DNA of 64,000 nucleotides from Bermanella marisrubri. Lineage in GTDB: Bacteria; Pseudomonadota; Gammaproteobacteria; Pseudomonadales; Oceanobacteraceae. The position numbers were made by a program, and so were the translations under genes. Of the stretch, positions 1 to 64,000 are shown piece by piece (position 1 is the first letter of the stretch; the number at the start of each line of letters is the position of its first letter). The DNA lies in the NCBI RefSeq assembly GCF_012295615.1, contig NZ_CP051183.1, forward strand, positions 1,391,001-1,455,000, written 5' to 3'. The notes beneath the pieces are model-generated. The model was not told the DNA's origin. It saw nothing but the letters and a program-made list of their open reading frames with translations, and made no database searches.

Positions 1-671
1 AACTAAGTCTTCCGGTGATTTCACTGTAGCAGGGTCTTCCGCCGGATAGGCCTCTGCACGCATGTCGGTTCGAGTGCCACCGGGATTAATACTATTAACA
101 CGTACATTACTCGTGTTTTCTAGTTCTTCCGCCATGGTTTGCATCAAGCCTTCAGTGGCGAATTTTGAAACTGCATAAGCTCCCCAATAAGCTTTCGACT
201 TTCTGCCGACGCTCGAAGAAGTCATAAGAATACTGGCGTCGGCAGGGCTTTGCTCCATAACCGGCAGCAGTGTACGAGCAAGCAGAAAAGTGCTATTCAC
301 ATTGATGTTCATGACACGATTCCAGGTTTGCCAGTTATAGTTGGATAGCGGCGTGCGCTGACCCAATAAACTCGCATTGAGCAATAAACCGTCTAGACGA
401 CCGAATTCTTCATTAATCATATCGCGAAGCTGGAAATACGCTTCTTCGGGTGCATGCTCCAAATCAAACTGAACGATCACAGGTTGTGGCAGCTTTTTCG
501 CCACTAAGTCATCGTGTATGTGATTGAGAGCTTCTTCATTGCGGGCCAACATGATGACAGTGGCACCTGCCTCAGCAAAACCATACACCATGGCACGGCC
601 AATACCTTTGCTAGCGCCTGTCACTAAAATGACACGTTGATCTAGAGGAAGGACTGAGTGTGAGTCTGTCA
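1..671 (-). CDS. yciK: SDR-family oxidoreductase, YciK-like (3' end cut off by window start)
   Basis: Short-chain dehydrogenase/reductase, 223 codons visible; the C-terminus lies outside the window. Translating from the ATG at 669-671 gives a TGASKGIG dinucleotide-binding loop at residues 18-25, an LLLNAS segment near 96-101, a TSSS stretch holding the catalytic serine near 153, and the Tyr166/Lys170 pair of the YxxxK motif. The fold and motifs are certain; the substrate is not known for this family. The identification as YciK rests on its place upstream of mupP and ubiG, which matches Pseudomonas gene order. It is probably cytoplasmic and transcribed with the genes to its right on the minus strand. 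Confidence 0.85.
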
Positions 672-752
672 TAGGATTATCCGAGCTGATTGTTCACTTT
701 GGAGCGGTCATTCGTTGCCGCTTGCCGTGTTTAGCTAATATTAGAGCGGCAC

Positions 753-1460
753 TTATTGGCGTTCGCGGCGCATTGTAACTGAAATCAGATGTTGCGCCAG
801 TGCTTCGCTTGTCGCAAAGGTCTGATCAGCTTGCCATGATTTCGCTTCTTGGGGGCTTCCGACATAACCGAATTCGCAGGCCAGTGTTGTCATACTCGCG
901 GCTTTACCTGCTTGAATATCGCGTAGATGATCGCCAACATAGATGCAGTTACTTGCGTTTACTGACATCTCCTTGCAAGCCAGCAGTAGCGCTTCAGGAT
1001 TGGGTTTTCGATGCGTAACGTCATCCGGACAAACTAAACTGTCTATGTAATCCTCAAGAACACCATGATTGATTTTTAGCTGTTTTAGTAGGGCATCGGC
1101 GTACAAGCGAGGTTTATTTGTGACGATGGCGGCTGGAATGCCTTGTTCTTTGAAGTGCAGCAACATCGCGTCAAACCCAGGAAATAGTCGGGTTTCTTGC
1201 GCTACATTTTGAAGGTATAGGTCCAATAGTCTCTGACGTTGTCGAGCATATTCGGGATGACCTTCGTCTATATCATAAGCTAGGTTGATCAAGGCGCGGG
1301 CACCATTGCTGACAACTGAGCGAACGCTTTCATAGGAGAGGGCGTCCAAGCCATCGGCCATACGCATCTCATTAATCACCACAAAGAAATCAGGAGCGGT
1401 GTCGACCAAGGTGCCATCAAGATCGAATAAAACTGCGTCATAGTGTTTGTTTTCGATCAT
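753..1460 (-). CDS. mupP: HAD phosphatase, N-acetylmuramic acid 6-phosphate phosphatase (MupP) / Gph-like
   Basis: 235-aa HAD-superfamily hydrolase. Motif I is DLDGT with nucleophile Asp13 and general acid Asp15; motif II is around IVTNKP; the motif III lysine is in HRKPNPE; motif IV is GDHLRDIQAG. By sequence it looks like phosphoglycolate phosphatase. In pseudomonads the protein in exactly this position beside ubiG is MupP, which dephosphorylates MurNAc-6-phosphate in cell-wall recycling, so I prefer that name. Its start codon overlaps the ubiG stop by one base (TAATG), indicating translational coupling. The alternative function (Gph) cannot be excluded from sequence alone. Confidence 0.85.
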   Translation of the reverse strand: MIENKHYDAVLFDLDGTLVDTAPDFFVVINEMRMADGLDALSYESVRSVVSNGARALINLAYDIDEGHPEYARQRQRLLDLYLQNVAQETRLFPGFDAMLLHFKEQGIPAAIVTNKPRLYADALLKQLKINHGVLEDYIDSLVCPDDVTHRKPNPEALLLACKEMSVNASNCIYVGDHLRDIQAGKAASMTTLACEFGYVGSPQEAKSWQADQTFATSEALAQHLISVTMRRERQ

Positions 1461-2167
1461 TATTCACCGCTCGCGGGTTTGCAGGTTTGCAACAGATAAT
1501 TAACGTCGGTATCTCGCGCTAGCTTGTACGTTTTAGTGATCGGGTTGTAGGTCATGCCTTTTAATTCACCCACTTGAAGACCAGCCTCTCGACAATACTT
1601 TGCTAATTCACTCGGGCGAATGAACTTACGATAATCATGGGTGCCCTTTGGCAGCATATTTAACACATATTCCGCACCAATGATTGCTAGCAAGTAGCTT
1701 TTAGGATTGCGATTAAGTGTTGAGAAAAATACATGGCCGCCGGGTTTGCATAAATCAAAACAGGCTTTAACAATAGAGGCGGGATCAGGCACATGCTCCA
1801 ACACCTCTAAGCAGGTAACGACATCGAAACTTGCAGGTTCTTGTTCGGCTAACTCTTCGACCGGTAATTGCTTATAGTCAATGTTTAACTGTGACTCCAA
1901 GGCGTGTAATTTAGCAACCGTCAAAGGAGCTTCACCCATATCAAGACCGGTGACCTGAGCACCCCGTTGCGCCATGGCTTCGCTTAAAATACCACCGCCA
2001 CAGCCTACATCTAAAACACGTTTTCCTGCTAAACCTGCGTGACCATCAATAAAATTGGTACGTAGTGGGTTAATGTCGTGCAGTGGCTTGAATTCACTTT
2101 CTTTATCCCACCAGCGACTGGCGAGTGCTTCGAATTTCGCGACTTCTGATTGATCTACATTTGCCAT
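1460..2167 (-). CDS. ubiG: Ubiquinone biosynthesis O-methyltransferase UbiG
   Basis: 235-aa class I SAM-dependent methyltransferase that does both O-methylations of the ubiquinone ring (on the 2-polyprenyl-6-hydroxyphenol and the demethylubiquinol). The SAM-binding motif [14 protein letters not shown], is at residues 51-63. The N-terminal [10 protein letters not shown] region and the [10 protein letters not shown] segment are typical of UbiG. Full family length. It overlaps mupP by one base. A palindromic repeat cluster separates it from the upstream amidohydrolase, so it may have its own promoter there. Confidence 0.95.
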
Positions 2168-2203
2168 AATTATTTAGTGCTTAAATTTTAATGTTTAAAT
2201 TAT

Positions 2204-2367
2204 CGTCATTCCTGCGAAGGCGGGAACTATTTTTAATAGTATTTTATTGTTTAGTGCTTACTTTGTTGTCATTCCCGCGAAGGCGGGAATCCATTTTATT
2301 AATTTTGAATGTTGAGTTGTAAATGATGGATTCTCCGGTCTATCGCTTCGCGACGCCGGAGAATGAC
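2204..2367 (+). repeat. Three palindromic repeats between ubiG and the amidohydrolase
   Basis: Two type A elements (2204-2226, slightly degenerate, and 2268-2293) with the core ATTCCCGCGAAGGCGGGAAT. One type B element lies in the opposite orientation (2327-2367), with arms ATTCTCCGG and CCGGAGAAT enclosing an inner TCGC-rich hairpin. The left flank carries T/G-rich heptamers (TTGAATG, TTGAGTT) and the right flank, to about 2445, carries A/C-rich heptamers (ATTCAAC, ATTCACA). No gene is present. Confidence 0.9.
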
Positions 2368-2419
2368 GGCCAACCAATAATTCAACACCCATCATTCACA
2401 ATTCAACACGAAAATAATC

Positions 2420-3739
2420 TCATAGCTCATCATTCACAATTCGATTCGACCAGTCTTGCGCTAACTCAATTAACTGCGATTCATTTAAATGGCAAAATTG
2501 CCCGTTTTTTATTTGTTGGCGTCCAGCTACCCAAACATGGTTAACGCGGTGGCCTGTGTTATAGGCCAAATGAGAAACCGGATCAAATACTGGCTGTGCC
2601 GCAATATGATTAAATGAGATAGCAATCATATCCGCTTGCTTGCCGTTGGCCAATGAACCAATTTGATCTTCCATGCCCAATGCTTTTGCACCGTTAATCG
2701 TTGCCATTTTTAAAGCATCGATTGCTGGGATGGCTGAAGCGTCTTTTGCCACGGCTTTGGCTAGAAGAGCAGCAGTATGTAATTCACCAAACATGTTTAG
2801 ATCGTTGTTGCTAGCGCTGCCGTCGGTTCCAAGAGCGACATTGATGCCGTTTTGAGAAAGTTTATGAATCGGGCAGAAACCACTGGCCAGTTTTAAATTC
2901 GACTCAGGGCAGTGAATCACATGGACTCCATTGCGTTTTAATATTTCTACGTCAGTCTCATTGACCTGAGTTACGTGAACCGCTTGTACATCAGGACCAA
3001 AAAAATTCAAATCTTCTAAGCGTTCAGTGGGGCGTTTTCCTGTTTTCTCTAATGCATCAGCCACTTCGAATTCGGTTTCATGCAAATGGATTTGAATGGG
3101 CAAACCGAGTTGATTGCTCAGCGTACGAATTTTGTTCAAAGGTTCGTCACTGACGGTGTAGGGCGCATGCGGACCAAAGCCAATATTGATGAGTGGATGG
3201 TGTTTAAATTCATCGTGGGCTTTGACAATTTTTTCAATGTAATCATCCGAGCCAGATCCATAGGGAGTTGGGAAGTCCAGTACCGGTCCATAGCACGTTG
3301 CACGCATCCCTATTTCGGCACTGACGTTCGCAACGGCATCAGGGTAGAAATACATATCACTGAAGCAGGTCGTACCGGACTGTAGCATTTCAGCGATGGC
3401 GATTTTTGCACCATCAGCGACGAAGTCTTCACTGACCCATTTACCCTCTGCGGGCCATATATGATCGTTTAGCCATTCCATCAGTGGCAAGTCGTCGGCT
3501 AAACCTTTGAACAAATTCATCGCCACATGCCCATGGGTGTTGATTAGCCCAGGCATCAGCAACTGATCATCCAATGCTATATGTTTGGCCTCAGGGAATT
3601 CGATCAATGCTTGTTCAGTGAGCATGATGGCTTGGATCACATCCGCCTTCATCACCACGCTGTGATTAACAAGTACATCATCCGATTCCATGGTGAGTAA
3701 CCACTTAGGTGACAATATAATGGATTTCGGATTGGCCAT
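2420..3739 (-). CDS. TRZ/ATZ-family amidohydrolase (probable 5'-methylthioadenosine / S-adenosylhomocysteine deaminase)
   Basis: 439-aa amidohydrolase-fold deaminase. Metal ligands are visible: H69-G-H71 after the PGLINTHGH strand, His218 in the HLHE motif, His276, and Asp306 in LGTDGSAS. The characterised Pseudomonas protein in this position deaminates methylthioadenosine, so purine-nucleoside deamination in the methylthioadenosine salvage pathway is the likely role. An AAGGAG ribosome-binding site lies about 7 bases before the ATG. In Pseudomonas mtnA sits between this gene and gyrA; here it is absent and gyrA follows directly, divergently oriented. Chlorohydrolases of other specificity share the fold, so the substrate is inferred. 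Confidence 0.8.
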   Translation of the reverse strand: MANPKSIILSPKWLLTMESDDVLVNHSVVMKADVIQAIMLTEQALIEFPEAKHIALDDQLLMPGLINTHGHVAMNLFKGLADDLPLMEWLNDHIWPAEGKWVSEDFVADGAKIAIAEMLQSGTTCFSDMYFYPDAVANVSAEIGMRATCYGPVLDFPTPYGSGSDDYIEKIVKAHDEFKHHPLINIGFGPHAPYTVSDEPLNKIRTLSNQLGLPIQIHLHETEFEVADALEKTGKRPTERLEDLNFFGPDVQAVHVTQVNETDVEILKRNGVHVIHCPESNLKLASGFCPIHKLSQNGINVALGTDGSASNNDLNMFGELHTAALLAKAVAKDASAIPAIDALKMATINGAKALGMEDQIGSLANGKQADMIAISFNHIAAQPVFDPVSHLAYNTGHRVNHVWVAGRQQIKNGQFCHLNESQLIELAQDWSNRIVNDEL

Positions 3740-3940
3740 TATGAGACTCCTTAGCCTTGAGGTGTATAAAAATCATACCGCTTGTACGTCAGTATACCGG
3801 ATTTGGGTGTATTTTAGCGCCATTAATTGGAGCTAATGCCTTGATTTGTGGTAAAGTTCTGGGCTTCGCGAAATAACAATAACACCGGTTTAGATACGTT
3901 CGATAGTCTCGAGCGACTTCGGTAAACAAGGGATACCTGC

Positions 3941-6547
3941 ATGGGTGACTTAAGTAAAGAAATCCTGCCCGTAAATATTGAAGACGAGCTGAAACAATCC
4001 TACATGGATTACGCCATGAGCGTAATCGTGGGTCGTGCGTTACCAGACGTTCGTGACGGGTTAAAACCTGTTCACCGTCGTGTACTTCACGCCATGAACA
4101 TTCTGAATAACGACTGGAATAAACCTTACAAAAAATCGGCCCGTGTGGTGGGTGATGTAATCGGTAAATACCACCCACACGGCGATAGCGCGGTTTATGA
4201 CACAATCGTTCGAATGGCCCAGCCATTTGCGATGCGTTACACATTGGTTGACGGTCAAGGCAACTTTGGCTCCATTGACGGTGATAGCGCTGCGGCAATG
4301 CGTTATACCGAAGTGCGTATGGCAAAAATCGCACATGAGATGCTGGCGGATATCGATAAAGAAACCGTTAATTTTGTCGACAACTACGACGGTACTGAAC
4401 AAATCCCTGAAGTATTGCCGACACGAATCCCATCACTATTGGTGAATGGCTCTAGTGGTATTGCAGTGGGTATGGCAACAAATATCCCACCTCATAACTT
4501 AACTGAGGTGATCACTGGTTGTTTAGCATTGATTGAAAATCCAGAAATCGATGTTGATGGTCTGATGCAATACATCACAGGCCCTGATTTCCCAACAGCA
4601 GCCCTCATTAACGGTCGCGACGGTATTGTTGATGCCTATCGCACAGGCCGTGGTCGTATTCAAATGCGTGCCCGTCATCATTTTGAGATGGATGATAAGA
4701 ACGGTAAAGAATCGATTATCTTTACTGAGATCCCGTACCAGGTGAACAAAGCTCGTTTGATTGAAAAAATCGCTGAGCTAGTAAAAGACAAAAAAATCGA
4801 AGGGATTACTGAGCTTCGCGATGAGTCCGATAAAGATGGTATGCGCATCGTTGTTGAATTGCGCCGTGGTGAAGTGCCTGAAGTAGTACTGAATAATCTA
4901 TTTGCACAAACTCAGCTGCAAACCGTATTCGGTATTAATACGGTGGCTCTAGTAGATGGTCAGCCGAAGATTCTAAACCTGAAGGATATGTTGGAAGCCT
5001 TCGTACGTCACCGCCGTGAAGTGGTGACACGCCGTACGATTTATGATCTGCGAAAAGCCCGCGAGCGCGGTCATATTTTAGAAGGTCTAGCAGTGGCGCT
5101 GGCGAATATCGATCCTGTCATCGCAACCATTAAAGCGTCTCCAACAGCGGCCGAAGCTAAAGACAAGCTAATCAGTACGGCTTGGCAACCAGGTGATGTC
5201 ATGGAAATGCTGGAGCGTGCAGGTCCTGATGCGTGTCGTCCTGATGATTTAGATCCGCAATTTGGCTTCCGTGATGGTAATTACTATCTTTCACCTGCTC
5301 AGGCTCAAGCCATTTTGGATATGCGTCTTCAGAAGTTGACCGGCCTAGAGCACGACAAGCTTATCGACGAATACAAAGTCAAAGTAGATGAAATAGCAGA
5401 ATACTTGCAGATTCTTGCTAGTCACGAGCGCTTGATGGAAGTGATTCGTGAGGAATTAGAAAGCATTAAAGATGAGTACGGCGATGGACGTCTGACAGAA
5501 ATTGTTGAAACGCGCCGTCATTTAACGATGGAAGATTTAATTGCTGAAGAAGATATGGTGGTGACGCTGTCTCATGGTGGTTACGCCAAGATTCAGCCAG
5601 TAACTGATTACCAAGCTCAGCGCCGAGGCGGTCGTGGAAAGTCTGCTTCTGCTATTAAAGATGAAGACTTTATCGAGCATTTATTAGTAGCGAATACCCA
5701 CGATACCATCCTCTGCTTTAGTAATGCTGGTAAAGTTTATTGGTTAAAGGTTTACGATATTCCAGTGGCCAGTCGTCAAAGTCGCGGTCGTCCAATCGTT
5801 AATCTATTGCCGCTTGAGCAAGATGAATGGATCACAACGATTCTGCCTGTTCGGGAGTACACAGAAGGCCACTACATCTTTATGGCGACCAGCAAGGGCA
5901 CAGTGAAGAAAACTGACCTTACAGCGTTTTCTCGTCCACGCTCTAGCGGTTTGATTGCTTTAGAGTTGGAAGAAGGTGACACCTTGATGGGTGCTGAAAT
6001 TACCGACGGCAACCAAGATGTATTGCTCATGAGCGACGTGGGTAAAGCGGTTCGTTTTGCTGAAAGTAATGTTCGTGCCATGGGGCGCACCGCACGCGGT
6101 GTTCGTGGTATCAAGATGCAAGACGATCAAAAAGTCGTTTCACTAATGATTCCAAAAGAAGGTGCCACCGTACTGACCGCTAGTGAGCATGGTTATGGTA
6201 AGCGTACCGACGTAGACGAATTCCCAACCAAAGGCCGCGGTACACAGGGTGTTATCGGTATGGTCACTAACGACCGCAATGGTAAGTTGGTGGGTGCTGT
6301 GCAAGTGTTTGATGGCAATGAAATTATGCTGATCACAAACCAAGGTACTCTAGTTCGTACTCGCGTGAGTGAGGTGTCTACTCTTGGTCGAAATACTCAA
6401 GGTGTCACCCTAATTCGTGTTCAAGAAGGCGAGCGTTTAGTGGGTATTGCGCCGATTATGGATGAAGACGAAGATATGGATTCGGTTGTGAATGAGCAAA
6501 CTCTACCTGCGGAAGATGACTCCGAAGAAGCCAGCGGTGAGGAATAA
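3941..6547 (+). CDS. gyrA: DNA gyrase subunit A
   Basis: 868-aa ATP-dependent type II topoisomerase subunit that cuts and rejoins DNA. Catalytic Tyr122 is in AMRYTE. The quinolone-resistance region [10 protein letters not shown] carries Ser83 and Asp87 at E. coli numbering, the drug-sensitive residues. The GyrA box QRRGGRG opens the C-terminal beta-pinwheel domain. The C-terminal tail is strongly acidic. An AAGGGA Shine-Dalgarno sequence precedes the ATG. wzz begins 3 bases after its stop, so the two are probably cotranscribed. A 200-bp divergent intergenic region lies upstream; I could not identify a convincing sigma-70 promoter there. Confidence 0.99.
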
Positions 6548-6550
6548 TCG

Positions 6551-7717
6551 ATGACGGAAGGATATGTCGAAGAGCAATTAGATAATCGTCCAAATAATTC
6601 AGATGAAATTGATTTATTTGATTTATGGGATGATGTTGTCGAAAACAAGGTCTGGGTTTTAGCTGGTTTGCTTGGCTGTATTATCTTGGCGGCATTATAT
6701 CTATTGCGTGCTACTGAGATTTTTGAAACTCAAGTGGTTATTAAGCCGCCATCGGATGTTCATGTGTTGGAATTGAATCCACCTCAGTTGAGTGCGACAA
6801 AGCTCAGTAGTAAGGGCGAGGCAGTCATATATGAGGACGAGATATTTGGGCTAACTGCCGAACAGGCCTATCAAGAAGCGCAGAAGGCCGTCTTGTCTAA
6901 AGAATATCGAAAAGCTTTTTTTAAGGATCACATTCCTGTTATTGAGGAGTTCGGTACGGTTTATAGTGACAAGCTATTGATGAATCAGAACTTTGCCAAC
7001 TTCGATAGGCTTTTCTCTTTTTCTGTTTCCAATGCTAAAAAAGATACAGAGCAGTTTACCAAGCTAAGCTTTGAATTCCCTGATTCCCAAGAAAGTGCCG
7101 AGCTGTTAAACGCGTTTGTTGTGTATGCTTTGGTTAAAAAACTTGAGGAAATCAAAACAACGCTTTCAGGTAAGGTACAGGCAGAAATTTTAAATCTACA
7201 GTATCAAGTAGATAAGCTAAAAGAAGAGTATAAGGGTGAGCGCAATCGCACCCTATTATTACTTAATGAAGCGAAACACATTGCTGAAAAAGTAGGTATC
7301 AACAAGCCAGCATTTGATAAAAATCAAGTGTTAACTGAAGAGCCGCCTTTGTATATGTATGGCTCTAAAGCGTTGAATGCAGAAATTGGTGCTATCAAGA
7401 ATCGAGATTCAATGGCAAAAGATCTTTCCTTTGGTGAAGAATACTTTATCGAAGGCGTTTCTCAGTTGCTTTATCGTATTGATCAGCTGAAAAAACTGGA
7501 AGTAGATTACTCAAAAGTAAAACTCGCATTGATCGACGAGGAGGCTATTCCGCCAACTTCCCCAATCAAGCCGAAGAAATTACTTATTTTAGCGCTAGCA
7601 GGTGTCGCAGGCTTGTTTGGCGGTATAATGCTAGCCCTAATAATGGCGGCTTTTAAGCGACATAAAGAAGCTCGTCGTCGCAGAGCGTTAAAGCGTTTAG
7701 AAAAGAAGAACGGATAA
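6551..7717 (+). CDS. wzz: Wzz-type polysaccharide chain-length determinant
   Basis: 388-aa polysaccharide co-polymerase. It has one transmembrane segment near residues 34-52, a long periplasmic region with heptad-rich coiled-coil stretches (about 160-320), a proline-rich PPTSPIKP motif, and a second transmembrane segment near 344-367 followed by a basic cytoplasmic tail. This is the family's usual architecture. It sets the length of Wzy-made polymers. It starts 3 bases after gyrA and its stop directly abuts the serC ATG, so it sits in a housekeeping operon rather than in the glycan cluster 20 kb away. Confidence 0.85.
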   Translation: MTEGYVEEQLDNRPNNSDEIDLFDLWDDVVENKVWVLAGLLGCIILAALYLLRATEIFETQVVIKPPSDVHVLELNPPQLSATKLSSKGEAVIYEDEIFGLTAEQAYQEAQKAVLSKEYRKAFFKDHIPVIEEFGTVYSDKLLMNQNFANFDRLFSFSVSNAKKDTEQFTKLSFEFPDSQESAELLNAFVVYALVKKLEEIKTTLSGKVQAEILNLQYQVDKLKEEYKGERNRTLLLLNEAKHIAEKVGINKPAFDKNQVLTEEPPLYMYGSKALNAEIGAIKNRDSMAKDLSFGEEYFIEGVSQLLYRIDQLKKLEVDYSKVKLALIDEEAIPPTSPIKPKKLLILALAGVAGLFGGIMLALIMAAFKRHKEARRRRALKRLEKKNG

Positions 7718-8800
7718 ATGAGTCGAGTTTATAATTTTTGTGCAGGCCCTGCGGCCTTGCCGACCGCGGTTCTCGAGAAGGCATCAGCAGAGATGCTAGA
7801 CTGGAACGGTATGGGACTGTCTGTAATGGAAATGTCTCATCGTAGTGACGAGTATGTTTCGATAGCACAAAAAGCCGAGCAGGACTTACGCGATTTATTG
7901 CATATTCCTAGTAACTATAAAGTGTTGTTTATGCAGGGTGGTGCAACCGCCCAGTTCGCTATGATCCCATTGAATTTGTTGGGCGATAAAAAAAGTGCGG
8001 ATTACATTAATACCGGTCAGTGGTCTGCTAAGGCTATTAAAGAAGCGTCACGATATTGTGACGTGAAGGTTGTAGCGAGTTCGGAAGATAAAAACTTTAG
8101 TTATGCTCCAACACAATCAGATTTAAACTTAAATCCTGATGCCGCCTATGTGCATTACACTCCCAATGAAACGATTGGGGGAGTTGCGTTTGATTACATT
8201 CCCGAAACTGGAGATGTTCCGTTAGTAGCAGACTTTTCCTCTTCTATTTTAAGTGAGGAGTTGGACGTTTCTAAGTTCGGTATGATTTACGCGGGGGCTC
8301 AGAAGAACATAGGTCCGGCAGGTTTATGTATTGTGATTATTCGTGAAGATCTATTAGGCGACGCACGAACTGAAACGCCGACCTCCATGAATTATAAAGT
8401 GGCAGCGGATAATGACTCAATGTATAACACGCCGCCAACCTACTCTTGGTATTTAGCAGGCTTGGTGTTTGAGTGGTTAAAGCAGCAGGGTGGGGTGAAA
8501 GGCATTGCTGTGATTAACGATCGCAAAGCCAGTAAACTGTACAAATATATTGATCAAAGTGATTTTTATGCGAATCCAGTGGCCGTCAATAACAGATCTA
8601 AAATGAACGTACCTTTCACTCTCAAGAATAGTGATTTAGACAAAGCGTTTTTGCAGGGTGCCGATAAAGCCGGTTTGTTGAATTTAAAAGGGCATCGCAG
8701 TGTTGGTGGTATGCGTGCGAGTATTTACAACGCCGTACCAGAAGAGGCGGTAGATGCATTAATTGCCTACATGGATGAATTTGCTAATAGTAATAGTTAG
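7718..8800 (+). CDS. serC: Phosphoserine aminotransferase
   Basis: 360-aa class V PLP aminotransferase converting 3-phosphohydroxypyruvate to phosphoserine (serine synthesis), also used in pyridoxal phosphate synthesis. The N-terminal NFCAGPAALP and the PLP-lysine region GAQKNIGPAG are diagnostic. The ATG follows the wzz TAA with no gap, implying coupling. A 640-bp repeat-filled gap separates it from pheA, which in Pseudomonas is nearly adjacent. Confidence 0.98.
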   Translation: MSRVYNFCAGPAALPTAVLEKASAEMLDWNGMGLSVMEMSHRSDEYVSIAQKAEQDLRDLLHIPSNYKVLFMQGGATAQFAMIPLNLLGDKKSADYINTGQWSAKAIKEASRYCDVKVVASSEDKNFSYAPTQSDLNLNPDAAYVHYTPNETIGGVAFDYIPETGDVPLVADFSSSILSEELDVSKFGMIYAGAQKNIGPAGLCIVIIREDLLGDARTETPTSMNYKVAADNDSMYNTPPTYSWYLAGLVFEWLKQQGGVKGIAVINDRKASKLYKYIDQSDFYANPVAVNNRSKMNVPFTLKNSDLDKAFLQGADKAGLLNLKGHRSVGGMRASIYNAVPEEAVDALIAYMDEFANSNS

Positions 8801-8856
8801 TGTTGAGTCGTGAGTGTTCGATGATTTATTTATTGATACTTATGTCAAACAATATC

Positions 8857-9386
8857 GTCATTCTCCGGCGTCGCGAAGCGACATGGACCGGAGAATCTAT
8901 TTAATTTGTATTGAGTTTGGAATGTTAAGTGTTGATTTTTACATGTCATTCCCGATTCGATAGGTAGTCCATTGGACGAAATGAAATAAATTGGATGGAT
9001 TCTCAGTCAAGCTGAGAATGACGAATACAACCTGTCGTTCCCGACTTGATCGGGAATCCATTGAGCGGTATGAAATAAATTGGATGGATTCTCAGTCAAG
9101 CTGAGAATGACGAATACAACCTGTCGTTCCCGACTTGATCGGGAATCCATTGAGCGGTATGAAATAAATTGGATGGATTCTCAGTCAAGCTGAGAATGAC
9201 GAATACAACCTGTCGTTCCCGACTTGATCGGGAATCCATTGAGCGGTATGAAATAAATTGGATGGATTCTCAGTCAAGCTGGGAATGACGAATACAACCT
9301 GTCGTTCCCGACTTGATCGGGAATCCATTGAGCGGTATGAAATAAACTAGATGGATTCTTAGTCAAGCTGAGAATGACGATAAACT
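8857..9386 (+). repeat. Repeat array in the serC-pheA gap, including an 89-bp tandem repeat
   Basis: One type B palindrome lies at 8857-8898. An array follows in which the unit CTGTCGTTCCCGACTTGATC... begins at 9032, 9121, 9210 and 9299: exact 89-bp periods, nearly identical copies, preceded by a more divergent copy from about 8945. Each unit is an inverted pair: a type C palindrome (ATTCCC/GGGAAT arms with a GACTTGATC centre), a spacer containing GAGCGGTATGAAATAAA, then a type D palindrome (ATTCTCAG/CTGAGAAT arms). Left and right flanks carry T/G-rich and A/C-rich heptamers. No gene lies in the gap 8801-9441. Confidence 0.95.
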
Positions 9387-9441
9387 AAATACTAAGCATT
9401 AATAACCAAACAAAGTTGGCTGTTAAAACTGAGAATAAACA

Positions 9442-10530
9442 GTGAGTGAAGAACAAGAGTTAAGCAAATTGCGTGATCAAATTGATCAAATTGACCAGCA
9501 AATACAGCAGCTAGTGAATGATCGAGCGAAATGCGCACAAGCAGTGGCCGAAGTGAAAGAGCGTTATGCTCAGGGACAGCAGATCCAGTTTTATCGCCCA
9601 GAACGTGAAGCTCAAGTGCTTCGAAAGGTAATGGATCGTAATCAAGGTCCGATTGCTAATGAAGATATGGCGCGACTTTTCCGTGAAGTGATGTCTATGT
9701 GCTTGGCGTTAGAAGAGCCGCTTAAGGTTGCATACTTAGGTCCACAAGGTACCTTCACACAAGCTGCTGCACTCAAACACTTTGGACATAGCGTCCTTTG
9801 TGAAAGCCAAGTTTCTATCTCTGATGTTTTTCGTGAAGTGGAAGCCGGAACCATGAATTACGGTGTTGTTCCTGTCGAAAATTCCACTGAAGGGGTTGTT
9901 ACTCACACGCTAGACAGTTTTGCTGGCTCCAGCCTACAGATCTGTGGCGAAGTTGCGTTGCGTATTCATCATCATTTCTTATCCAATACGGATCCAGAAA
10001 AAATTACACGCGTTTATAGTCATCCGCAATCCTTAGCTCAGTGCCGTCAGTGGCTTGATAGTCGTTGGGCAAAGATCGAGCGCATTCCTGTCAGTTCTAA
10101 TGCTGAAGCAGCTCGACGAGCGGCGAGCGAAGAGGGTGCCGCAGCCATAGCGGGTGATGCCGCTGCAGAGTTGTATAGTATCAAGGTGCTGGCTTCTTCC
10201 ATTGAGGATATGCCAGACAATACGACTCGATTTTTGATTATTGGACGAGACGAAACTGACGCAAGCGGTGATGATAAGACATCGATTATGGTAAGCAGTC
10301 GTAACCAACCAGGTGCTTTGTATCATGTGCTCGCGCCCTTTCACGAAAAAGACATTAGCTTAACGCGTATTGAAACACGTCCATCAGGTGTCGGTACTTG
10401 GAATTATAATTTCTTTATTGATTTTGAAGGGCATGTGACAAACGAAAACATAAAAGAGGTTTTAGGCAAGGTGTCGGCCTCAGCAACGGAAGTGAAAGTA
10501 TTAGGTTCGTATCCAAAAGCCGTACTTTGA
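9442..10530 (+). CDS. pheA: Bifunctional chorismate mutase / prephenate dehydratase
   Basis: 362-aa enzyme making phenylpyruvate from chorismate. An AroQ chorismate mutase domain (about residues 1-90, helical, with RAKCAQAVAEVK) is followed by the prephenate dehydratase domain (about 94-275, with NSTEGVV and the TTRF motif) and a C-terminal ACT domain (about 285-360) that senses phenylalanine; the effector loop reads IETRPS. The start is GTG at 9442; no strong Shine-Dalgarno sequence is visible. It is followed by a repeat cluster and hisC. Confidence 0.97.
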   Translation: MSEEQELSKLRDQIDQIDQQIQQLVNDRAKCAQAVAEVKERYAQGQQIQFYRPEREAQVLRKVMDRNQGPIANEDMARLFREVMSMCLALEEPLKVAYLGPQGTFTQAAALKHFGHSVLCESQVSISDVFREVEAGTMNYGVVPVENSTEGVVTHTLDSFAGSSLQICGEVALRIHHHFLSNTDPEKITRVYSHPQSLAQCRQWLDSRWAKIERIPVSSNAEAARRAASEEGAAAIAGDAAAELYSIKVLASSIEDMPDNTTRFLIIGRDETDASGDDKTSIMVSSRNQPGALYHVLAPFHEKDISLTRIETRPSGVGTWNYNFFIDFEGHVTNENIKEVLGKVSASATEVKVLGSYPKAVL

Positions 10531-10569
10531 TAGTTTTGAGTGTTTGGTGTTGAATGTTGAGTTCAACCC

Positions 10570-10725
10570 GTCATTCCCGACTTGATCGGGAATCCATTGA
10601 GCGGTATGAAATAAACTAGCTGGATTCTCAGTCAAGCTGAGAATGACGATAAACTAAACACTAAACACTAAACACTAAACACTAAATATTAAATATTAAA
10701 TATTAAGCATTCAACACTAAACCAT
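10570..10725 (+). repeat. Inverted palindrome pair plus AACACTA heptamer tract
   Basis: A type C palindrome, spacer and type D palindrome occupy 10570-10647; the spacer matches the 89-bp array upstream of pheA. From about 10650 to 10725 there is a tandem heptamer tract (TAAACAC repeated, changing to TAAATAT). The left flank 10531-10566 carries T/G heptamers (TTGAGTG, TTGAATG). It fills the pheA-hisC gap. Confidence 0.9.
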
Positions 10726-10727
10726 TT

Positions 10728-11831
10728 ATGACTTTACTAGATCACGCAGTACAAGCGGTTAAGGAACTTCGTCCTTATCAACCCGGCAAACCCATTGATG
10801 AGCTAGCCCGTGAATTTGGTCTAGCAGTCGAAGATATTGTCAAGCTTGCCAGTAACGAGAATCCGTTAGGACCCAGCCCGAAGGCGATCACAGCTATTGA
10901 AAAAGCACTTAAGGAATTGACCCGTTACCCGGACGGTAATGGTTTTAACCTAAAAAAAATATTGAGTGAGAAGCTTGAAGTGGCTCCTGCCCAAATTACC
11001 TTAGGAAATGGTTCAAGCGACATTCTAGAATTTATTGTTAAGTGCTTTGTGAATGATGGTGATGAAGTTGTTGTGAGTCAGCATGCATTCGCTATTTATG
11101 GTTTAGTAGCAAAGATGCAAGGTGGCGTTGTAACTCAGGTCCCTGCAAAAAATTGGGGGCATGACTTAGAGGCCATGGCCGCAGCAATTTCGGATAAAAC
11201 CAAAGTCGTATTTGTTACCAATCCAAATAATCCAACAGGCACTTGGAATACAAAAGCCGAAGTCGATGCGTTTTTGGCTAAGGTGCCAAAGCATGTGGTT
11301 GTATTGCTAGATGAGGCTTACTTCGAATATGTTCACAAGCCTGATTATCCAAATGGGATTGATTACTTAAAAGACTACCCTAACTTAGTCGTAACCCGTA
11401 CCTTCTCTAAGGCCTATGGTTTGGCGTCTTTGCGCGTCGGCTATGGCATAAGCAGCGAAGAATTAGCGGACTTAATGAATCGTGTGCGTCCACCCTTTAA
11501 CGTTGATTCTTTAGCATTGGCTGCGGCTGAGGCTACGCTGAAGGATGATGCCTATGTTCGTCAAAGTATACAGTTGAACGACGACGGCATGGCGCAATTG
11601 GAACAGGGTTTTGATCAGTTAAACGTGAAGTGGATACCCTCTGTGGGGAATTTCATTTGTTTTGAGGTAACAGGGAAGGCCGCTGAGATTTATCAAGGCT
11701 TGTTAGAAAAAGGTGTCATTGTTCGCCCAGTCGCAGGCTACGAAATGCCCGATCATCTTCGTGTATCCATTGGTACATATGAAGAAAATGAAACCTTTTT
11801 ACTCGCGTTGAAGTCGTTGCTGCAAGGTTGA
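10728..11831 (+). CDS. hisC: Histidinol-phosphate aminotransferase
   Basis: 367-aa class I/II PLP aminotransferase. It shows the ASNENPLGPSP substrate-binding segment, the TNPNNPTG motif and the PLP-lysine region SKAYGLASLRVGYG. It acts in histidine synthesis, and HisC2-type enzymes in this operon position often also serve aromatic amino-acid transamination. The stop overlaps the next gene's ATG (TGATG). Confidence 0.95.
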   Translation: MTLLDHAVQAVKELRPYQPGKPIDELAREFGLAVEDIVKLASNENPLGPSPKAITAIEKALKELTRYPDGNGFNLKKILSEKLEVAPAQITLGNGSSDILEFIVKCFVNDGDEVVVSQHAFAIYGLVAKMQGGVVTQVPAKNWGHDLEAMAAAISDKTKVVFVTNPNNPTGTWNTKAEVDAFLAKVPKHVVVLLDEAYFEYVHKPDYPNGIDYLKDYPNLVVTRTFSKAYGLASLRVGYGISSEELADLMNRVRPPFNVDSLALAAAEATLKDDAYVRQSIQLNDDGMAQLEQGFDQLNVKWIPSVGNFICFEVTGKAAEIYQGLLEKGVIVRPVAGYEMPDHLRVSIGTYEENETFLLALKSLLQG

Positions 11832-14065
11832 TGGTTAGCGTAATGAATCGAGTAAAACCGACTACATGTATTATCGGTCTTGGACTAATTGGCGCTTCTT
11901 GGATTAAAGCATTACGCGGCCAAGATAAAGTCGGACCTGTGGTTGGCTATGATCGTAATCTGGATTCTATGCAGCTGGCAAAAGAGACAGGTCTCATTGA
12001 CGAATACACAGAAGACCTTGCTCTCGCGGTGAAGGACGCTGAATTTATTATTATTTCTGTGCCCATTTTGGCGATTGAATCTATATTGCAAACAATAAAA
12101 GATTCAATAAAGTCTGATGCGATCATCACGGACGTAGGTAGTGTTAAGGGTAGTGTGGCTCGCGATATTCGCCGAGTGTTTGCCAAAGACTTGCCTAATT
12201 TTATATTAGGCCATCCTATTGCCGGCAGTGAAAAGAGTGGCGTAACCGCTGCGGATGAAACCCTGTATCAAAATCACAAAGTGATTTTGACTCCTTTGCC
12301 TGAAACCTCTCCCGGGGCATTGCAGTTTGTGATTGAAATGTGGGAAGTGGCAGGTGCGAAAGTCGAAACCATGTCAGTGGAACATCATGATGAAGTGCTT
12401 GCCGCGACTAGTCACTTGCCGCATCTGTTAGCCTATTCGCTTGTGGATACACTAGCTCACAGTCACGAAAATAAAGAAATTTTCAATTACGCTGCAGGTG
12501 GTTTTCGTGACTTCACTCGAATAGCAGCAAGTAGCCCAACTATGTGGCATGACATATTTACGGCCAATAAAGATGCTGTTTTACATGCCCTAGATTTATT
12601 TACAGAAGATTTAAACAAGCTAAGAAGTGCGGTAGAAACGTCTGATAGCACAGCTATGATGGGCGTCTTTACTCGTGCTAAAGTAGCCAGAGATCATTTT
12701 TCCACAATATTAGCCCGTCGAGCTTACTTAGAGCCTATGAAAAATACCGTTATTAATTATATTGCTACGCCAGGCGCATCGGTACGAGGCTCGTTCCGTG
12801 TACCTGGTGATAAATCTATTAGTCACCGATCCATCATGTTGGGTTCAATTGCGACTGGCACAACAGAAGTAGAAGGTTTTTTAGAAGGTGAAGACAGTCT
12901 TGCTACTTTGCAAGCATTTCGTGACATGGGCGTCGTCATTGAAGGCCCGCATCGTGGTCGCGTGACCATTCATGGTGTCGGTCTTCATGGTTTGCAATCA
13001 CCACCAAATACACTGTATTTAGGAAACTCCGGCACGTCCATGCGTCTGCTTGCAGGATTGATGGCGGGGCAAAGCTTTGATGTCGAAATGACAGGAGATG
13101 AGTCACTTTCAAAGCGTCCCATGAACCGAGTGGCGAATCCATTGCGTGAAATGGGGGCTACTATCGAGACTGCAGCAGAGGGTCGTCCACCTTTATTGAT
13201 TAAAGGTGGTGACGCTTTAACAGGTATTGACTACACGTTGCCCATGGCCAGTGCTCAGGTTAAATCCTGTGTTTTGCTTGCTGGTTTGTATGCAAAAGGT
13301 ACAACGTCAGTGGTTGAACCCGCGCCAACACGCGATCATACAGAAAGAATGCTGCAAGGTTTCGGCTACCCAGTATCAGTCGAGGGTTCAAAAGTGACCA
13401 TAGAATCAGGTCACGAATTAAAGGCAACCAAAATTGATGTGCCGTCTGATATCTCATCAGCCGCTTTCTTTATGGTCGCTGCGTCTATTGCGCCAGACAG
13501 TGATATTACTCTACAACACGTGGGGATTAATCCAACGCGTATTGGTGTGATCAACATATTGCGTGCGATGGGTGCCAATATTGAATTGAGCAATGAAAAA
13601 GAAGTGGGTGGTGAGCCCGTGGCGGATATTCGTGTGCGAAGTGCGCAGTTGAAAGGTATTAACATTCCTGAGGATCAGGTGCCGCTAGCGATCGATGAGT
13701 TCCCCGCAATATTTATTGCAGCGGCTTGCGCCGAAGGTAAAACAGTCTTAACAGGCGCTGAGGAATTGCGCGTCAAAGAGAGTGACCGTATTCAGGCGAT
13801 GGTCGACGGGCTAAAAATCTTAGGCGTAGAAGCAGAAGGTACAGAAGATGGCGCCATTATCAGTGGCTTCGGTGCGCAAGGTGCGTTTGGCGGTGGCGAA
13901 ATTGTCACTCATCATGATCACCGAATTGCCATGTCATTTACGGTTGCTTCTCTAAGAGCCGAAAAGCAAATTAAAGTACTAGATTGTGCTAACGTTGCCA
14001 CGAGCTTCCCTGGTTTTGTGGATTTGGCACGCCATTGCGGCATTCAAGTACAAGAAGAAGTATAA
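11831..14065 (+). CDS. Fused prephenate dehydrogenase / EPSP synthase (TyrA-AroA)
   Basis: About 744 aa carrying two enzymes. The N-terminal prephenate dehydrogenase (about residues 10-300) has the [12 protein letters not shown] loop and the [10 protein letters not shown] motif. The C-terminal 3-phosphoshikimate 1-carboxyvinyltransferase (about 310-740) has [17 protein letters not shown] and RVKESDRI. The fusion is known from Pseudomonas and relatives. I place the start at ATG 11831, which overlaps the hisC stop, has AAGG just upstream and avoids an implausible TTG at 11828; ATG 11843 is also possible. The product links the common aromatic pathway with tyrosine synthesis. Confidence 0.95.
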
Positions 14066-14076
14066 GGATTAGTAGC

Positions 14077-14757
14077 ATGAGTCAGGTACCCGTACTCACC
14101 ATTGATGGCCCAGGTGGGGCAGGCAAGGGCACCATTTGTCAGATGGTGGCTAAAAAGTTGAAATGGCATTTGCTAGACAGTGGTGCGCTATATCGCTTAA
14201 CTGCGCTTGCGGCGCAAAAACACGATGTAGAATTAGATAACGAAGAATCCGTGGCTGTTTTGGCAAAATGTTTGGATGTGCAGTTTCTTCCGCAAGAGGA
14301 AGGGTTGGTTAATACTATTCTTGAGGGTGAAGACGTTAGTCAGGCTATCCGCACAGAAGAGGCGGGTAATTTGGCCAGTCAAGTAGCGGCCATGCCGGCA
14401 GTGCGTCAAGCATTGCTAGAGAGGCAACGTGATTTCGCGCAAGCACCAGGCGTTGTTGCCGACGGTCGTGACATGGGCACAGTGGTATTTCCAGATGCAC
14501 CTGTGAAGATTTACCTCACAGCATCCGCTGAGGAAAGGGCGAAACGCCGCTTTTTACAACTACAAGAAAAGGGTGTCGACGCGGATATTGAGAAAATCTT
14601 GATGGACATTCAAGCACGAGATGAGCGTGATATGAATCGCGAAGTAGCGCCGCTGCGTCCAGCTGAAGATGCGCTTGTCGTAGAAAGTACCAATATGAGC
14701 ATTGAGCAGGTATTAGATGTGGTTATAACCGAGCTGGAGTCAAAGAACCTCATTTAA
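14077..14757 (+). CDS. cmk: Cytidylate kinase
   Basis: 226-aa (d)CMP kinase of pyrimidine salvage and CTP supply. It has the P-loop variant [10 protein letters not shown] near the N-terminus, the LLDSGALYR segment and the [11 protein letters not shown] motif. I start it at ATG 14077, preceded by TAAGGA; an in-frame upstream ATG at 14035 would run into aroA and lacks homology. It is 11 bases after tyrA-aroA and is followed by the rpsA promoter region. Confidence 0.97.
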
Positions 14758-14796
14758 TCAACTCAAAAACCTCTATTCAAACCCGATTTCCTGCTG

Positions 14797-14802
14797 TATA
14801 AT
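14797..14802 (+). promoter_or_regulatory. Probable rpsA promoter -10 element
   Basis: A perfect TATAAT lies 112 bases before the rpsA start. It is followed by a GC-rich stretch, TCGCGCCC, a discriminator typical of stringently controlled ribosomal promoters. The -35 region is weak (TATTCA at 17-bp spacing). Confidence 0.6.
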
Positions 14803-14819
14803 TCGCGCCCAAATCTATC

Positions 14820-14860
14820 TGTATGAGGTCGTCTTTGCCAGACGTGGATCGCCTCATACA
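14820..14860 (+). promoter_or_regulatory. Structured rpsA leader (nested hairpin)
   Basis: TGTATGAGG (14820-14828) and CCTCATACA (14852-14860) are perfect complements. Inside them CGTCT (14830-14834) pairs with AGACG (14840-14844) around a TTGCC loop. The structure lies in the rpsA 5' untranslated region, where E. coli S1 represses its own translation through leader hairpins. A similar autoregulatory role is inferred. Confidence 0.55.
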
Positions 14861-14913
14861 ATGTAAAACAGACCCATCAACTGGCATGGTGGTTGAAACC
14901 TCTAGGTATTTTA

Positions 14914-16596
14914 ATGTCTGAATCTTTTGCTGAACTCTTTGAAGAATCTCTATCTGGTCTAGATATGCAACAAGGTAGTATCGTTACTGGTACTGTTGTT
15001 GATATCGACTCTGACTGGGTAATCGTAAACGCAGGTCTTAAGTCTGAAGCGGTTATTCCTCGTAACCAATTCCTAGACGACAACGGCGAACTAGAAGTTG
15101 CTGTTGGTGATGAAGTGCCTGTATCACTAGAAGCAGTTGAAGACGGCTTCGGTGAAACCAAGCTTTCTCGCGAAAAAGCAAAACGCGCAGAGTCTTGGAA
15201 AGAGCTTGAAAAAGCCTTTGAAGCACAAGAAGTGGTTACTGGTGTTATTAACGGTAAGGTTAAAGGCGGTTTCACTGTCGACGTAGCCTCGATCCGTGCC
15301 TTCTTGCCTGGTTCATTGGTAGATGTACGTCCAGTTCGCGATACTGCGCACCTGGAAGGTAAAGAATTAGAATTCAAAGTGATCAAGCTAGATCAGAAGC
15401 GCAACAACGTTGTTGTTTCTCGTCGTGCCGTTCTTGAAACAGCTAACAGCCAAGAGCGTGATGAGCTACTTGCTAACCTACAAGAAGGTCAGGAAGTAAC
15501 AGGTATCGTTAAGAACCTAACTGACTACGGTGCATTCGTAGATCTAGGTGGTGTTGACGGTCTACTACACATCACTGACATGGCGTGGAAGCGCATCAAG
15601 CACCCATCTGAGATCGTTAATGTGGGTGACGAGATTCAAGTTAAAGTACTTAAGTTCGACCGTGAGCGTAACCGTGTATCTCTAGGTCTTAAGCAGCTAG
15701 GTGAAGATCCATGGGTAGCAATCAAAGCTCGTTACCCAGAGAACACTAAAGTAACTGCTAAGGTGACTAACCTTACTGACTACGGTTGCTTCGCAGAGCT
15801 TGAAGAAGGTGTTGAAGGTCTTGTTCACGTTTCTGAAATGGATTGGACTAACAAAAACATCCACCCATCTAAAGTGGTTCAAGTGGGTGATGACGTTGAA
15901 GTTATGGTTCTGGACATCGACGAAGAGCGTCGTCGTATTTCTTTGGGTATCAAACAGTGTCAAGTTAACCCATGGGAAGAGTTCTCTAGCCAGTTCAACA
16001 AAGGCGACAAGATCAGCGGTAAGATCAAGTCTATCACTGACTTCGGTATCTTCATCGGTCTTGACGGTGGCATTGACGGTCTAGTTCACCTATCTGACAT
16101 TTCTTGGAACGAGCAAGGCGAAGACGCTGTTCGTAACTACAAGAAAGGTGATGAGCTAGAAACCATCATTCTATCTATCGATCCTGAGCGTGAGCGTATT
16201 TCTCTAGGCGTTAAGCAACTAGAGCGTGACCCATTTGCTGAGTTCGTAGCTGAGAATGACAAAGGCACCATCGTTAAAGGTAAAGTAATCGAAGTTGACG
16301 CAAAAGCAGCAACTATCGAGATTGCTGAAGGTGTTGAAGCAACTCTACGTGCCTCTGAAATCAGCCGTGATCGTGTAGAAGATGCACGTAACGCACTGAA
16401 AGAAGGCGACGAAGTGGAAGCTAAGATCATCTCTGTAGATCGTAAGAATCGCAACATCGCGCTTTCTGTTAAGAGCAAAGACGAAGTTGACGACAAAGAA
16501 GCGATCAAGCAACTACGTGAGAAAGAAGCTGAGCAAGCAGGTCCAACCACTATTGGTGACCTAATCAAAGAGCAGCTTAACTCTCAGAAAGACTAA
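14914..16596 (+). CDS. rpsA: 30S ribosomal protein S1
   Basis: 560-aa RNA-binding protein that recruits mRNA to the 30S subunit. It has six S1 (OB-fold) domains; repeated signatures such as [18 protein letters not shown] and TDFGIFIGL mark the central copies. The start is ATG 14914 ([12 protein letters not shown], the family N-terminus); the in-frame extension to 14893 has no homology. The Shine-Dalgarno sequence is weak, as usual for rpsA. A strong terminator follows. Confidence 0.98.
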
Positions 16597-16624
16597 TACT
16601 GCAAAGTAAGTCTTAGAGTTGTAC

Positions 16625-16652
16625 AAAAAACCCGGTGAAAGCCGGGTTTTTT
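16625..16652 (+). terminator. Rho-independent terminator after rpsA
   Basis: AAAAAACCCGG and CCGGGTTTTTT enclose a short GAAA-type loop, followed by the T run. It ends rpsA transcription; the A run makes it potentially bidirectional. Confidence 0.95.
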
Positions 16653-16717
16653 GTTGGTTGACAGTAAAATCAGTTATCATGTGACTTTTAAAAATAACAA
16701 ACATAGGGACCAGAAAG

Positions 16718-17869
16718 TTGAGTTTGGACGTCTTATTTATATCTTCCAAAGGGTCTCAGTATCGCTATTACAAAACTTTAGCAAAAAACACCTTGTTCAA
16801 GGCGAGAGTGGTTACGCTGTTTCCGGGATTTGGGTTTAAGATTTTCAATACCGGTTTAAACAAAAAAGTGATAAATGAGGGGCTGGATTTTCACTTAGAG
16901 CGTAAAAAGCGCAAGTACTCAAACCAGTTCCCGAATGCCTTTGTTATGAAGGTTTATACTGCGTTTTCTGCACTTTATTTTTCACTGATCTACTTGAAGT
17001 TTCGTCGTTACTTAACAAGTCATAGACCGAAAAATATTTGTATATGGAATGGTCATCGACTTCCTGAAATGGCAGTAAAAGCTGCAGCACGTGGATTGGA
17101 TATTAAGATCTTCTATTTTGAAAATGGCCTAATACCTAATACAACTGTCATGGACTCTTCCGGTGTAAATGCATTTAGCTCTTTACCGAAAGATCCTAAT
17201 TTTTATTTGGAATACGCTAAACAGAGTACTGACAAAGTAGACTGTTTGGAAAATAAATCTTTGGTCGCAAGAAAGCCGCACAAAAGTCGTAAGAAACTTA
17301 GGTTCTCTGAGGCAGATTTAAATAAACGCTATGTCTTTGTGCCATTTCAGGTTAATTTTGATAGTCAGGTTATTGTTAATTCTCCTGTAGTTAATTCCAT
17401 GCATAAACTTTACGAGTTTGTTGAGCTACTACTTCAAGAAACTCCATCAGATTTACTGTTTTATATTAAAGAGCATCCTTCTGATAGTCATACGTATTCC
17501 GAGTTGCATAAAAAGCACGATCGTATTCAGTTTGTTGATGAGAATACTGAAGAACTTATTCGTAACGCAGACGCTGTTTTGACGCTAAATTCTAGCGTTG
17601 GTATCGAGGCGTCTATGTTAGGAAAGCCAGTTATTGTTTTAGGGAATGCTTGTTATGCAATACAAAAGCTGGTTTATGTCTCAACTTCGTTTCGTCAAGT
17701 AGCGGAAATTCTGAATAATTTAGAACAGCCTGATCAAAAAGTGCGCCAAGCTTTTTTCTCATATTTGGAAAATAAATATTTATTGCCTGGTGCTTGGCAA
17801 AACTATCAGCGGAATATAGATTCAAAGCATCTTGAATGCTTTGAGAATAAAATTAAGGGCGATTTCTAG
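16718..17869 (+). CDS. Capsule polysaccharide biosynthesis-family protein (KpsS/Kdo-transferase-like)
   Basis: 383 aa, resembling the Capsule_synth family (KpsS/KpsC-like beta-Kdo transferases) by its C-terminal half. FYIKEHPSD near residue 250 and LNSSVGIEASMLGKPVIVLG near 290 form the usual nucleotide-sugar-binding segment. The start appears to be TTG 16718, with TAGGGA upstream. It heads a low-GC block of four glycan genes inserted between rpsA and ihfB. The exact transferase activity is not shown by the sequence; a CDP-glycerol-transferase-like role is an alternative. Confidence 0.65.
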   Translation: MSLDVLFISSKGSQYRYYKTLAKNTLFKARVVTLFPGFGFKIFNTGLNKKVINEGLDFHLERKKRKYSNQFPNAFVMKVYTAFSALYFSLIYLKFRRYLTSHRPKNICIWNGHRLPEMAVKAAARGLDIKIFYFENGLIPNTTVMDSSGVNAFSSLPKDPNFYLEYAKQSTDKVDCLENKSLVARKPHKSRKKLRFSEADLNKRYVFVPFQVNFDSQVIVNSPVVNSMHKLYEFVELLLQETPSDLLFYIKEHPSDSHTYSELHKKHDRIQFVDENTEELIRNADAVLTLNSSVGIEASMLGKPVIVLGNACYAIQKLVYVSTSFRQVAEILNNLEQPDQKVRQAFFSYLENKYLLPGAWQNYQRNIDSKHLECFENKIKGDF

Positions 17870-17874
17870 CAGGT

Positions 17875-18975
17875 ATGAAAACGAAAAAGAATATAGTCAT
17901 CATAATTGATTCTATAGGCGGTGGTGGCGCAGAGCGGGTGATGCTTGACCTAGCTCGCGGCATTGTTCAATCTGGACACAATGCGTTTTTTATAGCACTA
18001 GAAAAAAGGATTGATCATCAAGTTTATGAAGAAGTTCCCGTCTTTATTCTTTATGACGATAGAGATTTAAAGGCTATCACTCGTCGAAAAAAGGCCCGAC
18101 TACAATCTGCCAAAAAATTAGAGGGGTTAGTATCTGAAATAGAAACGAGCCACGGTAAGATACATTTGTTCCTTTCTAATTTGGATCCGACAAACGGAGT
18201 TGTGGCATTGACTAAATTTGATAATGTCAAATACGTCTTGCACAGTGCTATGGAAAAAGAGGTCAAGCGAGAAAGACGGCTAGGGCCTTTTAAGTATTTT
18301 CGCAAAATAATGCAAAAGAGAGTGATGAACGATAAAGACTTGGTCGCGGTTTCTCAAGGTGTTGCAACTGAGGCAGCGACATTAGGTTTAATTAAACCAA
18401 GATCAGTGACTACTATTTATAATCCTTGCAATGTTGCTCTCATTAGAACCATGTCCGAACAATATGCCCCCGAGATTCCAAATAAACCTTTTATTTTACA
18501 TGTTGGGCGCGTTGTGAAAGCCAAGCGGCATGATATCTTATTCTCTGCACTTGCGCTTGTACCTGATCAGATCATGGTTTGTCTTTGTAAAGATGTAGAA
18601 AAGGCTAAGGCTATTGCGGATAAATATGGGGTAGCTGATCGCGTAGTATTACCTGGATTCACAAATAATCCTTACGCATGGATGAAAAGAGCTGAGCTAA
18701 CAGTTTTATCTTCTGACTATGAGGGCTTGCCAACTGTTTTGATCGAATCTCTCATATGTGGTACGCCAATTGTATCGACCAATTGTACATACGGTCCCTC
18801 TGAGATAATGACTGACAAGCTTTCTGAGTATTTATGTGATACAGGTGATCCCTTTGCGTTATCCAAGAACATAAAAAAGGCACTAGTAGACTACCCTGAT
18901 CTTGAAAGCTTGCCTATTCTTAAAGCTGTAGAGCTGTCCAATGTGGTTGACCAATACTTAAAGTTGGCTAATTAG
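17875..18975 (+). CDS. Glycosyltransferase family 4
   Basis: 366-aa GT-B retaining glycosyltransferase. The N-terminal loop IGGGGAERVMLDLA and the C-terminal EGLPTVLIESL (the E-x7-E motif) are diagnostic of GT4. It is predicted at the cytoplasmic face of the inner membrane, transferring a sugar from a nucleotide donor. It starts 5 bases after the KpsS-like gene and is 8 bases before the next, so it belongs to the same operon. Donor and acceptor are unknown. Confidence 0.85.
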   Translation: MKTKKNIVIIIDSIGGGGAERVMLDLARGIVQSGHNAFFIALEKRIDHQVYEEVPVFILYDDRDLKAITRRKKARLQSAKKLEGLVSEIETSHGKIHLFLSNLDPTNGVVALTKFDNVKYVLHSAMEKEVKRERRLGPFKYFRKIMQKRVMNDKDLVAVSQGVATEAATLGLIKPRSVTTIYNPCNVALIRTMSEQYAPEIPNKPFILHVGRVVKAKRHDILFSALALVPDQIMVCLCKDVEKAKAIADKYGVADRVVLPGFTNNPYAWMKRAELTVLSSDYEGLPTVLIESLICGTPIVSTNCTYGPSEIMTDKLSEYLCDTGDPFALSKNIKKALVDYPDLESLPILKAVELSNVVDQYLKLAN

Positions 18976-18983
18976 GGTTTAAC

Positions 18984-20084
18984 GTGAACGCAAAAACTAA
19001 TAACGCGGTTACGGTGTATTTCGATGTGGAGGAGTTATATTACCTTCCTCAGTATTTGCCAATACGCAGAATTTTGAGACTATATGGCGCTACTACGGTG
19101 TTTGTCTTACAAGGACAGCAGTCAAATAGAGTACCACGCATATTGCTTGATGAGGGGGTCGGTATTGAGGAAGTGCGGTTTGTATCCTCTAAATCAGAAG
19201 CCTTGAATCTCTGCATAGTCGATAAACCAGACTGGCTTATTCTTGGTAATTCTTTTAGTGGTATTGACGACCTTCACCCTAATACTAAAACAGCCCTTGT
19301 CAGTCATGGCATTGGGCCAAAATCATGCTATTACACTGTGTCAGACACCCCAACCACAGTGCGCTTTGTAGAAGGGCCTTACCGGACTGCTCGGTTACAA
19401 GAAATGTACCCAGGCCAGTGTTTTGTCGACACTGGATACGCAAAGTTGGATCCAGCAGTGAATGGTGATTTGGGAGGCACCAAACCTTCTGACTACGGGT
19501 TAGATGACAATAAAAAGACACTACTTTACGCCCCAACGTTTTACCCAAGCAGTATAGAGTGCTTCGACCATCAGTTTCCTCTACACTTTTCTGAATACAA
19601 CATTATTCTGAAACCTCACTTCTTTTCGCTTTCTGTATCAAAGTATGAAAAGCAAAAAAACATTCTTGAAAGATGGGCGAAGTATCCAAACGTTTATTTG
19701 GCTGATGTGGATGAATCCAATATATTGCCTTTCATGGTCGTTGCCGACGTGTTAATCAGTGATGCTAGTTCTACGTTGTTCGAGTTTGCTGCGCTGAACA
19801 AACCAGTTGTTTGGTGCGATTTTTTAAAACTCAGATGGACTTATCGAGGAATATTCTCATTTAGGTTTAGAAAGAGAATGGATCCAGATTTGTATAAATA
19901 TGCAGATATTGCGGCTCATGCCAAATCATACCGAGAATTAAAATCTGTCATTCAAAAACAAATCACACACCCAGATGAATTCGCATCACAAAGGTCTCGC
20001 TATACGCTATCATTGGCCGGAAATGTAGATGGCAAAGCCAGTGAGCGTATTGTGCAATATATACTCAATTATGAGGAAGCATGA
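18984..20084 (+). CDS. CDP-glycerol glycerophosphotransferase-like protein (TagB/TagF family)
   Basis: 366 aa with the GT-B-like pattern of the Glyphos_transf family: VSHGIGPKS near residue 110, LLYAPTFYPSS near 175, ILKPHFFS near 205 and the donor-site segment LISDASSTLFEFAALNKPVVW near 255. These enzymes move glycerol-phosphate or other polyol-phosphates from CDP-polyol onto polymers. The start is GTG. It overlaps the following TagD-like gene by 4 bases (ATGA), which supplies the matching CDP-activating enzyme and strongly supports the call. Confidence 0.75.
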   Translation: MNAKTNNAVTVYFDVEELYYLPQYLPIRRILRLYGATTVFVLQGQQSNRVPRILLDEGVGIEEVRFVSSKSEALNLCIVDKPDWLILGNSFSGIDDLHPNTKTALVSHGIGPKSCYYTVSDTPTTVRFVEGPYRTARLQEMYPGQCFVDTGYAKLDPAVNGDLGGTKPSDYGLDDNKKTLLYAPTFYPSSIECFDHQFPLHFSEYNIILKPHFFSLSVSKYEKQKNILERWAKYPNVYLADVDESNILPFMVVADVLISDASSTLFEFAALNKPVVWCDFLKLRWTYRGIFSFRFRKRMDPDLYKYADIAAHAKSYRELKSVIQKQITHPDEFASQRSRYTLSLAGNVDGKASERIVQYILNYEEA

Positions 20085-20476
20085 GTAAACGAGTTATTAC
20101 GTTTGGAACATTTGATGTGTTTCATGTGGGGCATATTAATATCTTGGAACGAGCCAAATCCCAAGGTGATTACCTTATAGTGGGTGTCTCTTCTGATAAG
20201 CTTAATTTTGAGAAAAAAGGTCGATATCCGGTTTATAGTCAGTCTCAACGTATGAAAATACTCAGTGCTTTGTCATGCGTGGACGAAGTATTCGTTGAGG
20301 AGTCTTTAGAAAAGAAGCCTGATTATATTCAAGAGTATAATGCTAACGTGCTTGTAATGGGTGATGACTGGAGTGGTAAGTTCGATACCATGAAAGCATT
20401 TTGCGATGTGGTTTACTTACCTAGAACGCCGTCAATATCAACTACCGAAATTATCGAAGTAGTAAAAAATCTTTAG
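20081..20476 (+). CDS. Glycerol-3-phosphate cytidylyltransferase-like protein (TagD family)
   Basis: 131-aa nucleotidyltransferase with GTFDVFHVGHINILE carrying the HxGH motif at the N-terminus and a C-terminal STTEII close to the ISTTxI signature. TagD makes CDP-glycerol from CTP and glycerol-3-phosphate; close relatives use other alcohol phosphates. Length fits TagD (about 129 aa). It overlaps the CDP-glycerol transferase-like gene by ATGA. It is the last gene before ihfB and probably has a weak terminator (AGCC/GGCT) after it. Confidence 0.8.
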   Translation: MSKRVITFGTFDVFHVGHINILERAKSQGDYLIVGVSSDKLNFEKKGRYPVYSQSQRMKILSALSCVDEVFVEESLEKKPDYIQEYNANVLVMGDDWSGKFDTMKAFCDVVYLPRTPSISTTEIIEVVKNL

Positions 20477-20497
20477 AGCCTGAATTTGGCTTTTCTA

Positions 20498-20526
20498 TTG
20501 TTCATATCTAATAGTTCTCATATGGT
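20498..20526 (+). promoter_or_regulatory. Candidate ihfB promoter
   Basis: TTGTTC, a 17-bp spacer and TATGGT lie about 140 bases before ihfB. Each hexamer matches consensus at about four positions. This is the best candidate in the 190-bp gap, but weak. Confidence 0.3.
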
Positions 20527-20666
20527 TAGAATTATCCAATAAATTCAGCAACTTAGCTTGCCAGCAGAAAAGAAATAGGGCAAAGTTTAAACAAGGACGA
20601 ATAAGGTGATGAAATGTTGTACAGCTTAGGTGCCTAGTTTGTGCTAATCACAAGGGAGAGCCCTAT

Positions 20667-20972
20667 ATGACCAAGTCAGAACTGATAGAGCGAATAACTG
20701 AAAAACACCCTGAAATGTCAGCCAAAGATATAGAGTTGGCCGTTAAAACCATACTCGACACAATGTCTCAGGCCCTCAGTCAAGGCGAGCGTATCGAGAT
20801 TCGCGGATTTGGCAGCTTTTCATTGCATTTTCGCAATCCTCGTGTAGGGCGAAACCCCAAGACCGGGGAGGCAGTCCCACTAAAAGGTAAATACGTTCCA
20901 CACTTTAAGCCAGGAAAAGAGCTGCGCGAGCAGGTAAATGACTTGGTGAACGGCGATAGTATGATGGTCTAG
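20667..20972 (+). CDS. ihfB: Integration host factor subunit beta
   Basis: 101-aa DNA-bending protein that pairs with IhfA. It shows [10 protein letters not shown], the [22 protein letters not shown] beta-arm region split by the conserved GRNPKTG and [15 protein letters not shown] precedes the ATG at good spacing. It normally sits directly behind rpsA; here four glycan genes separate them. In Pseudomonas this gene marks the left edge of the O-antigen locus. Confidence 0.98.
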
Positions 20973-21044
20973 TATAGCTATTTGGCTATCGTCAGACAAA
21001 ATAATAAGCTCCATCTTCAGCGGCACTAAGGAATAAGCACGCAT

Positions 21045-22697
21045 ATGCTGACTTCTCTTCCAGAATACCAAGCCTTATCACAGCATTATAGCGACGTTCA
21101 ACAGACCTCCATGCGCCAATGGTTTGAACAAAACCCAAATCGATTCACTGAATATACTCTTCAAGCCGCAGGCATAACTCTTGATTACTCGAAAAACCGA
21201 GTTGCGTGCGAGACTATGCAGAAACTAGCGGATTTGGCTCGTGCGCGATTCATCCCAGAAGCGATAGAAGCCATGTTCAAAGGGGATTTGGTTAACCCCA
21301 GCGAGGGCCGACCGGCGCTTCATACAGCACTTCGTAATTTCAGTGATGGACCAGTTATGGTCGATGGCAAGGACGTGATGCCGGAGGTGCGGAAAACGCT
21401 GACTCGCATGAAGGAATTCTGCTGGCGTATTCGTAATCAGCATTGGCGTGGCTTCAGTAACAAGCCTTTCACAGATGTTGTGTCCATCGGTATTGGCGGT
21501 TCGTTTTTAGGGCCAAAACTCGCTTCACAAGCCCTCAAGCCTTATTGGGGTAAAAAAATAAACTGTCACTATTTGGCCAACATTGATGGCTCAAATCTAA
21601 CGGAAGTGCTACAAGGCTTAAACCCAGAAACCACGCTTTTTATCGTACAAAGCAAAAGCTTTGGTACTCAAGAAACCTTAAAAAACGCGATCGAATGCCG
21701 TCAATGGTTTTTGGATAACGGCGGACAAGAAAGCGATTTACCAAGGCATTTCACAGCGGTTACCGCCAATGTAGAAAAAGCCAAAGCCTTTGGTATTAAT
21801 GAAAAAAATATCTTTCCCATGTGGGACTGGGTCGGCGGTCGTTATTCTTTATGGAGCGCAATCGGCTTGCCGCTTATGCTTACAATTGGTCATGAAAATT
21901 TCAAGCAAGTTTTACAAGGTGCTCACGAAATGGATGTACATTTCCGCACTGCGCCGCTAGAGCAAAACATGCCCGTGATCATGGCCATGCTAGGGGTTTG
22001 GTATATCAACTTCTTCAATGCACAAAGTCATGCCATCTTGCCATATGACCATTATCTGCGAGGTCTACCCGCACACATTCAGCAGTTAGATATGGAAAGC
22101 AACGGCAAAAGCGTCGATATACATGGCAGTAAACTGAATTACCAAGCAGGCCCAATTATCTGGGGCGGTGTAGGCAGTAATGGTCAGCATGCTTATCACC
22201 AATTATTGCATCAGGGTACTCAATTCGTTCCTTGTGATTTCATTATGCCACTGCAAACGCATAATCCAGTCGATAGTTTTCATGAGCTTCTCATCAGTAA
22301 TTGCTTAAGTCAAAGCCAAGCGCTAATGCAGGGTAAAACCTTGGAAGAAGCGAAAGAAGAATTGCGCAAAGAAGGTAAAAGCGAACGGGAAATCGCCGTA
22401 CTGGCCCCGCAAAAGGTAATACCAGGGAACCGCCCAAGTAATACCATCTTCTTTGATAAAGCCAACCCCAAAATCGTCGGCGCACTCATTGCTCTATACG
22501 AGCACAAAGTTTTTGTGCAAGGCAAAATCTGGGATATCAACAGCTTCGATCAATGGGGGGTAGAGCTTGGCAAGCAATTAGGCAACCAAGTTCATGCTGC
22601 AATACAAGCGGAAGGCGATACGAATATCGATAATCACTTTGACGCATCCACCCTTGGCTTAATCAAAGCCTTTAGAAGTATGAAACACAAGCTTTGA
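21045..22697 (+). CDS. pgi: Glucose-6-phosphate isomerase
   Basis: 550-aa enzyme interconverting glucose-6-P and fructose-6-P. It has IGIGGSFLGP, SKSFGTQET and the family signature GGRYSLWSAIGLP, with the catalytic MESNGK segment. An AAGGAA site lies about 12 bases before the ATG. It stands between ihfB and the sugar-nucleotide genes galU/galE, feeding glucose-6-P toward UDP-glucose. A repeat cluster follows. Confidence 0.98.
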   Translation: MLTSLPEYQALSQHYSDVQQTSMRQWFEQNPNRFTEYTLQAAGITLDYSKNRVACETMQKLADLARARFIPEAIEAMFKGDLVNPSEGRPALHTALRNFSDGPVMVDGKDVMPEVRKTLTRMKEFCWRIRNQHWRGFSNKPFTDVVSIGIGGSFLGPKLASQALKPYWGKKINCHYLANIDGSNLTEVLQGLNPETTLFIVQSKSFGTQETLKNAIECRQWFLDNGGQESDLPRHFTAVTANVEKAKAFGINEKNIFPMWDWVGGRYSLWSAIGLPLMLTIGHENFKQVLQGAHEMDVHFRTAPLEQNMPVIMAMLGVWYINFFNAQSHAILPYDHYLRGLPAHIQQLDMESNGKSVDIHGSKLNYQAGPIIWGGVGSNGQHAYHQLLHQGTQFVPCDFIMPLQTHNPVDSFHELLISNCLSQSQALMQGKTLEEAKEELRKEGKSEREIAVLAPQKVIPGNRPSNTIFFDKANPKIVGALIALYEHKVFVQGKIWDINSFDQWGVELGKQLGNQVHAAIQAEGDTNIDNHFDASTLGLIKAFRSMKHKL

Positions 22698-22719
22698 ATG
22701 TTTGATAGTTAGGTCAGTT

Positions 22720-22839
22720 TTATACGCCATTCACGATTTGACCGGGAATGCTCTATCCGTCATACCCGACTTGATCGGGTAACCATTGTTCAGTAGAGAA
22801 TCAATTGGATGGATTCTCAGTCAAGCTGAGAATGACAGT
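22720..22839 (+). repeat. Palindromic repeats between pgi and the metallo-hydrolase
   Basis: A degenerate element (22720-22748), a type C-like element (CGTCATACCCGACTTGATCG onward) and an inverted type D element ending at 22838 (ATTCTCAG/CTGAGAAT) with the recurrent AATCAATTGGA spacer. The cluster ends about 18 bases before the next start codon. Confidence 0.8.
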
Positions 22840-22856
22840 ATTGGAAACTAAAAACT

Positions 22857-24296
22857 ATGATAAATCACCACGGAGCGGTATCGGGCGTCACGGGCTCGTG
22901 TCACGAATTACGCTATACACACCGAGGCCAAGAAAAAGGCGTTTTAATTGATTGCGGATTATTCCAAGGAGATGAAGCGCTTAATGCGGAACTCCAAAAC
23001 GGAGGGCGGCCAGATAAGACCCAAGAACAATTACTGAGCGAAAACATTCCTTTCCCAATAGATCATATCGCTGCACTGGTAGTCACCCACGTGCATATCG
23101 ACCATGTGGGTCGCATACCATATTTAATCGCTAAAGGCTTTGACGCCCCAATTTATTGCACGGTTGCTAGTGCCCACTTACTCCCATTAGTCCTAGAAGA
23201 TGCGCTAAAGGTCGGTTTTACGCGTAACCAGGCGTTAATCGATATGTTCCTAAGTAAGATTAAACAGCAGATCCGACCTTTGGCTTACAACCAAATTCAA
23301 CACATAGACGAAAGCTTGAGTATTAAGCTAAGCCCGGCAGGTCATATATTGGGCAGTGCTTATGTAACCTGCGAACTAAAGTCGTCATCCCCGCCAAGGC
23401 GGGGAACCAACCCAAAAGAAACCAAAACCATCATCTTTTCTGGAGATTTAGGCGCATCCCAAAGCCCAATTATTCGCTCATTTCAGTCACCAGAAGCCTG
23501 TGACGAACTGGTCCTAGAATCCACCTATGGCGACAAAAACCACGAAGATCGCGTAACAAGGCAGCAGCGTCTACAAAAGATCCTAGAGCGCGCATTGGAA
23601 GATGGCGGAACCGTGCTCATTCCTGCGTTTAGCATTGGTCGAACTCAAGAATTGCTCTACGAAATTGAAGATATCCTGCACAATAATGAGCGCAACAGTA
23701 AACATTCAAAACTCAATGTTATGGTAGATAGTCCTTTAGCCGCGCAATTCACCCAAAGCTACCGTGAACTTAAGCATCTATGGGATGACGAAGCACAAGC
23801 AAAACTAAAACAAGGCAGGCATCCACTTAACTTTGACGAATTGACTACAATAGAAAGCCATAAAGAACATTTAGAAACGATTGATTACTTAGTGCGCAGT
23901 AGAAAACCGGCCATTGTTATCGCGGCTAGCGGAATGTGTAATGGTGGACGAATAATGAACTACCTAAAGGCTATGTTAGGCGAAAATCGAAACGATTTGC
24001 TCTTTGTTGGCTATCAGGCATCAGGTACAATTGGTCGTTTGATACAAAAGTATGGGCCAAAAGGCGGATACGTCGACATAGATGGCAAACGCATAATAAT
24101 AAAGGCCAACATTCATACCATTAGCGGATACAGTGCTCATGCTGACCAAAGCGACTTGAAGTTTTTTGTTCGTGGTATGAAACAAAAGCCAAAGAAGATA
24201 CGCCTAATACACGGAGATGGATCAGCCAAAAGGGAACTTCGAGCACAACTAAATCATGACTTCCCTGATATTGATGTCATCATCCCAGAGAAATAA
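22857..24296 (+). CDS. Beta-CASP metallo-beta-lactamase-fold hydrolase (RNA-processing type)
   Basis: 479-aa zinc hydrolase. The metal motif THVHIDHVGR (HxHxDH) is near residues 80-89, a second histidine motif AGHILGSA near 163, and FSGDLG near 192 carries the metal Asp. The beta-CASP motifs (LIPAFSIGR, AASGMCNGGR) and a C-terminal SGYSAHAD RMMBL segment place it with RNA exo/endonucleases of the CPSF73/YsH type. The substrate is unknown. Residues 176-186 (SSSPPRRGTNP) are encoded by an in-frame palindromic repeat and fall in a loop before FSGDLG. No Shine-Dalgarno sequence is clear; the upstream region is repeat DNA. Confidence 0.85.
   Translation: MINHHGAVSGVTGSCHELRYTHRGQEKGVLIDCGLFQGDEALNAELQNGGRPDKTQEQLLSENIPFPIDHIAALVVTHVHIDHVGRIPYLIAKGFDAPIYCTVASAHLLPLVLEDALKVGFTRNQALIDMFLSKIKQQIRPLAYNQIQHIDESLSIKLSPAGHILGSAYVTCELKSSSPPRRGTNPKETKTIIFSGDLGASQSPIIRSFQSPEACDELVLESTYGDKNHEDRVTRQQRLQKILERALEDGGTVLIPAFSIGRTQELLYEIEDILHNNERNSKHSKLNVMVDSPLAAQFTQSYRELKHLWDDEAQAKLKQGRHPLNFDELTTIESHKEHLETIDYLVRSRKPAIVIAASGMCNGGRIMNYLKAMLGENRNDLLFVGYQASGTIGRLIQKYGPKGGYVDIDGKRIIIKANIHTISGYSAHADQSDLKFFVRGMKQKPKKIRLIHGDGSAKRELRAQLNHDFPDIDVIIPEK
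23384..23409 (+). repeat. Palindromic repeat inside a coding region
   Basis: A GTCATCCCCGCCAAGGCGGG-type element with GGAACCA at its end sits in frame within the beta-CASP hydrolase gene. The CCCCGCC/GGCGGGG arms are complementary, and the GTCAT and AACCA ends match the intergenic type A elements (GTCATT and AATCCA). Confidence 0.85.
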
Positions 24297-24318
24297 ACGC
24301 GTCGTCTAAAAAAGTGAC

Positions 24319-24640
24319 GTCATTCTCTGGCTTGACCAGAGGAACCAAAAAAGTGACGCCATTCCCGACTTGATCGGGAATCCATGTGTGTAACGTCATT
24401 CCCGACTTGATCGGGAATCCATGGGGGTAACGTCATTCCCGCGAAGGCGGGAATCCATGGGGGTAACGTCATTCCCGCGAAGGCGGGAATCCATTGGCCG
24501 TCAGTAACTGTATAGGAAGGCCGTTGAAGTTACTTAACGGAATAAATTAACGAGTTATTCGTTATTGAGAGAAACCGTGGTTCTTCGACTTGACCGGAGA
24601 ATCCAAATAAGAACGCCATTCCCGCGAAGGCGGGAATCTA
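24319..24640 (+). repeat. Palindromic repeat array upstream of galU
   Basis: Five elements in the same orientation at 24319-24347 (short type B), 24358-24384 and 24395-24421 (type C), 24432-24457 and 24468-24493 (type A), with spacers such as TGGGGGTAAC repeated. A further type A copy at about 24615-24640 lies 24 bases before the galU ATG, and a decayed element lies near 24583. It fills the gap 24297-24663; there is no gene. Confidence 0.9.
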
Positions 24641-24663
24641 TAAAAACGAAACATGATAAGAAT

Positions 24664-25557
24664 ATGGTCAAAAAAGCAGTTATCCCAGTAGCAGGTCTAG
24701 GCACACGAATGTTGCCAGCCACCAAGGCCATTCCAAAAGAAATGCTCCCCATTGTAGACAAGCCCCTCATCCAGTACATCGTGGAAGAATGCGCCGCTGC
24801 GGGCATTACTGAAATCGTATTGGTGACGCATTCATCAAAAAACGCCATTGAAAACCACTTCGATACATCGTTTGAATTAGAATCCACACTTGAAAAGCGA
24901 GTGAAACGCCAACTCTTAGAAGAAGTGCAAAGCATCACGCCTGATGGCGTTACTATCATGCATGTTCGCCAGGGCCATGCGAAAGGTTTAGGCCATGCTG
25001 TGTTATGTGCGCTACCTGTAGTAGGAGAGGAACCATTCGCAGTGGTCTTGCCAGATGTATTAATTGACCAATACGAAAGCGACTTAAAAACGCAAAACCT
25101 AGCGCAAATGATCAAAACGTTTGATGCAACCAATGTGAGCCAAATCATGGTAGAGGCTGTACCGCAAGAAAAGGTAAGCAACTATGGTGTAGTAGACCTC
25201 AATGGCGAAAGCTTAGAAGCTGGTAATAGCCAAGCGATGACAGCAATAGTAGAGAAGCCCAAGGTAGACGAAGCACCAAGCAATTTAGCGGTAGTTGGCC
25301 GATACGTACTAAGTGAAAAAATCTGGGATCTACTAAAATATACGCCACCTGGCGCAGGCGATGAAATCCAGTTAACCGATGCTATCGCTGATTTGATGAA
25401 ACAAGAGCGCGTGGATGCGTTTTATATGAACGGTAAAAGTCATGACTGTGGCAGTAAACTCGGGTACATGAAGTGCTTTGTAGAATATGGCTTAAAACAC
25501 CAAGCTGACGGCGAAGCATTTGGTGAATGGTTAGGGCATCGTCATTCTCCGGCTTGA
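24664..25557 (+). CDS. galU: UTP-glucose-1-phosphate uridylyltransferase
   Basis: 297-aa nucleotidyltransferase making UDP-glucose. It has [19 protein letters not shown] at the N-terminus, the sugar-binding [11 protein letters not shown] segment and VEKPK. I start at ATG 24664 ([11 protein letters not shown]); the in-frame extension to 24565 is translated repeat DNA. The last codons (GHRHSPA) and the TGA stop are supplied by a type B palindrome, so the natural C-terminus has been rewritten by a repeat. It provides UDP-glucose for GalE and for surface glycans. Confidence 0.97.
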
Positions 25558-25722
25558 CCGGAGGACCCAAAGAAACAAGCGTCATTCCCGACTTGATCGG
25601 GAATCCAGGTAAATATGAACGTCATCCTCAGCTTGACTGAGGATCCAAAAAAGAAAGCGTGATTCCCGACTCGATCGGGAATCCAAACAAAACAACGTCA
25701 TTCCCGCGAAGGCGGGAATCCA
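25541..25722 (+). repeat. Five-element palindrome array between galU and galE
   Basis: In one orientation: short type B (25541-25569, overlapping the galU 3' end), type C (25581-25607), type D-like (25621-25647), type C variant (25659-25685) and type A (25697-25722). Spacers are 11-13 bases. The array ends 15 bases before the galE ATG. The different centres with shared ends suggest mosaic exchange within one family. Confidence 0.92.
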
Positions 25723-25737
25723 TAAAAACGAAACAAT

Positions 25738-26775
25738 ATGCCAAAAACAATACTCGTAACAGGCGGAGCAGGATACATAGGCTCCCACACATGTGTCGAA
25801 CTACTCGAAGCCGGCTACGACGTAGTGGTGCTCGATAACTTAAGTAATAGCAACCCAAAATCCCTCGACCGAGTGCAAGAGATTACAGATAAAACATTAC
25901 AGTTTATTGAAGGTGACGTGCGAGACAGAGAAGTACTACAAGCTATTTTCAATAAACATGATGTCTATGGTGTTATTCACTTTGCCGGCTTAAAAGCTGT
26001 CGGCGAGTCCTGCGAAATGCCCATGCATTATTACGACAACAACGTCTATGGCAGCATCGTTCTAACACAAGAGATGGAAAAAGCTGGCGTGAAAAACTTA
26101 GTGTTTAGTTCATCTGCAACGGTATATGGCGACCCAGAAAGATTGCCGTTAACAGAAGATATGCCGCTTTCTGCAACTAACCCTTATGGCCGCAGTAAGT
26201 TAATGATTGAAGATATGCTACGTGACTTAGAAGTAGCAGACCAGCTCACTGAGCAAGAAATCAAATGGAACATTGCCATTCTCAGATATTTTAATCCAGT
26301 GGGTGCTCACAAAAGTGGCAACATAGGGGAGGACCCTAATGGAATCCCTAATAATCTAATGCCTTATATTACTCAAGTTGCTATTGGTAAGCTAAAAGAA
26401 TTACAGGTATTCGGTGGCGATTATGATACTCATGACGGAACGGGGGTTCGCGACTATATCCATGTAGTGGATTTAGCAAAAGGCCATGTAAAAGCCATCG
26501 AAGCTATCGGTCACACCGTGACAGGGGCAAAAGCCATTAATCTTGGTACTGGAAACGGCCTAAGCGTGTTAGATTTAGTGAAATCCTTTGAAAAACAAAA
26601 CTCAGTTAGCATCCCGCATAAAATTACTGATAGAAGACCAGGTGATGTTGCAGCATGTTACGCAGATTCCTCTCTGGCCCAGCAGTTATTGGATTGGCGC
26701 ACTGAGTATAATGAAGAGCAAATGACGAAGGATAGCTGGCATTGGCAGCAAAAAAACCCAACGGGATACAAATAG
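25738..26775 (+). CDS. galE: UDP-glucose 4-epimerase
   Basis: 345-aa extended SDR interconverting UDP-glucose and UDP-galactose. The NAD loop [10 protein letters not shown] is near residue 8; the catalytic YGRSK (Y-x3-K) is near 150 and SSSATVYGD near 123. Full length. No Shine-Dalgarno sequence is evident: the 15 bases between the last palindrome and the ATG are A-rich and nearly repeat those before galU. Confidence 0.97.
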
Positions 26776-26784
26776 CTGATGTAG

Positions 26785-26955
26785 CGTCATTCTCGTGAGT
26801 AGCCTCATCCTCCGGCTTGACCGGAGGACCCAAAGAAAACAACGTCATTCCCAACTTGATCGGGAACCCTATAACATAATGTCATTCCCGCGAAGGCGGG
26901 AATCGATTAATCGGTATGACACAAATATATGTCTTTCCCGCGAAGGCGGTAAACC
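26785..26955 (+). repeat. Palindromic repeats between galE and rfbB
   Basis: Four or five decayed copies: a hybrid type A/B stretch (26785-26831), type C (26843-26870), type A (26881-26905) and a type A variant with GGCGGTAAACCA (26931-26955). This is the last repeat cluster before a 16.4-kb repeat-free glycan cluster. Confidence 0.85.
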
Positions 26956-26975
26956 ACAAAAATAGATACTGAAAA

Positions 26976-28061
26976 ATGTCAAAAAAAATACTCGTAACAG
27001 GTGGTGCTGGATTCATCGGTTCGGCAGTCGTTCGCCATATTTTGAATGATACGCACGATTCAGTTGTTAATCTTGATAAGTTAACTTATGCCGGAAACTT
27101 AGAGAGCCTGAATGAGATCGCCGGTTCTGAGCGATACGCCTTCGAGCAGGTCGACATATGTGATCGACCAGCGTTAGAGCGTGTGTTTGCTGAGCATAAA
27201 CCAGATGCGATAATGCATCTAGCGGCGGAAAGTCATGTTGATCGTTCAATTGACGGTCCTGCGGCCTTCATTGAAACGAATATTGTGGGAACGTACACAC
27301 TCTTAGAAGTTGCTAGAGCGTATTGGAATGGATTACCTGAAAAACAAAAGAATTCATTCCGATTTCATCATATATCAACTGATGAAGTATATGGTGACCT
27401 CGAAAACCCAGAAGATCTATTTACTGAAGAAACAGCTTATGCACCAAGCTCTCCATACTCCGCCAGTAAGGCAAGTTCGGATCATCTTGTAAGAGCATGG
27501 AAGCGTACTTATGGCTTTCCAACTATAATAACGAACTGCTCAAACAATTATGGCCCATATCATTTTCCAGAAAAGCTAATTCCACTTGTAATTCTTAATG
27601 CTTTAGAAGGTAAAGAGTTACCCATCTATGGTAAAGGTGACCAAGTGCGCGACTGGCTCTATGTTGAGGATCACGCACGAGCTCTATATAAGGTAGTTAC
27701 CGAAGGTCAAATCGGTGAAACCTATAATATTGGTGGCCACAATGAAAAGCAGAATATAGAAGTTGTTCAAACCATTTGTGAATTACTTGAGGAACTCGTT
27801 CCAGAGAATGCTTATTCTCGAATGGGCGGTAATCCATCAGGATTCAAAGGACTTATTGCATATGTAGAAGATCGCCCAGGCCACGATCTTCGCTATGCAA
27901 TTGATGCAAGTAAAATCCAAAAAGAATTGGGTTGGACGCCTTTGGAAACCTTTGAGTCAGGTATTCGTAAAACCGTTGAATGGTATCTCTCAAATAAAGA
28001 GTGGGTGCAGCATGTTCAAGATGGTAGCTATCAACGTGAGCGTCTAGGAGTGAGTGTATAG
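26976..28061 (+). CDS. rfbB: dTDP-glucose 4,6-dehydratase
   Basis: 361-aa extended SDR forming dTDP-4-keto-6-deoxyglucose. It has [11 protein letters not shown] at the N-terminus, [22 protein letters not shown] (the dehydratase Asp-Glu pair) and YSASK. It heads the O-antigen-type cluster and is followed at once by rfbA. rfbC and rfbD are absent from the window, so the keto-sugar is probably routed to amination rather than to rhamnose. Confidence 0.97.
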
Positions 28062-28062
28062 T

Positions 28063-28944
28063 ATGAAAGGTATTGTTCTAGCCGGTGGTTCAGGTACACG
28101 TTTGTATCCAATTACCATGGGCGTTTCTAAGCAGCTTCTTCCTATATACGATAAGCCTATGATTTTTTATCCGATTTCTGTGCTTATGCTTGCAGGTATT
28201 CGAGACATATTAATTATATCAACACCAGAGGACATGACTGGATATCAGCGACTGTTGAAGGATGGTAGTCAGTTTGGGGTTAAGTTTTCTTATGAAATAC
28301 AACCAAGCCCAGATGGCTTAGCGCAAGCATTTATCATTGGCGAAGAGTTTATTGGCGATGACGATGTGGCTCTGGTTTTAGGGGATAATATTTTCTATGG
28401 GCAAGGTTTTACACCTAAGCTAAAAGAAGCACTTGAAAACGCGAAAGGAGGTAAGGGAGCCACAGTTTTTGGCTACCAGGTAAAAGATCCTGAACGTTTT
28501 GGTGTAGTAGAGTTCAATCAATCTATGAAAGCGATTTCCATCGAAGAAAAGCCAAAAAACCCAAAATCGAATTATGCAGTCACAGGGTTGTACTTTTACG
28601 ACAACAGAGTTGTTGATATCGCTAAGACAGTAAAACCGTCTGACAGAGGCGAGTTAGAAATTACCTGCATCAACAATGCATACCTAGAGCAAAACAGCCT
28701 TAACGTTGAGCTTCTAGGTCGCGGCTTTGCATGGTTAGATACAGGTACTCATGAAAGCTTACTGCAAGCCGCGCAATTTGTTGAAACCATCGAAAGTCGG
28801 CAAGGCTATAAAGTGGCCTGTTTAGAGGAGATTGCTTTTAATAATGGTTGGCTAAGCAAGTCCGATTTGAAAGAACTTGCAAAACCAATGCAAAAGAACA
28901 GCTACGGAAAGTATATGCTAAGTCTTGCAAAAGGCGAATTATGA
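28063..28944 (+). CDS. rfbA: Glucose-1-phosphate thymidylyltransferase
   Basis: 293-aa enzyme making dTDP-glucose, the length of E. coli RmlA. It has [16 protein letters not shown] at the start, [13 protein letters not shown] and [19 protein letters not shown] regions of the family. I start at ATG 28063 (MKGIVLAGG); a GTG at 28054 sits too close to the AGGAG site at 28046. Its TGA overlaps the next ATG (ATGA), coupling it to the aminotransferase. Confidence 0.97.
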
Positions 28945-30029
28945 TACCTGTTACAAAACCATATTTACCTAGCCGTGAAAAACTGGATGCCTATATTGAT
29001 GGTATTTATGAGCGCAGTTGGCTAACTAATAATGGCCCACTGTTAAAAGAGCTGACAAAGAAGTTGGAAGAATACTTGGGGGTAGAAAATATCCTGCTAG
29101 TATCTAATGGCACGCTGGCGTTACAGGTAGCTTATAAAACTTTGGGTATCAGCAACACCGGTTGTACTGAAAACGCAGAAGCCATTACGACACCGTTTAC
29201 CTTTGTGGCAACAGCCAGCTCATTGCAATGGGAAGGAGTGAAGCCGGTATTTACCGATATCTCTGCCGATAGCTGGTGCCTCGATCCTGCTAACATTGAA
29301 TCTGCCATTACTGAAAAGACCCGCGCGATTGTACCAGTGCATGTTTTTGGTAATGCTTGTGATGTTGAAGCGATAGACCAGATAGCAGAGAAACACCAGT
29401 TAAAAGTGGTTTACGATGCGTCTCATGCATTTGCTGTGAACTATAAAGGTAACAGCTTACTGAACTGGGGCGATGCCGCCACCCTGAGCTTGCATGCGAC
29501 TAAGTTGTTTCACACCATTGAAGGTGGTGCGATTGTATTTAAACACAAGGCCGATCTGGAACGCGCACAGCAGATAATTAACTTTGGCCTTGCTGGACCC
29601 GAAGATATTTCCGGACCGGGTATTAATGCCAAAATGAATGAGTTTCAGGCGGCAATGGGGTTGTGTGTACTGGATGAAATGGAAACGATTACAAATAATC
29701 GGAAACAGATTGGACAATCCTATCAAAGAGAATTAAGAGGCAGAGTTGTTTTTCAAAAATGGAATAAGCATGGTGAAAGTAACCATGCTTATGCACCTGT
29801 GTTATTCGAATCTGAAACTGAGCTATTGGCAGTAGAAGCTAAATTAAAAGAAAATAATATATTCTCAAGACGTTATTTTTATCCAAGTTTAGATAACCTT
29901 GAACATTTTAAATCAGAACAGGTTTGTGCCAATTCTCGCGATATTGCCAGTCGTATACTTTGTTTGCCGTTATTTCCGAATATGACAGATGAAGAGCGTA
30001 GCAAAGTTATAAAGGTACTAATGAAATGA
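28941..30029 (+). CDS. DegT/DnrJ/EryC1/StrS sugar aminotransferase (VioA/FdtB-like)
   Basis: 362-aa PLP enzyme. It has [11 protein letters not shown] near 57, the Asp159-Ala-Ser-His cofactor motif and the PLP lysine Lys188 in [10 protein letters not shown]. This family aminates keto-sugar nucleotides. With rfbA and rfbB adjacent, the likely product is a dTDP-amino-dideoxyhexose such as dTDP-Qui4N or its 3-amino isomer; the choice between C-3 and C-4 is not visible. It overlaps both neighbours by ATGA, so it forms a coupled set with rfbA and the ATP-grasp gene. Confidence 0.88.
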
Positions 30030-31231
30030 GCCAAAAACGTATTTTATTCTTAGGTGCTTCGGCACAACAGATTCCACCAATTAAATACGCACTAGATCAG
30101 GGACATTATGTTATTACCTGCGATTACTTACCGGGAAATCCAGGTCATCAACTTGCGCACGAATGGCATAATGTTTCTACAACTGATAAAGAGGCTGTAC
30201 TTTCGCTAGCTAGAGAACTAAAGATTGATGGTATCGTTGCCTATGCGTCTGATCCAGCAGCACCCACACAAGCCTACGTGGCTGAAAAAATGGAGTTGGT
30301 GGGGAATCCGTATGAATCTGTAGAAATATTGGCAAGAAAAGACTATTTTAGAGAGTTTCTTGTAAAGAATGGCTTCAATACACCACGTTCAGAATCTTTC
30401 TATGAACTGGATCAAGCAAAGAAATGGTTAGATACCATCGGTACCCCCGCTTTTATTAAACCAATTGACTCGTCTGGAAGTAAAGGTGTGACAAATATTA
30501 AGCACCGAAATGACTTAGAGAAAGCATTTAATTATGCACTTTCTTTTTCTCGTGAGAAAAAAGTAGTCGTGGAAGAAGCGATAGCTCGGAGTGGTTACCA
30601 AGTCGATAGTGATATTTTTATGAGCCGAGGCGAGATTGTATTTTGGATCTGGGGAGATCAGCATCAGGATATTTTATGTCACCCATATGCTCCTATTGCT
30701 ATCAGCTTTCCTTCTGTTTTATCAGCAGAAGCTCAAGTTAAGGCAAAGAATGAAGTTGAAGCAATTCTCAAGAAACTAGGCTTTATGTTTGGTGCTTTCA
30801 ATGTTGAGTTTGTCGTTGATGAAAAAGGCGATGTGTGGGTTATTGAGATTGGACCCAGAAACGGTGGCAATCTTATACCACAGGTAATAAAGTACGTTTC
30901 AAATGTTGACATGATTGCTGCAACTGTTGACGAATCCATCGGCAAGTCTTTTGACAAAAGCGTCAATAGAGAGCTAAACGGATACTGGTCAAGTTATATC
31001 GTACATGCGCGTGAGGATGGTATATTTAAAGAGCTTTATCTATCAGAAAGAGTCAAGCCATATATTGTCGAGCAGCATATCTATGCTAAGGCAGGTGATG
31101 AAGTAAGGCAATTTAGCGGCTCACAAGATACTCTAGGAATGATGATTCTCAAATATCCGTCTATGGAGACGATGTTAGATATGACCGATAATATGGAAAA
31201 TGATATTTTGGTTTTAACGGAAGAAAGATGA
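30026..31231 (+). CDS. ATP-grasp ligase (candidate amino-sugar acyl ligase)
   Basis: 401-aa ATP-grasp protein. It has an N-terminal Rossmann-like pre-grasp domain (RILFLGASAQQIPPIKYALD), FIKPIDSSGSKGV at residues 143-155 binding ATP, and EIGPRNGGN at 274-282 carrying the Mg ligands. It resembles PurK/CarB-type ligases that make acyl-phosphates and form C-N bonds. Because it is coupled by ATGA overlaps to a sugar aminotransferase and a GNAT, joining an amino acid or other acid to the new sugar amine is a reasonable inference. The substrate is not shown by the sequence. Confidence 0.75.
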   Translation: MSQKRILFLGASAQQIPPIKYALDQGHYVITCDYLPGNPGHQLAHEWHNVSTTDKEAVLSLARELKIDGIVAYASDPAAPTQAYVAEKMELVGNPYESVEILARKDYFREFLVKNGFNTPRSESFYELDQAKKWLDTIGTPAFIKPIDSSGSKGVTNIKHRNDLEKAFNYALSFSREKKVVVEEAIARSGYQVDSDIFMSRGEIVFWIWGDQHQDILCHPYAPIAISFPSVLSAEAQVKAKNEVEAILKKLGFMFGAFNVEFVVDEKGDVWVIEIGPRNGGNLIPQVIKYVSNVDMIAATVDESIGKSFDKSVNRELNGYWSSYIVHAREDGIFKELYLSERVKPYIVEQHIYAKAGDEVRQFSGSQDTLGMMILKYPSMETMLDMTDNMENDILVLTEER

Positions 31232-31641
31232 GTTATTCGGAAATAGAATCTTTAATTAAAGCTGAACAAATGCGTCAGAAAAAAAGCTTTATTGATACAG
31301 ATGATATAGATAAATATATATTTAAGATAAAAAGTAATGCCGAATTTATTACCCATTATACATCAGGCCAATGTGCAGGTTTTATAGCATTTTATTGTAA
31401 TGAACCAACAAAAAAAATAGCGTTTATTACTTTAGTTCTTCTGGCACCTGAGTTTAGGGGTAAAGGGCTAGCAAGTAATTTGATTAATTATGTGATTGAA
31501 CACTGCAAAAAAAATAAATTTGAAAAATGTAGTTTGGAAGTACGCAAGGATAATCTTTCTGCAATTAAACTTTATGAAAAACATGGGTTTAAAATTAAAC
31601 AAGACTGTGATGCTAAGCTATTAATGTCGATTAGCTTTTAA
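31228..31641 (+). CDS. GNAT-family N-acetyltransferase
   Basis: 137 aa with the acetyl-CoA loop PEFRGKGLASNL and the C-terminal SAIKLYEKHGF typical of GNATs. It overlaps the ATP-grasp gene by ATGA. Likely roles are acetylating the sugar amine or the amino acid added to it. The gene is AT-rich and RBS spacing is normal. A 50-bp gap separates it from the pyruvyltransferase. Confidence 0.82.
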   Translation: MSYSEIESLIKAEQMRQKKSFIDTDDIDKYIFKIKSNAEFITHYTSGQCAGFIAFYCNEPTKKIAFITLVLLAPEFRGKGLASNLINYVIEHCKKNKFEKCSLEVRKDNLSAIKLYEKHGFKIKQDCDAKLLMSISF

Positions 31642-31691
31642 GAAAATTCACTAATTTACAACATCGAATAAAACTACCTTGGATTACACTT

Positions 31692-32999
31692 ATGAATATT
31701 CTAATTATTGGCCAATGCTCCTTACACTGGGGAAGAATGGAATTCGGAAATATTGGGAATTACTATATCATTGAGCCGTTTATGAGGGAACTGCATAGGG
31801 TTTTTCCTAATGCCTCTATTAAAACAACAATGCAAATGTCAGAAAGGTTTTGTGAGGGTGAGAGAGTTACCTTATTGCCAATGAATTTATATTATGGTTG
31901 GACAGGGAATGATCTTGAGATTGCTCAAGAAGAGCTTAAGCTCGCCGAAGCCTACGCTGAATCTGGCTGTTTAAAGAAAGAAACCCCTTATATTCAAGAG
32001 GTCATGCAAGCAGATCTTGTGATTGACTTTAGTGGCGATATTTGGGGGGACAATGCGAACTTTCTTGGCGATGACCGTTTTTTGGTTGGCCTCATAAAAG
32101 ATAGAGTAGCTCAATTACTAGGCAAGAAAGTTGTAATGTTAGCGGGTTCACCAGGACCTTTTTCGAACAAAGATAACCTCCCATTTGCCCGAGAAGTTTT
32201 TAAGTGTTTTGACTTAATAACAAACCGAGAACCAATAAGCATTGATTTGCTCAAAAAAGATGGTTTTGACACTTCTAAAACTTTAAGTTTAGCTTGCCCG
32301 GCGTTCTTGTTTGATCGTGCTGAAGGTGCAGATGTTGATAAATTACTCAGTGAAGAGGGGTTACGCAATAAGGATAAGCCAATTGTTGGTTTTATTCTAT
32401 GTGGTTGGAACTTTGAAGTAGGTCCATTTGATAAAGAGAACAGAGATGATGAGGATTTCACCAAGTTTGCTGAGACCGTTGAATATCTTACGGAGGAGCT
32501 TGGGGTAAGGGTTTGCTTAATGTCTCATTCAAACGGATTTGATATACCGCCTGCACCCTTTAAATTAAAACATGGCCGAGATTACGTTATCACTAAGCAA
32601 TTAGAAAAAATACTAGATGAGCGTTCTATTTCTAAAGATTTCTTTACTTTAAATGGTGTATACGACACATGGACAACTAAAGCTATTATCAATGAGTTTG
32701 ACATGCTCGTTAGTGGCAGGGTACATGCAGCGGTATCTGGTTTATCACAATCAGTACCAACAGTTATAATTGATTATGGACACGAACCCAAAGCTCATAA
32801 GTTGGTTGGATTTGCCAAGGTCGCACAAGTTGAAGAGTATGTGGCTGATCCTTGTTCCCTTACGGATCTAAAAACCAAAGTTTTTAAATGTTACTCGCAG
32901 AGAGAGCAATATAAAGAGAGTCTAAATAAGCGTATACCGGTTGTAAAAAAACTAGCACGTCAAAACTTTGAGGTTCTGAAGAGTGTGCTTGATCAATAG
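31692..32999 (+). CDS. Polysaccharide pyruvyl transferase family protein
   Basis: 435 aa with the PS_pyruv_trans layout: an N-terminal glycine-rich start (IGQCSLHWGRMEFGNIGNYY), VIDFSGDIWGDN near 115, AGSPGPF near 150 and the C-terminal LVSGRVHAAVSGLSQSVPTV segment. These enzymes add pyruvate ketals from phosphoenolpyruvate to glycans. Its 3' end overlaps the flippase gene by 17 bases. Confidence 0.8.
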   Translation: MNILIIGQCSLHWGRMEFGNIGNYYIIEPFMRELHRVFPNASIKTTMQMSERFCEGERVTLLPMNLYYGWTGNDLEIAQEELKLAEAYAESGCLKKETPYIQEVMQADLVIDFSGDIWGDNANFLGDDRFLVGLIKDRVAQLLGKKVVMLAGSPGPFSNKDNLPFAREVFKCFDLITNREPISIDLLKKDGFDTSKTLSLACPAFLFDRAEGADVDKLLSEEGLRNKDKPIVGFILCGWNFEVGPFDKENRDDEDFTKFAETVEYLTEELGVRVCLMSHSNGFDIPPAPFKLKHGRDYVITKQLEKILDERSISKDFFTLNGVYDTWTTKAIINEFDMLVSGRVHAAVSGLSQSVPTVIIDYGHEPKAHKLVGFAKVAQVEEYVADPCSLTDLKTKVFKCYSQREQYKESLNKRIPVVKKLARQNFEVLKSVLDQ

Positions 33000-34506
33000 C
33001 AATTCGTTAAGAAAAAATACATTGGCGAATTATATTGGTCAAGCCTACATGATGCTAATCGGCATCGTAGTAACACCATTATACCTACAGCACTTAGGTG
33101 CTGAAGCCTATGGTTTAGTAGGCTTTTTTGCATTAATGCAAGCTTGGATGAATCTGTTGGATATGGGGTTGGGCCCAACGCTAGGTCGTCAAGCCGCTTA
33201 TGCAAGAGGTCAAGTAGAAGGCTTTGAGACTTTTAAGCGCTTATTAAAAAGTTTTGAAGTGATTTTCTTTGTCTTGGCGGTAATTATAGTATTCGCCATT
33301 TATATTCTTAGTGACTGGATTGCAATTAGCTGGATTAAGTCAGAAAGCATTGCCATAGAGACGCTTGTATATTGTGTTGTATTAATGGGAGTAATGATTG
33401 GTTTAAGATGGTTTTCAGGTTTGTATCGCAGTGGGATTAATGGACTAGAAGATCAAGTTTGGCTAAATGTAGCTAATATAATATTAACGTCGCTAAAGTT
33501 TCTTGGAGCTCTATGTTTACTAGCGTTCATCAGTCAGGATATTAGACACTTTTTTGAATATCAAGTTCTTATTGGTTTAATAGAGTTAGCAGCTTTTTCA
33601 ATACGCTTTTACAGTATCCTACCAGTGACAAAAACAAGAACGCCTTTAGTCGCTTTCTATTGGTCAGTTGTCAAAGACGTTGCGCCTTTTGCAGTGGGCA
33701 TTGCTTACACTGCAGGTACATGGGTACTTATCACACAAACAGATAAGTTAATTTTATCGGGTGTTCTGTCGTTGGCTGAGTTTGGGTACTTTAGCATGAT
33801 TTCTTTGGTAGCAGGGGGTATAGTTATGCTCTCGGGCCCTATATCACAGGCAATAATGCCACGGCTAACAATGTTATATTCTCAAGATAATAAGAATGAA
33901 CTATTAAGCCTCTATAGTGATGCTAGCCAATTAGTTACTGTTACTTCTTTGTCTGTATCACTAATGATTGGTTTGTACGCTGAACCTCTCATTTACGCGT
34001 GGGCTGGTGATAGAGAGGCTGCTGAGTGGGGTGCAGGTGTACTGATATGGTTTGCTCTTGGCAATGGTGTATTGGCTATTGCTGCGTTTCAATACTATCT
34101 CCAAAGTGCATTTGGTCAATTAAGGCTTCATGTGATTGGTTCAACATTATCCGCAATAATACAGGTACCGTTAATATTTTATGCTGCAACGAACTATGGG
34201 GCACAAGGAGCGGGTATAACGTGGTTTGCATTTAGGACTATTTGGTTTTTGTGCTGGACACCAGTCGTACACAGGCAATTCATTCCAGGCTTTCATTTGA
34301 GGTGGATGCTTAAGGGAATATTGCCAATAGCTATTGTTACAATGTGTGTAGCTTTAGCTATGCACTTCTTGATAACTTTAGACTTAAACCAGAATAGATT
34401 GGATTTGTTCGCTAAATTGATAAGCCTTGGTTTGCTACTTTTATCAGTGTCTGCTTTGAGTTCATCAGCAATACGACAAAGAATTTTCAGACTATTAAAG
34501 AATTAA
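32983..34506 (+). CDS. wzx: Wzx-type lipid-linked oligosaccharide flippase
   Basis: 507-aa polytopic membrane protein of the MATE-like polysaccharide transporter family, with about 12-14 hydrophobic segments. The N-terminal LANYIGQAYMMLIGIVVTPLYL and GLVGFF pattern matches Wzx. It would move undecaprenyl-linked repeat units to the periplasm. The start is GTG 32983, with GAGG about 9 bases upstream, inside the end of the pyruvyltransferase gene. Confidence 0.85.
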   Translation: MCLINSNSLRKNTLANYIGQAYMMLIGIVVTPLYLQHLGAEAYGLVGFFALMQAWMNLLDMGLGPTLGRQAAYARGQVEGFETFKRLLKSFEVIFFVLAVIIVFAIYILSDWIAISWIKSESIAIETLVYCVVLMGVMIGLRWFSGLYRSGINGLEDQVWLNVANIILTSLKFLGALCLLAFISQDIRHFFEYQVLIGLIELAAFSIRFYSILPVTKTRTPLVAFYWSVVKDVAPFAVGIAYTAGTWVLITQTDKLILSGVLSLAEFGYFSMISLVAGGIVMLSGPISQAIMPRLTMLYSQDNKNELLSLYSDASQLVTVTSLSVSLMIGLYAEPLIYAWAGDREAAEWGAGVLIWFALGNGVLAIAAFQYYLQSAFGQLRLHVIGSTLSAIIQVPLIFYAATNYGAQGAGITWFAFRTIWFLCWTPVVHRQFIPGFHLRWMLKGILPIAIVTMCVALAMHFLITLDLNQNRLDLFAKLISLGLLLLSVSALSSSAIRQRIFRLLKN

Positions 34507-34507
34507 T

Positions 34508-35548
34508 ATGAGAGATTTACGAACCGAAGAAGAAATTATTTCCAACTGGAAAAATGGTATTGATAAGCCTGTAGTGAGTGTTTGTTGTCTTACTTTTAAT
34601 CATGAACCCTATATAGAAGATGCGTTAGAAGGTTTTTTGATTCAGGAAACCGATTTTCCTTTTGAAATATTAATTCACGACGATGCTTCTGAGGATAATA
34701 CGGCGAATATTGTTCGAAGGTATCAAGCAAGATATCCAAATATCATTAAGCCCATATATCAAACTGAAAATAAGTACTCAAAAGGAATTAAGATTAATTT
34801 AGTATATAACTTTTCTCGAGCTAAAGGGGAGTATATTGCTTTATGTGAAGGTGATGATTTCTGGGTCGCTAGTGATAAGCTAAAAGAACAAATTACGCTT
34901 ATGAAGCAATACCCACATATCAATATTTCATTTCATCCTGTCTATCAAGTTGAAGGTTTTGAATTTAGTAAGGCTAAGACTTTATGCGATTATAGTGACG
35001 TTATAAGGCAATATAGTCCAGAAGAAGTTATTTTGGGCGGAGGAATATTTATGCCCACAAATAGTCTAATGGTTAAAACAGCTATTCTAAAGAATCTACC
35101 TGAGTGGTTTTCTACGCATGCGCCGGTTGGCGATATGTATATACAAATGATTGCTTCATTGGGAGGTGGGGCAATATACATGCCTCAAAAGAATGGAGCT
35201 TATAGAACCAATATTCCTGGGTCTTGGTCCTCTATGCATATAAAAATGGAATGTCAAAAAATCGAAGAATATGCCAATAATCACATATACTGTTTCACTG
35301 CTTTTGGTGCTGAAAATGTTAAATTTAAAAATGAAATTTTGCGAGCTCTAGCATTTGAGCTGGTGAGTTGCGCATGGAATTCAATGAAAAATAATTGTGA
35401 TGAACTTGCTAAATCGTTGGTTGAAAAATCAACTTCATATAGTGAGTGTAAGTATATTAATTTTAATCAAGCAGTATTGGTGATTTTTAAGAGAAATTTT
35501 AAAATTTTGAGATTTTTATTAAAGCTAAAAAATAGAATTATAGCTTAG
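34508..35548 (+). CDS. Glycosyltransferase family 2
   Basis: 346-aa GT-A enzyme. It has VSVCCLTFNHEPYIEDAL at the start, ILIHDDASEDNT near 53 and the metal-binding EGDDFW (DxD type) near 118. Cytoplasmic, acting on the lipid-linked repeat unit. It begins 1 base after wzx. Donor and linkage are unknown. Confidence 0.88.
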   Translation: MRDLRTEEEIISNWKNGIDKPVVSVCCLTFNHEPYIEDALEGFLIQETDFPFEILIHDDASEDNTANIVRRYQARYPNIIKPIYQTENKYSKGIKINLVYNFSRAKGEYIALCEGDDFWVASDKLKEQITLMKQYPHINISFHPVYQVEGFEFSKAKTLCDYSDVIRQYSPEEVILGGGIFMPTNSLMVKTAILKNLPEWFSTHAPVGDMYIQMIASLGGGAIYMPQKNGAYRTNIPGSWSSMHIKMECQKIEEYANNHIYCFTAFGAENVKFKNEILRALAFELVSCAWNSMKNNCDELAKSLVEKSTSYSECKYINFNQAVLVIFKRNFKILRFLLKLKNRIIA

Positions 35549-35686
35549 TGTCGTTTAGAAGAGAATTTTACGTAATTTATTGGTCAAGTAGAGCGGTTAG
35601 GGAAGTTATTTAGAATGCTAGAAAATGTAAAAATAATGCCGTTAGAATTTAGCCCATTCCTCGGTTTTATTAAATTTAAATAAACT

Positions 35687-36796
35687 ATGAAAGTAATTCT
35701 GTTTTCACACGAGTTTCCTCCTTATATTGGCGGTGTCGGTCGTATAGGTTACGATCTTCTTCAGCTTTATACACGGACTGTAGGTGTAGAAGCCTCACTC
35801 GTCACGCGCTCCAAACCAACCCCGAAGTTGATTAATAGAGTTAAAGTAAATCGGGTTTTTACACTACCAAAGATCTGGTTTCTCAATTATGCATTGTTTT
35901 ACTTTTTTAATCGGCGCCTTTTTCGCGAAGCCGATGTGATCTACTTAAATGAAGCAGCCCCCACCATTGCAGCTGGTATGTTTTTTTCGAAATCAGATTT
36001 ATCAAAGTGTGTAATTATTGCTCATGGGCTTGAAGTAGAAGGTGTGATCAATAGTAAGCAATTAGTTCACAGGGTACTTGGTTTATCTAGATTTTATAAA
36101 AGAGCCGTTCGTATTAGCAAAAAGGTTGTCGCGTTAAGCGAAGCTATGAGAGCTAAAATGTGTCGTGCATTGCCTTCAGACTATAGAAGATTTATTGATG
36201 TAGCATACCTTGGGATTGATCCAGAGATCTTTCATTACAAGCCCACGCTAGAACGAGATCAAAGGTTTCAGAGTGTTGTGGAATCAAAAGTAATTGGTAC
36301 TTGTAGTAGGTTGATTTGGCAGAAGGGTTACAAAGAAATGGCGGATACATTTGCCATGGCTCATAAGAAAGATTCAAGTCTTTTATGGTATATTGCAGGA
36401 GATGGAGAAGATGCCTTAGATATTAAAGACTATATCAAATTTCTTGGACTAGAAAACTCTGTGACTTTTTTAGGTGCGTTTGACTACACAGAGTTGAGTT
36501 CGTTTTATTCGTTTATTGATATCTTTATGTTGTTATCTAATTACGATGAGGTCTTTCCTTTGGTTTATCTTGAAGCTCAGGCGTGCGGAGCGCGATCTAT
36601 TGGAAGGAATAAAGGAGGAACAGTAGAAGTCGTTGATTTAAATACCGGTTGCTTGGTTGATGATAATATTGATGCTGCTTCGTTCATACTGTCTTGTCCT
36701 AAAAATTTTGACAGGAAAAAAGTAATAGAGTTCACAGAAAACTTTATAATCAGGGAGAATTTTAAGAAATGGAGGGATATTTGTGAGGGTCTCTAA
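35687..36796 (+). CDS. Glycosyltransferase family 4
   Basis: 369-aa GT-B enzyme. The N-terminal SHEFPPYIGGVGRIGYDL acceptor-side loop and C-terminal NYDEVFPLVYLEAQACG (E-x7-E) identify GT4. A 138-bp AT-rich gap without features precedes it, and it overlaps the polymerase gene by 14 bases. Confidence 0.88.
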   Translation: MKVILFSHEFPPYIGGVGRIGYDLLQLYTRTVGVEASLVTRSKPTPKLINRVKVNRVFTLPKIWFLNYALFYFFNRRLFREADVIYLNEAAPTIAAGMFFSKSDLSKCVIIAHGLEVEGVINSKQLVHRVLGLSRFYKRAVRISKKVVALSEAMRAKMCRALPSDYRRFIDVAYLGIDPEIFHYKPTLERDQRFQSVVESKVIGTCSRLIWQKGYKEMADTFAMAHKKDSSLLWYIAGDGEDALDIKDYIKFLGLENSVTFLGAFDYTELSSFYSFIDIFMLLSNYDEVFPLVYLEAQACGARSIGRNKGGTVEVVDLNTGCLVDDNIDAASFILSCPKNFDRKKVIEFTENFIIRENFKKWRDICEGL

Positions 36797-38033
36797 TTTT
36801 GGATTGATGCTTTTAATAGCGTTGATGATTGGAGGCCTATATGTGCATAGCATTTCATTTTTTCTAGGTATAAAGTTTCATCACCTCGCAATAGTGTTTG
36901 CTTTTCTCATTCTTTGTTTTGGGTACTATTCGTTCAAAATGTGGGAATACAATCTTATATTGTTAATATCAAAGTTCTATATTCTACTAATAGTATTGGC
37001 CTTGGTGTCGTCGTGCACATCGGTTTTTGGGATTCAAAGTGTAAAGTACACCGCCTACTTGCTCATTATTTTTGCATTTTCGTTGGTGTTCGTTTCAAAT
37101 ATTCCTCTATTTTTAAGGCACCCTAATATTGTCCTGTTTATTCATGCTCTACTTTTCTCCTTATCAATTCTCATCTATTTAGGAATCACCCATTATTACA
37201 AAGGCTCCGACTTTTATCATTTATTTCATAGCTTAGAATCTCGAGTAGATGTTGCTAATACTTGGTATTCATTTGTATTTCCGGAGTACGGTGGATCTAT
37301 TTTAAGGTTCAACGGATATAACTTAGATCCCAATGTCTGGGGCGTTTATGCTCTCTTCGCATTTTGGTTTCTTGTCGTTTTAGTATGCATAGCTAGGGAA
37401 GAAGGGTATCTCTATTCGAAAAAGCTATTTTTGTTTACGATGGTTTTGTCAGTTATTAGCTTGGTTTTAACATTTTCTCGTGGCACTTATGTGGCTTTCT
37501 TTTTGTCTTTGTTCGTGTATTTTTCTTTAACTCCTAGTTGGATAAAGAAGTTTAAATTCATTTTTTTCTCTTTTGTTTTTGTGAGTTTCATTATGTTTTT
37601 ATATGTGAATGAGGCTACTGTTAAAGATTTTGTTGACTTGAAATTATTTGGAGAGGACGTTGGCGATAACCCGCGTATACTTAAATGGTCTTTTTACCTT
37701 GATCGTATTTGGTCCTCAGATTTGCATGAGTTTTTATTTGGAGTTGGTTTAATAGATTTATTTGATTGGTTTAAAGGTACTACAATGCATAATACTTATT
37801 TGCAGATTTTTTTGTCGTTTGGCTTAATCGGATTTTTTATATTTCTTCTTGTTTTTTTTCTTGCAGTTTTAGGCTGTATACGATCCACCAGTAAAGAGCT
37901 TTTATCCATTAATTTTGCTATGCTTTCTGCAATATCTGCTTCTGTATTTTTTGTGGATATGATGTATTCGCCTGTACTATGGATCGGATTAGCTTTTCCC
38001 ACTATGGCAAGTACGGTCCTTAAAGAGAGTTAG
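36783..38033 (+). CDS. wzy: O-antigen polymerase Wzy-like membrane protein
   Basis: 416 aa with about 10-12 predicted transmembrane segments. A periplasmic loop carries RFNGYNLDPNVWG near residue 177, and LVLTFSRGTY near 222 is typical of the Wzy_C/O-antigen ligase superfamily. Its place among wzx and glycosyltransferases favours polymerase over ligase; a separate WaaL-like gene lies beyond the tRNA. The start is GTG 36783, inside the preceding gene. Confidence 0.75.
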   Translation: MRVSNFGLMLLIALMIGGLYVHSISFFLGIKFHHLAIVFAFLILCFGYYSFKMWEYNLILLISKFYILLIVLALVSSCTSVFGIQSVKYTAYLLIIFAFSLVFVSNIPLFLRHPNIVLFIHALLFSLSILIYLGITHYYKGSDFYHLFHSLESRVDVANTWYSFVFPEYGGSILRFNGYNLDPNVWGVYALFAFWFLVVLVCIAREEGYLYSKKLFLFTMVLSVISLVLTFSRGTYVAFFLSLFVYFSLTPSWIKKFKFIFFSFVFVSFIMFLYVNEATVKDFVDLKLFGEDVGDNPRILKWSFYLDRIWSSDLHEFLFGVGLIDLFDWFKGTTMHNTYLQIFLSFGLIGFFIFLLVFFLAVLGCIRSTSKELLSINFAMLSAISASVFFVDMMYSPVLWIGLAFPTMASTVLKES

Positions 38034-38034
38034 T

Positions 38035-38655
38035 ATGAGCATCTTTGATATCTGTGGAACTTTGTATTCTTGTAATACAACCTTTGAATTTTGTAAATGG
38101 CGCGAGCGAAGGTTAGTTTATCGGTCTTTGTTGTGGCTAACCAAAACCTTACCTTTAAAAGCAGGTAATCGGCTGATTGAAAAATTTTTTGCAATAGACC
38201 TAATTCGCGTTTTGCACTTGCGTACTCTAAAGGGTTGCTCTGAGTCGGAGATTGAAATCTCAGCTAGAAGGTTTGTGAAAGAAGTGTTAGCCGACTTCAA
38301 GGTGTTGCCAGTACACCAGATTCTTGAAAGCAAGGATCTGAGCAGTGTTGTTTTAGTTTCGGCAACTATTGAACCTGTTGCAAAAGCTATAGCTGAATAT
38401 CTTGGCGTGCCTTCATACTTGGCATCGACGTTATGCATCAAAAAGGGCAGGTACGATGGAGAAATCAAAAACGATCTTTTAGGTAATAAACATAGCTTGT
38501 TTAAAGGCGTTGATATTGATTTGGTGGTTACTGATAATAAGAGTGATTATTTGTTGTGCAAGCAGGCCCGTGAAGTCGTTATTGTATCCAAGAGAGCGAA
38601 TATGCAATATTGGAAAGAGAAATCTTTAACTAACCTTTCTTTAATAGAGGTTTAG
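38035..38655 (+). CDS. HAD-superfamily (subfamily IB-like) protein with altered motif I
   Basis: 206 aa. Motif I is FDICGT: Asp5 is kept but the usual second Asp is Cys7. Motif II is VSAT (109-111), a lysine lies near 152 and motif IV is TDNKSD (167, 171). It is therefore a HAD phosphatase fold with a changed general acid. It starts 1 base after wzy and is 3 bases from a UbiA-like gene. Fused or paired HAD-UbiA proteins act on polyprenyl-phosphate sugars, so removal of a phosphate from a lipid-linked pentose-phosphate is a possible role; this is inference. Confidence 0.65.
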   Translation: MSIFDICGTLYSCNTTFEFCKWRERRLVYRSLLWLTKTLPLKAGNRLIEKFFAIDLIRVLHLRTLKGCSESEIEISARRFVKEVLADFKVLPVHQILESKDLSSVVLVSATIEPVAKAIAEYLGVPSYLASTLCIKKGRYDGEIKNDLLGNKHSLFKGVDIDLVVTDNKSDYLLCKQAREVVIVSKRANMQYWKEKSLTNLSLIEV

Positions 38656-38658
38656 CGT

Positions 38659-39501
38659 GTGCCTTATTATACTGTCATACCGTACGCTTATTTTTTGAAA
38701 ACACGATTGATAGGTCGCTTTCAGCGGCTCTCATGGTGCTTTATATATTTTGTACCTAGTATTCTTTTATTTTTCACATTCCAAGAGAGTTTATCCTATG
38801 CTGGTGTATTCAATTGTGTACTTGGAATTTTGATTATTAACTACATTTATGAGAACGGCTATCTTCAAAACGATGTAAAAACAGTTCAGAATGAGGCAAA
38901 TCCAACAATGAGATTGGAACTTGCCACTTTAAAAAAACTTAATTTGTATTGGGGTAGGTTGATATCGTTAAGAGTTTTTATTTTAGCCGCGTTACTTGGG
39001 TTGTATTATCTAATTGATTTGGATCTATTCAAAACGCTGTACCTTGTATTTGTTTCAATGGTCTTGCAGGCGTTGTATTTGGTTTATAATTCGTGTCGAG
39101 GCCGTATTAACTTATTTTTAATACTGCCTCTTAGCTATATTAGGTTTTATGGCTTTATATTACCTTTTGTTCCTGTGCGAGAAAGCTTCGAGTTTTTGTG
39201 TTTCACTATTATTTTATATCCACTCTCCAAAACACTTGAATTTTCAAAACAAGAAAAGTTTAGTCTGGATTTATTGTCTAAGGCTGTTGGTAATGTTGAT
39301 GTTTTCAGAATTAAATACTATTTCTTTGTCGTCCTTTTACTCTTGATTTTCGTATTGGTTGGTGCCAACGGTAATCGGATTTATGCAGTGATTGCTTTCT
39401 ATTACTTAGTTTATCGTACTATGGGCTTTTTACTGATCACTCGTAAGCAATCTATTCTTCGAGAGTTTGAAACCTTATCAAAATCTGATTATCGTAAGTA
39501 A
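38659..39501 (+). CDS. UbiA-like polytopic membrane protein
   Basis: 280 aa, about 7-8 hydrophobic segments. The segment ENGYLQNDVKTVQNEANPT (from residue 65) aligns with the NDxxDxxxD region of UbiA prenyltransferases, especially polyprenyl-phosphate phosphoribosyltransferases, but positions normally Asp are Thr75 and Glu79. Function is uncertain: a divergent prenyltransferase, or a related family of unknown activity found in glycan clusters. The start is GTG 38659. It probably works with the HAD protein encoded just before it. Confidence 0.5.
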   Translation: MPYYTVIPYAYFLKTRLIGRFQRLSWCFIYFVPSILLFFTFQESLSYAGVFNCVLGILIINYIYENGYLQNDVKTVQNEANPTMRLELATLKKLNLYWGRLISLRVFILAALLGLYYLIDLDLFKTLYLVFVSMVLQALYLVYNSCRGRINLFLILPLSYIRFYGFILPFVPVRESFEFLCFTIILYPLSKTLEFSKQEKFSLDLLSKAVGNVDVFRIKYYFFVVLLLLIFVLVGANGNRIYAVIAFYYLVYRTMGFLLITRKQSILREFETLSKSDYRK

Positions 39502-39516
39502 TAAGGTGTATTTGCA

Positions 39517-40311
39517 ATGAATTTTTCTGTTCTAATGTCTGTCTATATTAAAGAAACATCTGAAAATTTGGCAGAATGCCTCGATAGTTTGTGCCGACAA
39601 AGCGTCAAGCCTAATCAAGTAGTCTTGGTTGAAGACGGCCCGATTTCTGATTCTTTACATGAAATTATCGAAGAATATAGGCAAACTTTAAATATACATT
39701 CAGTAACGCTCGAAGAAAATCAGGGTCTCGCAAAGGCATTGAATGAAGGTTTAAAGTTCTGCGAATACGATTTGGTGGCTAGAATGGATTCTGATGATAT
39801 ATCGCTACCAAGCCGTTTTGAAAAACAATTAGATTTTATGGAGCAAAATCCTAATATTGATGCTTCAAGTGGATATATTGATGAGTTCGATGCTTCTGGT
39901 AAGGTCGTTTCGACACGAAAATTACCTATCTTACCGGGTGATGTTAAAATTTTTGCGAAAAAGCGTAGTCCGCTTAGTCACCCAGCTACTATTTTCAGAA
40001 AACAAGCGGTTCTATCCGTAGGGGGTTATCCTGAGTTATATCCAGAGGATTATTTGCTCTGGGTTAAAATGATAATTAATGGTTCGAATTTAGCTAATAT
40101 CCCTGAAGTTCTTCTAAAAATGCGTACAGATCAGGCCTTTATTACACGCAGAGGCTACGAGTTTTTAAAGGGCGAAATAAAAATATATCAGTATATGAGA
40201 GCTGAAGGTTTTATTTCATATTTTGAATATTGCAAGATTATTTTGATTAGGAGTGCTCTGCGTTTATCGCCGAATTTTTTAAAAGTTATGTTTTATAAGT
40301 TCGCGCGTTAA
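39517..40311 (+). CDS. Glycosyltransferase family 2 (AmsE-like)
   Basis: 264-aa GT-A enzyme with FSVLMSVYIKE at the start, LVEDGPIS, ENQGLAKALNEG and the metal-binding ARMDSDD near 91; SHPATIFRK in the acceptor half is typical of the amylovoran AmsE type. It is the last gene of the rightward glycan operon. About 100 bases without features separate it from the convergent phosphoglycosyltransferase gene. Confidence 0.88.
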   Translation: MNFSVLMSVYIKETSENLAECLDSLCRQSVKPNQVVLVEDGPISDSLHEIIEEYRQTLNIHSVTLEENQGLAKALNEGLKFCEYDLVARMDSDDISLPSRFEKQLDFMEQNPNIDASSGYIDEFDASGKVVSTRKLPILPGDVKIFAKKRSPLSHPATIFRKQAVLSVGGYPELYPEDYLLWVKMIINGSNLANIPEVLLKMRTDQAFITRRGYEFLKGEIKIYQYMRAEGFISYFEYCKIILIRSALRLSPNFLKVMFYKFAR

Positions 40312-40414
40312 ATGCTATCGTGCTTCGTTTCCTGCGATATGGCAAGCGGATCTCCTACAAAATTAAGGGAGCATTTGCCTACACTGAAATAGTCTTGGTT
40401 ATGAGAATAAGAAA

Positions 40415-41725
40415 CTACCTTGCCCCAAACCCTATCAACATAGTTTTAATTGTTTTAAAGACGACCATGATATCCAACCAAAGTGAAATATTCTTCACAT
40501 AGTAAAAGTCGTGGGCTAACTTCTCTTTGGTAGATTCTTCGTCGTCAGCATAGCCATGGGTTACTTGTGCCCAGCCAGTAATTCCTGGTTTTACTACGTG
40601 GCGCATGGAATAAAGGGGGATTTTTTCTTCAAACTCTTTTACAAACGATGCTTGCTCTGGTCTCGGCCCAATTAATGCCATTTCGCCTTTTAAAACATTG
40701 AAGAATTGAGGTATTTCATCGATACGAACTTTGCGAATAAACTTTCCTATCTTGGTGATTCTTGGGTCGTCTTCCCCAGCGAACTGTGCGCCATTGGCTT
40801 CCGAATCGGTTCTCATCGAGCGCAACTTCACCATGCTAAACTCCTTTCCGCCTTGGCCGACGCGTCGCTGAATAAAAAAAGCTGGTCCTTTCGACTCAAG
40901 CTTAATTAATAGAGCAGTGAATAATACTAGTGATAGCCAGGCCGGGCTTGTTACAAGAATTAATAATGATTCCAAAATTCGCTTGGTCGAGCGGTATAAC
41001 CAGTGGGGTTTTAACGAACCAGAGCTTAGTTCAGGAAGGTGATCTAAAGGGCTTTTACCATTAATAGACTCGTAAACTTCTGTTGTATCGTAAAGTGGGA
41101 TGTTTCGATTGGCTGAGGAAGCAAGGAATTGTTGCCAATGGCCATCCAGTTTTTCATGCTGATCAAACAGCACACCATCGATGTGCTTGATGTTGTTTTC
41201 ACCAAACCCTGGCGTGCTTAGTAATATAAACTGATTGTGACTATTTGACTTCAGTGATTGAAAGCACCCAAATGGTGTCACTAGGTATGTACTTGCTTGA
41301 GTCAGTCTTTTAATTAAATGATGCTGTACAAATAGTGTGATCGGGACGCTTAGGATACCTATGCTTAGTACCAGTCTTGAATATTCTAATCGAAAGCTAA
41401 TAAAAATAAGGGCGGCGATCGTTACGTGAATGAGCACTAAGCTCGGCAAGCTCATCAGTGAGGAGTTGCCAGGGTAGCGAGACAGCTTGGTCATGGCATA
41501 TGTTGTGCCAATGAAGGTCATCATGCAGGCAATGATAGAATTCAGTGCCGCGCTGCTCACATTGGAATTAATAAAAGGTGCGTATAAGGTTGAAAAGCAT
41601 GCAACGGCAAGTAAAGAGCGTACCAGTAGGATCTTTGATCGATGCGTGTTTACTTTACTTTGGGTATAAGGTTTTTGAATCAAGGGGAGTATCTGTGCAT
41701 CGTTGCTAATGTTGGATATGTGCAT
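40415..41725 (-). CDS. Polyprenyl glycosylphosphotransferase (initiating enzyme, WbaP/WcaJ type)
   Basis: 436 aa: four N-terminal transmembrane helices (about 35-165), a central cytoplasmic region, and a C-terminal bacterial sugar transferase domain (about 245-436). The domain has KLRSMRTDSE, DEIPQFFNVLKGEMALIGPRPE-type core (catalytic Asp-Glu) and KPGITGWAQV. It moves a sugar-1-phosphate onto undecaprenyl phosphate to start repeat-unit synthesis. The gene begins 21 bases downstream of tRNA-Asn on the same strand, with AAAGG before the ATG, and may be read from the tRNA promoter. Confidence 0.9.
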   Translation of the reverse strand: MHISNISNDAQILPLIQKPYTQSKVNTHRSKILLVRSLLAVACFSTLYAPFINSNVSSAALNSIIACMMTFIGTTYAMTKLSRYPGNSSLMSLPSLVLIHVTIAALIFISFRLEYSRLVLSIGILSVPITLFVQHHLIKRLTQASTYLVTPFGCFQSLKSNSHNQFILLSTPGFGENNIKHIDGVLFDQHEKLDGHWQQFLASSANRNIPLYDTTEVYESINGKSPLDHLPELSSGSLKPHWLYRSTKRILESLLILVTSPAWLSLVLFTALLIKLESKGPAFFIQRRVGQGGKEFSMVKLRSMRTDSEANGAQFAGEDDPRITKIGKFIRKVRIDEIPQFFNVLKGEMALIGPRPEQASFVKEFEEKIPLYSMRHVVKPGITGWAQVTHGYADDEESTKEKLAHDFYYVKNISLWLDIMVVFKTIKTMLIGFGAR

Positions 41726-41746
41726 CCTAGCACCTTTTGGTTAAAG

Positions 41747-41822
41747 TGGCTCCCCGAACTGGACTCGAACCAGTGACCAATAGATTAACAGTCTACTGCT
41801 CTACCAACTGAGCTATCGGGGA
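41747..41822 (-). tRNA. tRNA-Asn (anticodon GTT)
   Basis: The reverse strand folds as a complete cloverleaf: acceptor TCCCCGA/TCGGGGA, D-arm with AGCTCAGTTGGTAGAGC, anticodon loop CTGTTAA, T-arm GGTTCGAGTCC, and an encoded CCA. 76 bases. The GTT anticodon reads AAC/AAU. In Pseudomonas the O-antigen locus also ends at a tRNA-Asn gene. Confidence 0.97.
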
Positions 41823-41834
41823 ACAACATTTGCT

Positions 41835-41862
41835 ATGTTATTGATTTATCAGGTTTTGTCAA
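41835..41862 (-). promoter_or_regulatory. Promoter of tRNA-Asn
   Basis: On the reverse strand a perfect TTGACA (41857-41862), a 16-bp spacer and TAACAT (41835-41840) end 12 bases before the tRNA 5' end. Confidence 0.65.
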
Positions 41863-41960
41863 TACTTGATTGTCGTTTGGTAGCAGGCGTTCAAATACTT
41901 GTTAAAGTGTAGACTGCTTGAAATCATTTGTCTGCTAGCAGCTTCTAGTTTGGTTACTGA

Positions 41961-43352
41961 ATGACGTTAGTTTGTTATAGTGCGCGCGCAAAATTAGTTT
42001 ATTTAAAGATTTGGGTGACAATGTTGGCTACGGCAATGGGATCTTTTATTTCTCTTCGGAATTTCGTGTTTTCGCTCTATGCAGTCTTTTTTATTACTTT
42101 GCTAGTGCTTCCCATCGTGCCAAAGGGAATCGCATTGCTTCTGCTGTTGGTGGGGATTGTCGGCTTTGCAGTGTATCGAGGTAAGTTATTGATTGGTTTC
42201 TCTCCGGAGGAGCGTTTGCTGATCTGGGTTTTCTCTGCGTTTACTTTTATTTCTTTTATTAGTTTTCTGGTGTTTCCGTACAGCCGCATGAGCCATTACC
42301 GTATGGAGGATTATGCGACCTTTATGTTGATATTACCTATGTTTCTGTTGCTTAGGCAGTGGCGTTTTAAGCTAAACACGATTGTAGTTCTTTTCTCTTT
42401 TGTGGCGACCCTGCTAGGTGTGGTGTCTTTGCTCCAACTCTGGAGTATGCAGTCGGGAAGTGGTTATTTTATGACCTTTGATAATCCAATGGCCCAGTTT
42501 TGGAATCGCCCGAGTGGTGTGGTGAATCCTATGCGTTACGCAGCGATTTCATTGATCTTTTTTGCTTTTGCTTTAAATGCTTTGGTTTTTGTAAAAAGAC
42601 AATCTGCATTAATTAAGACTTTACTTTTTGTGGCGATGATTTCTGCGGGTATTGCATGTGCTTTGACTCAGGTTCGTGGAGCGTGGTTGGCCTTTTTTGC
42701 CTTGGTGTTTACGTACGGGTGTGCGTTCTTTTACCTAGGGTATCGAAAGCGAGTGGTAGCTTTTTTTGCTGTAGCAATTATCGTTGTGGTATCTGTAGCG
42801 CAGTTTGATTTTGTGGAGCAACGTATACACAAGACTGAGCGTGCCTTTGAAATGTATATGGAGGGGAATTCAGGTTCTTCACTCGGCGCACGCCTAGACA
42901 TGTTCAAAACCGCATGGTGGTTAATTAATGAGCGCCCTTGGTTCGGTCATGGTTTGAATAGCTATAGCGCTAATGCGACTGAGATTCGTGAAAATACACC
43001 AGGCATGAACCCTGAAGTGGGGCGCTGGCATAACCCTCATAATGAGATTTTGAACGCAACTGTAGAGAAAGGAGTGATTGGCCTGATCTCTATGCTGTTG
43101 CTGTTTGTCGCTCCAGGGTTGTTGTTTTTAAAGGCATTCCTGGTGAATAGAGGCACTGGTAGTGTTGCTTATTTGTCCTTCTGCGGAATATCGGTTTTGA
43201 TTGTTTATTTTGTGGCGGGTTTGAGTGTTGCGTTGTTTGAGCATGATATTTTTAATCACTTTTATGTTTTAACGGTTCTCTTTTTGGCGTCTCAGGTGCA
43301 TTCCCATTCTTCTTGTTCGACGCGGGAAGAGCGGAAGAATGTCGAATTGTGA
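41961..43352 (+). CDS. waaL: O-antigen ligase WaaL-like membrane protein
   Basis: 463 aa, about 10-12 transmembrane segments with a large periplasmic loop. RPWFGHGLNSY and WHNPHNEILNATVEKGVIGL near 325-365 match the Wzy_C/WaaL signature, including the essential loop histidine. It would join undecaprenyl-linked polymer to lipid A-core. It lies outside the cluster proper, divergent from the tRNA. ATG 42021 is an alternative start giving a protein 20 residues shorter; neither has a strong Shine-Dalgarno sequence. The last residues and stop abut a repeat cluster. Confidence 0.82.
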   Translation: MTLVCYSARAKLVYLKIWVTMLATAMGSFISLRNFVFSLYAVFFITLLVLPIVPKGIALLLLLVGIVGFAVYRGKLLIGFSPEERLLIWVFSAFTFISFISFLVFPYSRMSHYRMEDYATFMLILPMFLLLRQWRFKLNTIVVLFSFVATLLGVVSLLQLWSMQSGSGYFMTFDNPMAQFWNRPSGVVNPMRYAAISLIFFAFALNALVFVKRQSALIKTLLFVAMISAGIACALTQVRGAWLAFFALVFTYGCAFFYLGYRKRVVAFFAVAIIVVVSVAQFDFVEQRIHKTERAFEMYMEGNSGSSLGARLDMFKTAWWLINERPWFGHGLNSYSANATEIRENTPGMNPEVGRWHNPHNEILNATVEKGVIGLISMLLLFVAPGLLFLKAFLVNRGTGSVAYLSFCGISVLIVYFVAGLSVALFEHDIFNHFYVLTVLFLASQVHSHSSCSTREERKNVEL

Positions 43353-43369
43353 ATGTTGCATCATATTGA

Positions 43370-43718
43370 TGGATTCTCCGGTCTGTCGCTTCGCGACGCC
43401 GGAGAATGACAATGGGGCATGTCATTCTCAGTTTGACTGAGGGGCTATCTAATTTATTTCGCGTCAATCAATGGATACCCGATCAAGTCGGGTATGACGG
43501 GGCGTGTCATTCTCAGCTTGACTGAGGAGCCATCTAATTTATTTCGAGTCAATCAATGGATATCCGATCAAGTCGGGTATTGGATACCAGATCAAGTCGG
43601 GTATTGCTCGTAATGGATTCCCGCCTTCGCGGGAATGACGAAGAGTACTGCGGGAATGACAGTGTATCGCGAGAATCACAGTATATCGCGAGAATCACAG
43701 TGTACCGCGAGAATAACC
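43370..43718 (+). repeat. Mosaic palindrome cluster ending in a 19-bp tandem repeat
   Basis: A type B element (43370-43410) is followed by two tandem copies of a type D-spacer-type C pair, in which the centres have lost symmetry, further type C-like copies, and a type A element ending near 43639. From 43650 the half-element GCGGGAATGACAGTGTATC repeats with a 19-bp period three times, ending 7 bases before the aspC stop codon. It fills the 43353-43724 gap; no gene is present. Confidence 0.85.
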
Positions 43719-43724
43719 CGGTGT

Positions 43725-44909
43725 TTATCCAAGCGCTTTCTTCAAGCGCTCAATCGATTGCTCTAAGTTGCTGTCGCTAGTAGCGAAAGAAATACGCATG
43801 TGACCCGGTGTGCCAAATGCGCTGCCTGGTACTAGGGCAACACCCGCTTCCAGTAGCTTTTCTGCAAGATCCGTATCGGTTTCGCAGTTAAGTTTGGCTT
43901 GAGCGCCTTTAAAGCTTGGGAATAAGTAGAAGGTACCGTCGCCATTTAAACATTCAATACCGTCGATTTCATTTAGGGCGTCGACCATGAAGTCATGACG
44001 TTTTTTGAATACCGTGACCATGTCTTTCACACACTGTTGGTTGCCTTCAAGGGCGGCTTGAGCCGCAACCTGCGCGATAGAGGTAGGGCTAGATGTGCTC
44101 TGACTTTGAATTTTCTTCATGGAGGCAATCAATGGCTGTGGGCCAGCTGCGTAACCAATACGCCAACCTGTCATGCTGTACGCTTTGCTTACGCCATTAA
44201 GTACGATAGTGCGCTCGTATAGATCTGGATTGACGGTGACGATGTTGTTGAAGTCTTCTTCGGTCCAAAGAATGTGTTCATACATGTCGTCGGTTGCAAT
44301 TAATACATTTGGATATTTGCGCAGCACGTCGCCAAGCGCTTCGAACTCGGCCTTGGTATAAGCCATACCTGATGGGTTAGATGGGCTGTTAAGGACCACT
44401 AACTTTGTTTTGTCTGTAATGGCGTTATCAAGTTGTTCTGGTGTAATTTTGAAACGTGCTGAGGCATCGGTTTCAATAATTACAGGTACGCCTTCGGCGA
44501 TTTTGACCATGTCTGGGTAGCTTACCCAGTAAGGTGCAGGAATAACGACTTCGTCGCCTGGATTTAATAATGCAAGGCTCAAGTTAAAGAAGCTTTGCTT
44601 GCCACCGCAACTAACAAGAATTTGGTTGGCTTCGTAGTTTAGGCCGTTATCGTTTTTGAATTTAGCAATAATGGCTTTTTTCAGATCAGGTGTTCCGTCA
44701 ACGGCAGTGTACTTAGTAAAGCCGTTATCCATAGCCTGTTTGGCTGCATCTTTAATGTGCTCGGGAGTATCGAAGTCCGGCTCGCCAGCGCCTAGGCCAA
44801 TAATATCTTTGCCTGCAGCACGCAATTCAGCAGCGCGGTTTGTTACGGCAAGAGTGGGTGAAGGTTTAATGCTTTGAACACGGTTAGATAGTTTGAGGTC
44901 CAAGGCCAC
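43725..44909 (-). CDS. aspC: Class I PLP aminotransferase (aspartate/aromatic type)
   Basis: 394-aa transaminase. GLGAGEPDFDTPEHI near 38, NSPSNPSG near 172 and the PLP-lysine region NGVSKAYSMTGWRIGYAAGP near 234 are characteristic of aspartate aminotransferases of this subgroup. The family position next to tRNA-Asn matches Pseudomonas. The GTG at 44909 has AAGGA only 1 base upstream; TTG at 44903 has the same AAGGA at 7-base spacing and may be the true start. The reaction is glutamate/aspartate or aromatic amino-acid transamination. Confidence 0.9.
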   Translation of the reverse strand: MALDLKLSNRVQSIKPSPTLAVTNRAAELRAAGKDIIGLGAGEPDFDTPEHIKDAAKQAMDNGFTKYTAVDGTPDLKKAIIAKFKNDNGLNYEANQILVSCGGKQSFFNLSLALLNPGDEVVIPAPYWVSYPDMVKIAEGVPVIIETDASARFKITPEQLDNAITDKTKLVVLNSPSNPSGMAYTKAEFEALGDVLRKYPNVLIATDDMYEHILWTEEDFNNIVTVNPDLYERTIVLNGVSKAYSMTGWRIGYAAGPQPLIASMKKIQSQSTSSPTSIAQVAAQAALEGNQQCVKDMVTVFKKRHDFMVDALNEIDGIECLNGDGTFYLFPSFKGAQAKLNCETDTDLAEKLLEAGVALVPGSAFGTPGHMRISFATSDSNLEQSIERLKKALG

Positions 44910-45016
44910 ATCCTTAATGAAATTAAGAGTTTAGTCGTCACGCATTTTATCGCAGTTGAGGGATGTTTGCATCCACCGTTTTTAGTTTTAAATATTGAGT
45001 TTCGAGTGTTTAGTGA

Positions 45017-45178
45017 TGGATTCTCCGGTCTGTCGCTTTGCGACGCCGGAGAATATCGGGGGCTCGTCATTCTCAGCTCGACTGAGAATCCATCCAATTG
45101 ATTTCAAACCGAATAGTGGATCCTCAATCAAGTTGTGAGGATGGCGGGTTGTAGATTCCCGATCAAGTCGGGAATGAC
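45017..45178 (+). repeat. Palindromic repeats between argF and aspC
   Basis: Type B (45017-45053, 3' end decayed), type D (45066-45092), the usual TTGATTTCAAACCGAATAG-like spacer, a type D variant (45117-45151) and type C (45153-45178). T/G heptamers lie on the left (45000-45012) and A/C heptamers (CACTCAACACTAAGC) on the right up to the argF stop. Confidence 0.88.
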
Positions 45179-45196
45179 GATTTGGGACACTCAACA

Positions 45197-46120
45197 CTAA
45201 GCACTAAGCAAAAATTCCATCAGGGCTTTTTGTGCGTGCAGGCGGTTTTCTGCTTCGTCCCATACCACAGAGCGCGGATCATCAAGCATATCGTGACTGA
45301 TTTCTTCGCCACGGTGAGCAGGTAAACAGTGCATGAAGAGGGCGTCTTTATCAGCCAAGTCCATCACTGCTGGGCTAACTTGGTAAGATTTAAAAACTTT
45401 TTCACGCTCTTTTTGTTCTTCTTCTTGCCCCATGGATGCCCAGACATCCGTCACCAATAAATGGGCACCTTTGGCAGCTTCTTTTGTATCGCGAATGATT
45501 TTAACGCGGTCTTTATTGGCTTCCATAAGTTCGGCCATGGGTTCGAAACCTTCAGGGCAGTTCACCACTAAATTAAAATCGAACTGCTTGGCGGCATTGA
45601 TGTAGCTATGGCACATGTTGTTACCGTCACCCACCCACACCACAGTCTTGCCTTTGATGCTGCCGCGGTGTTCTTGGTAGGTTTGCATATCTGCTAGTAA
45701 CTGACATGGATGAAAATCATCAGTCAGTGCGTTAATGACGGGTACGCGAGAATTTGCAGAGAAATTTTCAACGATGTCATGGCCAAATGTACGGATCATG
45801 ATGATGTCACACATACGAGAAAGCACTTTTGCGCTGTCTTCGATAGGCTCACCGCGACCCAATTGAGTATCGCGTGGCGATAGGAAGATCGCTGAGCCAC
45901 CTAATTGCGCGATACCCGCTTCAAAGCTCACGCGAGTACGGGTAGATGATTTTTCGAAGATCATTCCCAGTACTTTGTTTTTTAGTGGTTCGTAAATTTC
46001 CCCTGCACGATGCATGCGCTTCAATTCGGTTGCACGACTGGTGATGTGCTGTAGTTCCGCTGGTGTAAGATCTAACAGCGTCAGAAGGTGTCTCGGGGTT
46101 TTAACTTGCATGCTGCCCAT
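45197..46120 (-). CDS. argF: Ornithine carbamoyltransferase
   Basis: 307-aa enzyme making citrulline from ornithine and carbamoyl phosphate. The carbamoyl-phosphate site [10 protein letters not shown] is near residue 54 and the ornithine loop [11 protein letters not shown] near 264. AAAGG precedes the ATG at about 9 bases. It follows argD by 16 bases on the minus strand, forming an arginine operon. Confidence 0.97.
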
Positions 46121-46136
46121 AATATAGAGCCTTTTT

Positions 46137-47306
46137 TTATTGCTTTTCGGCGAGGAAAGCTTTGATCACATTGGCGGTTTTTTCTGCCACTGTGTCCGCT
46201 TGCTCGTCAGTTAAAATAAAGGGTGGCAATAAACGTACAACATTTCCTGCTGTAACGTTTAATAACAATCCTTCATCCAATGCCATTTTCATAATGGCGC
46301 CGCAGGCTTCATCTGTATTTAAAACAATACCAATCATTAAGCCTTTTCCGCGGTATTCTGTTACTTGCTGATTATCCAAATGTGATTGCAGCTGATGACG
46401 AATACGTTCTCCCAACGCTTGAACGCGCTCGCACAAGTTGGCAGAAGTAATTGTGTCGATAACGGCACAGCCTGCGCTACACGCTAGGGGGTTACCGCCA
46501 TAGGTGGAGCCATGGCTACCGGGTTGAAGCACTTCTGCTGCTTTGCCCTTGGCCAAGCACGCGCCGATAGGCACGCCATTACCCAAGCCTTTTGCGGTCG
46601 TCACTACGTCTGGCTTCCAGTTGTAGTGTTGGTACGCAAAATATTGCCCAGTGCGGCCGTTACCCGTTTGAATTTCATCTAGCATATAAAGCAGGTCGTT
46701 CTGATCGCATAGTTTGCGTAAGCCCGTTAAATAGTCGTCTAGCCCGGCGGTGACACCACCTTCTCCTTGGACTGGTTCTATTAATACGGCAACAATATTC
46801 GGATTCTTTTCAATGGCTTTTTTAGCTGCTTCTAAATCGTTGTAGGGTACACGCTCGAAGCCATCTAAAAGCGGACCAAAGCCAGCTTGAGCGTTTTTAT
46901 TACCTGTTGCAGTTAGGGTCGCCATAGTGCGGCCGTGGAAAGCATTTTCTGCAACTAAAATAGTTGGTAGTTCGACACCTTTTTCATTGCCATATTTGCG
47001 AGCGATTTTGATTGCTGCTTCATTAGCTTCGGCGCCTGAATTGCTGAAGAAAACATTATCCATGCCGCTAATCTTGGTTAGCTTTTCGGCTAATTCGTTT
47101 TGTCGATTAATACCGTACAAATTGGAAACATGGACCAGATTATCTGCTTGTTCACAAATAGCTTGAGTCACAGCAGGGTGAGCATGACCTAGCCCGCACA
47201 CAGCGATGCCCGACAGCGCATCTAGGTAGCTATTGCCTTTGTCATCATATACATAAGCGCCCTTGGCATGACTAAATGTTACTGGTAGCCGGCCGTAGGT
47301 ATTCAT
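46137..47306 (-). CDS. argD: Acetylornithine / succinyldiaminopimelate aminotransferase
   Basis: 389-aa class III PLP aminotransferase. [15 protein letters not shown] near 30, [13 protein letters not shown] near 97, the [13 protein letters not shown] motif and the PLP lysine in [11 protein letters not shown] are diagnostic. ATG 47306 (MNTYGRLPV) is used here; GTG 47324 has a better ribosome-binding site (GAGGA, 8-base spacing) and is a real alternative. The open frame continues to 47678 but that part is leader and repeat DNA. It heads the argD-argF operon. Confidence 0.93.
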
Positions 47307-47344
47307 GATCGCTTGATGTTGCACCGATAATTCCTCAGTCGCTT

Positions 47345-47397
47345 TAAACGCAAAATGGCAGCGTTTAGGCCTTAAATACGCAAAATCTGGCGTATTT
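47345..47397 (-). promoter_or_regulatory. Two tandem dyads upstream of argD (candidate operators)
   Basis: TAAACGC (47345-47351) and GCGTTTA (47361-47367) form a perfect dyad; AAATACGC (47374-47381) and GCGTATTT (47390-47397) form a second, centred about 30 bp away. Both share the ACGCAAAA core. They lie 39-91 bases before ATG 47306. They do not match the E. coli ArgR box; which protein binds is unknown. Confidence 0.5.
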
Positions 47398-47579
47398 GAC
47401 CGAGCTGCCATAAAAAATAGGGGAAAGATAATACCTAACTTCAAGCCCAATACAAGGCTATTGAGGTGGTGCTTTGGGCTAAAATCCGCTCTAAAAGCCC
47501 TAAAGAGGATAAAATCCGCAATAAATATTGGGTGTGAGCTTTTTTTAGTGTTGAATTGCGAATGTTGAATTATGAGTGA

Positions 47580-47810
47580 TGGATTCTCCGGTCTGTCGCT
47601 TCGCGACGCCGGAGAATGACGGTTTACAAAAACGTCATTCCCGCGCAGGCGGGAATCCATTTCACTGCTTGAAATCAATTGGATGGATTCTCAGGCAAGC
47701 TGAGAATGACGGGGATGTCATTCCCGACTCGATAGGGAATCCATTATGTAGCAACCTAAGTAATTGATTTTAAATTGAAGTATGGTTCCTCAATCAAGTC
47801 GAGAACGACG
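47580..47810 (+). repeat. Palindromic repeats between argD and grxD
   Basis: Type B (47580-47620), type A (47634-47659), spacer with GAAATCAATTGGA, type D (about 47684-47710), type C variant (about 47717-47743) and a decayed type D (to 47810). The left flank holds T/G heptamers (TTAGTGTTGAATTG...), the right flank A/C ones. The remainder of the gap holds the argD leader and the short grxD upstream region. Confidence 0.85.
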
Positions 47811-47915
47811 ATGTTGAACATCCAAAACCAATCATTAATAGCTAGTGTCCTAGTAAAACACTGGGTTATTCGATAAAATCCAACCAATTGTCCAAGTATC
47901 GAGTGAGAGAGTTTT

Positions 47916-48242
47916 ATGTCAGACATCATGGATCAAATCAAAGAGCAAATCGAAAGCAACGACGTCCTGCTTTATATGAAAGGCAACCCTAATCAGCCCC
48001 AGTGTGGTTTCTCTGCTCGTGCGGTGCAGGCGCTGATGGAGTGCGGTAAGCGCTTCGCTTATGTTGACGTACTATCTAATCCTGACATTCGTTCAAACTT
48101 ACCTATATACGCTAACTGGCCAACGTTCCCACAGCTTTGGGTCAAAGGTGAGTTAGTAGGTGGTTGTGACATCATCACGGAAATGGGCGCCAATGGTGAG
48201 CTGAAGCAGATTATCGATCAAGCGGTGCCTGACGAAGCTTAA
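47916..48242 (+). CDS. grxD: Monothiol glutaredoxin, Grx4 family
   Basis: 108-aa Fe-S cluster carrier. The CGFS active site (residues about 29-32, QCGFSARAV), the WPTFPQLW cis-proline segment and GGCDI glutathione-binding motif are all present. It delivers Fe-S clusters and partners BolA-type proteins; a bolA gene lies 9 kb away in this window. Confidence 0.96.
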   Translation: MSDIMDQIKEQIESNDVLLYMKGNPNQPQCGFSARAVQALMECGKRFAYVDVLSNPDIRSNLPIYANWPTFPQLWVKGELVGGCDIITEMGANGELKQIIDQAVPDEA

Positions 48243-48284
48243 CTTAATTTTGAGTTGTGAATGTTGAGTGAGAGTGTTGAGTGA

Positions 48285-48354
48285 TGGATTCTCCGGTCTA
48301 TGTCGCTACGCGACGCCGGAGAATGACGTGCGCACCCGTCATACCCGACTTGAA
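48285..48354 (+). repeat. Type B palindrome and truncated type C element
   Basis: A type B element (48285-48327) with one extra base in its inner hairpin is followed by a type C element cut after GTCATACCCGACTTGA. T/G heptamers (TTGAGTTGTGAATG...) lie to the left, from the grxD stop. Confidence 0.85.
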
Positions 48355-48373
48355 CACTTGCCACTCTTAAGCC

Positions 48374-48391
48374 TTGTAACAAATCTGTAAT
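48374..48391 (+). promoter_or_regulatory. Candidate Pho box upstream of the phosphate-binding/OmpA gene
   Basis: TTGTAAC-AAAT-CTGTAAT matches the 18-bp Pho box (CTGTCAT, 4-bp A/T spacer, CTGTCAT) at 14 positions. It lies 47 bases before the start codon. One arm of a wider dyad, GTAACAAAT/ATTTGTTAC (48376-48384 and 48420-48428), overlaps it. PhoB control is inferred. Confidence 0.45.
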
Positions 48392-48438
48392 ATTAAATCG
48401 TTAACCTGCGCACAAATTTATTTGTTACGGGTTAGTCG

Positions 48439-49836
48439 ATGAAATATAGCCTTTTATTCCTTTTCTCTTGGATTTTCTCCTCTTTTGTTTTTGCCTCGTT
48501 AAGTGTTGAGCAAGAAGCTCGACTCAATCAATCATTATCAGAAATTCTGGTGAAGCCTGCGCCTTTTGAAGCGCTAGTAGGTTCGTCGGAAAAGACGTTA
48601 TTCAGCATCCAAGGTTCCAATACTATTGGTGGAAGTTTGGCGCCTAATTTGGCTATGGAGTACTTAAAGGCCAAGGGTGCAAAAAATGTAATGATTCGTC
48701 CGTTGCCCACTGCAAACGAGAAGCTGATTACTGGTGATCTGCCGGACCAAGGAAAAAGCGTGAATATCTTTATCGCGGCTCATGGTTCAAGTACCGGCTT
48801 TAAAAAACTGGTCGATGGCCAAGCGCAAATCTGGGCAGCCTCTCGCCCAGTCAAAGATAAAGAGGTGAAAGCAGCGCAACCATTAGCAAATTTACGCGCT
48901 CCTGAATCAGAGCATGTTCTAGGGATTGATGGTTTGGCGATTATCGTCAATCCAGATAACCCTGTGTCTCAATTAAGTAAGGAACAAGTGGGTTTGATTT
49001 ATAGCGGTCAAATTAGCAATTGGTCGCAATTGGGTGGTCAAGATCGAGCAATCACACTGTATGCGCGTGATAATAAATCGGGTACCTGGGATAGCTTCAA
49101 ATCAATGGTGTTAGCAAAAAGGTTTACATTATCGAGCGATGCTTTCCGCTATGAGTCCAGTGAGGATCTTGTCGATAGCGTCCTAACCGATCCTTCTGGT
49201 ATTGGTTTTGTTGGTCTTGGTTTTGTTAAAGAAGCTAAATTGGTTGCCATTAGCGACGGTCCGGCACAACCTTTTCAGCCATCAATCATGACGGTGGCTA
49301 CTGAAGACTATGCCTTGAGTCGTCGACTATTTTTGTATACACCGGGCGCGAGCAAAAACAAATATGTAAATGAGTTTTTGGCCTTTGCCGAAGGAATTCA
49401 AGGCCAGCGTGTTGTCAATGCCGAAGGTTACATCTCACAAAACGTAGAAGCTATGGATGTTGCTTTGCCTGACGAATTGCCTCAGGACTATTTGGCGATG
49501 GTTAAAAACGCTAAGCGTTTGAGTATTAACTTTCGTTTTAAGGAAGGCAGCGCCAAACTCGACAATAAAGCCCTAAAAGATATTCAACGTCTTGCTTATT
49601 ATATGACGGAACACCCACAGCAAGAACTCGTGCTCATTGGCTTTGGTGATCGCCGCAAAAACAAAGAACGCTCAAAGCTCTTGTCTAAACTACGCGCCAT
49701 GGCTGTGCGCCGTGAGTTATCTCGCTTAGGTATTTATCCAGATGAAGCCGAAGGCTATGGCGAATACAATCCTGTTGCAGCCTTTGAACAGTCTGCAGCG
49801 ACTAAGAATCGTCGTGTTGAGGTCTGGCTTCGATAG
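48439..49836 (+). CDS. Periplasmic phosphate-binding-like protein fused to an OmpA peptidoglycan-binding domain
   Basis: 465 aa. Signal peptide at 1-19 (hydrophobic core, FVFA cleavage area). A PstS-like solute-binding domain (about 50-330) has SIQGSNTIGG at the phosphate-loop position and DNKSGTWDSF. A C-terminal OmpA-like domain (about 345-465) has NFRFKEGSAKLDNKA and ends NRRVEVWLR. The OmpA part would anchor it to peptidoglycan. It may sense or gather phosphate; no ABC transporter genes are adjacent. The last 35 bases overlap the convergent DUF454 gene. Confidence 0.85.
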   Translation: MKYSLLFLFSWIFSSFVFASLSVEQEARLNQSLSEILVKPAPFEALVGSSEKTLFSIQGSNTIGGSLAPNLAMEYLKAKGAKNVMIRPLPTANEKLITGDLPDQGKSVNIFIAAHGSSTGFKKLVDGQAQIWAASRPVKDKEVKAAQPLANLRAPESEHVLGIDGLAIIVNPDNPVSQLSKEQVGLIYSGQISNWSQLGGQDRAITLYARDNKSGTWDSFKSMVLAKRFTLSSDAFRYESSEDLVDSVLTDPSGIGFVGLGFVKEAKLVAISDGPAQPFQPSIMTVATEDYALSRRLFLYTPGASKNKYVNEFLAFAEGIQGQRVVNAEGYISQNVEAMDVALPDELPQDYLAMVKNAKRLSINFRFKEGSAKLDNKALKDIQRLAYYMTEHPQQELVLIGFGDRRKNKERSKLLSKLRAMAVRRELSRLGIYPDEAEGYGEYNPVAAFEQSAATKNRRVEVWLR

Positions 49837-50221
49837 CAGGAAGATCGGAATTAAGAGTGGGTTGTCGCGCTATGTAGATGCTGACACTCAAGCCTATAGC
49901 AGCGAGCACCCACTTTACCCACCAAACAGGAACGACCCAGATAATACTGATCCCCATGGTGACCCAAATCATGGTGATTGCCATAATCTTCCCGCGTAGA
50001 GGAATTCCATTACCTTCCAAATAGTGAATGATGTAATTCCCTAGCTTAGGATGCTGAACTAACCAGTTGTAAAAGCGTGGACTAGAGCGTACAAAGCAAG
50101 CGGCTGCCAATAGTAAAAACGGCGTTGTGGGAAGTAAGGGTAAGAAAATACCAACCACCCCTAGAACAACACTGATCCAGCCGAATCCGATCAAAAAATA
50201 ATGAAGAATGCGCTTATTCAT
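49802..50221 (-). CDS. DUF454 (YbaN-like) inner-membrane protein
   Basis: 139 aa with two or three hydrophobic segments: GFGWISVVLGVVGIFLPLLP with TTPFLLLAAACF near the N-terminus, and a C-terminal pair around 85-120. The LPTTPFLLLAA motif marks the YbaN/DUF454 family, of unknown function. Convergent with and overlapping the PstS-OmpA gene by 35 bases. Confidence 0.85.
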   Translation of the reverse strand: MNKRILHYFLIGFGWISVVLGVVGIFLPLLPTTPFLLLAAACFVRSSPRFYNWLVQHPKLGNYIIHYLEGNGIPLRGKIMAITMIWVTMGISIIWVVPVWWVKWVLAAIGLSVSIYIARQPTLNSDLPAIEARPQHDDS

Positions 50222-50334
50222 AACTTAACTGTATAGCGTTTCTCTGGTTTAGTCTAAAGCATTCCATCGTCATTGCGTAAAATCCTAATCGTAAACTATT
50301 CTGCTTATAGGGGTTTATCAAATAAGGAAGAAAC

Positions 50335-50637
50335 ATGTCTAGTGTTATTGTCGATGAGCAGGGCTCGGAAGTGATAATTTCCATAAACGGAAGATTCGAC
50401 TTCAACATCCTGCAGGAATTCCGCGATGCGTATAGCAGTTTAGAGAGTTCAAGTAAGGCCTTCGTAGTGGACTTGGGTAAGACTGAGTATATTGACAGTT
50501 CAGCATTAGGCATGTTGTTAAATATGAAAAATCACCTAGGCAGTGATGATCAGGGAATCGAGATTCGGAATTGCCAGCCCAACCTCAAGAAGATTTTTTC
50601 AATTGCTCACTTCGATAAGAAATTCTTGTTTAAATAA
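50335..50637 (+). CDS. STAS-domain anti-sigma factor antagonist (HsbA-like)
   Basis: 100-aa single STAS domain. The phosphorylatable serine is in YIDSSALGML (residues 53-60). AAGGAAG precedes the ATG. In Pseudomonas HsbA is the anti-anti-sigma partner of HsbR and switches between FlgM and a diguanylate cyclase to choose swimming or biofilm. The gene pair here has the same order and domains, so an HsbA-like role is inferred. It ends 8 bases before the response-regulator gene. Confidence 0.85.
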   Translation: MSSVIVDEQGSEVIISINGRFDFNILQEFRDAYSSLESSSKAFVVDLGKTEYIDSSALGMLLNMKNHLGSDDQGIEIRNCQPNLKKIFSIAHFDKKFLFK

Positions 50638-50645
50638 GGTCTTCG

Positions 50646-52328
50646 ATGCACATATTAGTAGTAGATGATCAGGTAACCAACCGAGAAATTCTAAAATGGT
50701 TGCTTGAGGATGAAGGCCATCAAGTTTCCGAGGCGCAAAATGGTGAAGAAGCAGTAAACGAGTTCAAATCTGGCGATTTTGATCTGGTTTTAATGGACGT
50801 GATTATGCCCATCATGGACGGCTTGGAAGCCACGAAACGCATAAAAGAAATTGGTCAAGAAGACAATTATGTCCCAGTTATATTCTTAACTGCGTTGGAC
50901 GACGCGAAAGCTTTGAAAGACTGCCTAGACTCTGGCGGTGACGACTTCTTAAGTAAACCCTACAATGAAGTAATTCTTAAAGCCAAAATACATGCCCATC
51001 TTCGTATTCGCGAATTAACGCGCGATATTTCTGAGAAAAACGCTGTGCTCACTCATTACAATAGTTTGTGGCAAAGAGAGCAAAATATTGTTTCCCATAT
51101 CTTTAACAAAGCCTTAGAGCACAATATAAAAAACACACGCTCACTGCGAACTCACATCCAGCCTGCGTCCACGTTTAATGGTGATATTGTCTTGTCTGCG
51201 CCCAGTTTAACTGGCGGGCTCTATGTGTTTGTTGGGGACTTTACCGGACACGGTTTAGGAGCATCCATCGGTACCTTACCGTTGGTACACGCGTTTAATG
51301 AACTCGCTATTCGCCATTTAAGTGTGGGTGAAATCGCTTATGAGTTTAACCGTATGCTTCGGTCGATGTTACCTGATTATATGTTTTGCTGTGCCACAAT
51401 TGTTGAATTGAATGAGAGTGGTGACAGCGTGCAATTATGGACTGGCGGTTTGCCTGATGGATATCTCATTAGTGAATCCGAAGGGGTGGTGGACACACTG
51501 TGTTCAGAGAATATGCCCTTGGGCATAGAATCCGATGAAAGATTTAATAAGGGCTTTCAGGTTAAACATCTTAAATCGGATCAGAAGTTAATTATTATCA
51601 CTGACGGTATTATTGAGGCAGAAAGTCAGCGCGGTGATTTCTTCGGAGAGAAACGCTTGCAGCAATGCCTAAATCAAACTGAGCGAGATTCATTTAAACA
51701 TGTTTTGAAAACACTAAAGGCCTATACCGCTGAAGCAAAACAAAGTGACGACATTACCCTAGTAGAGGTGAATGCAGGCAAAGTGGAGCTGGAGGAAGGG
51801 CAGCATGACCTTGTGAATCATAGTGTTGTTCAAGATGGTATTGTTTGGTCAATGAATTGCACCTTGTCGATACAAGATTTACAACGAGGACAGCCAGTAG
51901 AAGAGGTCATGTCTATTTTGGGGGCGCAAAGCGTCATCAGACCTTACCGTGATTTAGTCGGATTATTGATTTCGGAGCTGTATTCAAATGCGTTAGAGCA
52001 CGGCATCTTGGGTTTAGATAGCGCTTTGAAACAAACCACAGAAGGCTTTCAAAGTTATTACCAGCAAAGAGAGCAACACTTGGCGTCATTAGAAGAAGCA
52101 CACCTAAAGCTGATGATTCAAGTAATCAATGGTGCAGATCATAGGTTGCTCAATATCCGGATGACGGACAGTGGTAATGGTTTCGATGTGGATAAGATAT
52201 TTGATGCCAGTCACGAAGATTCATTCGGTCGTGGCATCGGCTTGATTAAGCGATTGTGCAGTCGTGTCGAATACCTAGATGGCGGCAGTACAGTGGACGT
52301 GGATTTTCCGTTGCTGCTCAAATCATAA
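50646..52328 (+). CDS. Response regulator with PP2C phosphatase and anti-sigma kinase domains (HsbR-like)
   Basis: 560 aa in three parts. A receiver domain (1-125) has acidic pair Asp7/Asp8, phospho-acceptor Asp51 and LSKPYN. A SpoIIE-type PP2C phosphatase (about 185-385) has GDFTGHGLGA, DGIIEAES and SDDITLVE metal motifs. A GHKL histidine-kinase-like ATPase (about 415-558) has N-box ELYSNALEHG, TDSGNGF and GRGIGLIKRL. Such proteins both dephosphorylate and phosphorylate their STAS partner according to the receiver state. The partner is encoded 8 bases upstream. Confidence 0.9.
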   Translation: MHILVVDDQVTNREILKWLLEDEGHQVSEAQNGEEAVNEFKSGDFDLVLMDVIMPIMDGLEATKRIKEIGQEDNYVPVIFLTALDDAKALKDCLDSGGDDFLSKPYNEVILKAKIHAHLRIRELTRDISEKNAVLTHYNSLWQREQNIVSHIFNKALEHNIKNTRSLRTHIQPASTFNGDIVLSAPSLTGGLYVFVGDFTGHGLGASIGTLPLVHAFNELAIRHLSVGEIAYEFNRMLRSMLPDYMFCCATIVELNESGDSVQLWTGGLPDGYLISESEGVVDTLCSENMPLGIESDERFNKGFQVKHLKSDQKLIIITDGIIEAESQRGDFFGEKRLQQCLNQTERDSFKHVLKTLKAYTAEAKQSDDITLVEVNAGKVELEEGQHDLVNHSVVQDGIVWSMNCTLSIQDLQRGQPVEEVMSILGAQSVIRPYRDLVGLLISELYSNALEHGILGLDSALKQTTEGFQSYYQQREQHLASLEEAHLKLMIQVINGADHRLLNIRMTDSGNGFDVDKIFDASHEDSFGRGIGLIKRLCSRVEYLDGGSTVDVDFPLLLKS

Positions 52329-52334
52329 TGTGGA

Positions 52335-52910
52335 TTATTTATCGCCGTGATAGAGCAAAAATAAATCCACAACGTTATCAGGTATATCGGCACATACTTG
52401 TTTGCTTAAGCGATCGTCTTCGTCAATTTCGGCAAACTCTGGTGCTTCTGCATTCACGCCAGACGCGTAGACGATGGGGAATAGCAGCTCGGCTGCTTGC
52501 TCTTCGTGTTCCCCGTACCAGCTTTTTTCGTCTTCCATGCTTAGCATAATAAAGCCTACGCACCAGTTCTCTAGTGGTGCTGCTTCACCGTCTTCATCCG
52601 CTTCCACGTTAAGATCGCACGGTACCGGGAAGCTTTGACCGGACTCTACTAATTCGATGATTTCTTTTTGTAGCGTATCAATCAGCGATAGGATTGTTTG
52701 CTTATCCTGGTCAGACGACCATTTTACAGGTTCAGCAAAAACAATAGGTTCCAGTGCTAACCAGTCTAGGCGATGTAACGCTACGGCATTGGCGGTAAGT
52801 AATCCATGTAGGGCAAAAAAATCCAGCCCATCGGCCACTTCGCTTTGTTCCTCTAAAAAGAGGGCTAGGGTTTCTAACTGATCTTCATCTAATGCGGCTA
52901 AGGTACTCAT
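52335..52910 (-). CDS. YecA / UPF0149 family protein
   Basis: 191 aa, acidic. The N-terminal ALFLEEQSEVADGLDFFALHG (read in parts) and the ENWCVGFI segment near 112 mark UPF0149. No zinc-binding SEC-C tail is present, so it resembles YgfB more than YecA. Function is not established. It is convergent with the HsbR-like gene, 6 bases apart. Confidence 0.75.
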   Translation of the reverse strand: MSTLAALDEDQLETLALFLEEQSEVADGLDFFALHGLLTANAVALHRLDWLALEPIVFAEPVKWSSDQDKQTILSLIDTLQKEIIELVESGQSFPVPCDLNVEADEDGEAAPLENWCVGFIMLSMEDEKSWYGEHEEQAAELLFPIVYASGVNAEAPEFAEIDEDDRLSKQVCADIPDNVVDLFLLYHGDK

Positions 52911-52974
52911 ATTGTTCTCAACTCAATACTGATTTATGCTGCTTAGTATAACAGCCACAATAAGAAACCCGAAC

Positions 52975-53904
52975 ATGCGTGGACCAAGAGTCACACTTGA
53001 GCAATGGCGAACCCTGCAAGCGGTAATTGATCATGGCGGCTATGCCCAAGCTGCTGAAGCTTTGCACAAGAGCCAGTCTTCAATCAGCTATACCGTTGGC
53101 AAGCTTCAGGAGCAGCTTGGTATGGAGCTATTGCATATCGAAGGTCGAAAGGCGGTACTGACTTCCGCTGGAGAAGCTCTATTGCAGCGCTCTCGTCATT
53201 TGATTGAGCACGCGATGGAATTAGAGGCCGTAGCAGCGAGTTTAGAGCAAGGTTGGGAAGCAGAAGTTCGTTTAGCGATGGATGCGATCTTCCCTAAATC
53301 AATTCTGATAAACGCGTTTAAAGATTTTTTACCCAAAAGCAGCAATACCAAGGTCGTGCTCAGAGAAGAAGTGCTGTCGGGTGCAGCCGAAGCGTTACTA
53401 GAGAAAAAGGTCGAGTTATCGATTACGCCCGTTGTGCCCCCAGGGTTTATGGGTGAAAAGCTAATGGATATTCAATTTATTGCGGTGGCTCATCCGGATC
53501 ATGAGCTCCAGAAGCTAGGTCGTCCTGTGACGATGAAAGACCTAGAATCCCAGATGCACATTGTCATTAAAGACAGTGCGATTAAACAAAATCGAGATTC
53601 AGGTTGGTTAGGATCGGATTTACGCTGGACAGTCTCTAATTTTGAAAGCGCTAGAGCCTTATTAGCAAGTGGTTTAGGTTTTTCTTGGTTACCGACACAT
53701 GAAGCCTGTGATTTAATCAACGAAGGCAACGTTAAACCTCTGGAACTGGATACGGATTACCGTAAGCAGGGGAGTTTGTACCTAGTCTATGCGAGTAAAG
53801 AAATAGCCGGACCTGCAACGAATCTGCTAGCGGATTGTATTCAGACATGCACAAAAGCTTATGAAGCAACTCATCCAGCTTTAGAAGAGCTAATGGCCAA
53901 ATAG
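52975..53904 (+). CDS. LysR-family transcriptional regulator
   Basis: 309 aa with an N-terminal winged helix (QWRTLQAVIDHGGYAQAAEAL, then SQSSISYTVGKLQ recognition helix) and a C-terminal substrate-binding domain. I start at ATG 52975 (MRGPRVTLEQW, the usual subfamily start); ATG 52936 would add 13 unrelated residues. It is divergent from the UPF0149 gene. The effector and target are not shown. Confidence 0.9.
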   Translation: MRGPRVTLEQWRTLQAVIDHGGYAQAAEALHKSQSSISYTVGKLQEQLGMELLHIEGRKAVLTSAGEALLQRSRHLIEHAMELEAVAASLEQGWEAEVRLAMDAIFPKSILINAFKDFLPKSSNTKVVLREEVLSGAAEALLEKKVELSITPVVPPGFMGEKLMDIQFIAVAHPDHELQKLGRPVTMKDLESQMHIVIKDSAIKQNRDSGWLGSDLRWTVSNFESARALLASGLGFSWLPTHEACDLINEGNVKPLELDTDYRKQGSLYLVYASKEIAGPATNLLADCIQTCTKAYEATHPALEELMAK

Positions 53905-54066
53905 TGTTTAGTGTTTAGTGTTTAGTGTTGAGTGTTTAGTGTTGAGTGTTTAGTGTTGAGTGTTTAGTGTTTAGTGTTGAGTGTTTAGTGTTTAGTGTTT
54001 AGTGTTGAGTTGTGAGTTGTGAGTTGTGAGTTGTGAGTTGTGAGTTGTGAGTTGTGAGTTGTGAGT
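53905..54066 (+). repeat. Heptanucleotide tandem tract (GTGTTTA / GTTGTGA)
   Basis: About 160 bases of uninterrupted 7-bp repeats directly after the LysR stop: first TTTAGTG and TTGAGTG units mixed (about 15 copies), then about 8 copies of TTGTGAG. No coding potential. It abuts a type B palindrome; A/C-rich heptamers reappear on the other side of the palindromes. Confidence 0.97.
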
Positions 54067-54071
54067 TTTTC

Positions 54072-54215
54072 GTCATTCTCCGGCGTCGCGAAGCGACAGA
54101 CCGGAGAATCCATTATTCACAACTCATAACTCAACATTCAAAACTATTGAAGTGGATTCTCAGTCAAGCTGAGAATGACGATATTGAACACTCAACATTC
54201 AACATTCAACACTCA
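54072..54215 (+). repeat. Type B and type D palindromes with A/C heptamer flank
   Basis: Type B (54072-54112), 40 bases with CATAACTCAACATTC heptamers, type D inverted (54153-54179), then ACTCAACATTCAACATTCAA-type heptamers to 54215, ending 5 bases before the small lipoprotein stop codon. Confidence 0.9.
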
Positions 54216-54219
54216 CCAA

Positions 54220-54384
54220 TTATTCCATCTCTCGATCAAGCTCATCATGAGCCTTATCAGCACGGGCTTTCGCATTTTCTGATTTGTTATCGGTTTTGTG
54301 CATACCCTCGTGATGATTCACATGGTGATGAGAGCTGCATGCTGATAGAAAAACGAAAATGAAGGAAAGAATACTGAATTTCAT
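54220..54384 (-). CDS. Small lipoprotein, 54 aa
   Basis: Short reverse-strand gene: a hydrophobic signal MKFSILSFIFVFLSAC with lipobox LSAC (Cys16), a His-rich SSHHHVNHHEG stretch, then a charged helical tail ending ELDREME. GGAGG lies 6 bases before the ATG, the best Shine-Dalgarno sequence in this area. It is probably an outer-membrane-targeted lipoprotein since Ser17 follows the cysteine. Function unknown; the histidines could bind metal. Confidence 0.75.
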   Translation of the reverse strand: MKFSILSFIFVFLSACSSHHHVNHHEGMHKTDNKSENAKARADKAHDELDREME

Positions 54385-54441
54385 GGTAAGCCTCCTGGCT
54401 AATCAAAGCATGAACTCAGTATAGGCATTTTAAAGGTATGA

Positions 54442-54984
54442 TTACCACATCAAATCATCAGGAATTGGGTAGTCTGCATAGGGATCGTCCTCTTTTGAGA
54501 ACTCGTCGTCACCACTGACCACTTGAGATGCAATGTAATCTTCATTTCGCTGGCGGATTTTGTCGGCAATATTCGCTGGGATAACGTGATAGGTGGGACC
54601 TAGCTTGGCGATGGCTAAAACGCCACGGCTCAGTTGCTTGTGAGCCCGATCAGTAACCTGAATACGTTTTATCTTTTTACCGTCGGTAAAATTGTAATCA
54701 ATTTCGCCATTATTCAAGTCAATCGCATTGCTTTCGATGAGTTGTTTGATTTGCGCGGCAATAGCTTTGGCTTTGGCCTTTTCATTTTGCTCTTCATTTA
54801 AGGCGCGATCTTTCTCGAGCTTAGCTTTACGAGCTTCTTCTGCTCGTAATTTGGCTTCGTCAATGACATCCTCGCCTTCACGCTTCTGCTTGGCTTGCTT
54901 TTGCTTTTCGCGTTCTGATTGCTTTAATTTTTTCTTATTGGTTAAGCCTGCGCTTAGCAGTTGTTCTTGTAGAGACTTTGCCAT
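54442..54984 (-). CDS. DUF2058 (YaiL-like) protein
   Basis: 180 aa. The N-terminal MAKSLQEQLLSAGL and following Lys/Glu-rich coiled coil (about 20-85) plus the conserved globular part IDYNFTDGKKIKRI and YHVIPANIADKI match DUF2058. Probably cytoplasmic; function not established, though the basic coil suggests nucleic-acid or ribosome contact. Confidence 0.85.
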   Translation of the reverse strand: MAKSLQEQLLSAGLTNKKKLKQSEREKQKQAKQKREGEDVIDEAKLRAEEARKAKLEKDRALNEEQNEKAKAKAIAAQIKQLIESNAIDLNNGEIDYNFTDGKKIKRIQVTDRAHKQLSRGVLAIAKLGPTYHVIPANIADKIRQRNEDYIASQVVSGDDEFSKEDDPYADYPIPDDLMW

Positions 54985-55048
54985 AGGTGCTTTTTAATTT
55001 ATGAGATGTGAATTATAAGTATTTAGTAACGATATAAATTTTTTAGAT

Positions 55049-55212
55049 GTCATTCCCGACCTGATCGGGAGTCCATTGTCCAGTTTGAAATCAATTAGAT
55101 GGATCCTCAATCGAGTTGAGGATGACAAAAAAACTGTCATTCCCGACTTGATCGGGAATCCATTGTCCAGTTTGAAATCAATTAGGTGGATTCTCAATCA
55201 AGTTGAGGACCA
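55049..55212 (+). repeat. Two tandem inverted-pair repeats, 87-bp period
   Basis: Each unit is a type C element, a TTGTCCAGTTTGAAATCAAT spacer and an inverted type D element. Units start at 55049 and 55136. The second ends 12 bases before the rbgA-like stop codon. Confidence 0.92.
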
Positions 55213-55224
55213 CTTAGTGTTTCA

Positions 55225-56133
55225 TTATTTCTTCGCTTTTTTCTCTTCAGCTTCAGCTTCTTTACGAGCCCGCTCTTCCGCTAATGCCGCTTCTTCTGCT
55301 TCCATTATGTCTGGCGTTTCATAGGTTAATTTGCCCATTTTGCCGTTACGAAGTTCATGGATCAAGATTTCAGCTGCTTTATGCATATCAACCACGCCAC
55401 CACTTCGCAAGCAACCGCGCTTGCGCCCAATGGCATCAATGACCTCTTCGCCACTCTCGGGTAGTGCCTTTAATTTGTAGCGTTCGACTAAGCGTTCCGG
55501 ATAAAGGTCGATAAGCATTTGCCCAGCAAATTCGGCTACTTCAAAATAATCCAATGCAGTGTCACGAACCGCACCACTTGCTGCTAAACGAAAACCACTT
55601 TTCACATTATGTATTTTGGGCCATAAAATCCCTGGCGTGTCGGATAACACAATGCCGTCGTTGATTTTAATTTGTTGTGGATGACGAGTTAGGGCTGGCA
55701 AGTTGCCAGCCTTAGCGACGGTACGTCCAGCGAGTGTGTTGATCAATGTCGACTTACCGACGTTGGGAATACCGACAATCATGGTACGAATGGATTTTTT
55801 CGATTCGCGACGTTCCGGTAGCATTTCATGGCAATATTGAGTGATGCGTTTGACTTGTTTTTTATCTAAGCCAGTAAGTGCAATAGCTCGTGTATTCTCA
55901 CGACTATTAAAATAATCCAGCCATACTTGGGTCAATTCAGGATCGGCTAAGTCCGTCTTGTTCAGTAATTTTAAGCAAGGGCGGTCTTTCAATAGATCGG
56001 GAATGATGGGGTTTTCACTGGAATAGGGCAGGCGTGCGTCTAGAACTTCAATCACTAAATCGATATTGGCGATAGTCTCTAAAATTTGCTTACGGGCACG
56101 ATGCATGTGTCCAGGGAACCATTGAATGGCCAT
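55225..56133 (-). CDS. Ribosome biogenesis GTPase YlqF/RbgA
   Basis: 302-aa circularly permuted GTPase: G4 (LLNKTD, residues 55-60) comes before the P-loop GIPNVGKST (about 121-129) and G3 DTPG (about 165). The N-terminal QWFPGHMHRA is the family signature. In Bacillus it acts in late 50S assembly. The C-terminal tail is Glu/Lys/Ala-rich. A 62-base perfect-arm stem-loop lies upstream, between it and the next gene. Confidence 0.92.
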   Translation of the reverse strand: MAIQWFPGHMHRARKQILETIANIDLVIEVLDARLPYSSENPIIPDLLKDRPCLKLLNKTDLADPELTQVWLDYFNSRENTRAIALTGLDKKQVKRITQYCHEMLPERRESKKSIRTMIVGIPNVGKSTLINTLAGRTVAKAGNLPALTRHPQQIKINDGIVLSDTPGILWPKIHNVKSGFRLAASGAVRDTALDYFEVAEFAGQMLIDLYPERLVERYKLKALPESGEEVIDAIGRKRGCLRSGGVVDMHKAAEILIHELRNGKMGKLTYETPDIMEAEEAALAEERARKEAEAEEKKAKK

Positions 56134-56210
56134 TTACTACTACCTATTAATATCAATATCGTTTTTGTCAGCGTACTGAGGAAAGTGCTCAGCTATCAAG
56201 ATAGGATAAG

Positions 56211-56272
56211 CAAAGCCTTGATTGGGTGATATTTTAACTGAAGAATTAAAATTAAACACCCAATCGGCTTTG
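56211..56272. other. Long intergenic stem-loop
   Basis: Nested complementary arms: CAAAGCC/GGCTTTG (outer), GATTGGGTG/CACCCAATC (middle) and ATTTTAA/TTAAAAT (inner) around an 8-base loop, about 23 pairs with small bulges. It lies 16 bases after the hypothetical gene's stop (minus strand) and 78 bases before the RbgA start. It lacks a T run, so termination is uncertain; an mRNA processing or stability element is possible. Confidence 0.7.
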
Positions 56273-56288
56273 TCGAGAGGTCACGATG

Positions 56289-56903
56289 TTAAGCAAAGAT
56301 ACTGTTGCTAGAGGTCTCTTTTTCTTCCTCCTGGCTTTCACCGAAAATGCTGTTTTCTTGAGGCTCAGACTCGCCCGCCGTCTCAGAAAGAGCTTCATGA
56401 GACTCTTCAGTATGTGCTTCAGCTTCGTTAGCAGCTTCAGCAGTTTCATCGCGGTTGATGTCAGCCTGCTCTGCTTCAATTTCGGCGCGGATTTCGGCTT
56501 CTAGCTTTTCACGCTCTTGTTGAGCGATTTTTTCTGCTTTCTTTTCATCTTTAGCTGCTTGTTTGTCTTGCTGAGCCCAGTTTGTGCCGGTGACTTCAAG
56601 TTGATCTAGGCCTTGCTCTTCTGCGATCTCTTGGGCAATGCTGTTAGCCATTTCATCCGCTTCTTTAGAAAGCATCTTACGTTCTACTGGTTCAAGCGCA
56701 TTGAACATATCGATAAGAGCTTGGCTCAAAGCTTCACGAACCAATACCTGCTTGTCCTTATTGAAGCGCTTGCTGATGATGTTAATCATGGCCATATCAG
56801 CGCTGCTGACGCTCAAATCTAGAGGGGTAAAAGTGGCCTCTTGTGCCTTGAGTTCTTGTTCTTCTTGGTAGAATTGTTCAATCAAAGATTGTGCGTTGCT
56901 CAT
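56289..56903 (-). CDS. Uncharacterised acidic coiled-coil protein
   Basis: 204 aa, not recognised. A structured N-terminal third (about 25-105) contains MINIISKRFNKDKQVLVREA and ALEPVERKML helices. A Lys/Glu/Ala/Gln coiled coil (about 118-150) follows, then an acidic low-complexity tail. The tail ends with two copies of NSIF (ENSIFGE, SNSIFA), which could be a short linear binding motif. Cytoplasmic by composition. It is divergent from bolA. Confidence 0.7.
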   Translation of the reverse strand: MSNAQSLIEQFYQEEQELKAQEATFTPLDLSVSSADMAMINIISKRFNKDKQVLVREALSQALIDMFNALEPVERKMLSKEADEMANSIAQEIAEEQGLDQLEVTGTNWAQQDKQAAKDEKKAEKIAQQEREKLEAEIRAEIEAEQADINRDETAEAANEAEAHTEESHEALSETAGESEPQENSIFGESQEEEKETSSNSIFA

Positions 56904-56972
56904 GATTTGGCCTCTGGGGTGGACTCCGTTTAAAACACTGTTATTTATACATTGGGGGCAGGGTGAGCGTCA

Positions 56973-56992
56973 ATGGATATATGTATATCCAT
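56973..56992. promoter_or_regulatory. Near-perfect 20-bp palindrome in the bolA upstream region
   Basis: ATGGATAT and ATATCCAT flank a 4-base centre (ATGT), 73 bases before the bolA start and 70 before the divergent gene's start. It looks like a dimeric repressor or activator site; the protein is unknown. Confidence 0.45.
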
Positions 56993-57064
56993 ACATGTTT
57001 TTACACTTGGCTGGCCGCAAGGCACAATATGCCAAGGCGTAAATATTTATTAGAGTTGCAGATC

Positions 57065-57370
57065 ATGATTCAAGAAACTATCGAGCAAAAATTAAACGAC
57101 CAGTTCAGTGTTAAGCATTTAGAAATCGTTAACGAAAGCCATATGCACAGTGTGCCAGCCAATTCCGAAACACACTTTAAGGTGGTGCTCGTAGCTGATG
57201 AGTTTGCTGGCATGAACAAAGTCAAGCAACACCAAGCGATCTATGCGGCGCTTAAAGATGAACTCGCAGGTCCGGTACATGCCCTTGCCTTGCATACCTT
57301 TGCGCCGGACACTTGGCAGAAACAAAGCGTGCCTGATTCTCCTAATTGTTTGGGTGGTAATGGAAAATAA
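57065..57370 (+). CDS. bolA: BolA family protein
   Basis: 101 aa. NESHMHSVPANSETHFKVV (residues 22-40) and the C-terminal PVHALALHTFAPDTW match BolA closely. BolA binds monothiol glutaredoxins with a shared Fe-S cluster and acts on cell shape and biofilm genes. The start is ATG 57065 (MIQETIEQKL); the upstream in-frame region has no homology. The Shine-Dalgarno sequence is weak. Confidence 0.93.
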   Translation: MIQETIEQKLNDQFSVKHLEIVNESHMHSVPANSETHFKVVLVADEFAGMNKVKQHQAIYAALKDELAGPVHALALHTFAPDTWQKQSVPDSPNCLGGNGK

Positions 57371-57386
57371 TGCATCGCAACGCTAT

Positions 57387-57436
57387 GGCAATGACCCAAA
57401 TGCCAATAATCTCGGTTATTTGAGTCATTGCCTTTT
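57387..57436 (+). terminator. Terminator after bolA
   Basis: GGCAATGAC (57387-57395) pairs with GTCATTGCC (57424-57432), extended by CAAAT/ATTTG inside, and is followed by TTTT. Confidence 0.75.
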
Positions 57437-57491
57437 GTGGAGAAAATAATTACTGTCTTATTGTTCTACAATAAAAACAAGACGGTGAATC

Positions 57492-58178
57492 ATGAAACTC
57501 CTATCCCAAATCTTATCTATTGCGATTTTTGCCATGTTACCCCTGCAGGCTTCTAGTGCAGATAGCACAAGCAGTTCAGTATCAGAATGGGACCTTGAGG
57601 CTGACAATGAAGATTTAGCAATCGAAGTTTTTACTCGATCTGTCGGGGATTCACCACTCAAAGAGTTTAAAGGTGTTACCTTTATAAAAGCCCCAGTGAC
57701 CGCTTTTGTTGCTTTGTTGGAGGATACTAAGCGTGCCACACAATGGATGCACAACGTGATTCAATTTGACATGGTCGAAGAAATTTCGGATACCGAGAAA
57801 GTGGTGTACACAGTTAATGAAACCCCGTGGCCGGTAACAGACCGTGACGTATACGTGCATTCGTCTTTTGTTGCAGATAGTAAAGGTGCTGTCACCTCAC
57901 ATCTAAGGGCGCAAGGTGGCCATACTAAAAATGATGACTTTGTGCGTATGCCGAGTATTCAAGGAAAATGGGAATTTACACCGCAAGACGATGGCATGAC
58001 CAAAGTGGTATATCAAGTACACGCTGATCCAGGCGGTAGTCTTCCCGACTGGTTGGTAAATGCCATCGTGGTGGATACGCCATTGAATACCTTAGAAAAC
58101 CTCCATGAAGTCATTCATGACGAACAGTACCAAGACAAAGAGTATGACTTTATTAATAAAGCGATAGCGGCTGATTAG
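57492..58178 (+). CDS. START-domain lipid-binding-like secreted protein
   Basis: 228 aa. Signal peptide 1-23 (SIAIFAMLPLQASSA). The rest is a START domain: GVTFIKAPVTAFVALLED, ATQWMHNV, NETPWPVTDRDVY and the C-terminal helix NTLENLHEVI. Such periplasmic START proteins are common in marine gammaproteobacteria and may bind a lipid; the ligand is unknown. The repeat cluster begins 16 bases after its stop. Confidence 0.85.
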   Translation: MKLLSQILSIAIFAMLPLQASSADSTSSSVSEWDLEADNEDLAIEVFTRSVGDSPLKEFKGVTFIKAPVTAFVALLEDTKRATQWMHNVIQFDMVEEISDTEKVVYTVNETPWPVTDRDVYVHSSFVADSKGAVTSHLRAQGGHTKNDDFVRMPSIQGKWEFTPQDDGMTKVVYQVHADPGGSLPDWLVNAIVVDTPLNTLENLHEVIHDEQYQDKEYDFINKAIAAD

Positions 58179-58193
58179 TCTTGAGTTTCATAC

Positions 58194-58402
58194 GTCATTC
58201 CCGACTCGGTCGAGAATACTCTACTAGTCATACCGGACTTGATCTGGTATCCATTGAACGGGCTTGAAGTCAATTGGATGGATCCTCCGGTCTAAGTCGC
58301 TTCGCGACGCCGGAGGATGACGGTGTTACTTTGTCCGAGTATGATTTTTGGTCATTCCCGCGGATGATTCTTCCTCGTCATTCCCGCGAAGGCGGGAATC
58401 CA
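58194..58402 (+). repeat. Repeat cluster left of the GIY-YIG gene
   Basis: Decayed type C-like elements (58194-58253), spacer CTTGAAGTCAATTGGA, a type B element with GGATCCTCCGG arms (58279-58322), spacer GGTGTTACTTTGTCCGAG, a broken type A (58351-58362) and an intact type A (58377-58402). Positions 58277-58362 are repeated exactly at 58819-58904. The remainder of the 58179-58529 gap (58403-58496) shows no recognisable feature. Confidence 0.9.
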
Positions 58403-58496
58403 TTTAGCGGTATGAAATCATTTAGCACCGGGCATGTGAAAAACTTCAACTCTCAAAAAAATAAGAAATCTAGCTGATTCCAGTTTTTGCTCAGTT

Positions 58497-58519
58497 CTCG
58501 AAAAATTGAAGTTTTCGAG
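58497..58519 (+). promoter_or_regulatory. Hairpin overlapping the GIY-YIG ribosome-binding site
   Basis: CTCGAAAA (58497-58504) and TTTTCGAG (58512-58519) are perfect complements with a 7-base loop. The right arm includes the first bases of the GAGGAG Shine-Dalgarno sequence (58517-58522), so the hairpin could limit translation. Confidence 0.55.
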
Positions 58520-58529
58520 GAGTGATGAA

Positions 58530-58820
58530 ATGAATAAAACACCTTGTGTGTACATCATGACTAATTATCGAAAAGGCACCATCTATGTTGGAGTTACATC
58601 GGATTTAAAAAAGCGAGTGTGGCAACATAAGAACAATGCAGTTGATTCCTTTACCGCGCGGTATGGATTAAAAACGTTAGTCTATTACGAAGTTACTGAA
58701 AATATGGAAAGTGCTATTCAACGAGAAAAGAGGTTAAAGCATTGGAATCGTTCTTGGAAGTTGAATCTAATCGATAGCTTTAATCCTAGTTGGCGTGATC
58801 TGTATATTGATTTATTTTGA
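58530..58820 (+). CDS. Single-domain GIY-YIG endonuclease
   Basis: 96-aa nuclease-fold protein. CVYIM (6-10) and TIYVGVT (17-23) are the GIY and YIG strands; Arg29 in LKKRVWQHK and the metal-binding Glu66 in QREKRLKHWNR complete the active site. All catalytic positions look intact. It is related to the small UPF0213/YhbQ-like group, which has no defined cellular role. GAGGAG lies 7 bases before the ATG. The gene is enclosed by the palindromic repeat array, and its TGA stop runs into an exact 86-bp copy of sequence found upstream. Confidence 0.88.
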   Translation: MNKTPCVYIMTNYRKGTIYVGVTSDLKKRVWQHKNNAVDSFTARYGLKTLVYYEVTENMESAIQREKRLKHWNRSWKLNLIDSFNPSWRDLYIDLF

Positions 58821-59478
58821 TGGATCCTCCGGTCTAAGTCGCTTCGCGACGCCGGAGGATGACGGTGTTACTTTGTCCGAGTATGATTTTTGGTCATTCC
58901 CGCGAAGGCGGGAATCCATTTTGTAGTCTGAAATCAATCGTATGGATCCTCTGGTCTCTGTCGCTTCGCGACGCCGCAGGATGACGGTGTTACTTTGTCC
59001 GCGGATGATTTTGGTCATTCCCGCGAAGGTGGGAATCCATTTTGCAGTTTGAAATCAATCGTATGGATCCTCCGGTCTATGTCGCTTCGCGACGCCGTAG
59101 GAAGACGGCGTTGTCTTTTCCGCGGATGATTCTTCCTCGTCATTCCCGCGAAGGCGGGAATCCATTTTGCAGTTTGAAATCAATCGTATGGATCCTCTGG
59201 TCTCTGTCGCCTCGCGACGCCGCAGGATGACGGTGTTACTTTGTCCGCGGATGATTTTGGTCATTCCCGCGAAGGTGGGAATCCACCTTCTTATTTTTTT
59301 AATGTTGGCTTTTGTGTTGTTAGTTGTGGATCCTCCGGTCTATGTTGCGTCGCGACGCCGTAGGAAGACGGCGTTGTCTTTTCCGCGGATGATTCTTCCT
59401 CGTCATTCCCGCGAAGGCGGGAATCCATTTTGCAGTTTGAAATCAATCGGATGGATTCTCAGTCAAGCTGAGAATGAC
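58821..59478 (+). repeat. Composite repeat array right of the GIY-YIG gene
   Basis: Five composite units start at 58821, 58943, 59064, 59189 and 59327. Each has a type B element with GGATCC at its edge, a spacer (GTTACTTTGTCCGCGGATG-like), a type A element, and a GCAGTTTGAAATCAATCG spacer. Units 2 and 4 share one set of variants and units 3 and 5 another. A type D element closes the array (59452-59478). It fills the gap before putA; there is no gene. Confidence 0.95.
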
Positions 59479-59496
59479 AATGTCCACAACTCACAA

Positions 59497-62400
59497 TTAG
59501 CTAAGCAAATCTTGATTACCACCAAACGCAGTAATATTACTCGTTAACGTTTTTTCTTTTACAAAGGCGTGTACGTAATTTGGTCCACCGGCTTTCGGGC
59601 CAGTGCCAGACATGCCATGCCCACCAAAAGGTTGAGCGCCAACCTTTGCTCCAATCATTTCGCGGTTGATGTACACATTGCCAACGCCCACACGGTGACT
59701 TATGTAGTTAATCCAGCGTTGATTACGTGAGTGAATACCAAAGGTCAGTCCATAATTTAAGGCATTTACTTGCTGGATAATGCTTTCCAGTTCGTCAGGT
59801 TTAAAGCTAATCACATGAAGAATAGGACCAAAATGCTCTTGCGTTAATTCAGACAGCGATTTAATTTCCCAGGCGCTAGGTGCCATATAATTATCGCTAG
59901 GAAGTTTTGAATGAATTGGTGCTGTGGCTATATGTTTGGCATTTTTCTGCAGCCAATCAATATGGTTACTTAAAGACTGTTGGGCTTCTGAGTCAATGAG
60001 TGGGCCCATATCGGTATTTCGTAAAAATGGCGAATCGATATTCAGTAATGCCATTCGCCCTTGTAGTTGGCGATAGAATGTTTCTTTAATATCCTCCTGA
60101 ATATAAAGTACTCGCAATGCACTGCAACGCTGACCGCTGCTATCGAAGGCCGACGCTACAACATCTTGTACTAGTTGCTCGATTAAGGCAGTACTATCCG
60201 CAACCATTATATTTTGTCCGCCTGTTTCGGCGACGAAGGGTGTGAATCCATGACCATATTCAATTAGCCAGCTTTGAATTTGTTTAGCCGCAGAAATCGA
60301 CCCTGTAAAACACACCATACTAATTTGCTTTGCGTGAATTAACCCATGCGCAATATCCGAGCCTTTTCCGGGTAAAAAGAACAATTTTTCTGGATGAATA
60401 TCTGCTTCTAAGAGTAACTCCATTACACGATACGCAATGATGCTTGTCTGGCGTGCGGGTTTTGCAATAATGCGGTTACCACATCCTAGGGCAGCAGAAA
60501 CTTGTCCAATGAAGGTAGCGAGAGGGAAGTTCCAAGGACTAATACACAACACTGTGCCTCTTGGATCGTAGGTTAAAAGGTTTTCTTCACCGGTAACTGA
60601 ATCCAGAATACTTGGGTCGGCGAAATTCTTTTGCGCTTGGCGTGCGTAATAGCGCACGAGATCCACGGCTTCTCTGACTTCGTCATGGGCATTTTGTAAT
60701 GTCTTGCCAGCTTCTTCCATGCATAAATACATCAATTCATGTTTGTTTTGCACCAAGAGGTCAGCAAAACGCTCTAATCGCGCACAAACATGTTCAATCG
60801 GTTCGTCAGGCAATGGATGTGATTTTAAGAACGATACGCAACGATCTAAAATCGCTTGATCACAATAATGTACGCGTCCCATTGTACGCTTATCAACTGG
60901 GCTGATAATCGCATGGCCTTCATTAGGTTCGATGGCTTCACCCGCGATCATACAAAGTACTTCATAGTATTCTTCATGGAAGGGTAGGATTTGATCCATA
61001 GTGTCATAATAGACTTGATCATTACCTAGTTCTGCGCCCTCGCTGTTGGGGTAATCTACAAAGAGTTCGCGTGGTGATGGAATATTAGGGTTGGCGATGG
61101 AGCTTTGCATCAAAAAGTCAGCCGGATGCTGTAATAAGTGATGCATCGGAATGTAAGGATCTTGAACTTGAAAAACAAACGACGTATTCGCTCCGTTTTC
61201 AATTAAGCGTCTGACCATATAGGGCAATACGTCTCTGTGTTTACCTACTGGGGCGTAAATACGAAACGCAATGTCATGCTTCTTGCGGATCTCATGGAAC
61301 AACGCAGAGCCCATTCCTTGCAAGCGTTGCAATTCAAACGGGACTTGGCTGTTCATCTCCAATAAATATTGTACTGTCCACGCATTGTGGCTAGCGAAGC
61401 GCGGTTGTAACCAAACCTCTTGCTGACACAAAAGAAAGCGTGCGCAATTTAAGTAATTTAAATCTGTACTGGCTTTTTGGGTTAGGACTGGATACTCAGT
61501 TAAACCATGTTGTTGAGCCCATTTAATTTCAGAATCCCAGTATGCGCCTTTTACTAATCGTAGCGGTATGCGTTTTTGTTCTTTTTGCGCCAGTGCATGT
61601 AGCCAATGCACAATAGCCAGCGCGCGTTTACCGTAAGCTTGAACTGCGATACCCAAGTGTTCCCAATTTGCCATGCTTTGATGGCTGAAGACGGACTCAA
61701 AAACTTGCAGCATCATGTCCAAACGATACTGTTCTTCCGCGTCAATAGTAATCGGGACGTCATGCTCTTTGGCCAAGGTCGCTAGCTTTAGAATACGTTC
61801 CATTAAAATGGGTACAACGGTATGTTGCTGATTGGGTTCGTATCTAGGATGCAATGCTGATAGTTTAATGGAGATATTATCATGTAGCTGTTTATGCTGA
61901 TTGTTTCGTGCAATGGTTTCTATTGCATGGCTGTATGCGCGCAGATAGTGTTGTGCATCTTCTTCGGTAATGGCTTGTTCACCCAGCATATCAAAACTAC
62001 AAGCGGTATTTTCAGATTCTAGTTTTACCGACTTAGTTACCGCATCTTCAATGCTTTCGGCAAAAATAAACTGCTCGCTTAATACGCGAATAGCTCTATT
62101 GACAGCTTCTCTTGTGATGCTTAGGGTCAATTTACTAACTAGGCCATTAATGGCTTCTACAGGGTTATTGTGCTTGGGTTTCAGCATACGGCCGCTCAGA
62201 GCCAGTCCCCAGCTGGCTGCATTTACCCAAAAGCTATCGCTTTTATTCAAATGGTGTTGCCAACCGCGATCAGAGATTTTGTCGACCAGTAGCTGATCGG
62301 CTGTGGCTTTGTCAGGTACGCGTACGAGTGCCTCTGCTAAACACATTAGTGTAATACCTTCGTCCGTGCTGAGTTCGTATTCTTGCAATAGCTGATGTAA

Positions 62401-62607
62401 AACGGATTGGCTGTGCTGCTTGCGGATAATCTCAACAAGGCTTTCTACGGTTTTATTGAATTGCTCATTACCGGACTCAGGAAAAGTTTCGAGCAAGTCT
62501 TGAACATAGTCCTGCTCGTCGCAGAGATAGAGTTGGTTGATTTTTGCACGGAGTGATGGGGTGGATTCGTTATTAATACTGGAAGGGTCCAGTAAGAAGT
62601 CCATCAT
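59497..62607 (-). CDS. putA: Bifunctional proline dehydrogenase / glutamate-semialdehyde dehydrogenase
   Basis: 1036-aa enzyme oxidising proline to glutamate. The N-terminal half (about 180-480) is the FAD proline dehydrogenase barrel (SIKLSALHPRYE, LRLVKGAYWDSEIK, YAPVGKHRDVLPYMVRRLIE read in parts). The C-terminal aldehyde dehydrogenase has CFTGSISAAK, ETGGQN and the catalytic cysteine in SSGQRCSALR. There is no N-terminal ribbon-helix-helix DNA-binding domain, so it is the shorter, non-repressor PutA form. GAGGAA precedes the ATG. Near its 3' end the array of repeats comes within 20 bases of the stop. Confidence 0.96.
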   Translation of the reverse strand: MMDFLLDPSSINNESTPSLRAKINQLYLCDEQDYVQDLLETFPESGNEQFNKTVESLVEIIRKQHSQSVLHQLLQEYELSTDEGITLMCLAEALVRVPDKATADQLLVDKISDRGWQHHLNKSDSFWVNAASWGLALSGRMLKPKHNNPVEAINGLVSKLTLSITREAVNRAIRVLSEQFIFAESIEDAVTKSVKLESENTACSFDMLGEQAITEEDAQHYLRAYSHAIETIARNNQHKQLHDNISIKLSALHPRYEPNQQHTVVPILMERILKLATLAKEHDVPITIDAEEQYRLDMMLQVFESVFSHQSMANWEHLGIAVQAYGKRALAIVHWLHALAQKEQKRIPLRLVKGAYWDSEIKWAQQHGLTEYPVLTQKASTDLNYLNCARFLLCQQEVWLQPRFASHNAWTVQYLLEMNSQVPFELQRLQGMGSALFHEIRKKHDIAFRIYAPVGKHRDVLPYMVRRLIENGANTSFVFQVQDPYIPMHHLLQHPADFLMQSSIANPNIPSPRELFVDYPNSEGAELGNDQVYYDTMDQILPFHEEYYEVLCMIAGEAIEPNEGHAIISPVDKRTMGRVHYCDQAILDRCVSFLKSHPLPDEPIEHVCARLERFADLLVQNKHELMYLCMEEAGKTLQNAHDEVREAVDLVRYYARQAQKNFADPSILDSVTGEENLLTYDPRGTVLCISPWNFPLATFIGQVSAALGCGNRIIAKPARQTSIIAYRVMELLLEADIHPEKLFFLPGKGSDIAHGLIHAKQISMVCFTGSISAAKQIQSWLIEYGHGFTPFVAETGGQNIMVADSTALIEQLVQDVVASAFDSSGQRCSALRVLYIQEDIKETFYRQLQGRMALLNIDSPFLRNTDMGPLIDSEAQQSLSNHIDWLQKNAKHIATAPIHSKLPSDNYMAPSAWEIKSLSELTQEHFGPILHVISFKPDELESIIQQVNALNYGLTFGIHSRNQRWINYISHRVGVGNVYINREMIGAKVGAQPFGGHGMSGTGPKAGGPNYVHAFVKEKTLTSNITAFGGNQDLLS

Positions 62608-62657
62608 GCAGGGTTCCTCGGGCAGTTAATCGCGAACAATAAAAGGGAATGAAGACA

Positions 62658-62686
62658 AGTATAGTCTCCAATTCCAGCGTGCCCAA
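62658..62686 (-). promoter_or_regulatory. Candidate putA promoter
   Basis: On the reverse strand TTGGGC, a 17-bp spacer and TATACT lie about 50 bases before the putA start. Spacing is optimal and both hexamers match consensus at 4-5 positions. Confidence 0.5.
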
Positions 62687-62714
62687 TTTGTTGGATCAAT
62701 AAAGTGTCGTCTGT

Positions 62715-63476
62715 TTATTGAATTTGGCGTATTTTATCTAATTTGCGCAATACCTTTTGAGCGCGTGTGAGCTTTTCGTCAATAAGGCCTGGGGAAGGAT
62801 GCCATTGCTTGGCTTCAGCCCAAAGTTCGATGGCTAGCTCGATTTCGCCGATGCGATAAGCTTGATCACCTTGTTCGTCTTTTTTCTGAGCTTGATCTTG
62901 AATTAATTCGAGGCCAGCTCGCATTAAACGATTAAGCTCACGGTCTTTATAGGCGCGCGCTAGAATAGATTGGCGTAACCTGTGTATTTCTGAAAACGCT
63001 TGTTGTTCTATGGCCTGGCTCAGTTGTTTAGAATATGAACGAATCTCTGACTGCAGCTTACCCCGTTGCTGAAGATTGAGGCGCTTTGACATATCGAGCC
63101 AGTTTTTGTGTTGTTTCACCTCGGGGTTGAGTTCTAGGGCTTGCTCATGGGATAGACGGGCAAGGGAGTATTGTCGAGTCTCATAAGCCTGCTCGCTCAG
63201 CGTTTGCAACTGCTTTGCCAATGAAGCTTTTTTTAGCTCCACATCAACAAGATCGTCTTGCCACCAAGGAAGGTTGTGATGTTGCTTGAGATATTCTTGA
63301 GTTTTCTGTTTCTGCATTAACCAACTGCCTTGTGCCACAGTTTCGCGTATTTGCAATGCAATGACTTTGTTTTGTTGTTGGTCGTTGAGAGGTGGCGGTG
63401 CTTGCAGCAGCTTAGTTGAGCAGGCTGATAGCAGAAAAATAACAATTATAAGCGCAAAGCGATCCAGTCTAATCAT
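62715..63476 (-). CDS. TPR-like lipoprotein of unknown function
   Basis: 253 aa. A signal peptide with lipobox LLSAC (Cys19) is followed by Ser, suggesting outer-membrane placement. The rest is helical, with TPR-like stretches (YSLARLSHEQALELNPE near 115 and IGEIELAIELWAEAKQWHP near 210). Its start overlaps the 3' end of the cyclase gene by 8 bases, so the two are translated together and probably function together. No family name is recognised. Confidence 0.75.
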   Translation of the reverse strand: MIRLDRFALIIVIFLLSACSTKLLQAPPPLNDQQQNKVIALQIRETVAQGSWLMQKQKTQEYLKQHHNLPWWQDDLVDVELKKASLAKQLQTLSEQAYETRQYSLARLSHEQALELNPEVKQHKNWLDMSKRLNLQQRGKLQSEIRSYSKQLSQAIEQQAFSEIHRLRQSILARAYKDRELNRLMRAGLELIQDQAQKKDEQGDQAYRIGEIELAIELWAEAKQWHPSPGLIDEKLTRAQKVLRKLDKIRQIQ

Positions 63477-64000
63477 TGGATTGCAATGCCTCCATTTCTC
63501 GTTCTTGCTCTTGCAATAGGCGGTTAAATTTGGGCGCTAAGTGAGATACTTGATAAGCGGTCACGGGGGCTTTCTTTCCTTTCACCAAGATTTCTGATCC
63601 CTTATCAGTAAATAAAGAATCTTTAGTAGATGGTTCTTTTAAAATCGCGTCACTGATCATGAGACCATTGGTGACACAGTGGTCACACAGTCGGGAAGCA
63701 AGGTTGACAGTATCGCCACTAATACTGAAGTGAAGACGTTCATGATCGCCAATAGTTCCCGCCATGACCTCGCCACAATGCACGCCAATGCGGATACCAA
63801 TGACTGGCTTGCCTTGTTCTTTTCTTTGAGCATTGGTCATATCAATTAAGCGTAGCAATATTTGGGCAGAACAAATGGCATTGATCGCGTGTTTCTGATC
63901 GTCTTTATGGACACCGAATGTCAGCATGGCGCCGTCGCCAATGAAGTTGTCGACACTTCCACGGTACATCTTGGCTGCCATGTGAACTAGAAAGTAGTAT
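63469..64000 (-). CDS. Class III adenylate/guanylate cyclase, C-terminal part (5' end beyond window)
   Basis: The reading frame is open to the window edge, so only the last 177 codons are seen. NFIGDGAMLTFG holds a metal-binding aspartate, IRIGVHCGEVMAGTIG and the GDTVNLASRL segment give the adenine- and transition-state-binding residues. It is a cyclic-nucleotide cyclase catalytic domain; its sensor region lies outside the window. The choice of ATP or GTP cannot be read reliably. Confidence 0.85.
   Translation of the reverse strand, partial: YYFLVHMAAKMYRGSVDNFIGDGAMLTFGVHKDDQKHAINAICSAQILLRLIDMTNAQRKEQGKPVIGIRIGVHCGEVMAGTIGDHERLHFSISGDTVNLASRLCDHCVTNGLMISDAILKEPSTKDSLFTDKGSEILVKGKKAPVTAYQVSHLAPKFNRLLQEQEREMEALQSND

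Follow-up and report, generated by a model that had tools for sequence, protein, structure and literature searches.

A clade of small GIY-YIG nucleases as candidate partners of CGTC-tagged REP palindromes

Introduction

Why does a gene for a very small nuclease lie inside an array of palindromic repeats, and do the gene and the repeats belong together? The locus that raises this question is on the chromosome of Bermanella marisrubri (NZ_CP051183.1) and was examined within a window, by which we mean the whole 64,000-nucleotide stretch analysed (positions 1,391,001 to 1,455,000 of the forward strand); coordinates are those of the window unless stated otherwise. The initial annotation had described a 96-aa GIY-YIG nuclease gene between perfect direct repeats and had suspected that the nuclease and the repeats form a pair. 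The palindromes concerned resemble the CGTC REPs, which include dRS3 of Neisseria and RPE-4 and RPE-6 of Rickettsia and are described, in the part of Di Nocera et al. (2013, PMC3733652) consulted, as apparently lacking a dedicated transposase. Among the matches listed in our literature searches, judged by titles, the first part of abstracts and term counts, none linked GIY-YIG proteins to CGTC REPs.

Results

The nuclease gene lies between two units of a six-unit array

Direct sequence comparison confirmed that 58277-58362 and 58819-58904 form a perfect repeat of exactly 86 bp, with no leftward extension, and that 456 bp separate the two copies. The nuclease gene is on the plus strand at 58530..58820 (ATG 58530, TGA 58818-58820), so the right copy, which begins at 58819, starts inside the stop codon, as the initial annotation had claimed. 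The good ribosome-binding site that it had reported is the GAGGAG located 7 nt 5' of the ATG.

These repeats are parts of a larger array of six dimers, each with a larger palindrome on the minus strand (REP1) and a second palindrome on the plus strand (REP2), with units starting at about 58278, 58820, 58938, 59063, 59184 and 59326. The left 86-bp copy consists of REP1, the spacer and the start of a REP2 in unit 1, and the right copy consists of the same parts of unit 2. The flanking of the gene by the 86-bp repeats is therefore real, but the pair is not unique to the gene, and we rejected the copies as special terminal repeats or transposon ends because both are parts of two of the six array units.

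In unit 1, REP1 (58278..58322, minus strand) is a CGTC-tagged palindrome with an inner hairpin and REP2 (58376..58403, plus strand, CGTCATTCCCGCGAAGGCGGGAATCCAT) lies 126 nt upstream of the ATG; compared with shuffled sequence, both form more stable folds as DNA (z -3.2 and -3.9, respectively). In unit 2, REP1 (58820..58864, minus strand) begins in the stop codon of the nuclease gene and REP2 (58892..58919, plus strand) carries a GGTC tag. Unit 3 (58938..59040, a degenerate REP1-/REP2+ dimer), unit 4 (59063..59165), unit 5 (59184..59286) and unit 6 (59326..59428) were recognised by alignment, their degenerate REP1 having been missed by the palindrome finder. The REP2 of units 2, 3 and 5 is tagged GGTC; otherwise REP1 and REP2 have an unpaired CGTC tag at one end.

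The REP2 of unit 1 has the 8-9 bp stem starting with AT, the 4-5 nt loop and the CCA tail, all present exactly. REP1 has the stem and CCA tail of CGTC REPs, but a 19-nt loop enclosing the inner hairpin. The agreement of REP2 with CGTC-1, as set out in the part of PMC3733652 consulted, extends to the CGTC tag, the stem ATTCCCGC, the 4-nt loop, the CCA tail and the arrangement in head-to-head dimers. Because the gene sits between the REP2 of unit 1 and the REP1 of unit 2, the CGTC tags that flank it point outwards. The gene segment between these two palindromes (58404..58819, plus strand) has a G+C content of 35% compared with 43% for the window. The pattern ATTCCC-N8-GGGAAT, with at most one mismatch, matched at 14 places in the window, whereas shuffled sequences gave 0.14 matches on average.

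The gene and array are specific to this lineage within the genus

The whole segment runs from a START-domain gene to putA (58179..59496), with a diverged CGTC palindrome at its left edge (58193..58221, plus strand) and a TGTC-tagged palindrome of another stem type at its right edge (59451..59479, minus strand). The START-domain gene and putA adjoin in six genomes of the same genus (L135-L138, L140 and L141), where 81-138 bases lie between the aligned ends, and their distance in the window's genome is about 1.3 kb. In this comparison of empty and occupied sites, which the initial annotation had proposed, none of the six sister genomes in which both flanking genes could be reached had a strict palindrome or a GIY-YIG match at the START-putA site. 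The stretch examined in a seventh (L139) yielded no putA, and an eighth (G006, 72% complete) had no match to the START-domain gene. Within the genus, the segment with the gene and the array is thus confined to this lineage.

Just one other close homologue was found in the genus, in G007 (56% identity); it lies at a different site, and the palindromes that flank it have another type of stem, ATACCCGC. A second empty-site comparison was attempted there, and the neighbouring gene was matched in only three of nine genus genomes. Counted by the general pattern, palindromes numbered 18 in the window's own genome, 8 in G007 and 2 in G005; the remaining six genomes of the genus, including two that are only 72-75% complete, had none. 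G009, from the same family as the window's genome, had nine palindromes and lacked the gene, with no gene match in a profile search either.

Palindromes are also regionally clustered in this genome. The chromosomal region 1390.6-1474.4 kb contained 50 of them, while 20 control stretches (400 kb) contained six, all in one stretch. Over much of its length, however, the window was without a counterpart in the compared 160 kb of G005, and there is a second repeat region without the gene. The clustering may thus be that of a variable region, and it was not taken as evidence for local hopping from the gene. The second region, at 357000-507500 of the same chromosome, has many CGTC palindromes with several types of stem, and the clade's GIY-YIG gene was not found in it.

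Within the window, at least four types of CGTC palindrome with different stems share intergenic stretches between 2267 and 59479, and two of the types adjoin the nuclease gene. Five CGTC palindromes of the ATTCTCAGC type form a tandem array on the minus strand at 8995-9380, without a nuclease gene; they start at 8995, 9084, 9173, 9262 and 9351, an exact spacing of 89 bp, and two of them have one changed base.

The protein is a conserved GIY-YIG nuclease

The annotated intact GIY-YIG nuclease was borne out by a match to Pfam PF01541 (E = 5.3e-16, 59.1 bits, cut-off 22.6) and by 17 invariant positions in a 52-member family alignment, including Y8, Y19, G21, R29, H33, E66 and N85. The AlphaFold2 model of the 96-aa protein had a mean pLDDT of 93 and a pTM of 0.85. 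Its top PDB matches were UPF0213 BH0048 (1zg2), Slx1 and UvrC, all weak (best E 1.8e-3, none below 0.001); to the extent that these matches go, the protein shares the GIY-YIG fold with UPF0213/YhbQ and Slx1. By sequence, BH0048 was the sole UPF0213 chain among seven PDB sequences matched, also weakly (E = 0.005). The score for the group I intron GIY-YIG endonuclease model TIGR01453 was 25.9 bits, under the curated cut-off of 56.05. According to the titles of PDB entries Slx1 acts on branched DNA, which by analogy makes a hairpin or cruciform a plausible substrate of the 96-aa protein.

We examined dN/dS in 28 pairs of genes, of which two were identical and two gave no value; the ratio was below 0.3 in 21 of the 24 pairs with a value. 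The highest ratio, 1.16, came from a pair of copies in one genome (G129) that differ by few changes, and one G129 copy lacks W88, a tryptophan otherwise invariant. Two gene matches among the 274 genomes of the class described below contained an internal stop. Judged from dN/dS, the clade's gene shows purifying selection and hence, by all appearance, a conserved function.

Palindromes adjoin the gene in most loci examined

A contig scan gave at least 567 relatives, of which the best 80 were kept for flank analysis. A strict CGTC/TGTC palindrome lay within 200 bp of the gene in 68 of these 80 loci and on both sides in 46. Control ORFs in the same loci had a palindrome on either side in 65 of 815 cases and on both sides in 4 of 815. 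Palindrome density was 8.1/kb within 100 bp of the gene, 2.0/kb at 100-200 bp, 0.64/kb at 200-500 bp and 0.04-0.14/kb beyond.

The window, 30 loci from a genome search and the best 80 contig-scan loci were combined into a set of 111 loci, which is drawn from best matches rather than at random and holds at most 109 distinct genes because L026/L060 and L028/L079 carry identical genes. Two further loci, L161 and L216, were left out of the analysis. Strict palindromes were found within 250 bp of the gene in 93 of the 111 loci and on both sides in 70, so that homologues do not lie mostly outside the repeats; had they done so, this would have spoken against the pairing. The tags of the 70 two-sided loci pointed outwards in 49, inwards in 10 and the same way in 11. 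Palindromes were upstream of the gene in 81 loci and downstream in 82, and in 52 of those 82 the downstream palindrome was at most 10 nt from the stop codon or overlapped it. Inspection by eye of the 18 loci without a strict match showed GTC-tagged palindromes with another first stem pair in 12, a variant tag in L037 and L112, other palindromes in L080 and L111, and none in L039 and L121.

The left and right stems within a locus were identical in 42 of the 70 two-sided loci, with a mean difference of 0.60 compared with 1.47 after shuffling (p = 2e-4). Protein distance was correlated with stem distance (Mantel r = 0.32, p = 2e-4, n = 93), which would fit a shared specificity or simply common descent of the unit.

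Palindromes were present at 26 of 31 loci of close homologues, 107 in total compared with 2.6 in shuffled sequences; the 31 include the window, and one match counted among the 26 (L045, AT-rich with a long loop) seems fortuitous. Distant GIY-YIG homologues in relatives (27-39% identity) had palindromes at 3 of 22 loci, 3 in total compared with 1.3 in shuffled sequences. The link to the palindromes is therefore specific to this protein clade, with little or no excess in distant relatives.

The hosts named in the record titles belong to the Pseudomonadota, Nitrospinae, Elusimicrobia, Bipolaricaulota, Planctomycetes, Chloroflexota, Parcubacteria and others, although single phylum labels may be wrong because many of the records are metagenome bins. 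On a Planktothrix plasmid, a clade-type gene at 4986-5270 has an MmeI-like restriction gene on one side and the DISARM gene drmA on the other, and no strict CGTC palindrome was found there. Two records listed as plasmids in PLSDB, NZ_CP119140.1 (N. gonorrhoeae, 2.2 Mb) and NZ_AP026896.1 (A. caviae, 4.9 Mb), are probably chromosomes, to judge from their size. Carriage by phages was set aside after a search of 50,697 phage records gave no match at E 1e-10.

The unpaired tag and tail are conserved

A second search, which made no use of the tag, looked for GC-rich hairpins with a perfect stem of at least 8 and a loop of 3-6. It found hairpins near the gene in 98 of the 111 loci, at a density of 4.4/kb compared with 0.26/kb at 1-3.2 kb from the gene. 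GTC stood on exactly one side in 188 of the 204 near-gene hairpins, within CGTC in 161 of the 188, and the opposite side read CCA in 168 of the 188. Distant hairpins were also tagged in 33 of 74 cases, as would be the case if these regions contained further REPs. The CGTC tag is thus no artefact of the search pattern. Unpaired bases kept on both sides of a variable stem are what a recognition site would show.

Gene and palindromes co-occur across the class

The initial annotation had also tied its suspicion to a correlation between repeat number and presence of the gene, and we looked at both in 274 genomes of the class (222 genera, own genome included). The gene was found at E <= 1e-12 in 60 genomes and at least one palindrome in 101, while the reversed control pattern had none among the matches listed; the palindrome pattern used for this count misses some stem and loop types. 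Palindromes were present in 46 of the 60 genomes with the gene compared with 55 of the 214 without it (Fisher p = 1.6e-12, kinship ignored). At least 10 palindromes were present in 27 of 60 and 14 of 214 genomes, respectively, and the mean number per genome was 21.5 with the gene and 3.3 without. The correlation thus held over the 274 genomes, but it is not strict: the 55 genomes have a palindrome without the gene, and 14 of the 60 gene-bearing genomes had no match to the palindrome pattern.

The 24 gene-less genomes with at least five palindromes, plus G009, were searched by profile, and 11 of the 25 gave a GIY-YIG match at E <= 0.001. Partial matches in G261, G294 and G160 (the last at a contig edge) were read as pieces of the clade's gene. 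Palindromes can therefore outlive the gene or lack it.

Copies of the unit are dispersed in some genomes

Five genomes of the class with at least three gene matches were examined for signs of movement, and the ends of the unit could be read in two of them, G129 and G061. Three of the five copies in G129 have 88-96% DNA identity over the blocks found and lie in different surroundings. Their similarity stops just beyond the palindromes, and one copy has a different stretch between the left palindrome and the gene. G061 has three units of about 345 bp (L154-L156), about 99% identical, with a truncated gene, palindrome-like ends and unrelated flanks, like a miniature element moved in trans. The copies in G251, G282 and G075 were rejected as evidence of movement, being too diverged or entangled with other repeats.

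A shorter match to the Sinorhizobium meliloti Ak57 locus was common to three strains, of which one, Sinorhizobium sp. K101, was read. As we read the sequence, Ak57 has a gene-truncated unit followed by a full unit, and most of this sequence is missing from the matching intergenic region of K101. The left remnant in K101 is the outer half of one palindrome beside the outer half of another, and both ends of the segment that differs between the long Ak57 and the short K101 allele fall within REPs. The short allele could be either a target or the product of a deletion.

Discussion

The location of the homologues and the co-occurrence in genomes both supported the pairing of nuclease and repeats that had been suspected at this locus. 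In our reading the gene is probably the dedicated nuclease partner of CGTC REPs, and the gene with its flanking palindromes a compact inherited and mobile unit. Such a unit would most often consist of a palindrome, a gene of about 300 bp and an inverted palindrome, with the CGTC tags outwards. The GIY-YIG protein would recognise the palindrome as a single-stranded hairpin with an unpaired CGTC tag and a CCA tail and would nick at the tag or close to it. The unit, or gene-less derivatives of it, would then be copied or lost as the host repairs the nick or replicates across it, and the spread would be driven by this nuclease rather than by other enzymes. GIY-YIG enzymes cut DNA, and we know of none that joins strands, so the movement step would need host enzymes. 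The recurrence of the pairing in very different bacteria suggests that enzyme and repeats are one spreading unit. More tentatively, and at somewhat less than an even chance, such units may form a class of minimal mobile unit of about 350-450 bp, a GIY-YIG gene between two CGTC palindromes, which occurs in many phyla and seeds gene-less CGTC REPs. Against the partnership stand the genomes with palindromes and no gene and the gene-bearing genomes without a pattern match, as well as the second repeat-rich region (357-507 kb) of this genome, which lacks the gene. Partial gene pieces were present in only 3 of the 24 gene-less genomes with at least five palindromes, and unit ends could be read in only two of five multi-copy genomes, with some copies broken.

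A homing-type variant of this explanation, in which the free-standing nuclease cuts REPs as its target sites and the gene is copied into the cut REPs by repair between the REP arms, is possible but the less likely form. The Ak57/K101 difference, beginning and ending inside REPs, argues for it, as do genes inside arrays, both here and in N. gonorrhoeae. However, insertion would not protect the site from further cutting, since palindromes persist on either side of the gene at occupied sites (70 of 111 loci), and the K101 allele may have arisen by deletion.

The gene could instead be a resident modulator of DNA uptake or recombination, an Ssn-type single-strand nuclease that tunes transformation at targets marked by the repeats, without any spreading of its own. 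Ssn is said to have been described in Nature Communications in 2025 as a widespread GIY-YIG family that cuts single-stranded DNA site-specifically; the repeat reportedly occurs in hundreds of copies in Neisseria, transformation is reportedly affected, and many homologues are said to have been found. A gonococcal homologue with 53% identity, possibly ssn itself, lies inside a large dRS3/CGTC-1 array. This location fits the reported properties of Ssn, as do the small size of the protein, its conserved catalytic residues and its putative cognate repeat. The role in transformation that Ssn reportedly has in Neisseria and the conserved function indicated by dN/dS would both suit a modulator. The patchy presence of the gene (60 of 274 genomes), the copies ending at palindromes and the gene-truncated copies look rather like a spreading element, and the hosts are of many kinds. 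We consider a purely resident role rather unlikely, although mobility would be compatible with a modulator. If Ssn is this clade, the pairing is already known, and the present contribution lies in the signs that the unit moves; the identity of the repeats with CGTC REPs may also go beyond what is reported for Ssn.

It is improbable that the gene is a passenger, landing in REP-rich intergenic regions as tolerant sites while RAYTs or other enzymes move the REPs. REPs are known insertion targets for IS elements, as noted in the part of PMC3733652 consulted, the REPs of this genome are clustered also away from the gene, and many genomes have palindromes without it. On the other hand, REPs flanked control ORFs on both sides in only 4 of 815 cases, distant GIY-YIG relatives had little or no excess, and the left and right stems match within loci. 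RAYTs as movers were rejected for this genome, in which no Y1 transposase (Y1_Tnp) match was found by a search that was positive in 5 of 14 control genomes. That the palindromes serve the gene as ordinary terminators of transcription or as RNA hairpins, as the closeness of many downstream palindromes to the stop codon might suggest, is hardly credible, given that upstream palindromes are as common as downstream ones, that the CGTC tag and CCA tail are kept though unpaired, and that palindromes also occur elsewhere in the genome, away from the gene.

The arrangement resembles the REP/RAYT system (TnpA-REP, 'REPtrons') in that a nuclease gene is embedded between its palindromes and gene-less copies are dispersed. 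However, the protein is GIY-YIG instead of Y1/HUH, the tag is CGTC instead of GTAG, and the genome lacks a Y1_Tnp match. Unlike CGTC-1 as reported in the part of PMC3733652 consulted, the REPs in most of the loci examined here are adjoined by a GIY-YIG gene of one clade.

If a class of such units of about 350-450 bp exists, it would supply the dedicated enzyme that the CGTC REP super-family has seemed to lack, and nuclease-REP pairs would have evolved independently a second time, beside the RAYTs. The clade, found between CGTC REPs in most loci examined, gives a testable partner for REPs described as apparently having no transposase of their own. Should the pair move as a unit, it would constitute a gene-bearing mobile element of very small size and would account for a widespread short repeat of the Proteobacteria.
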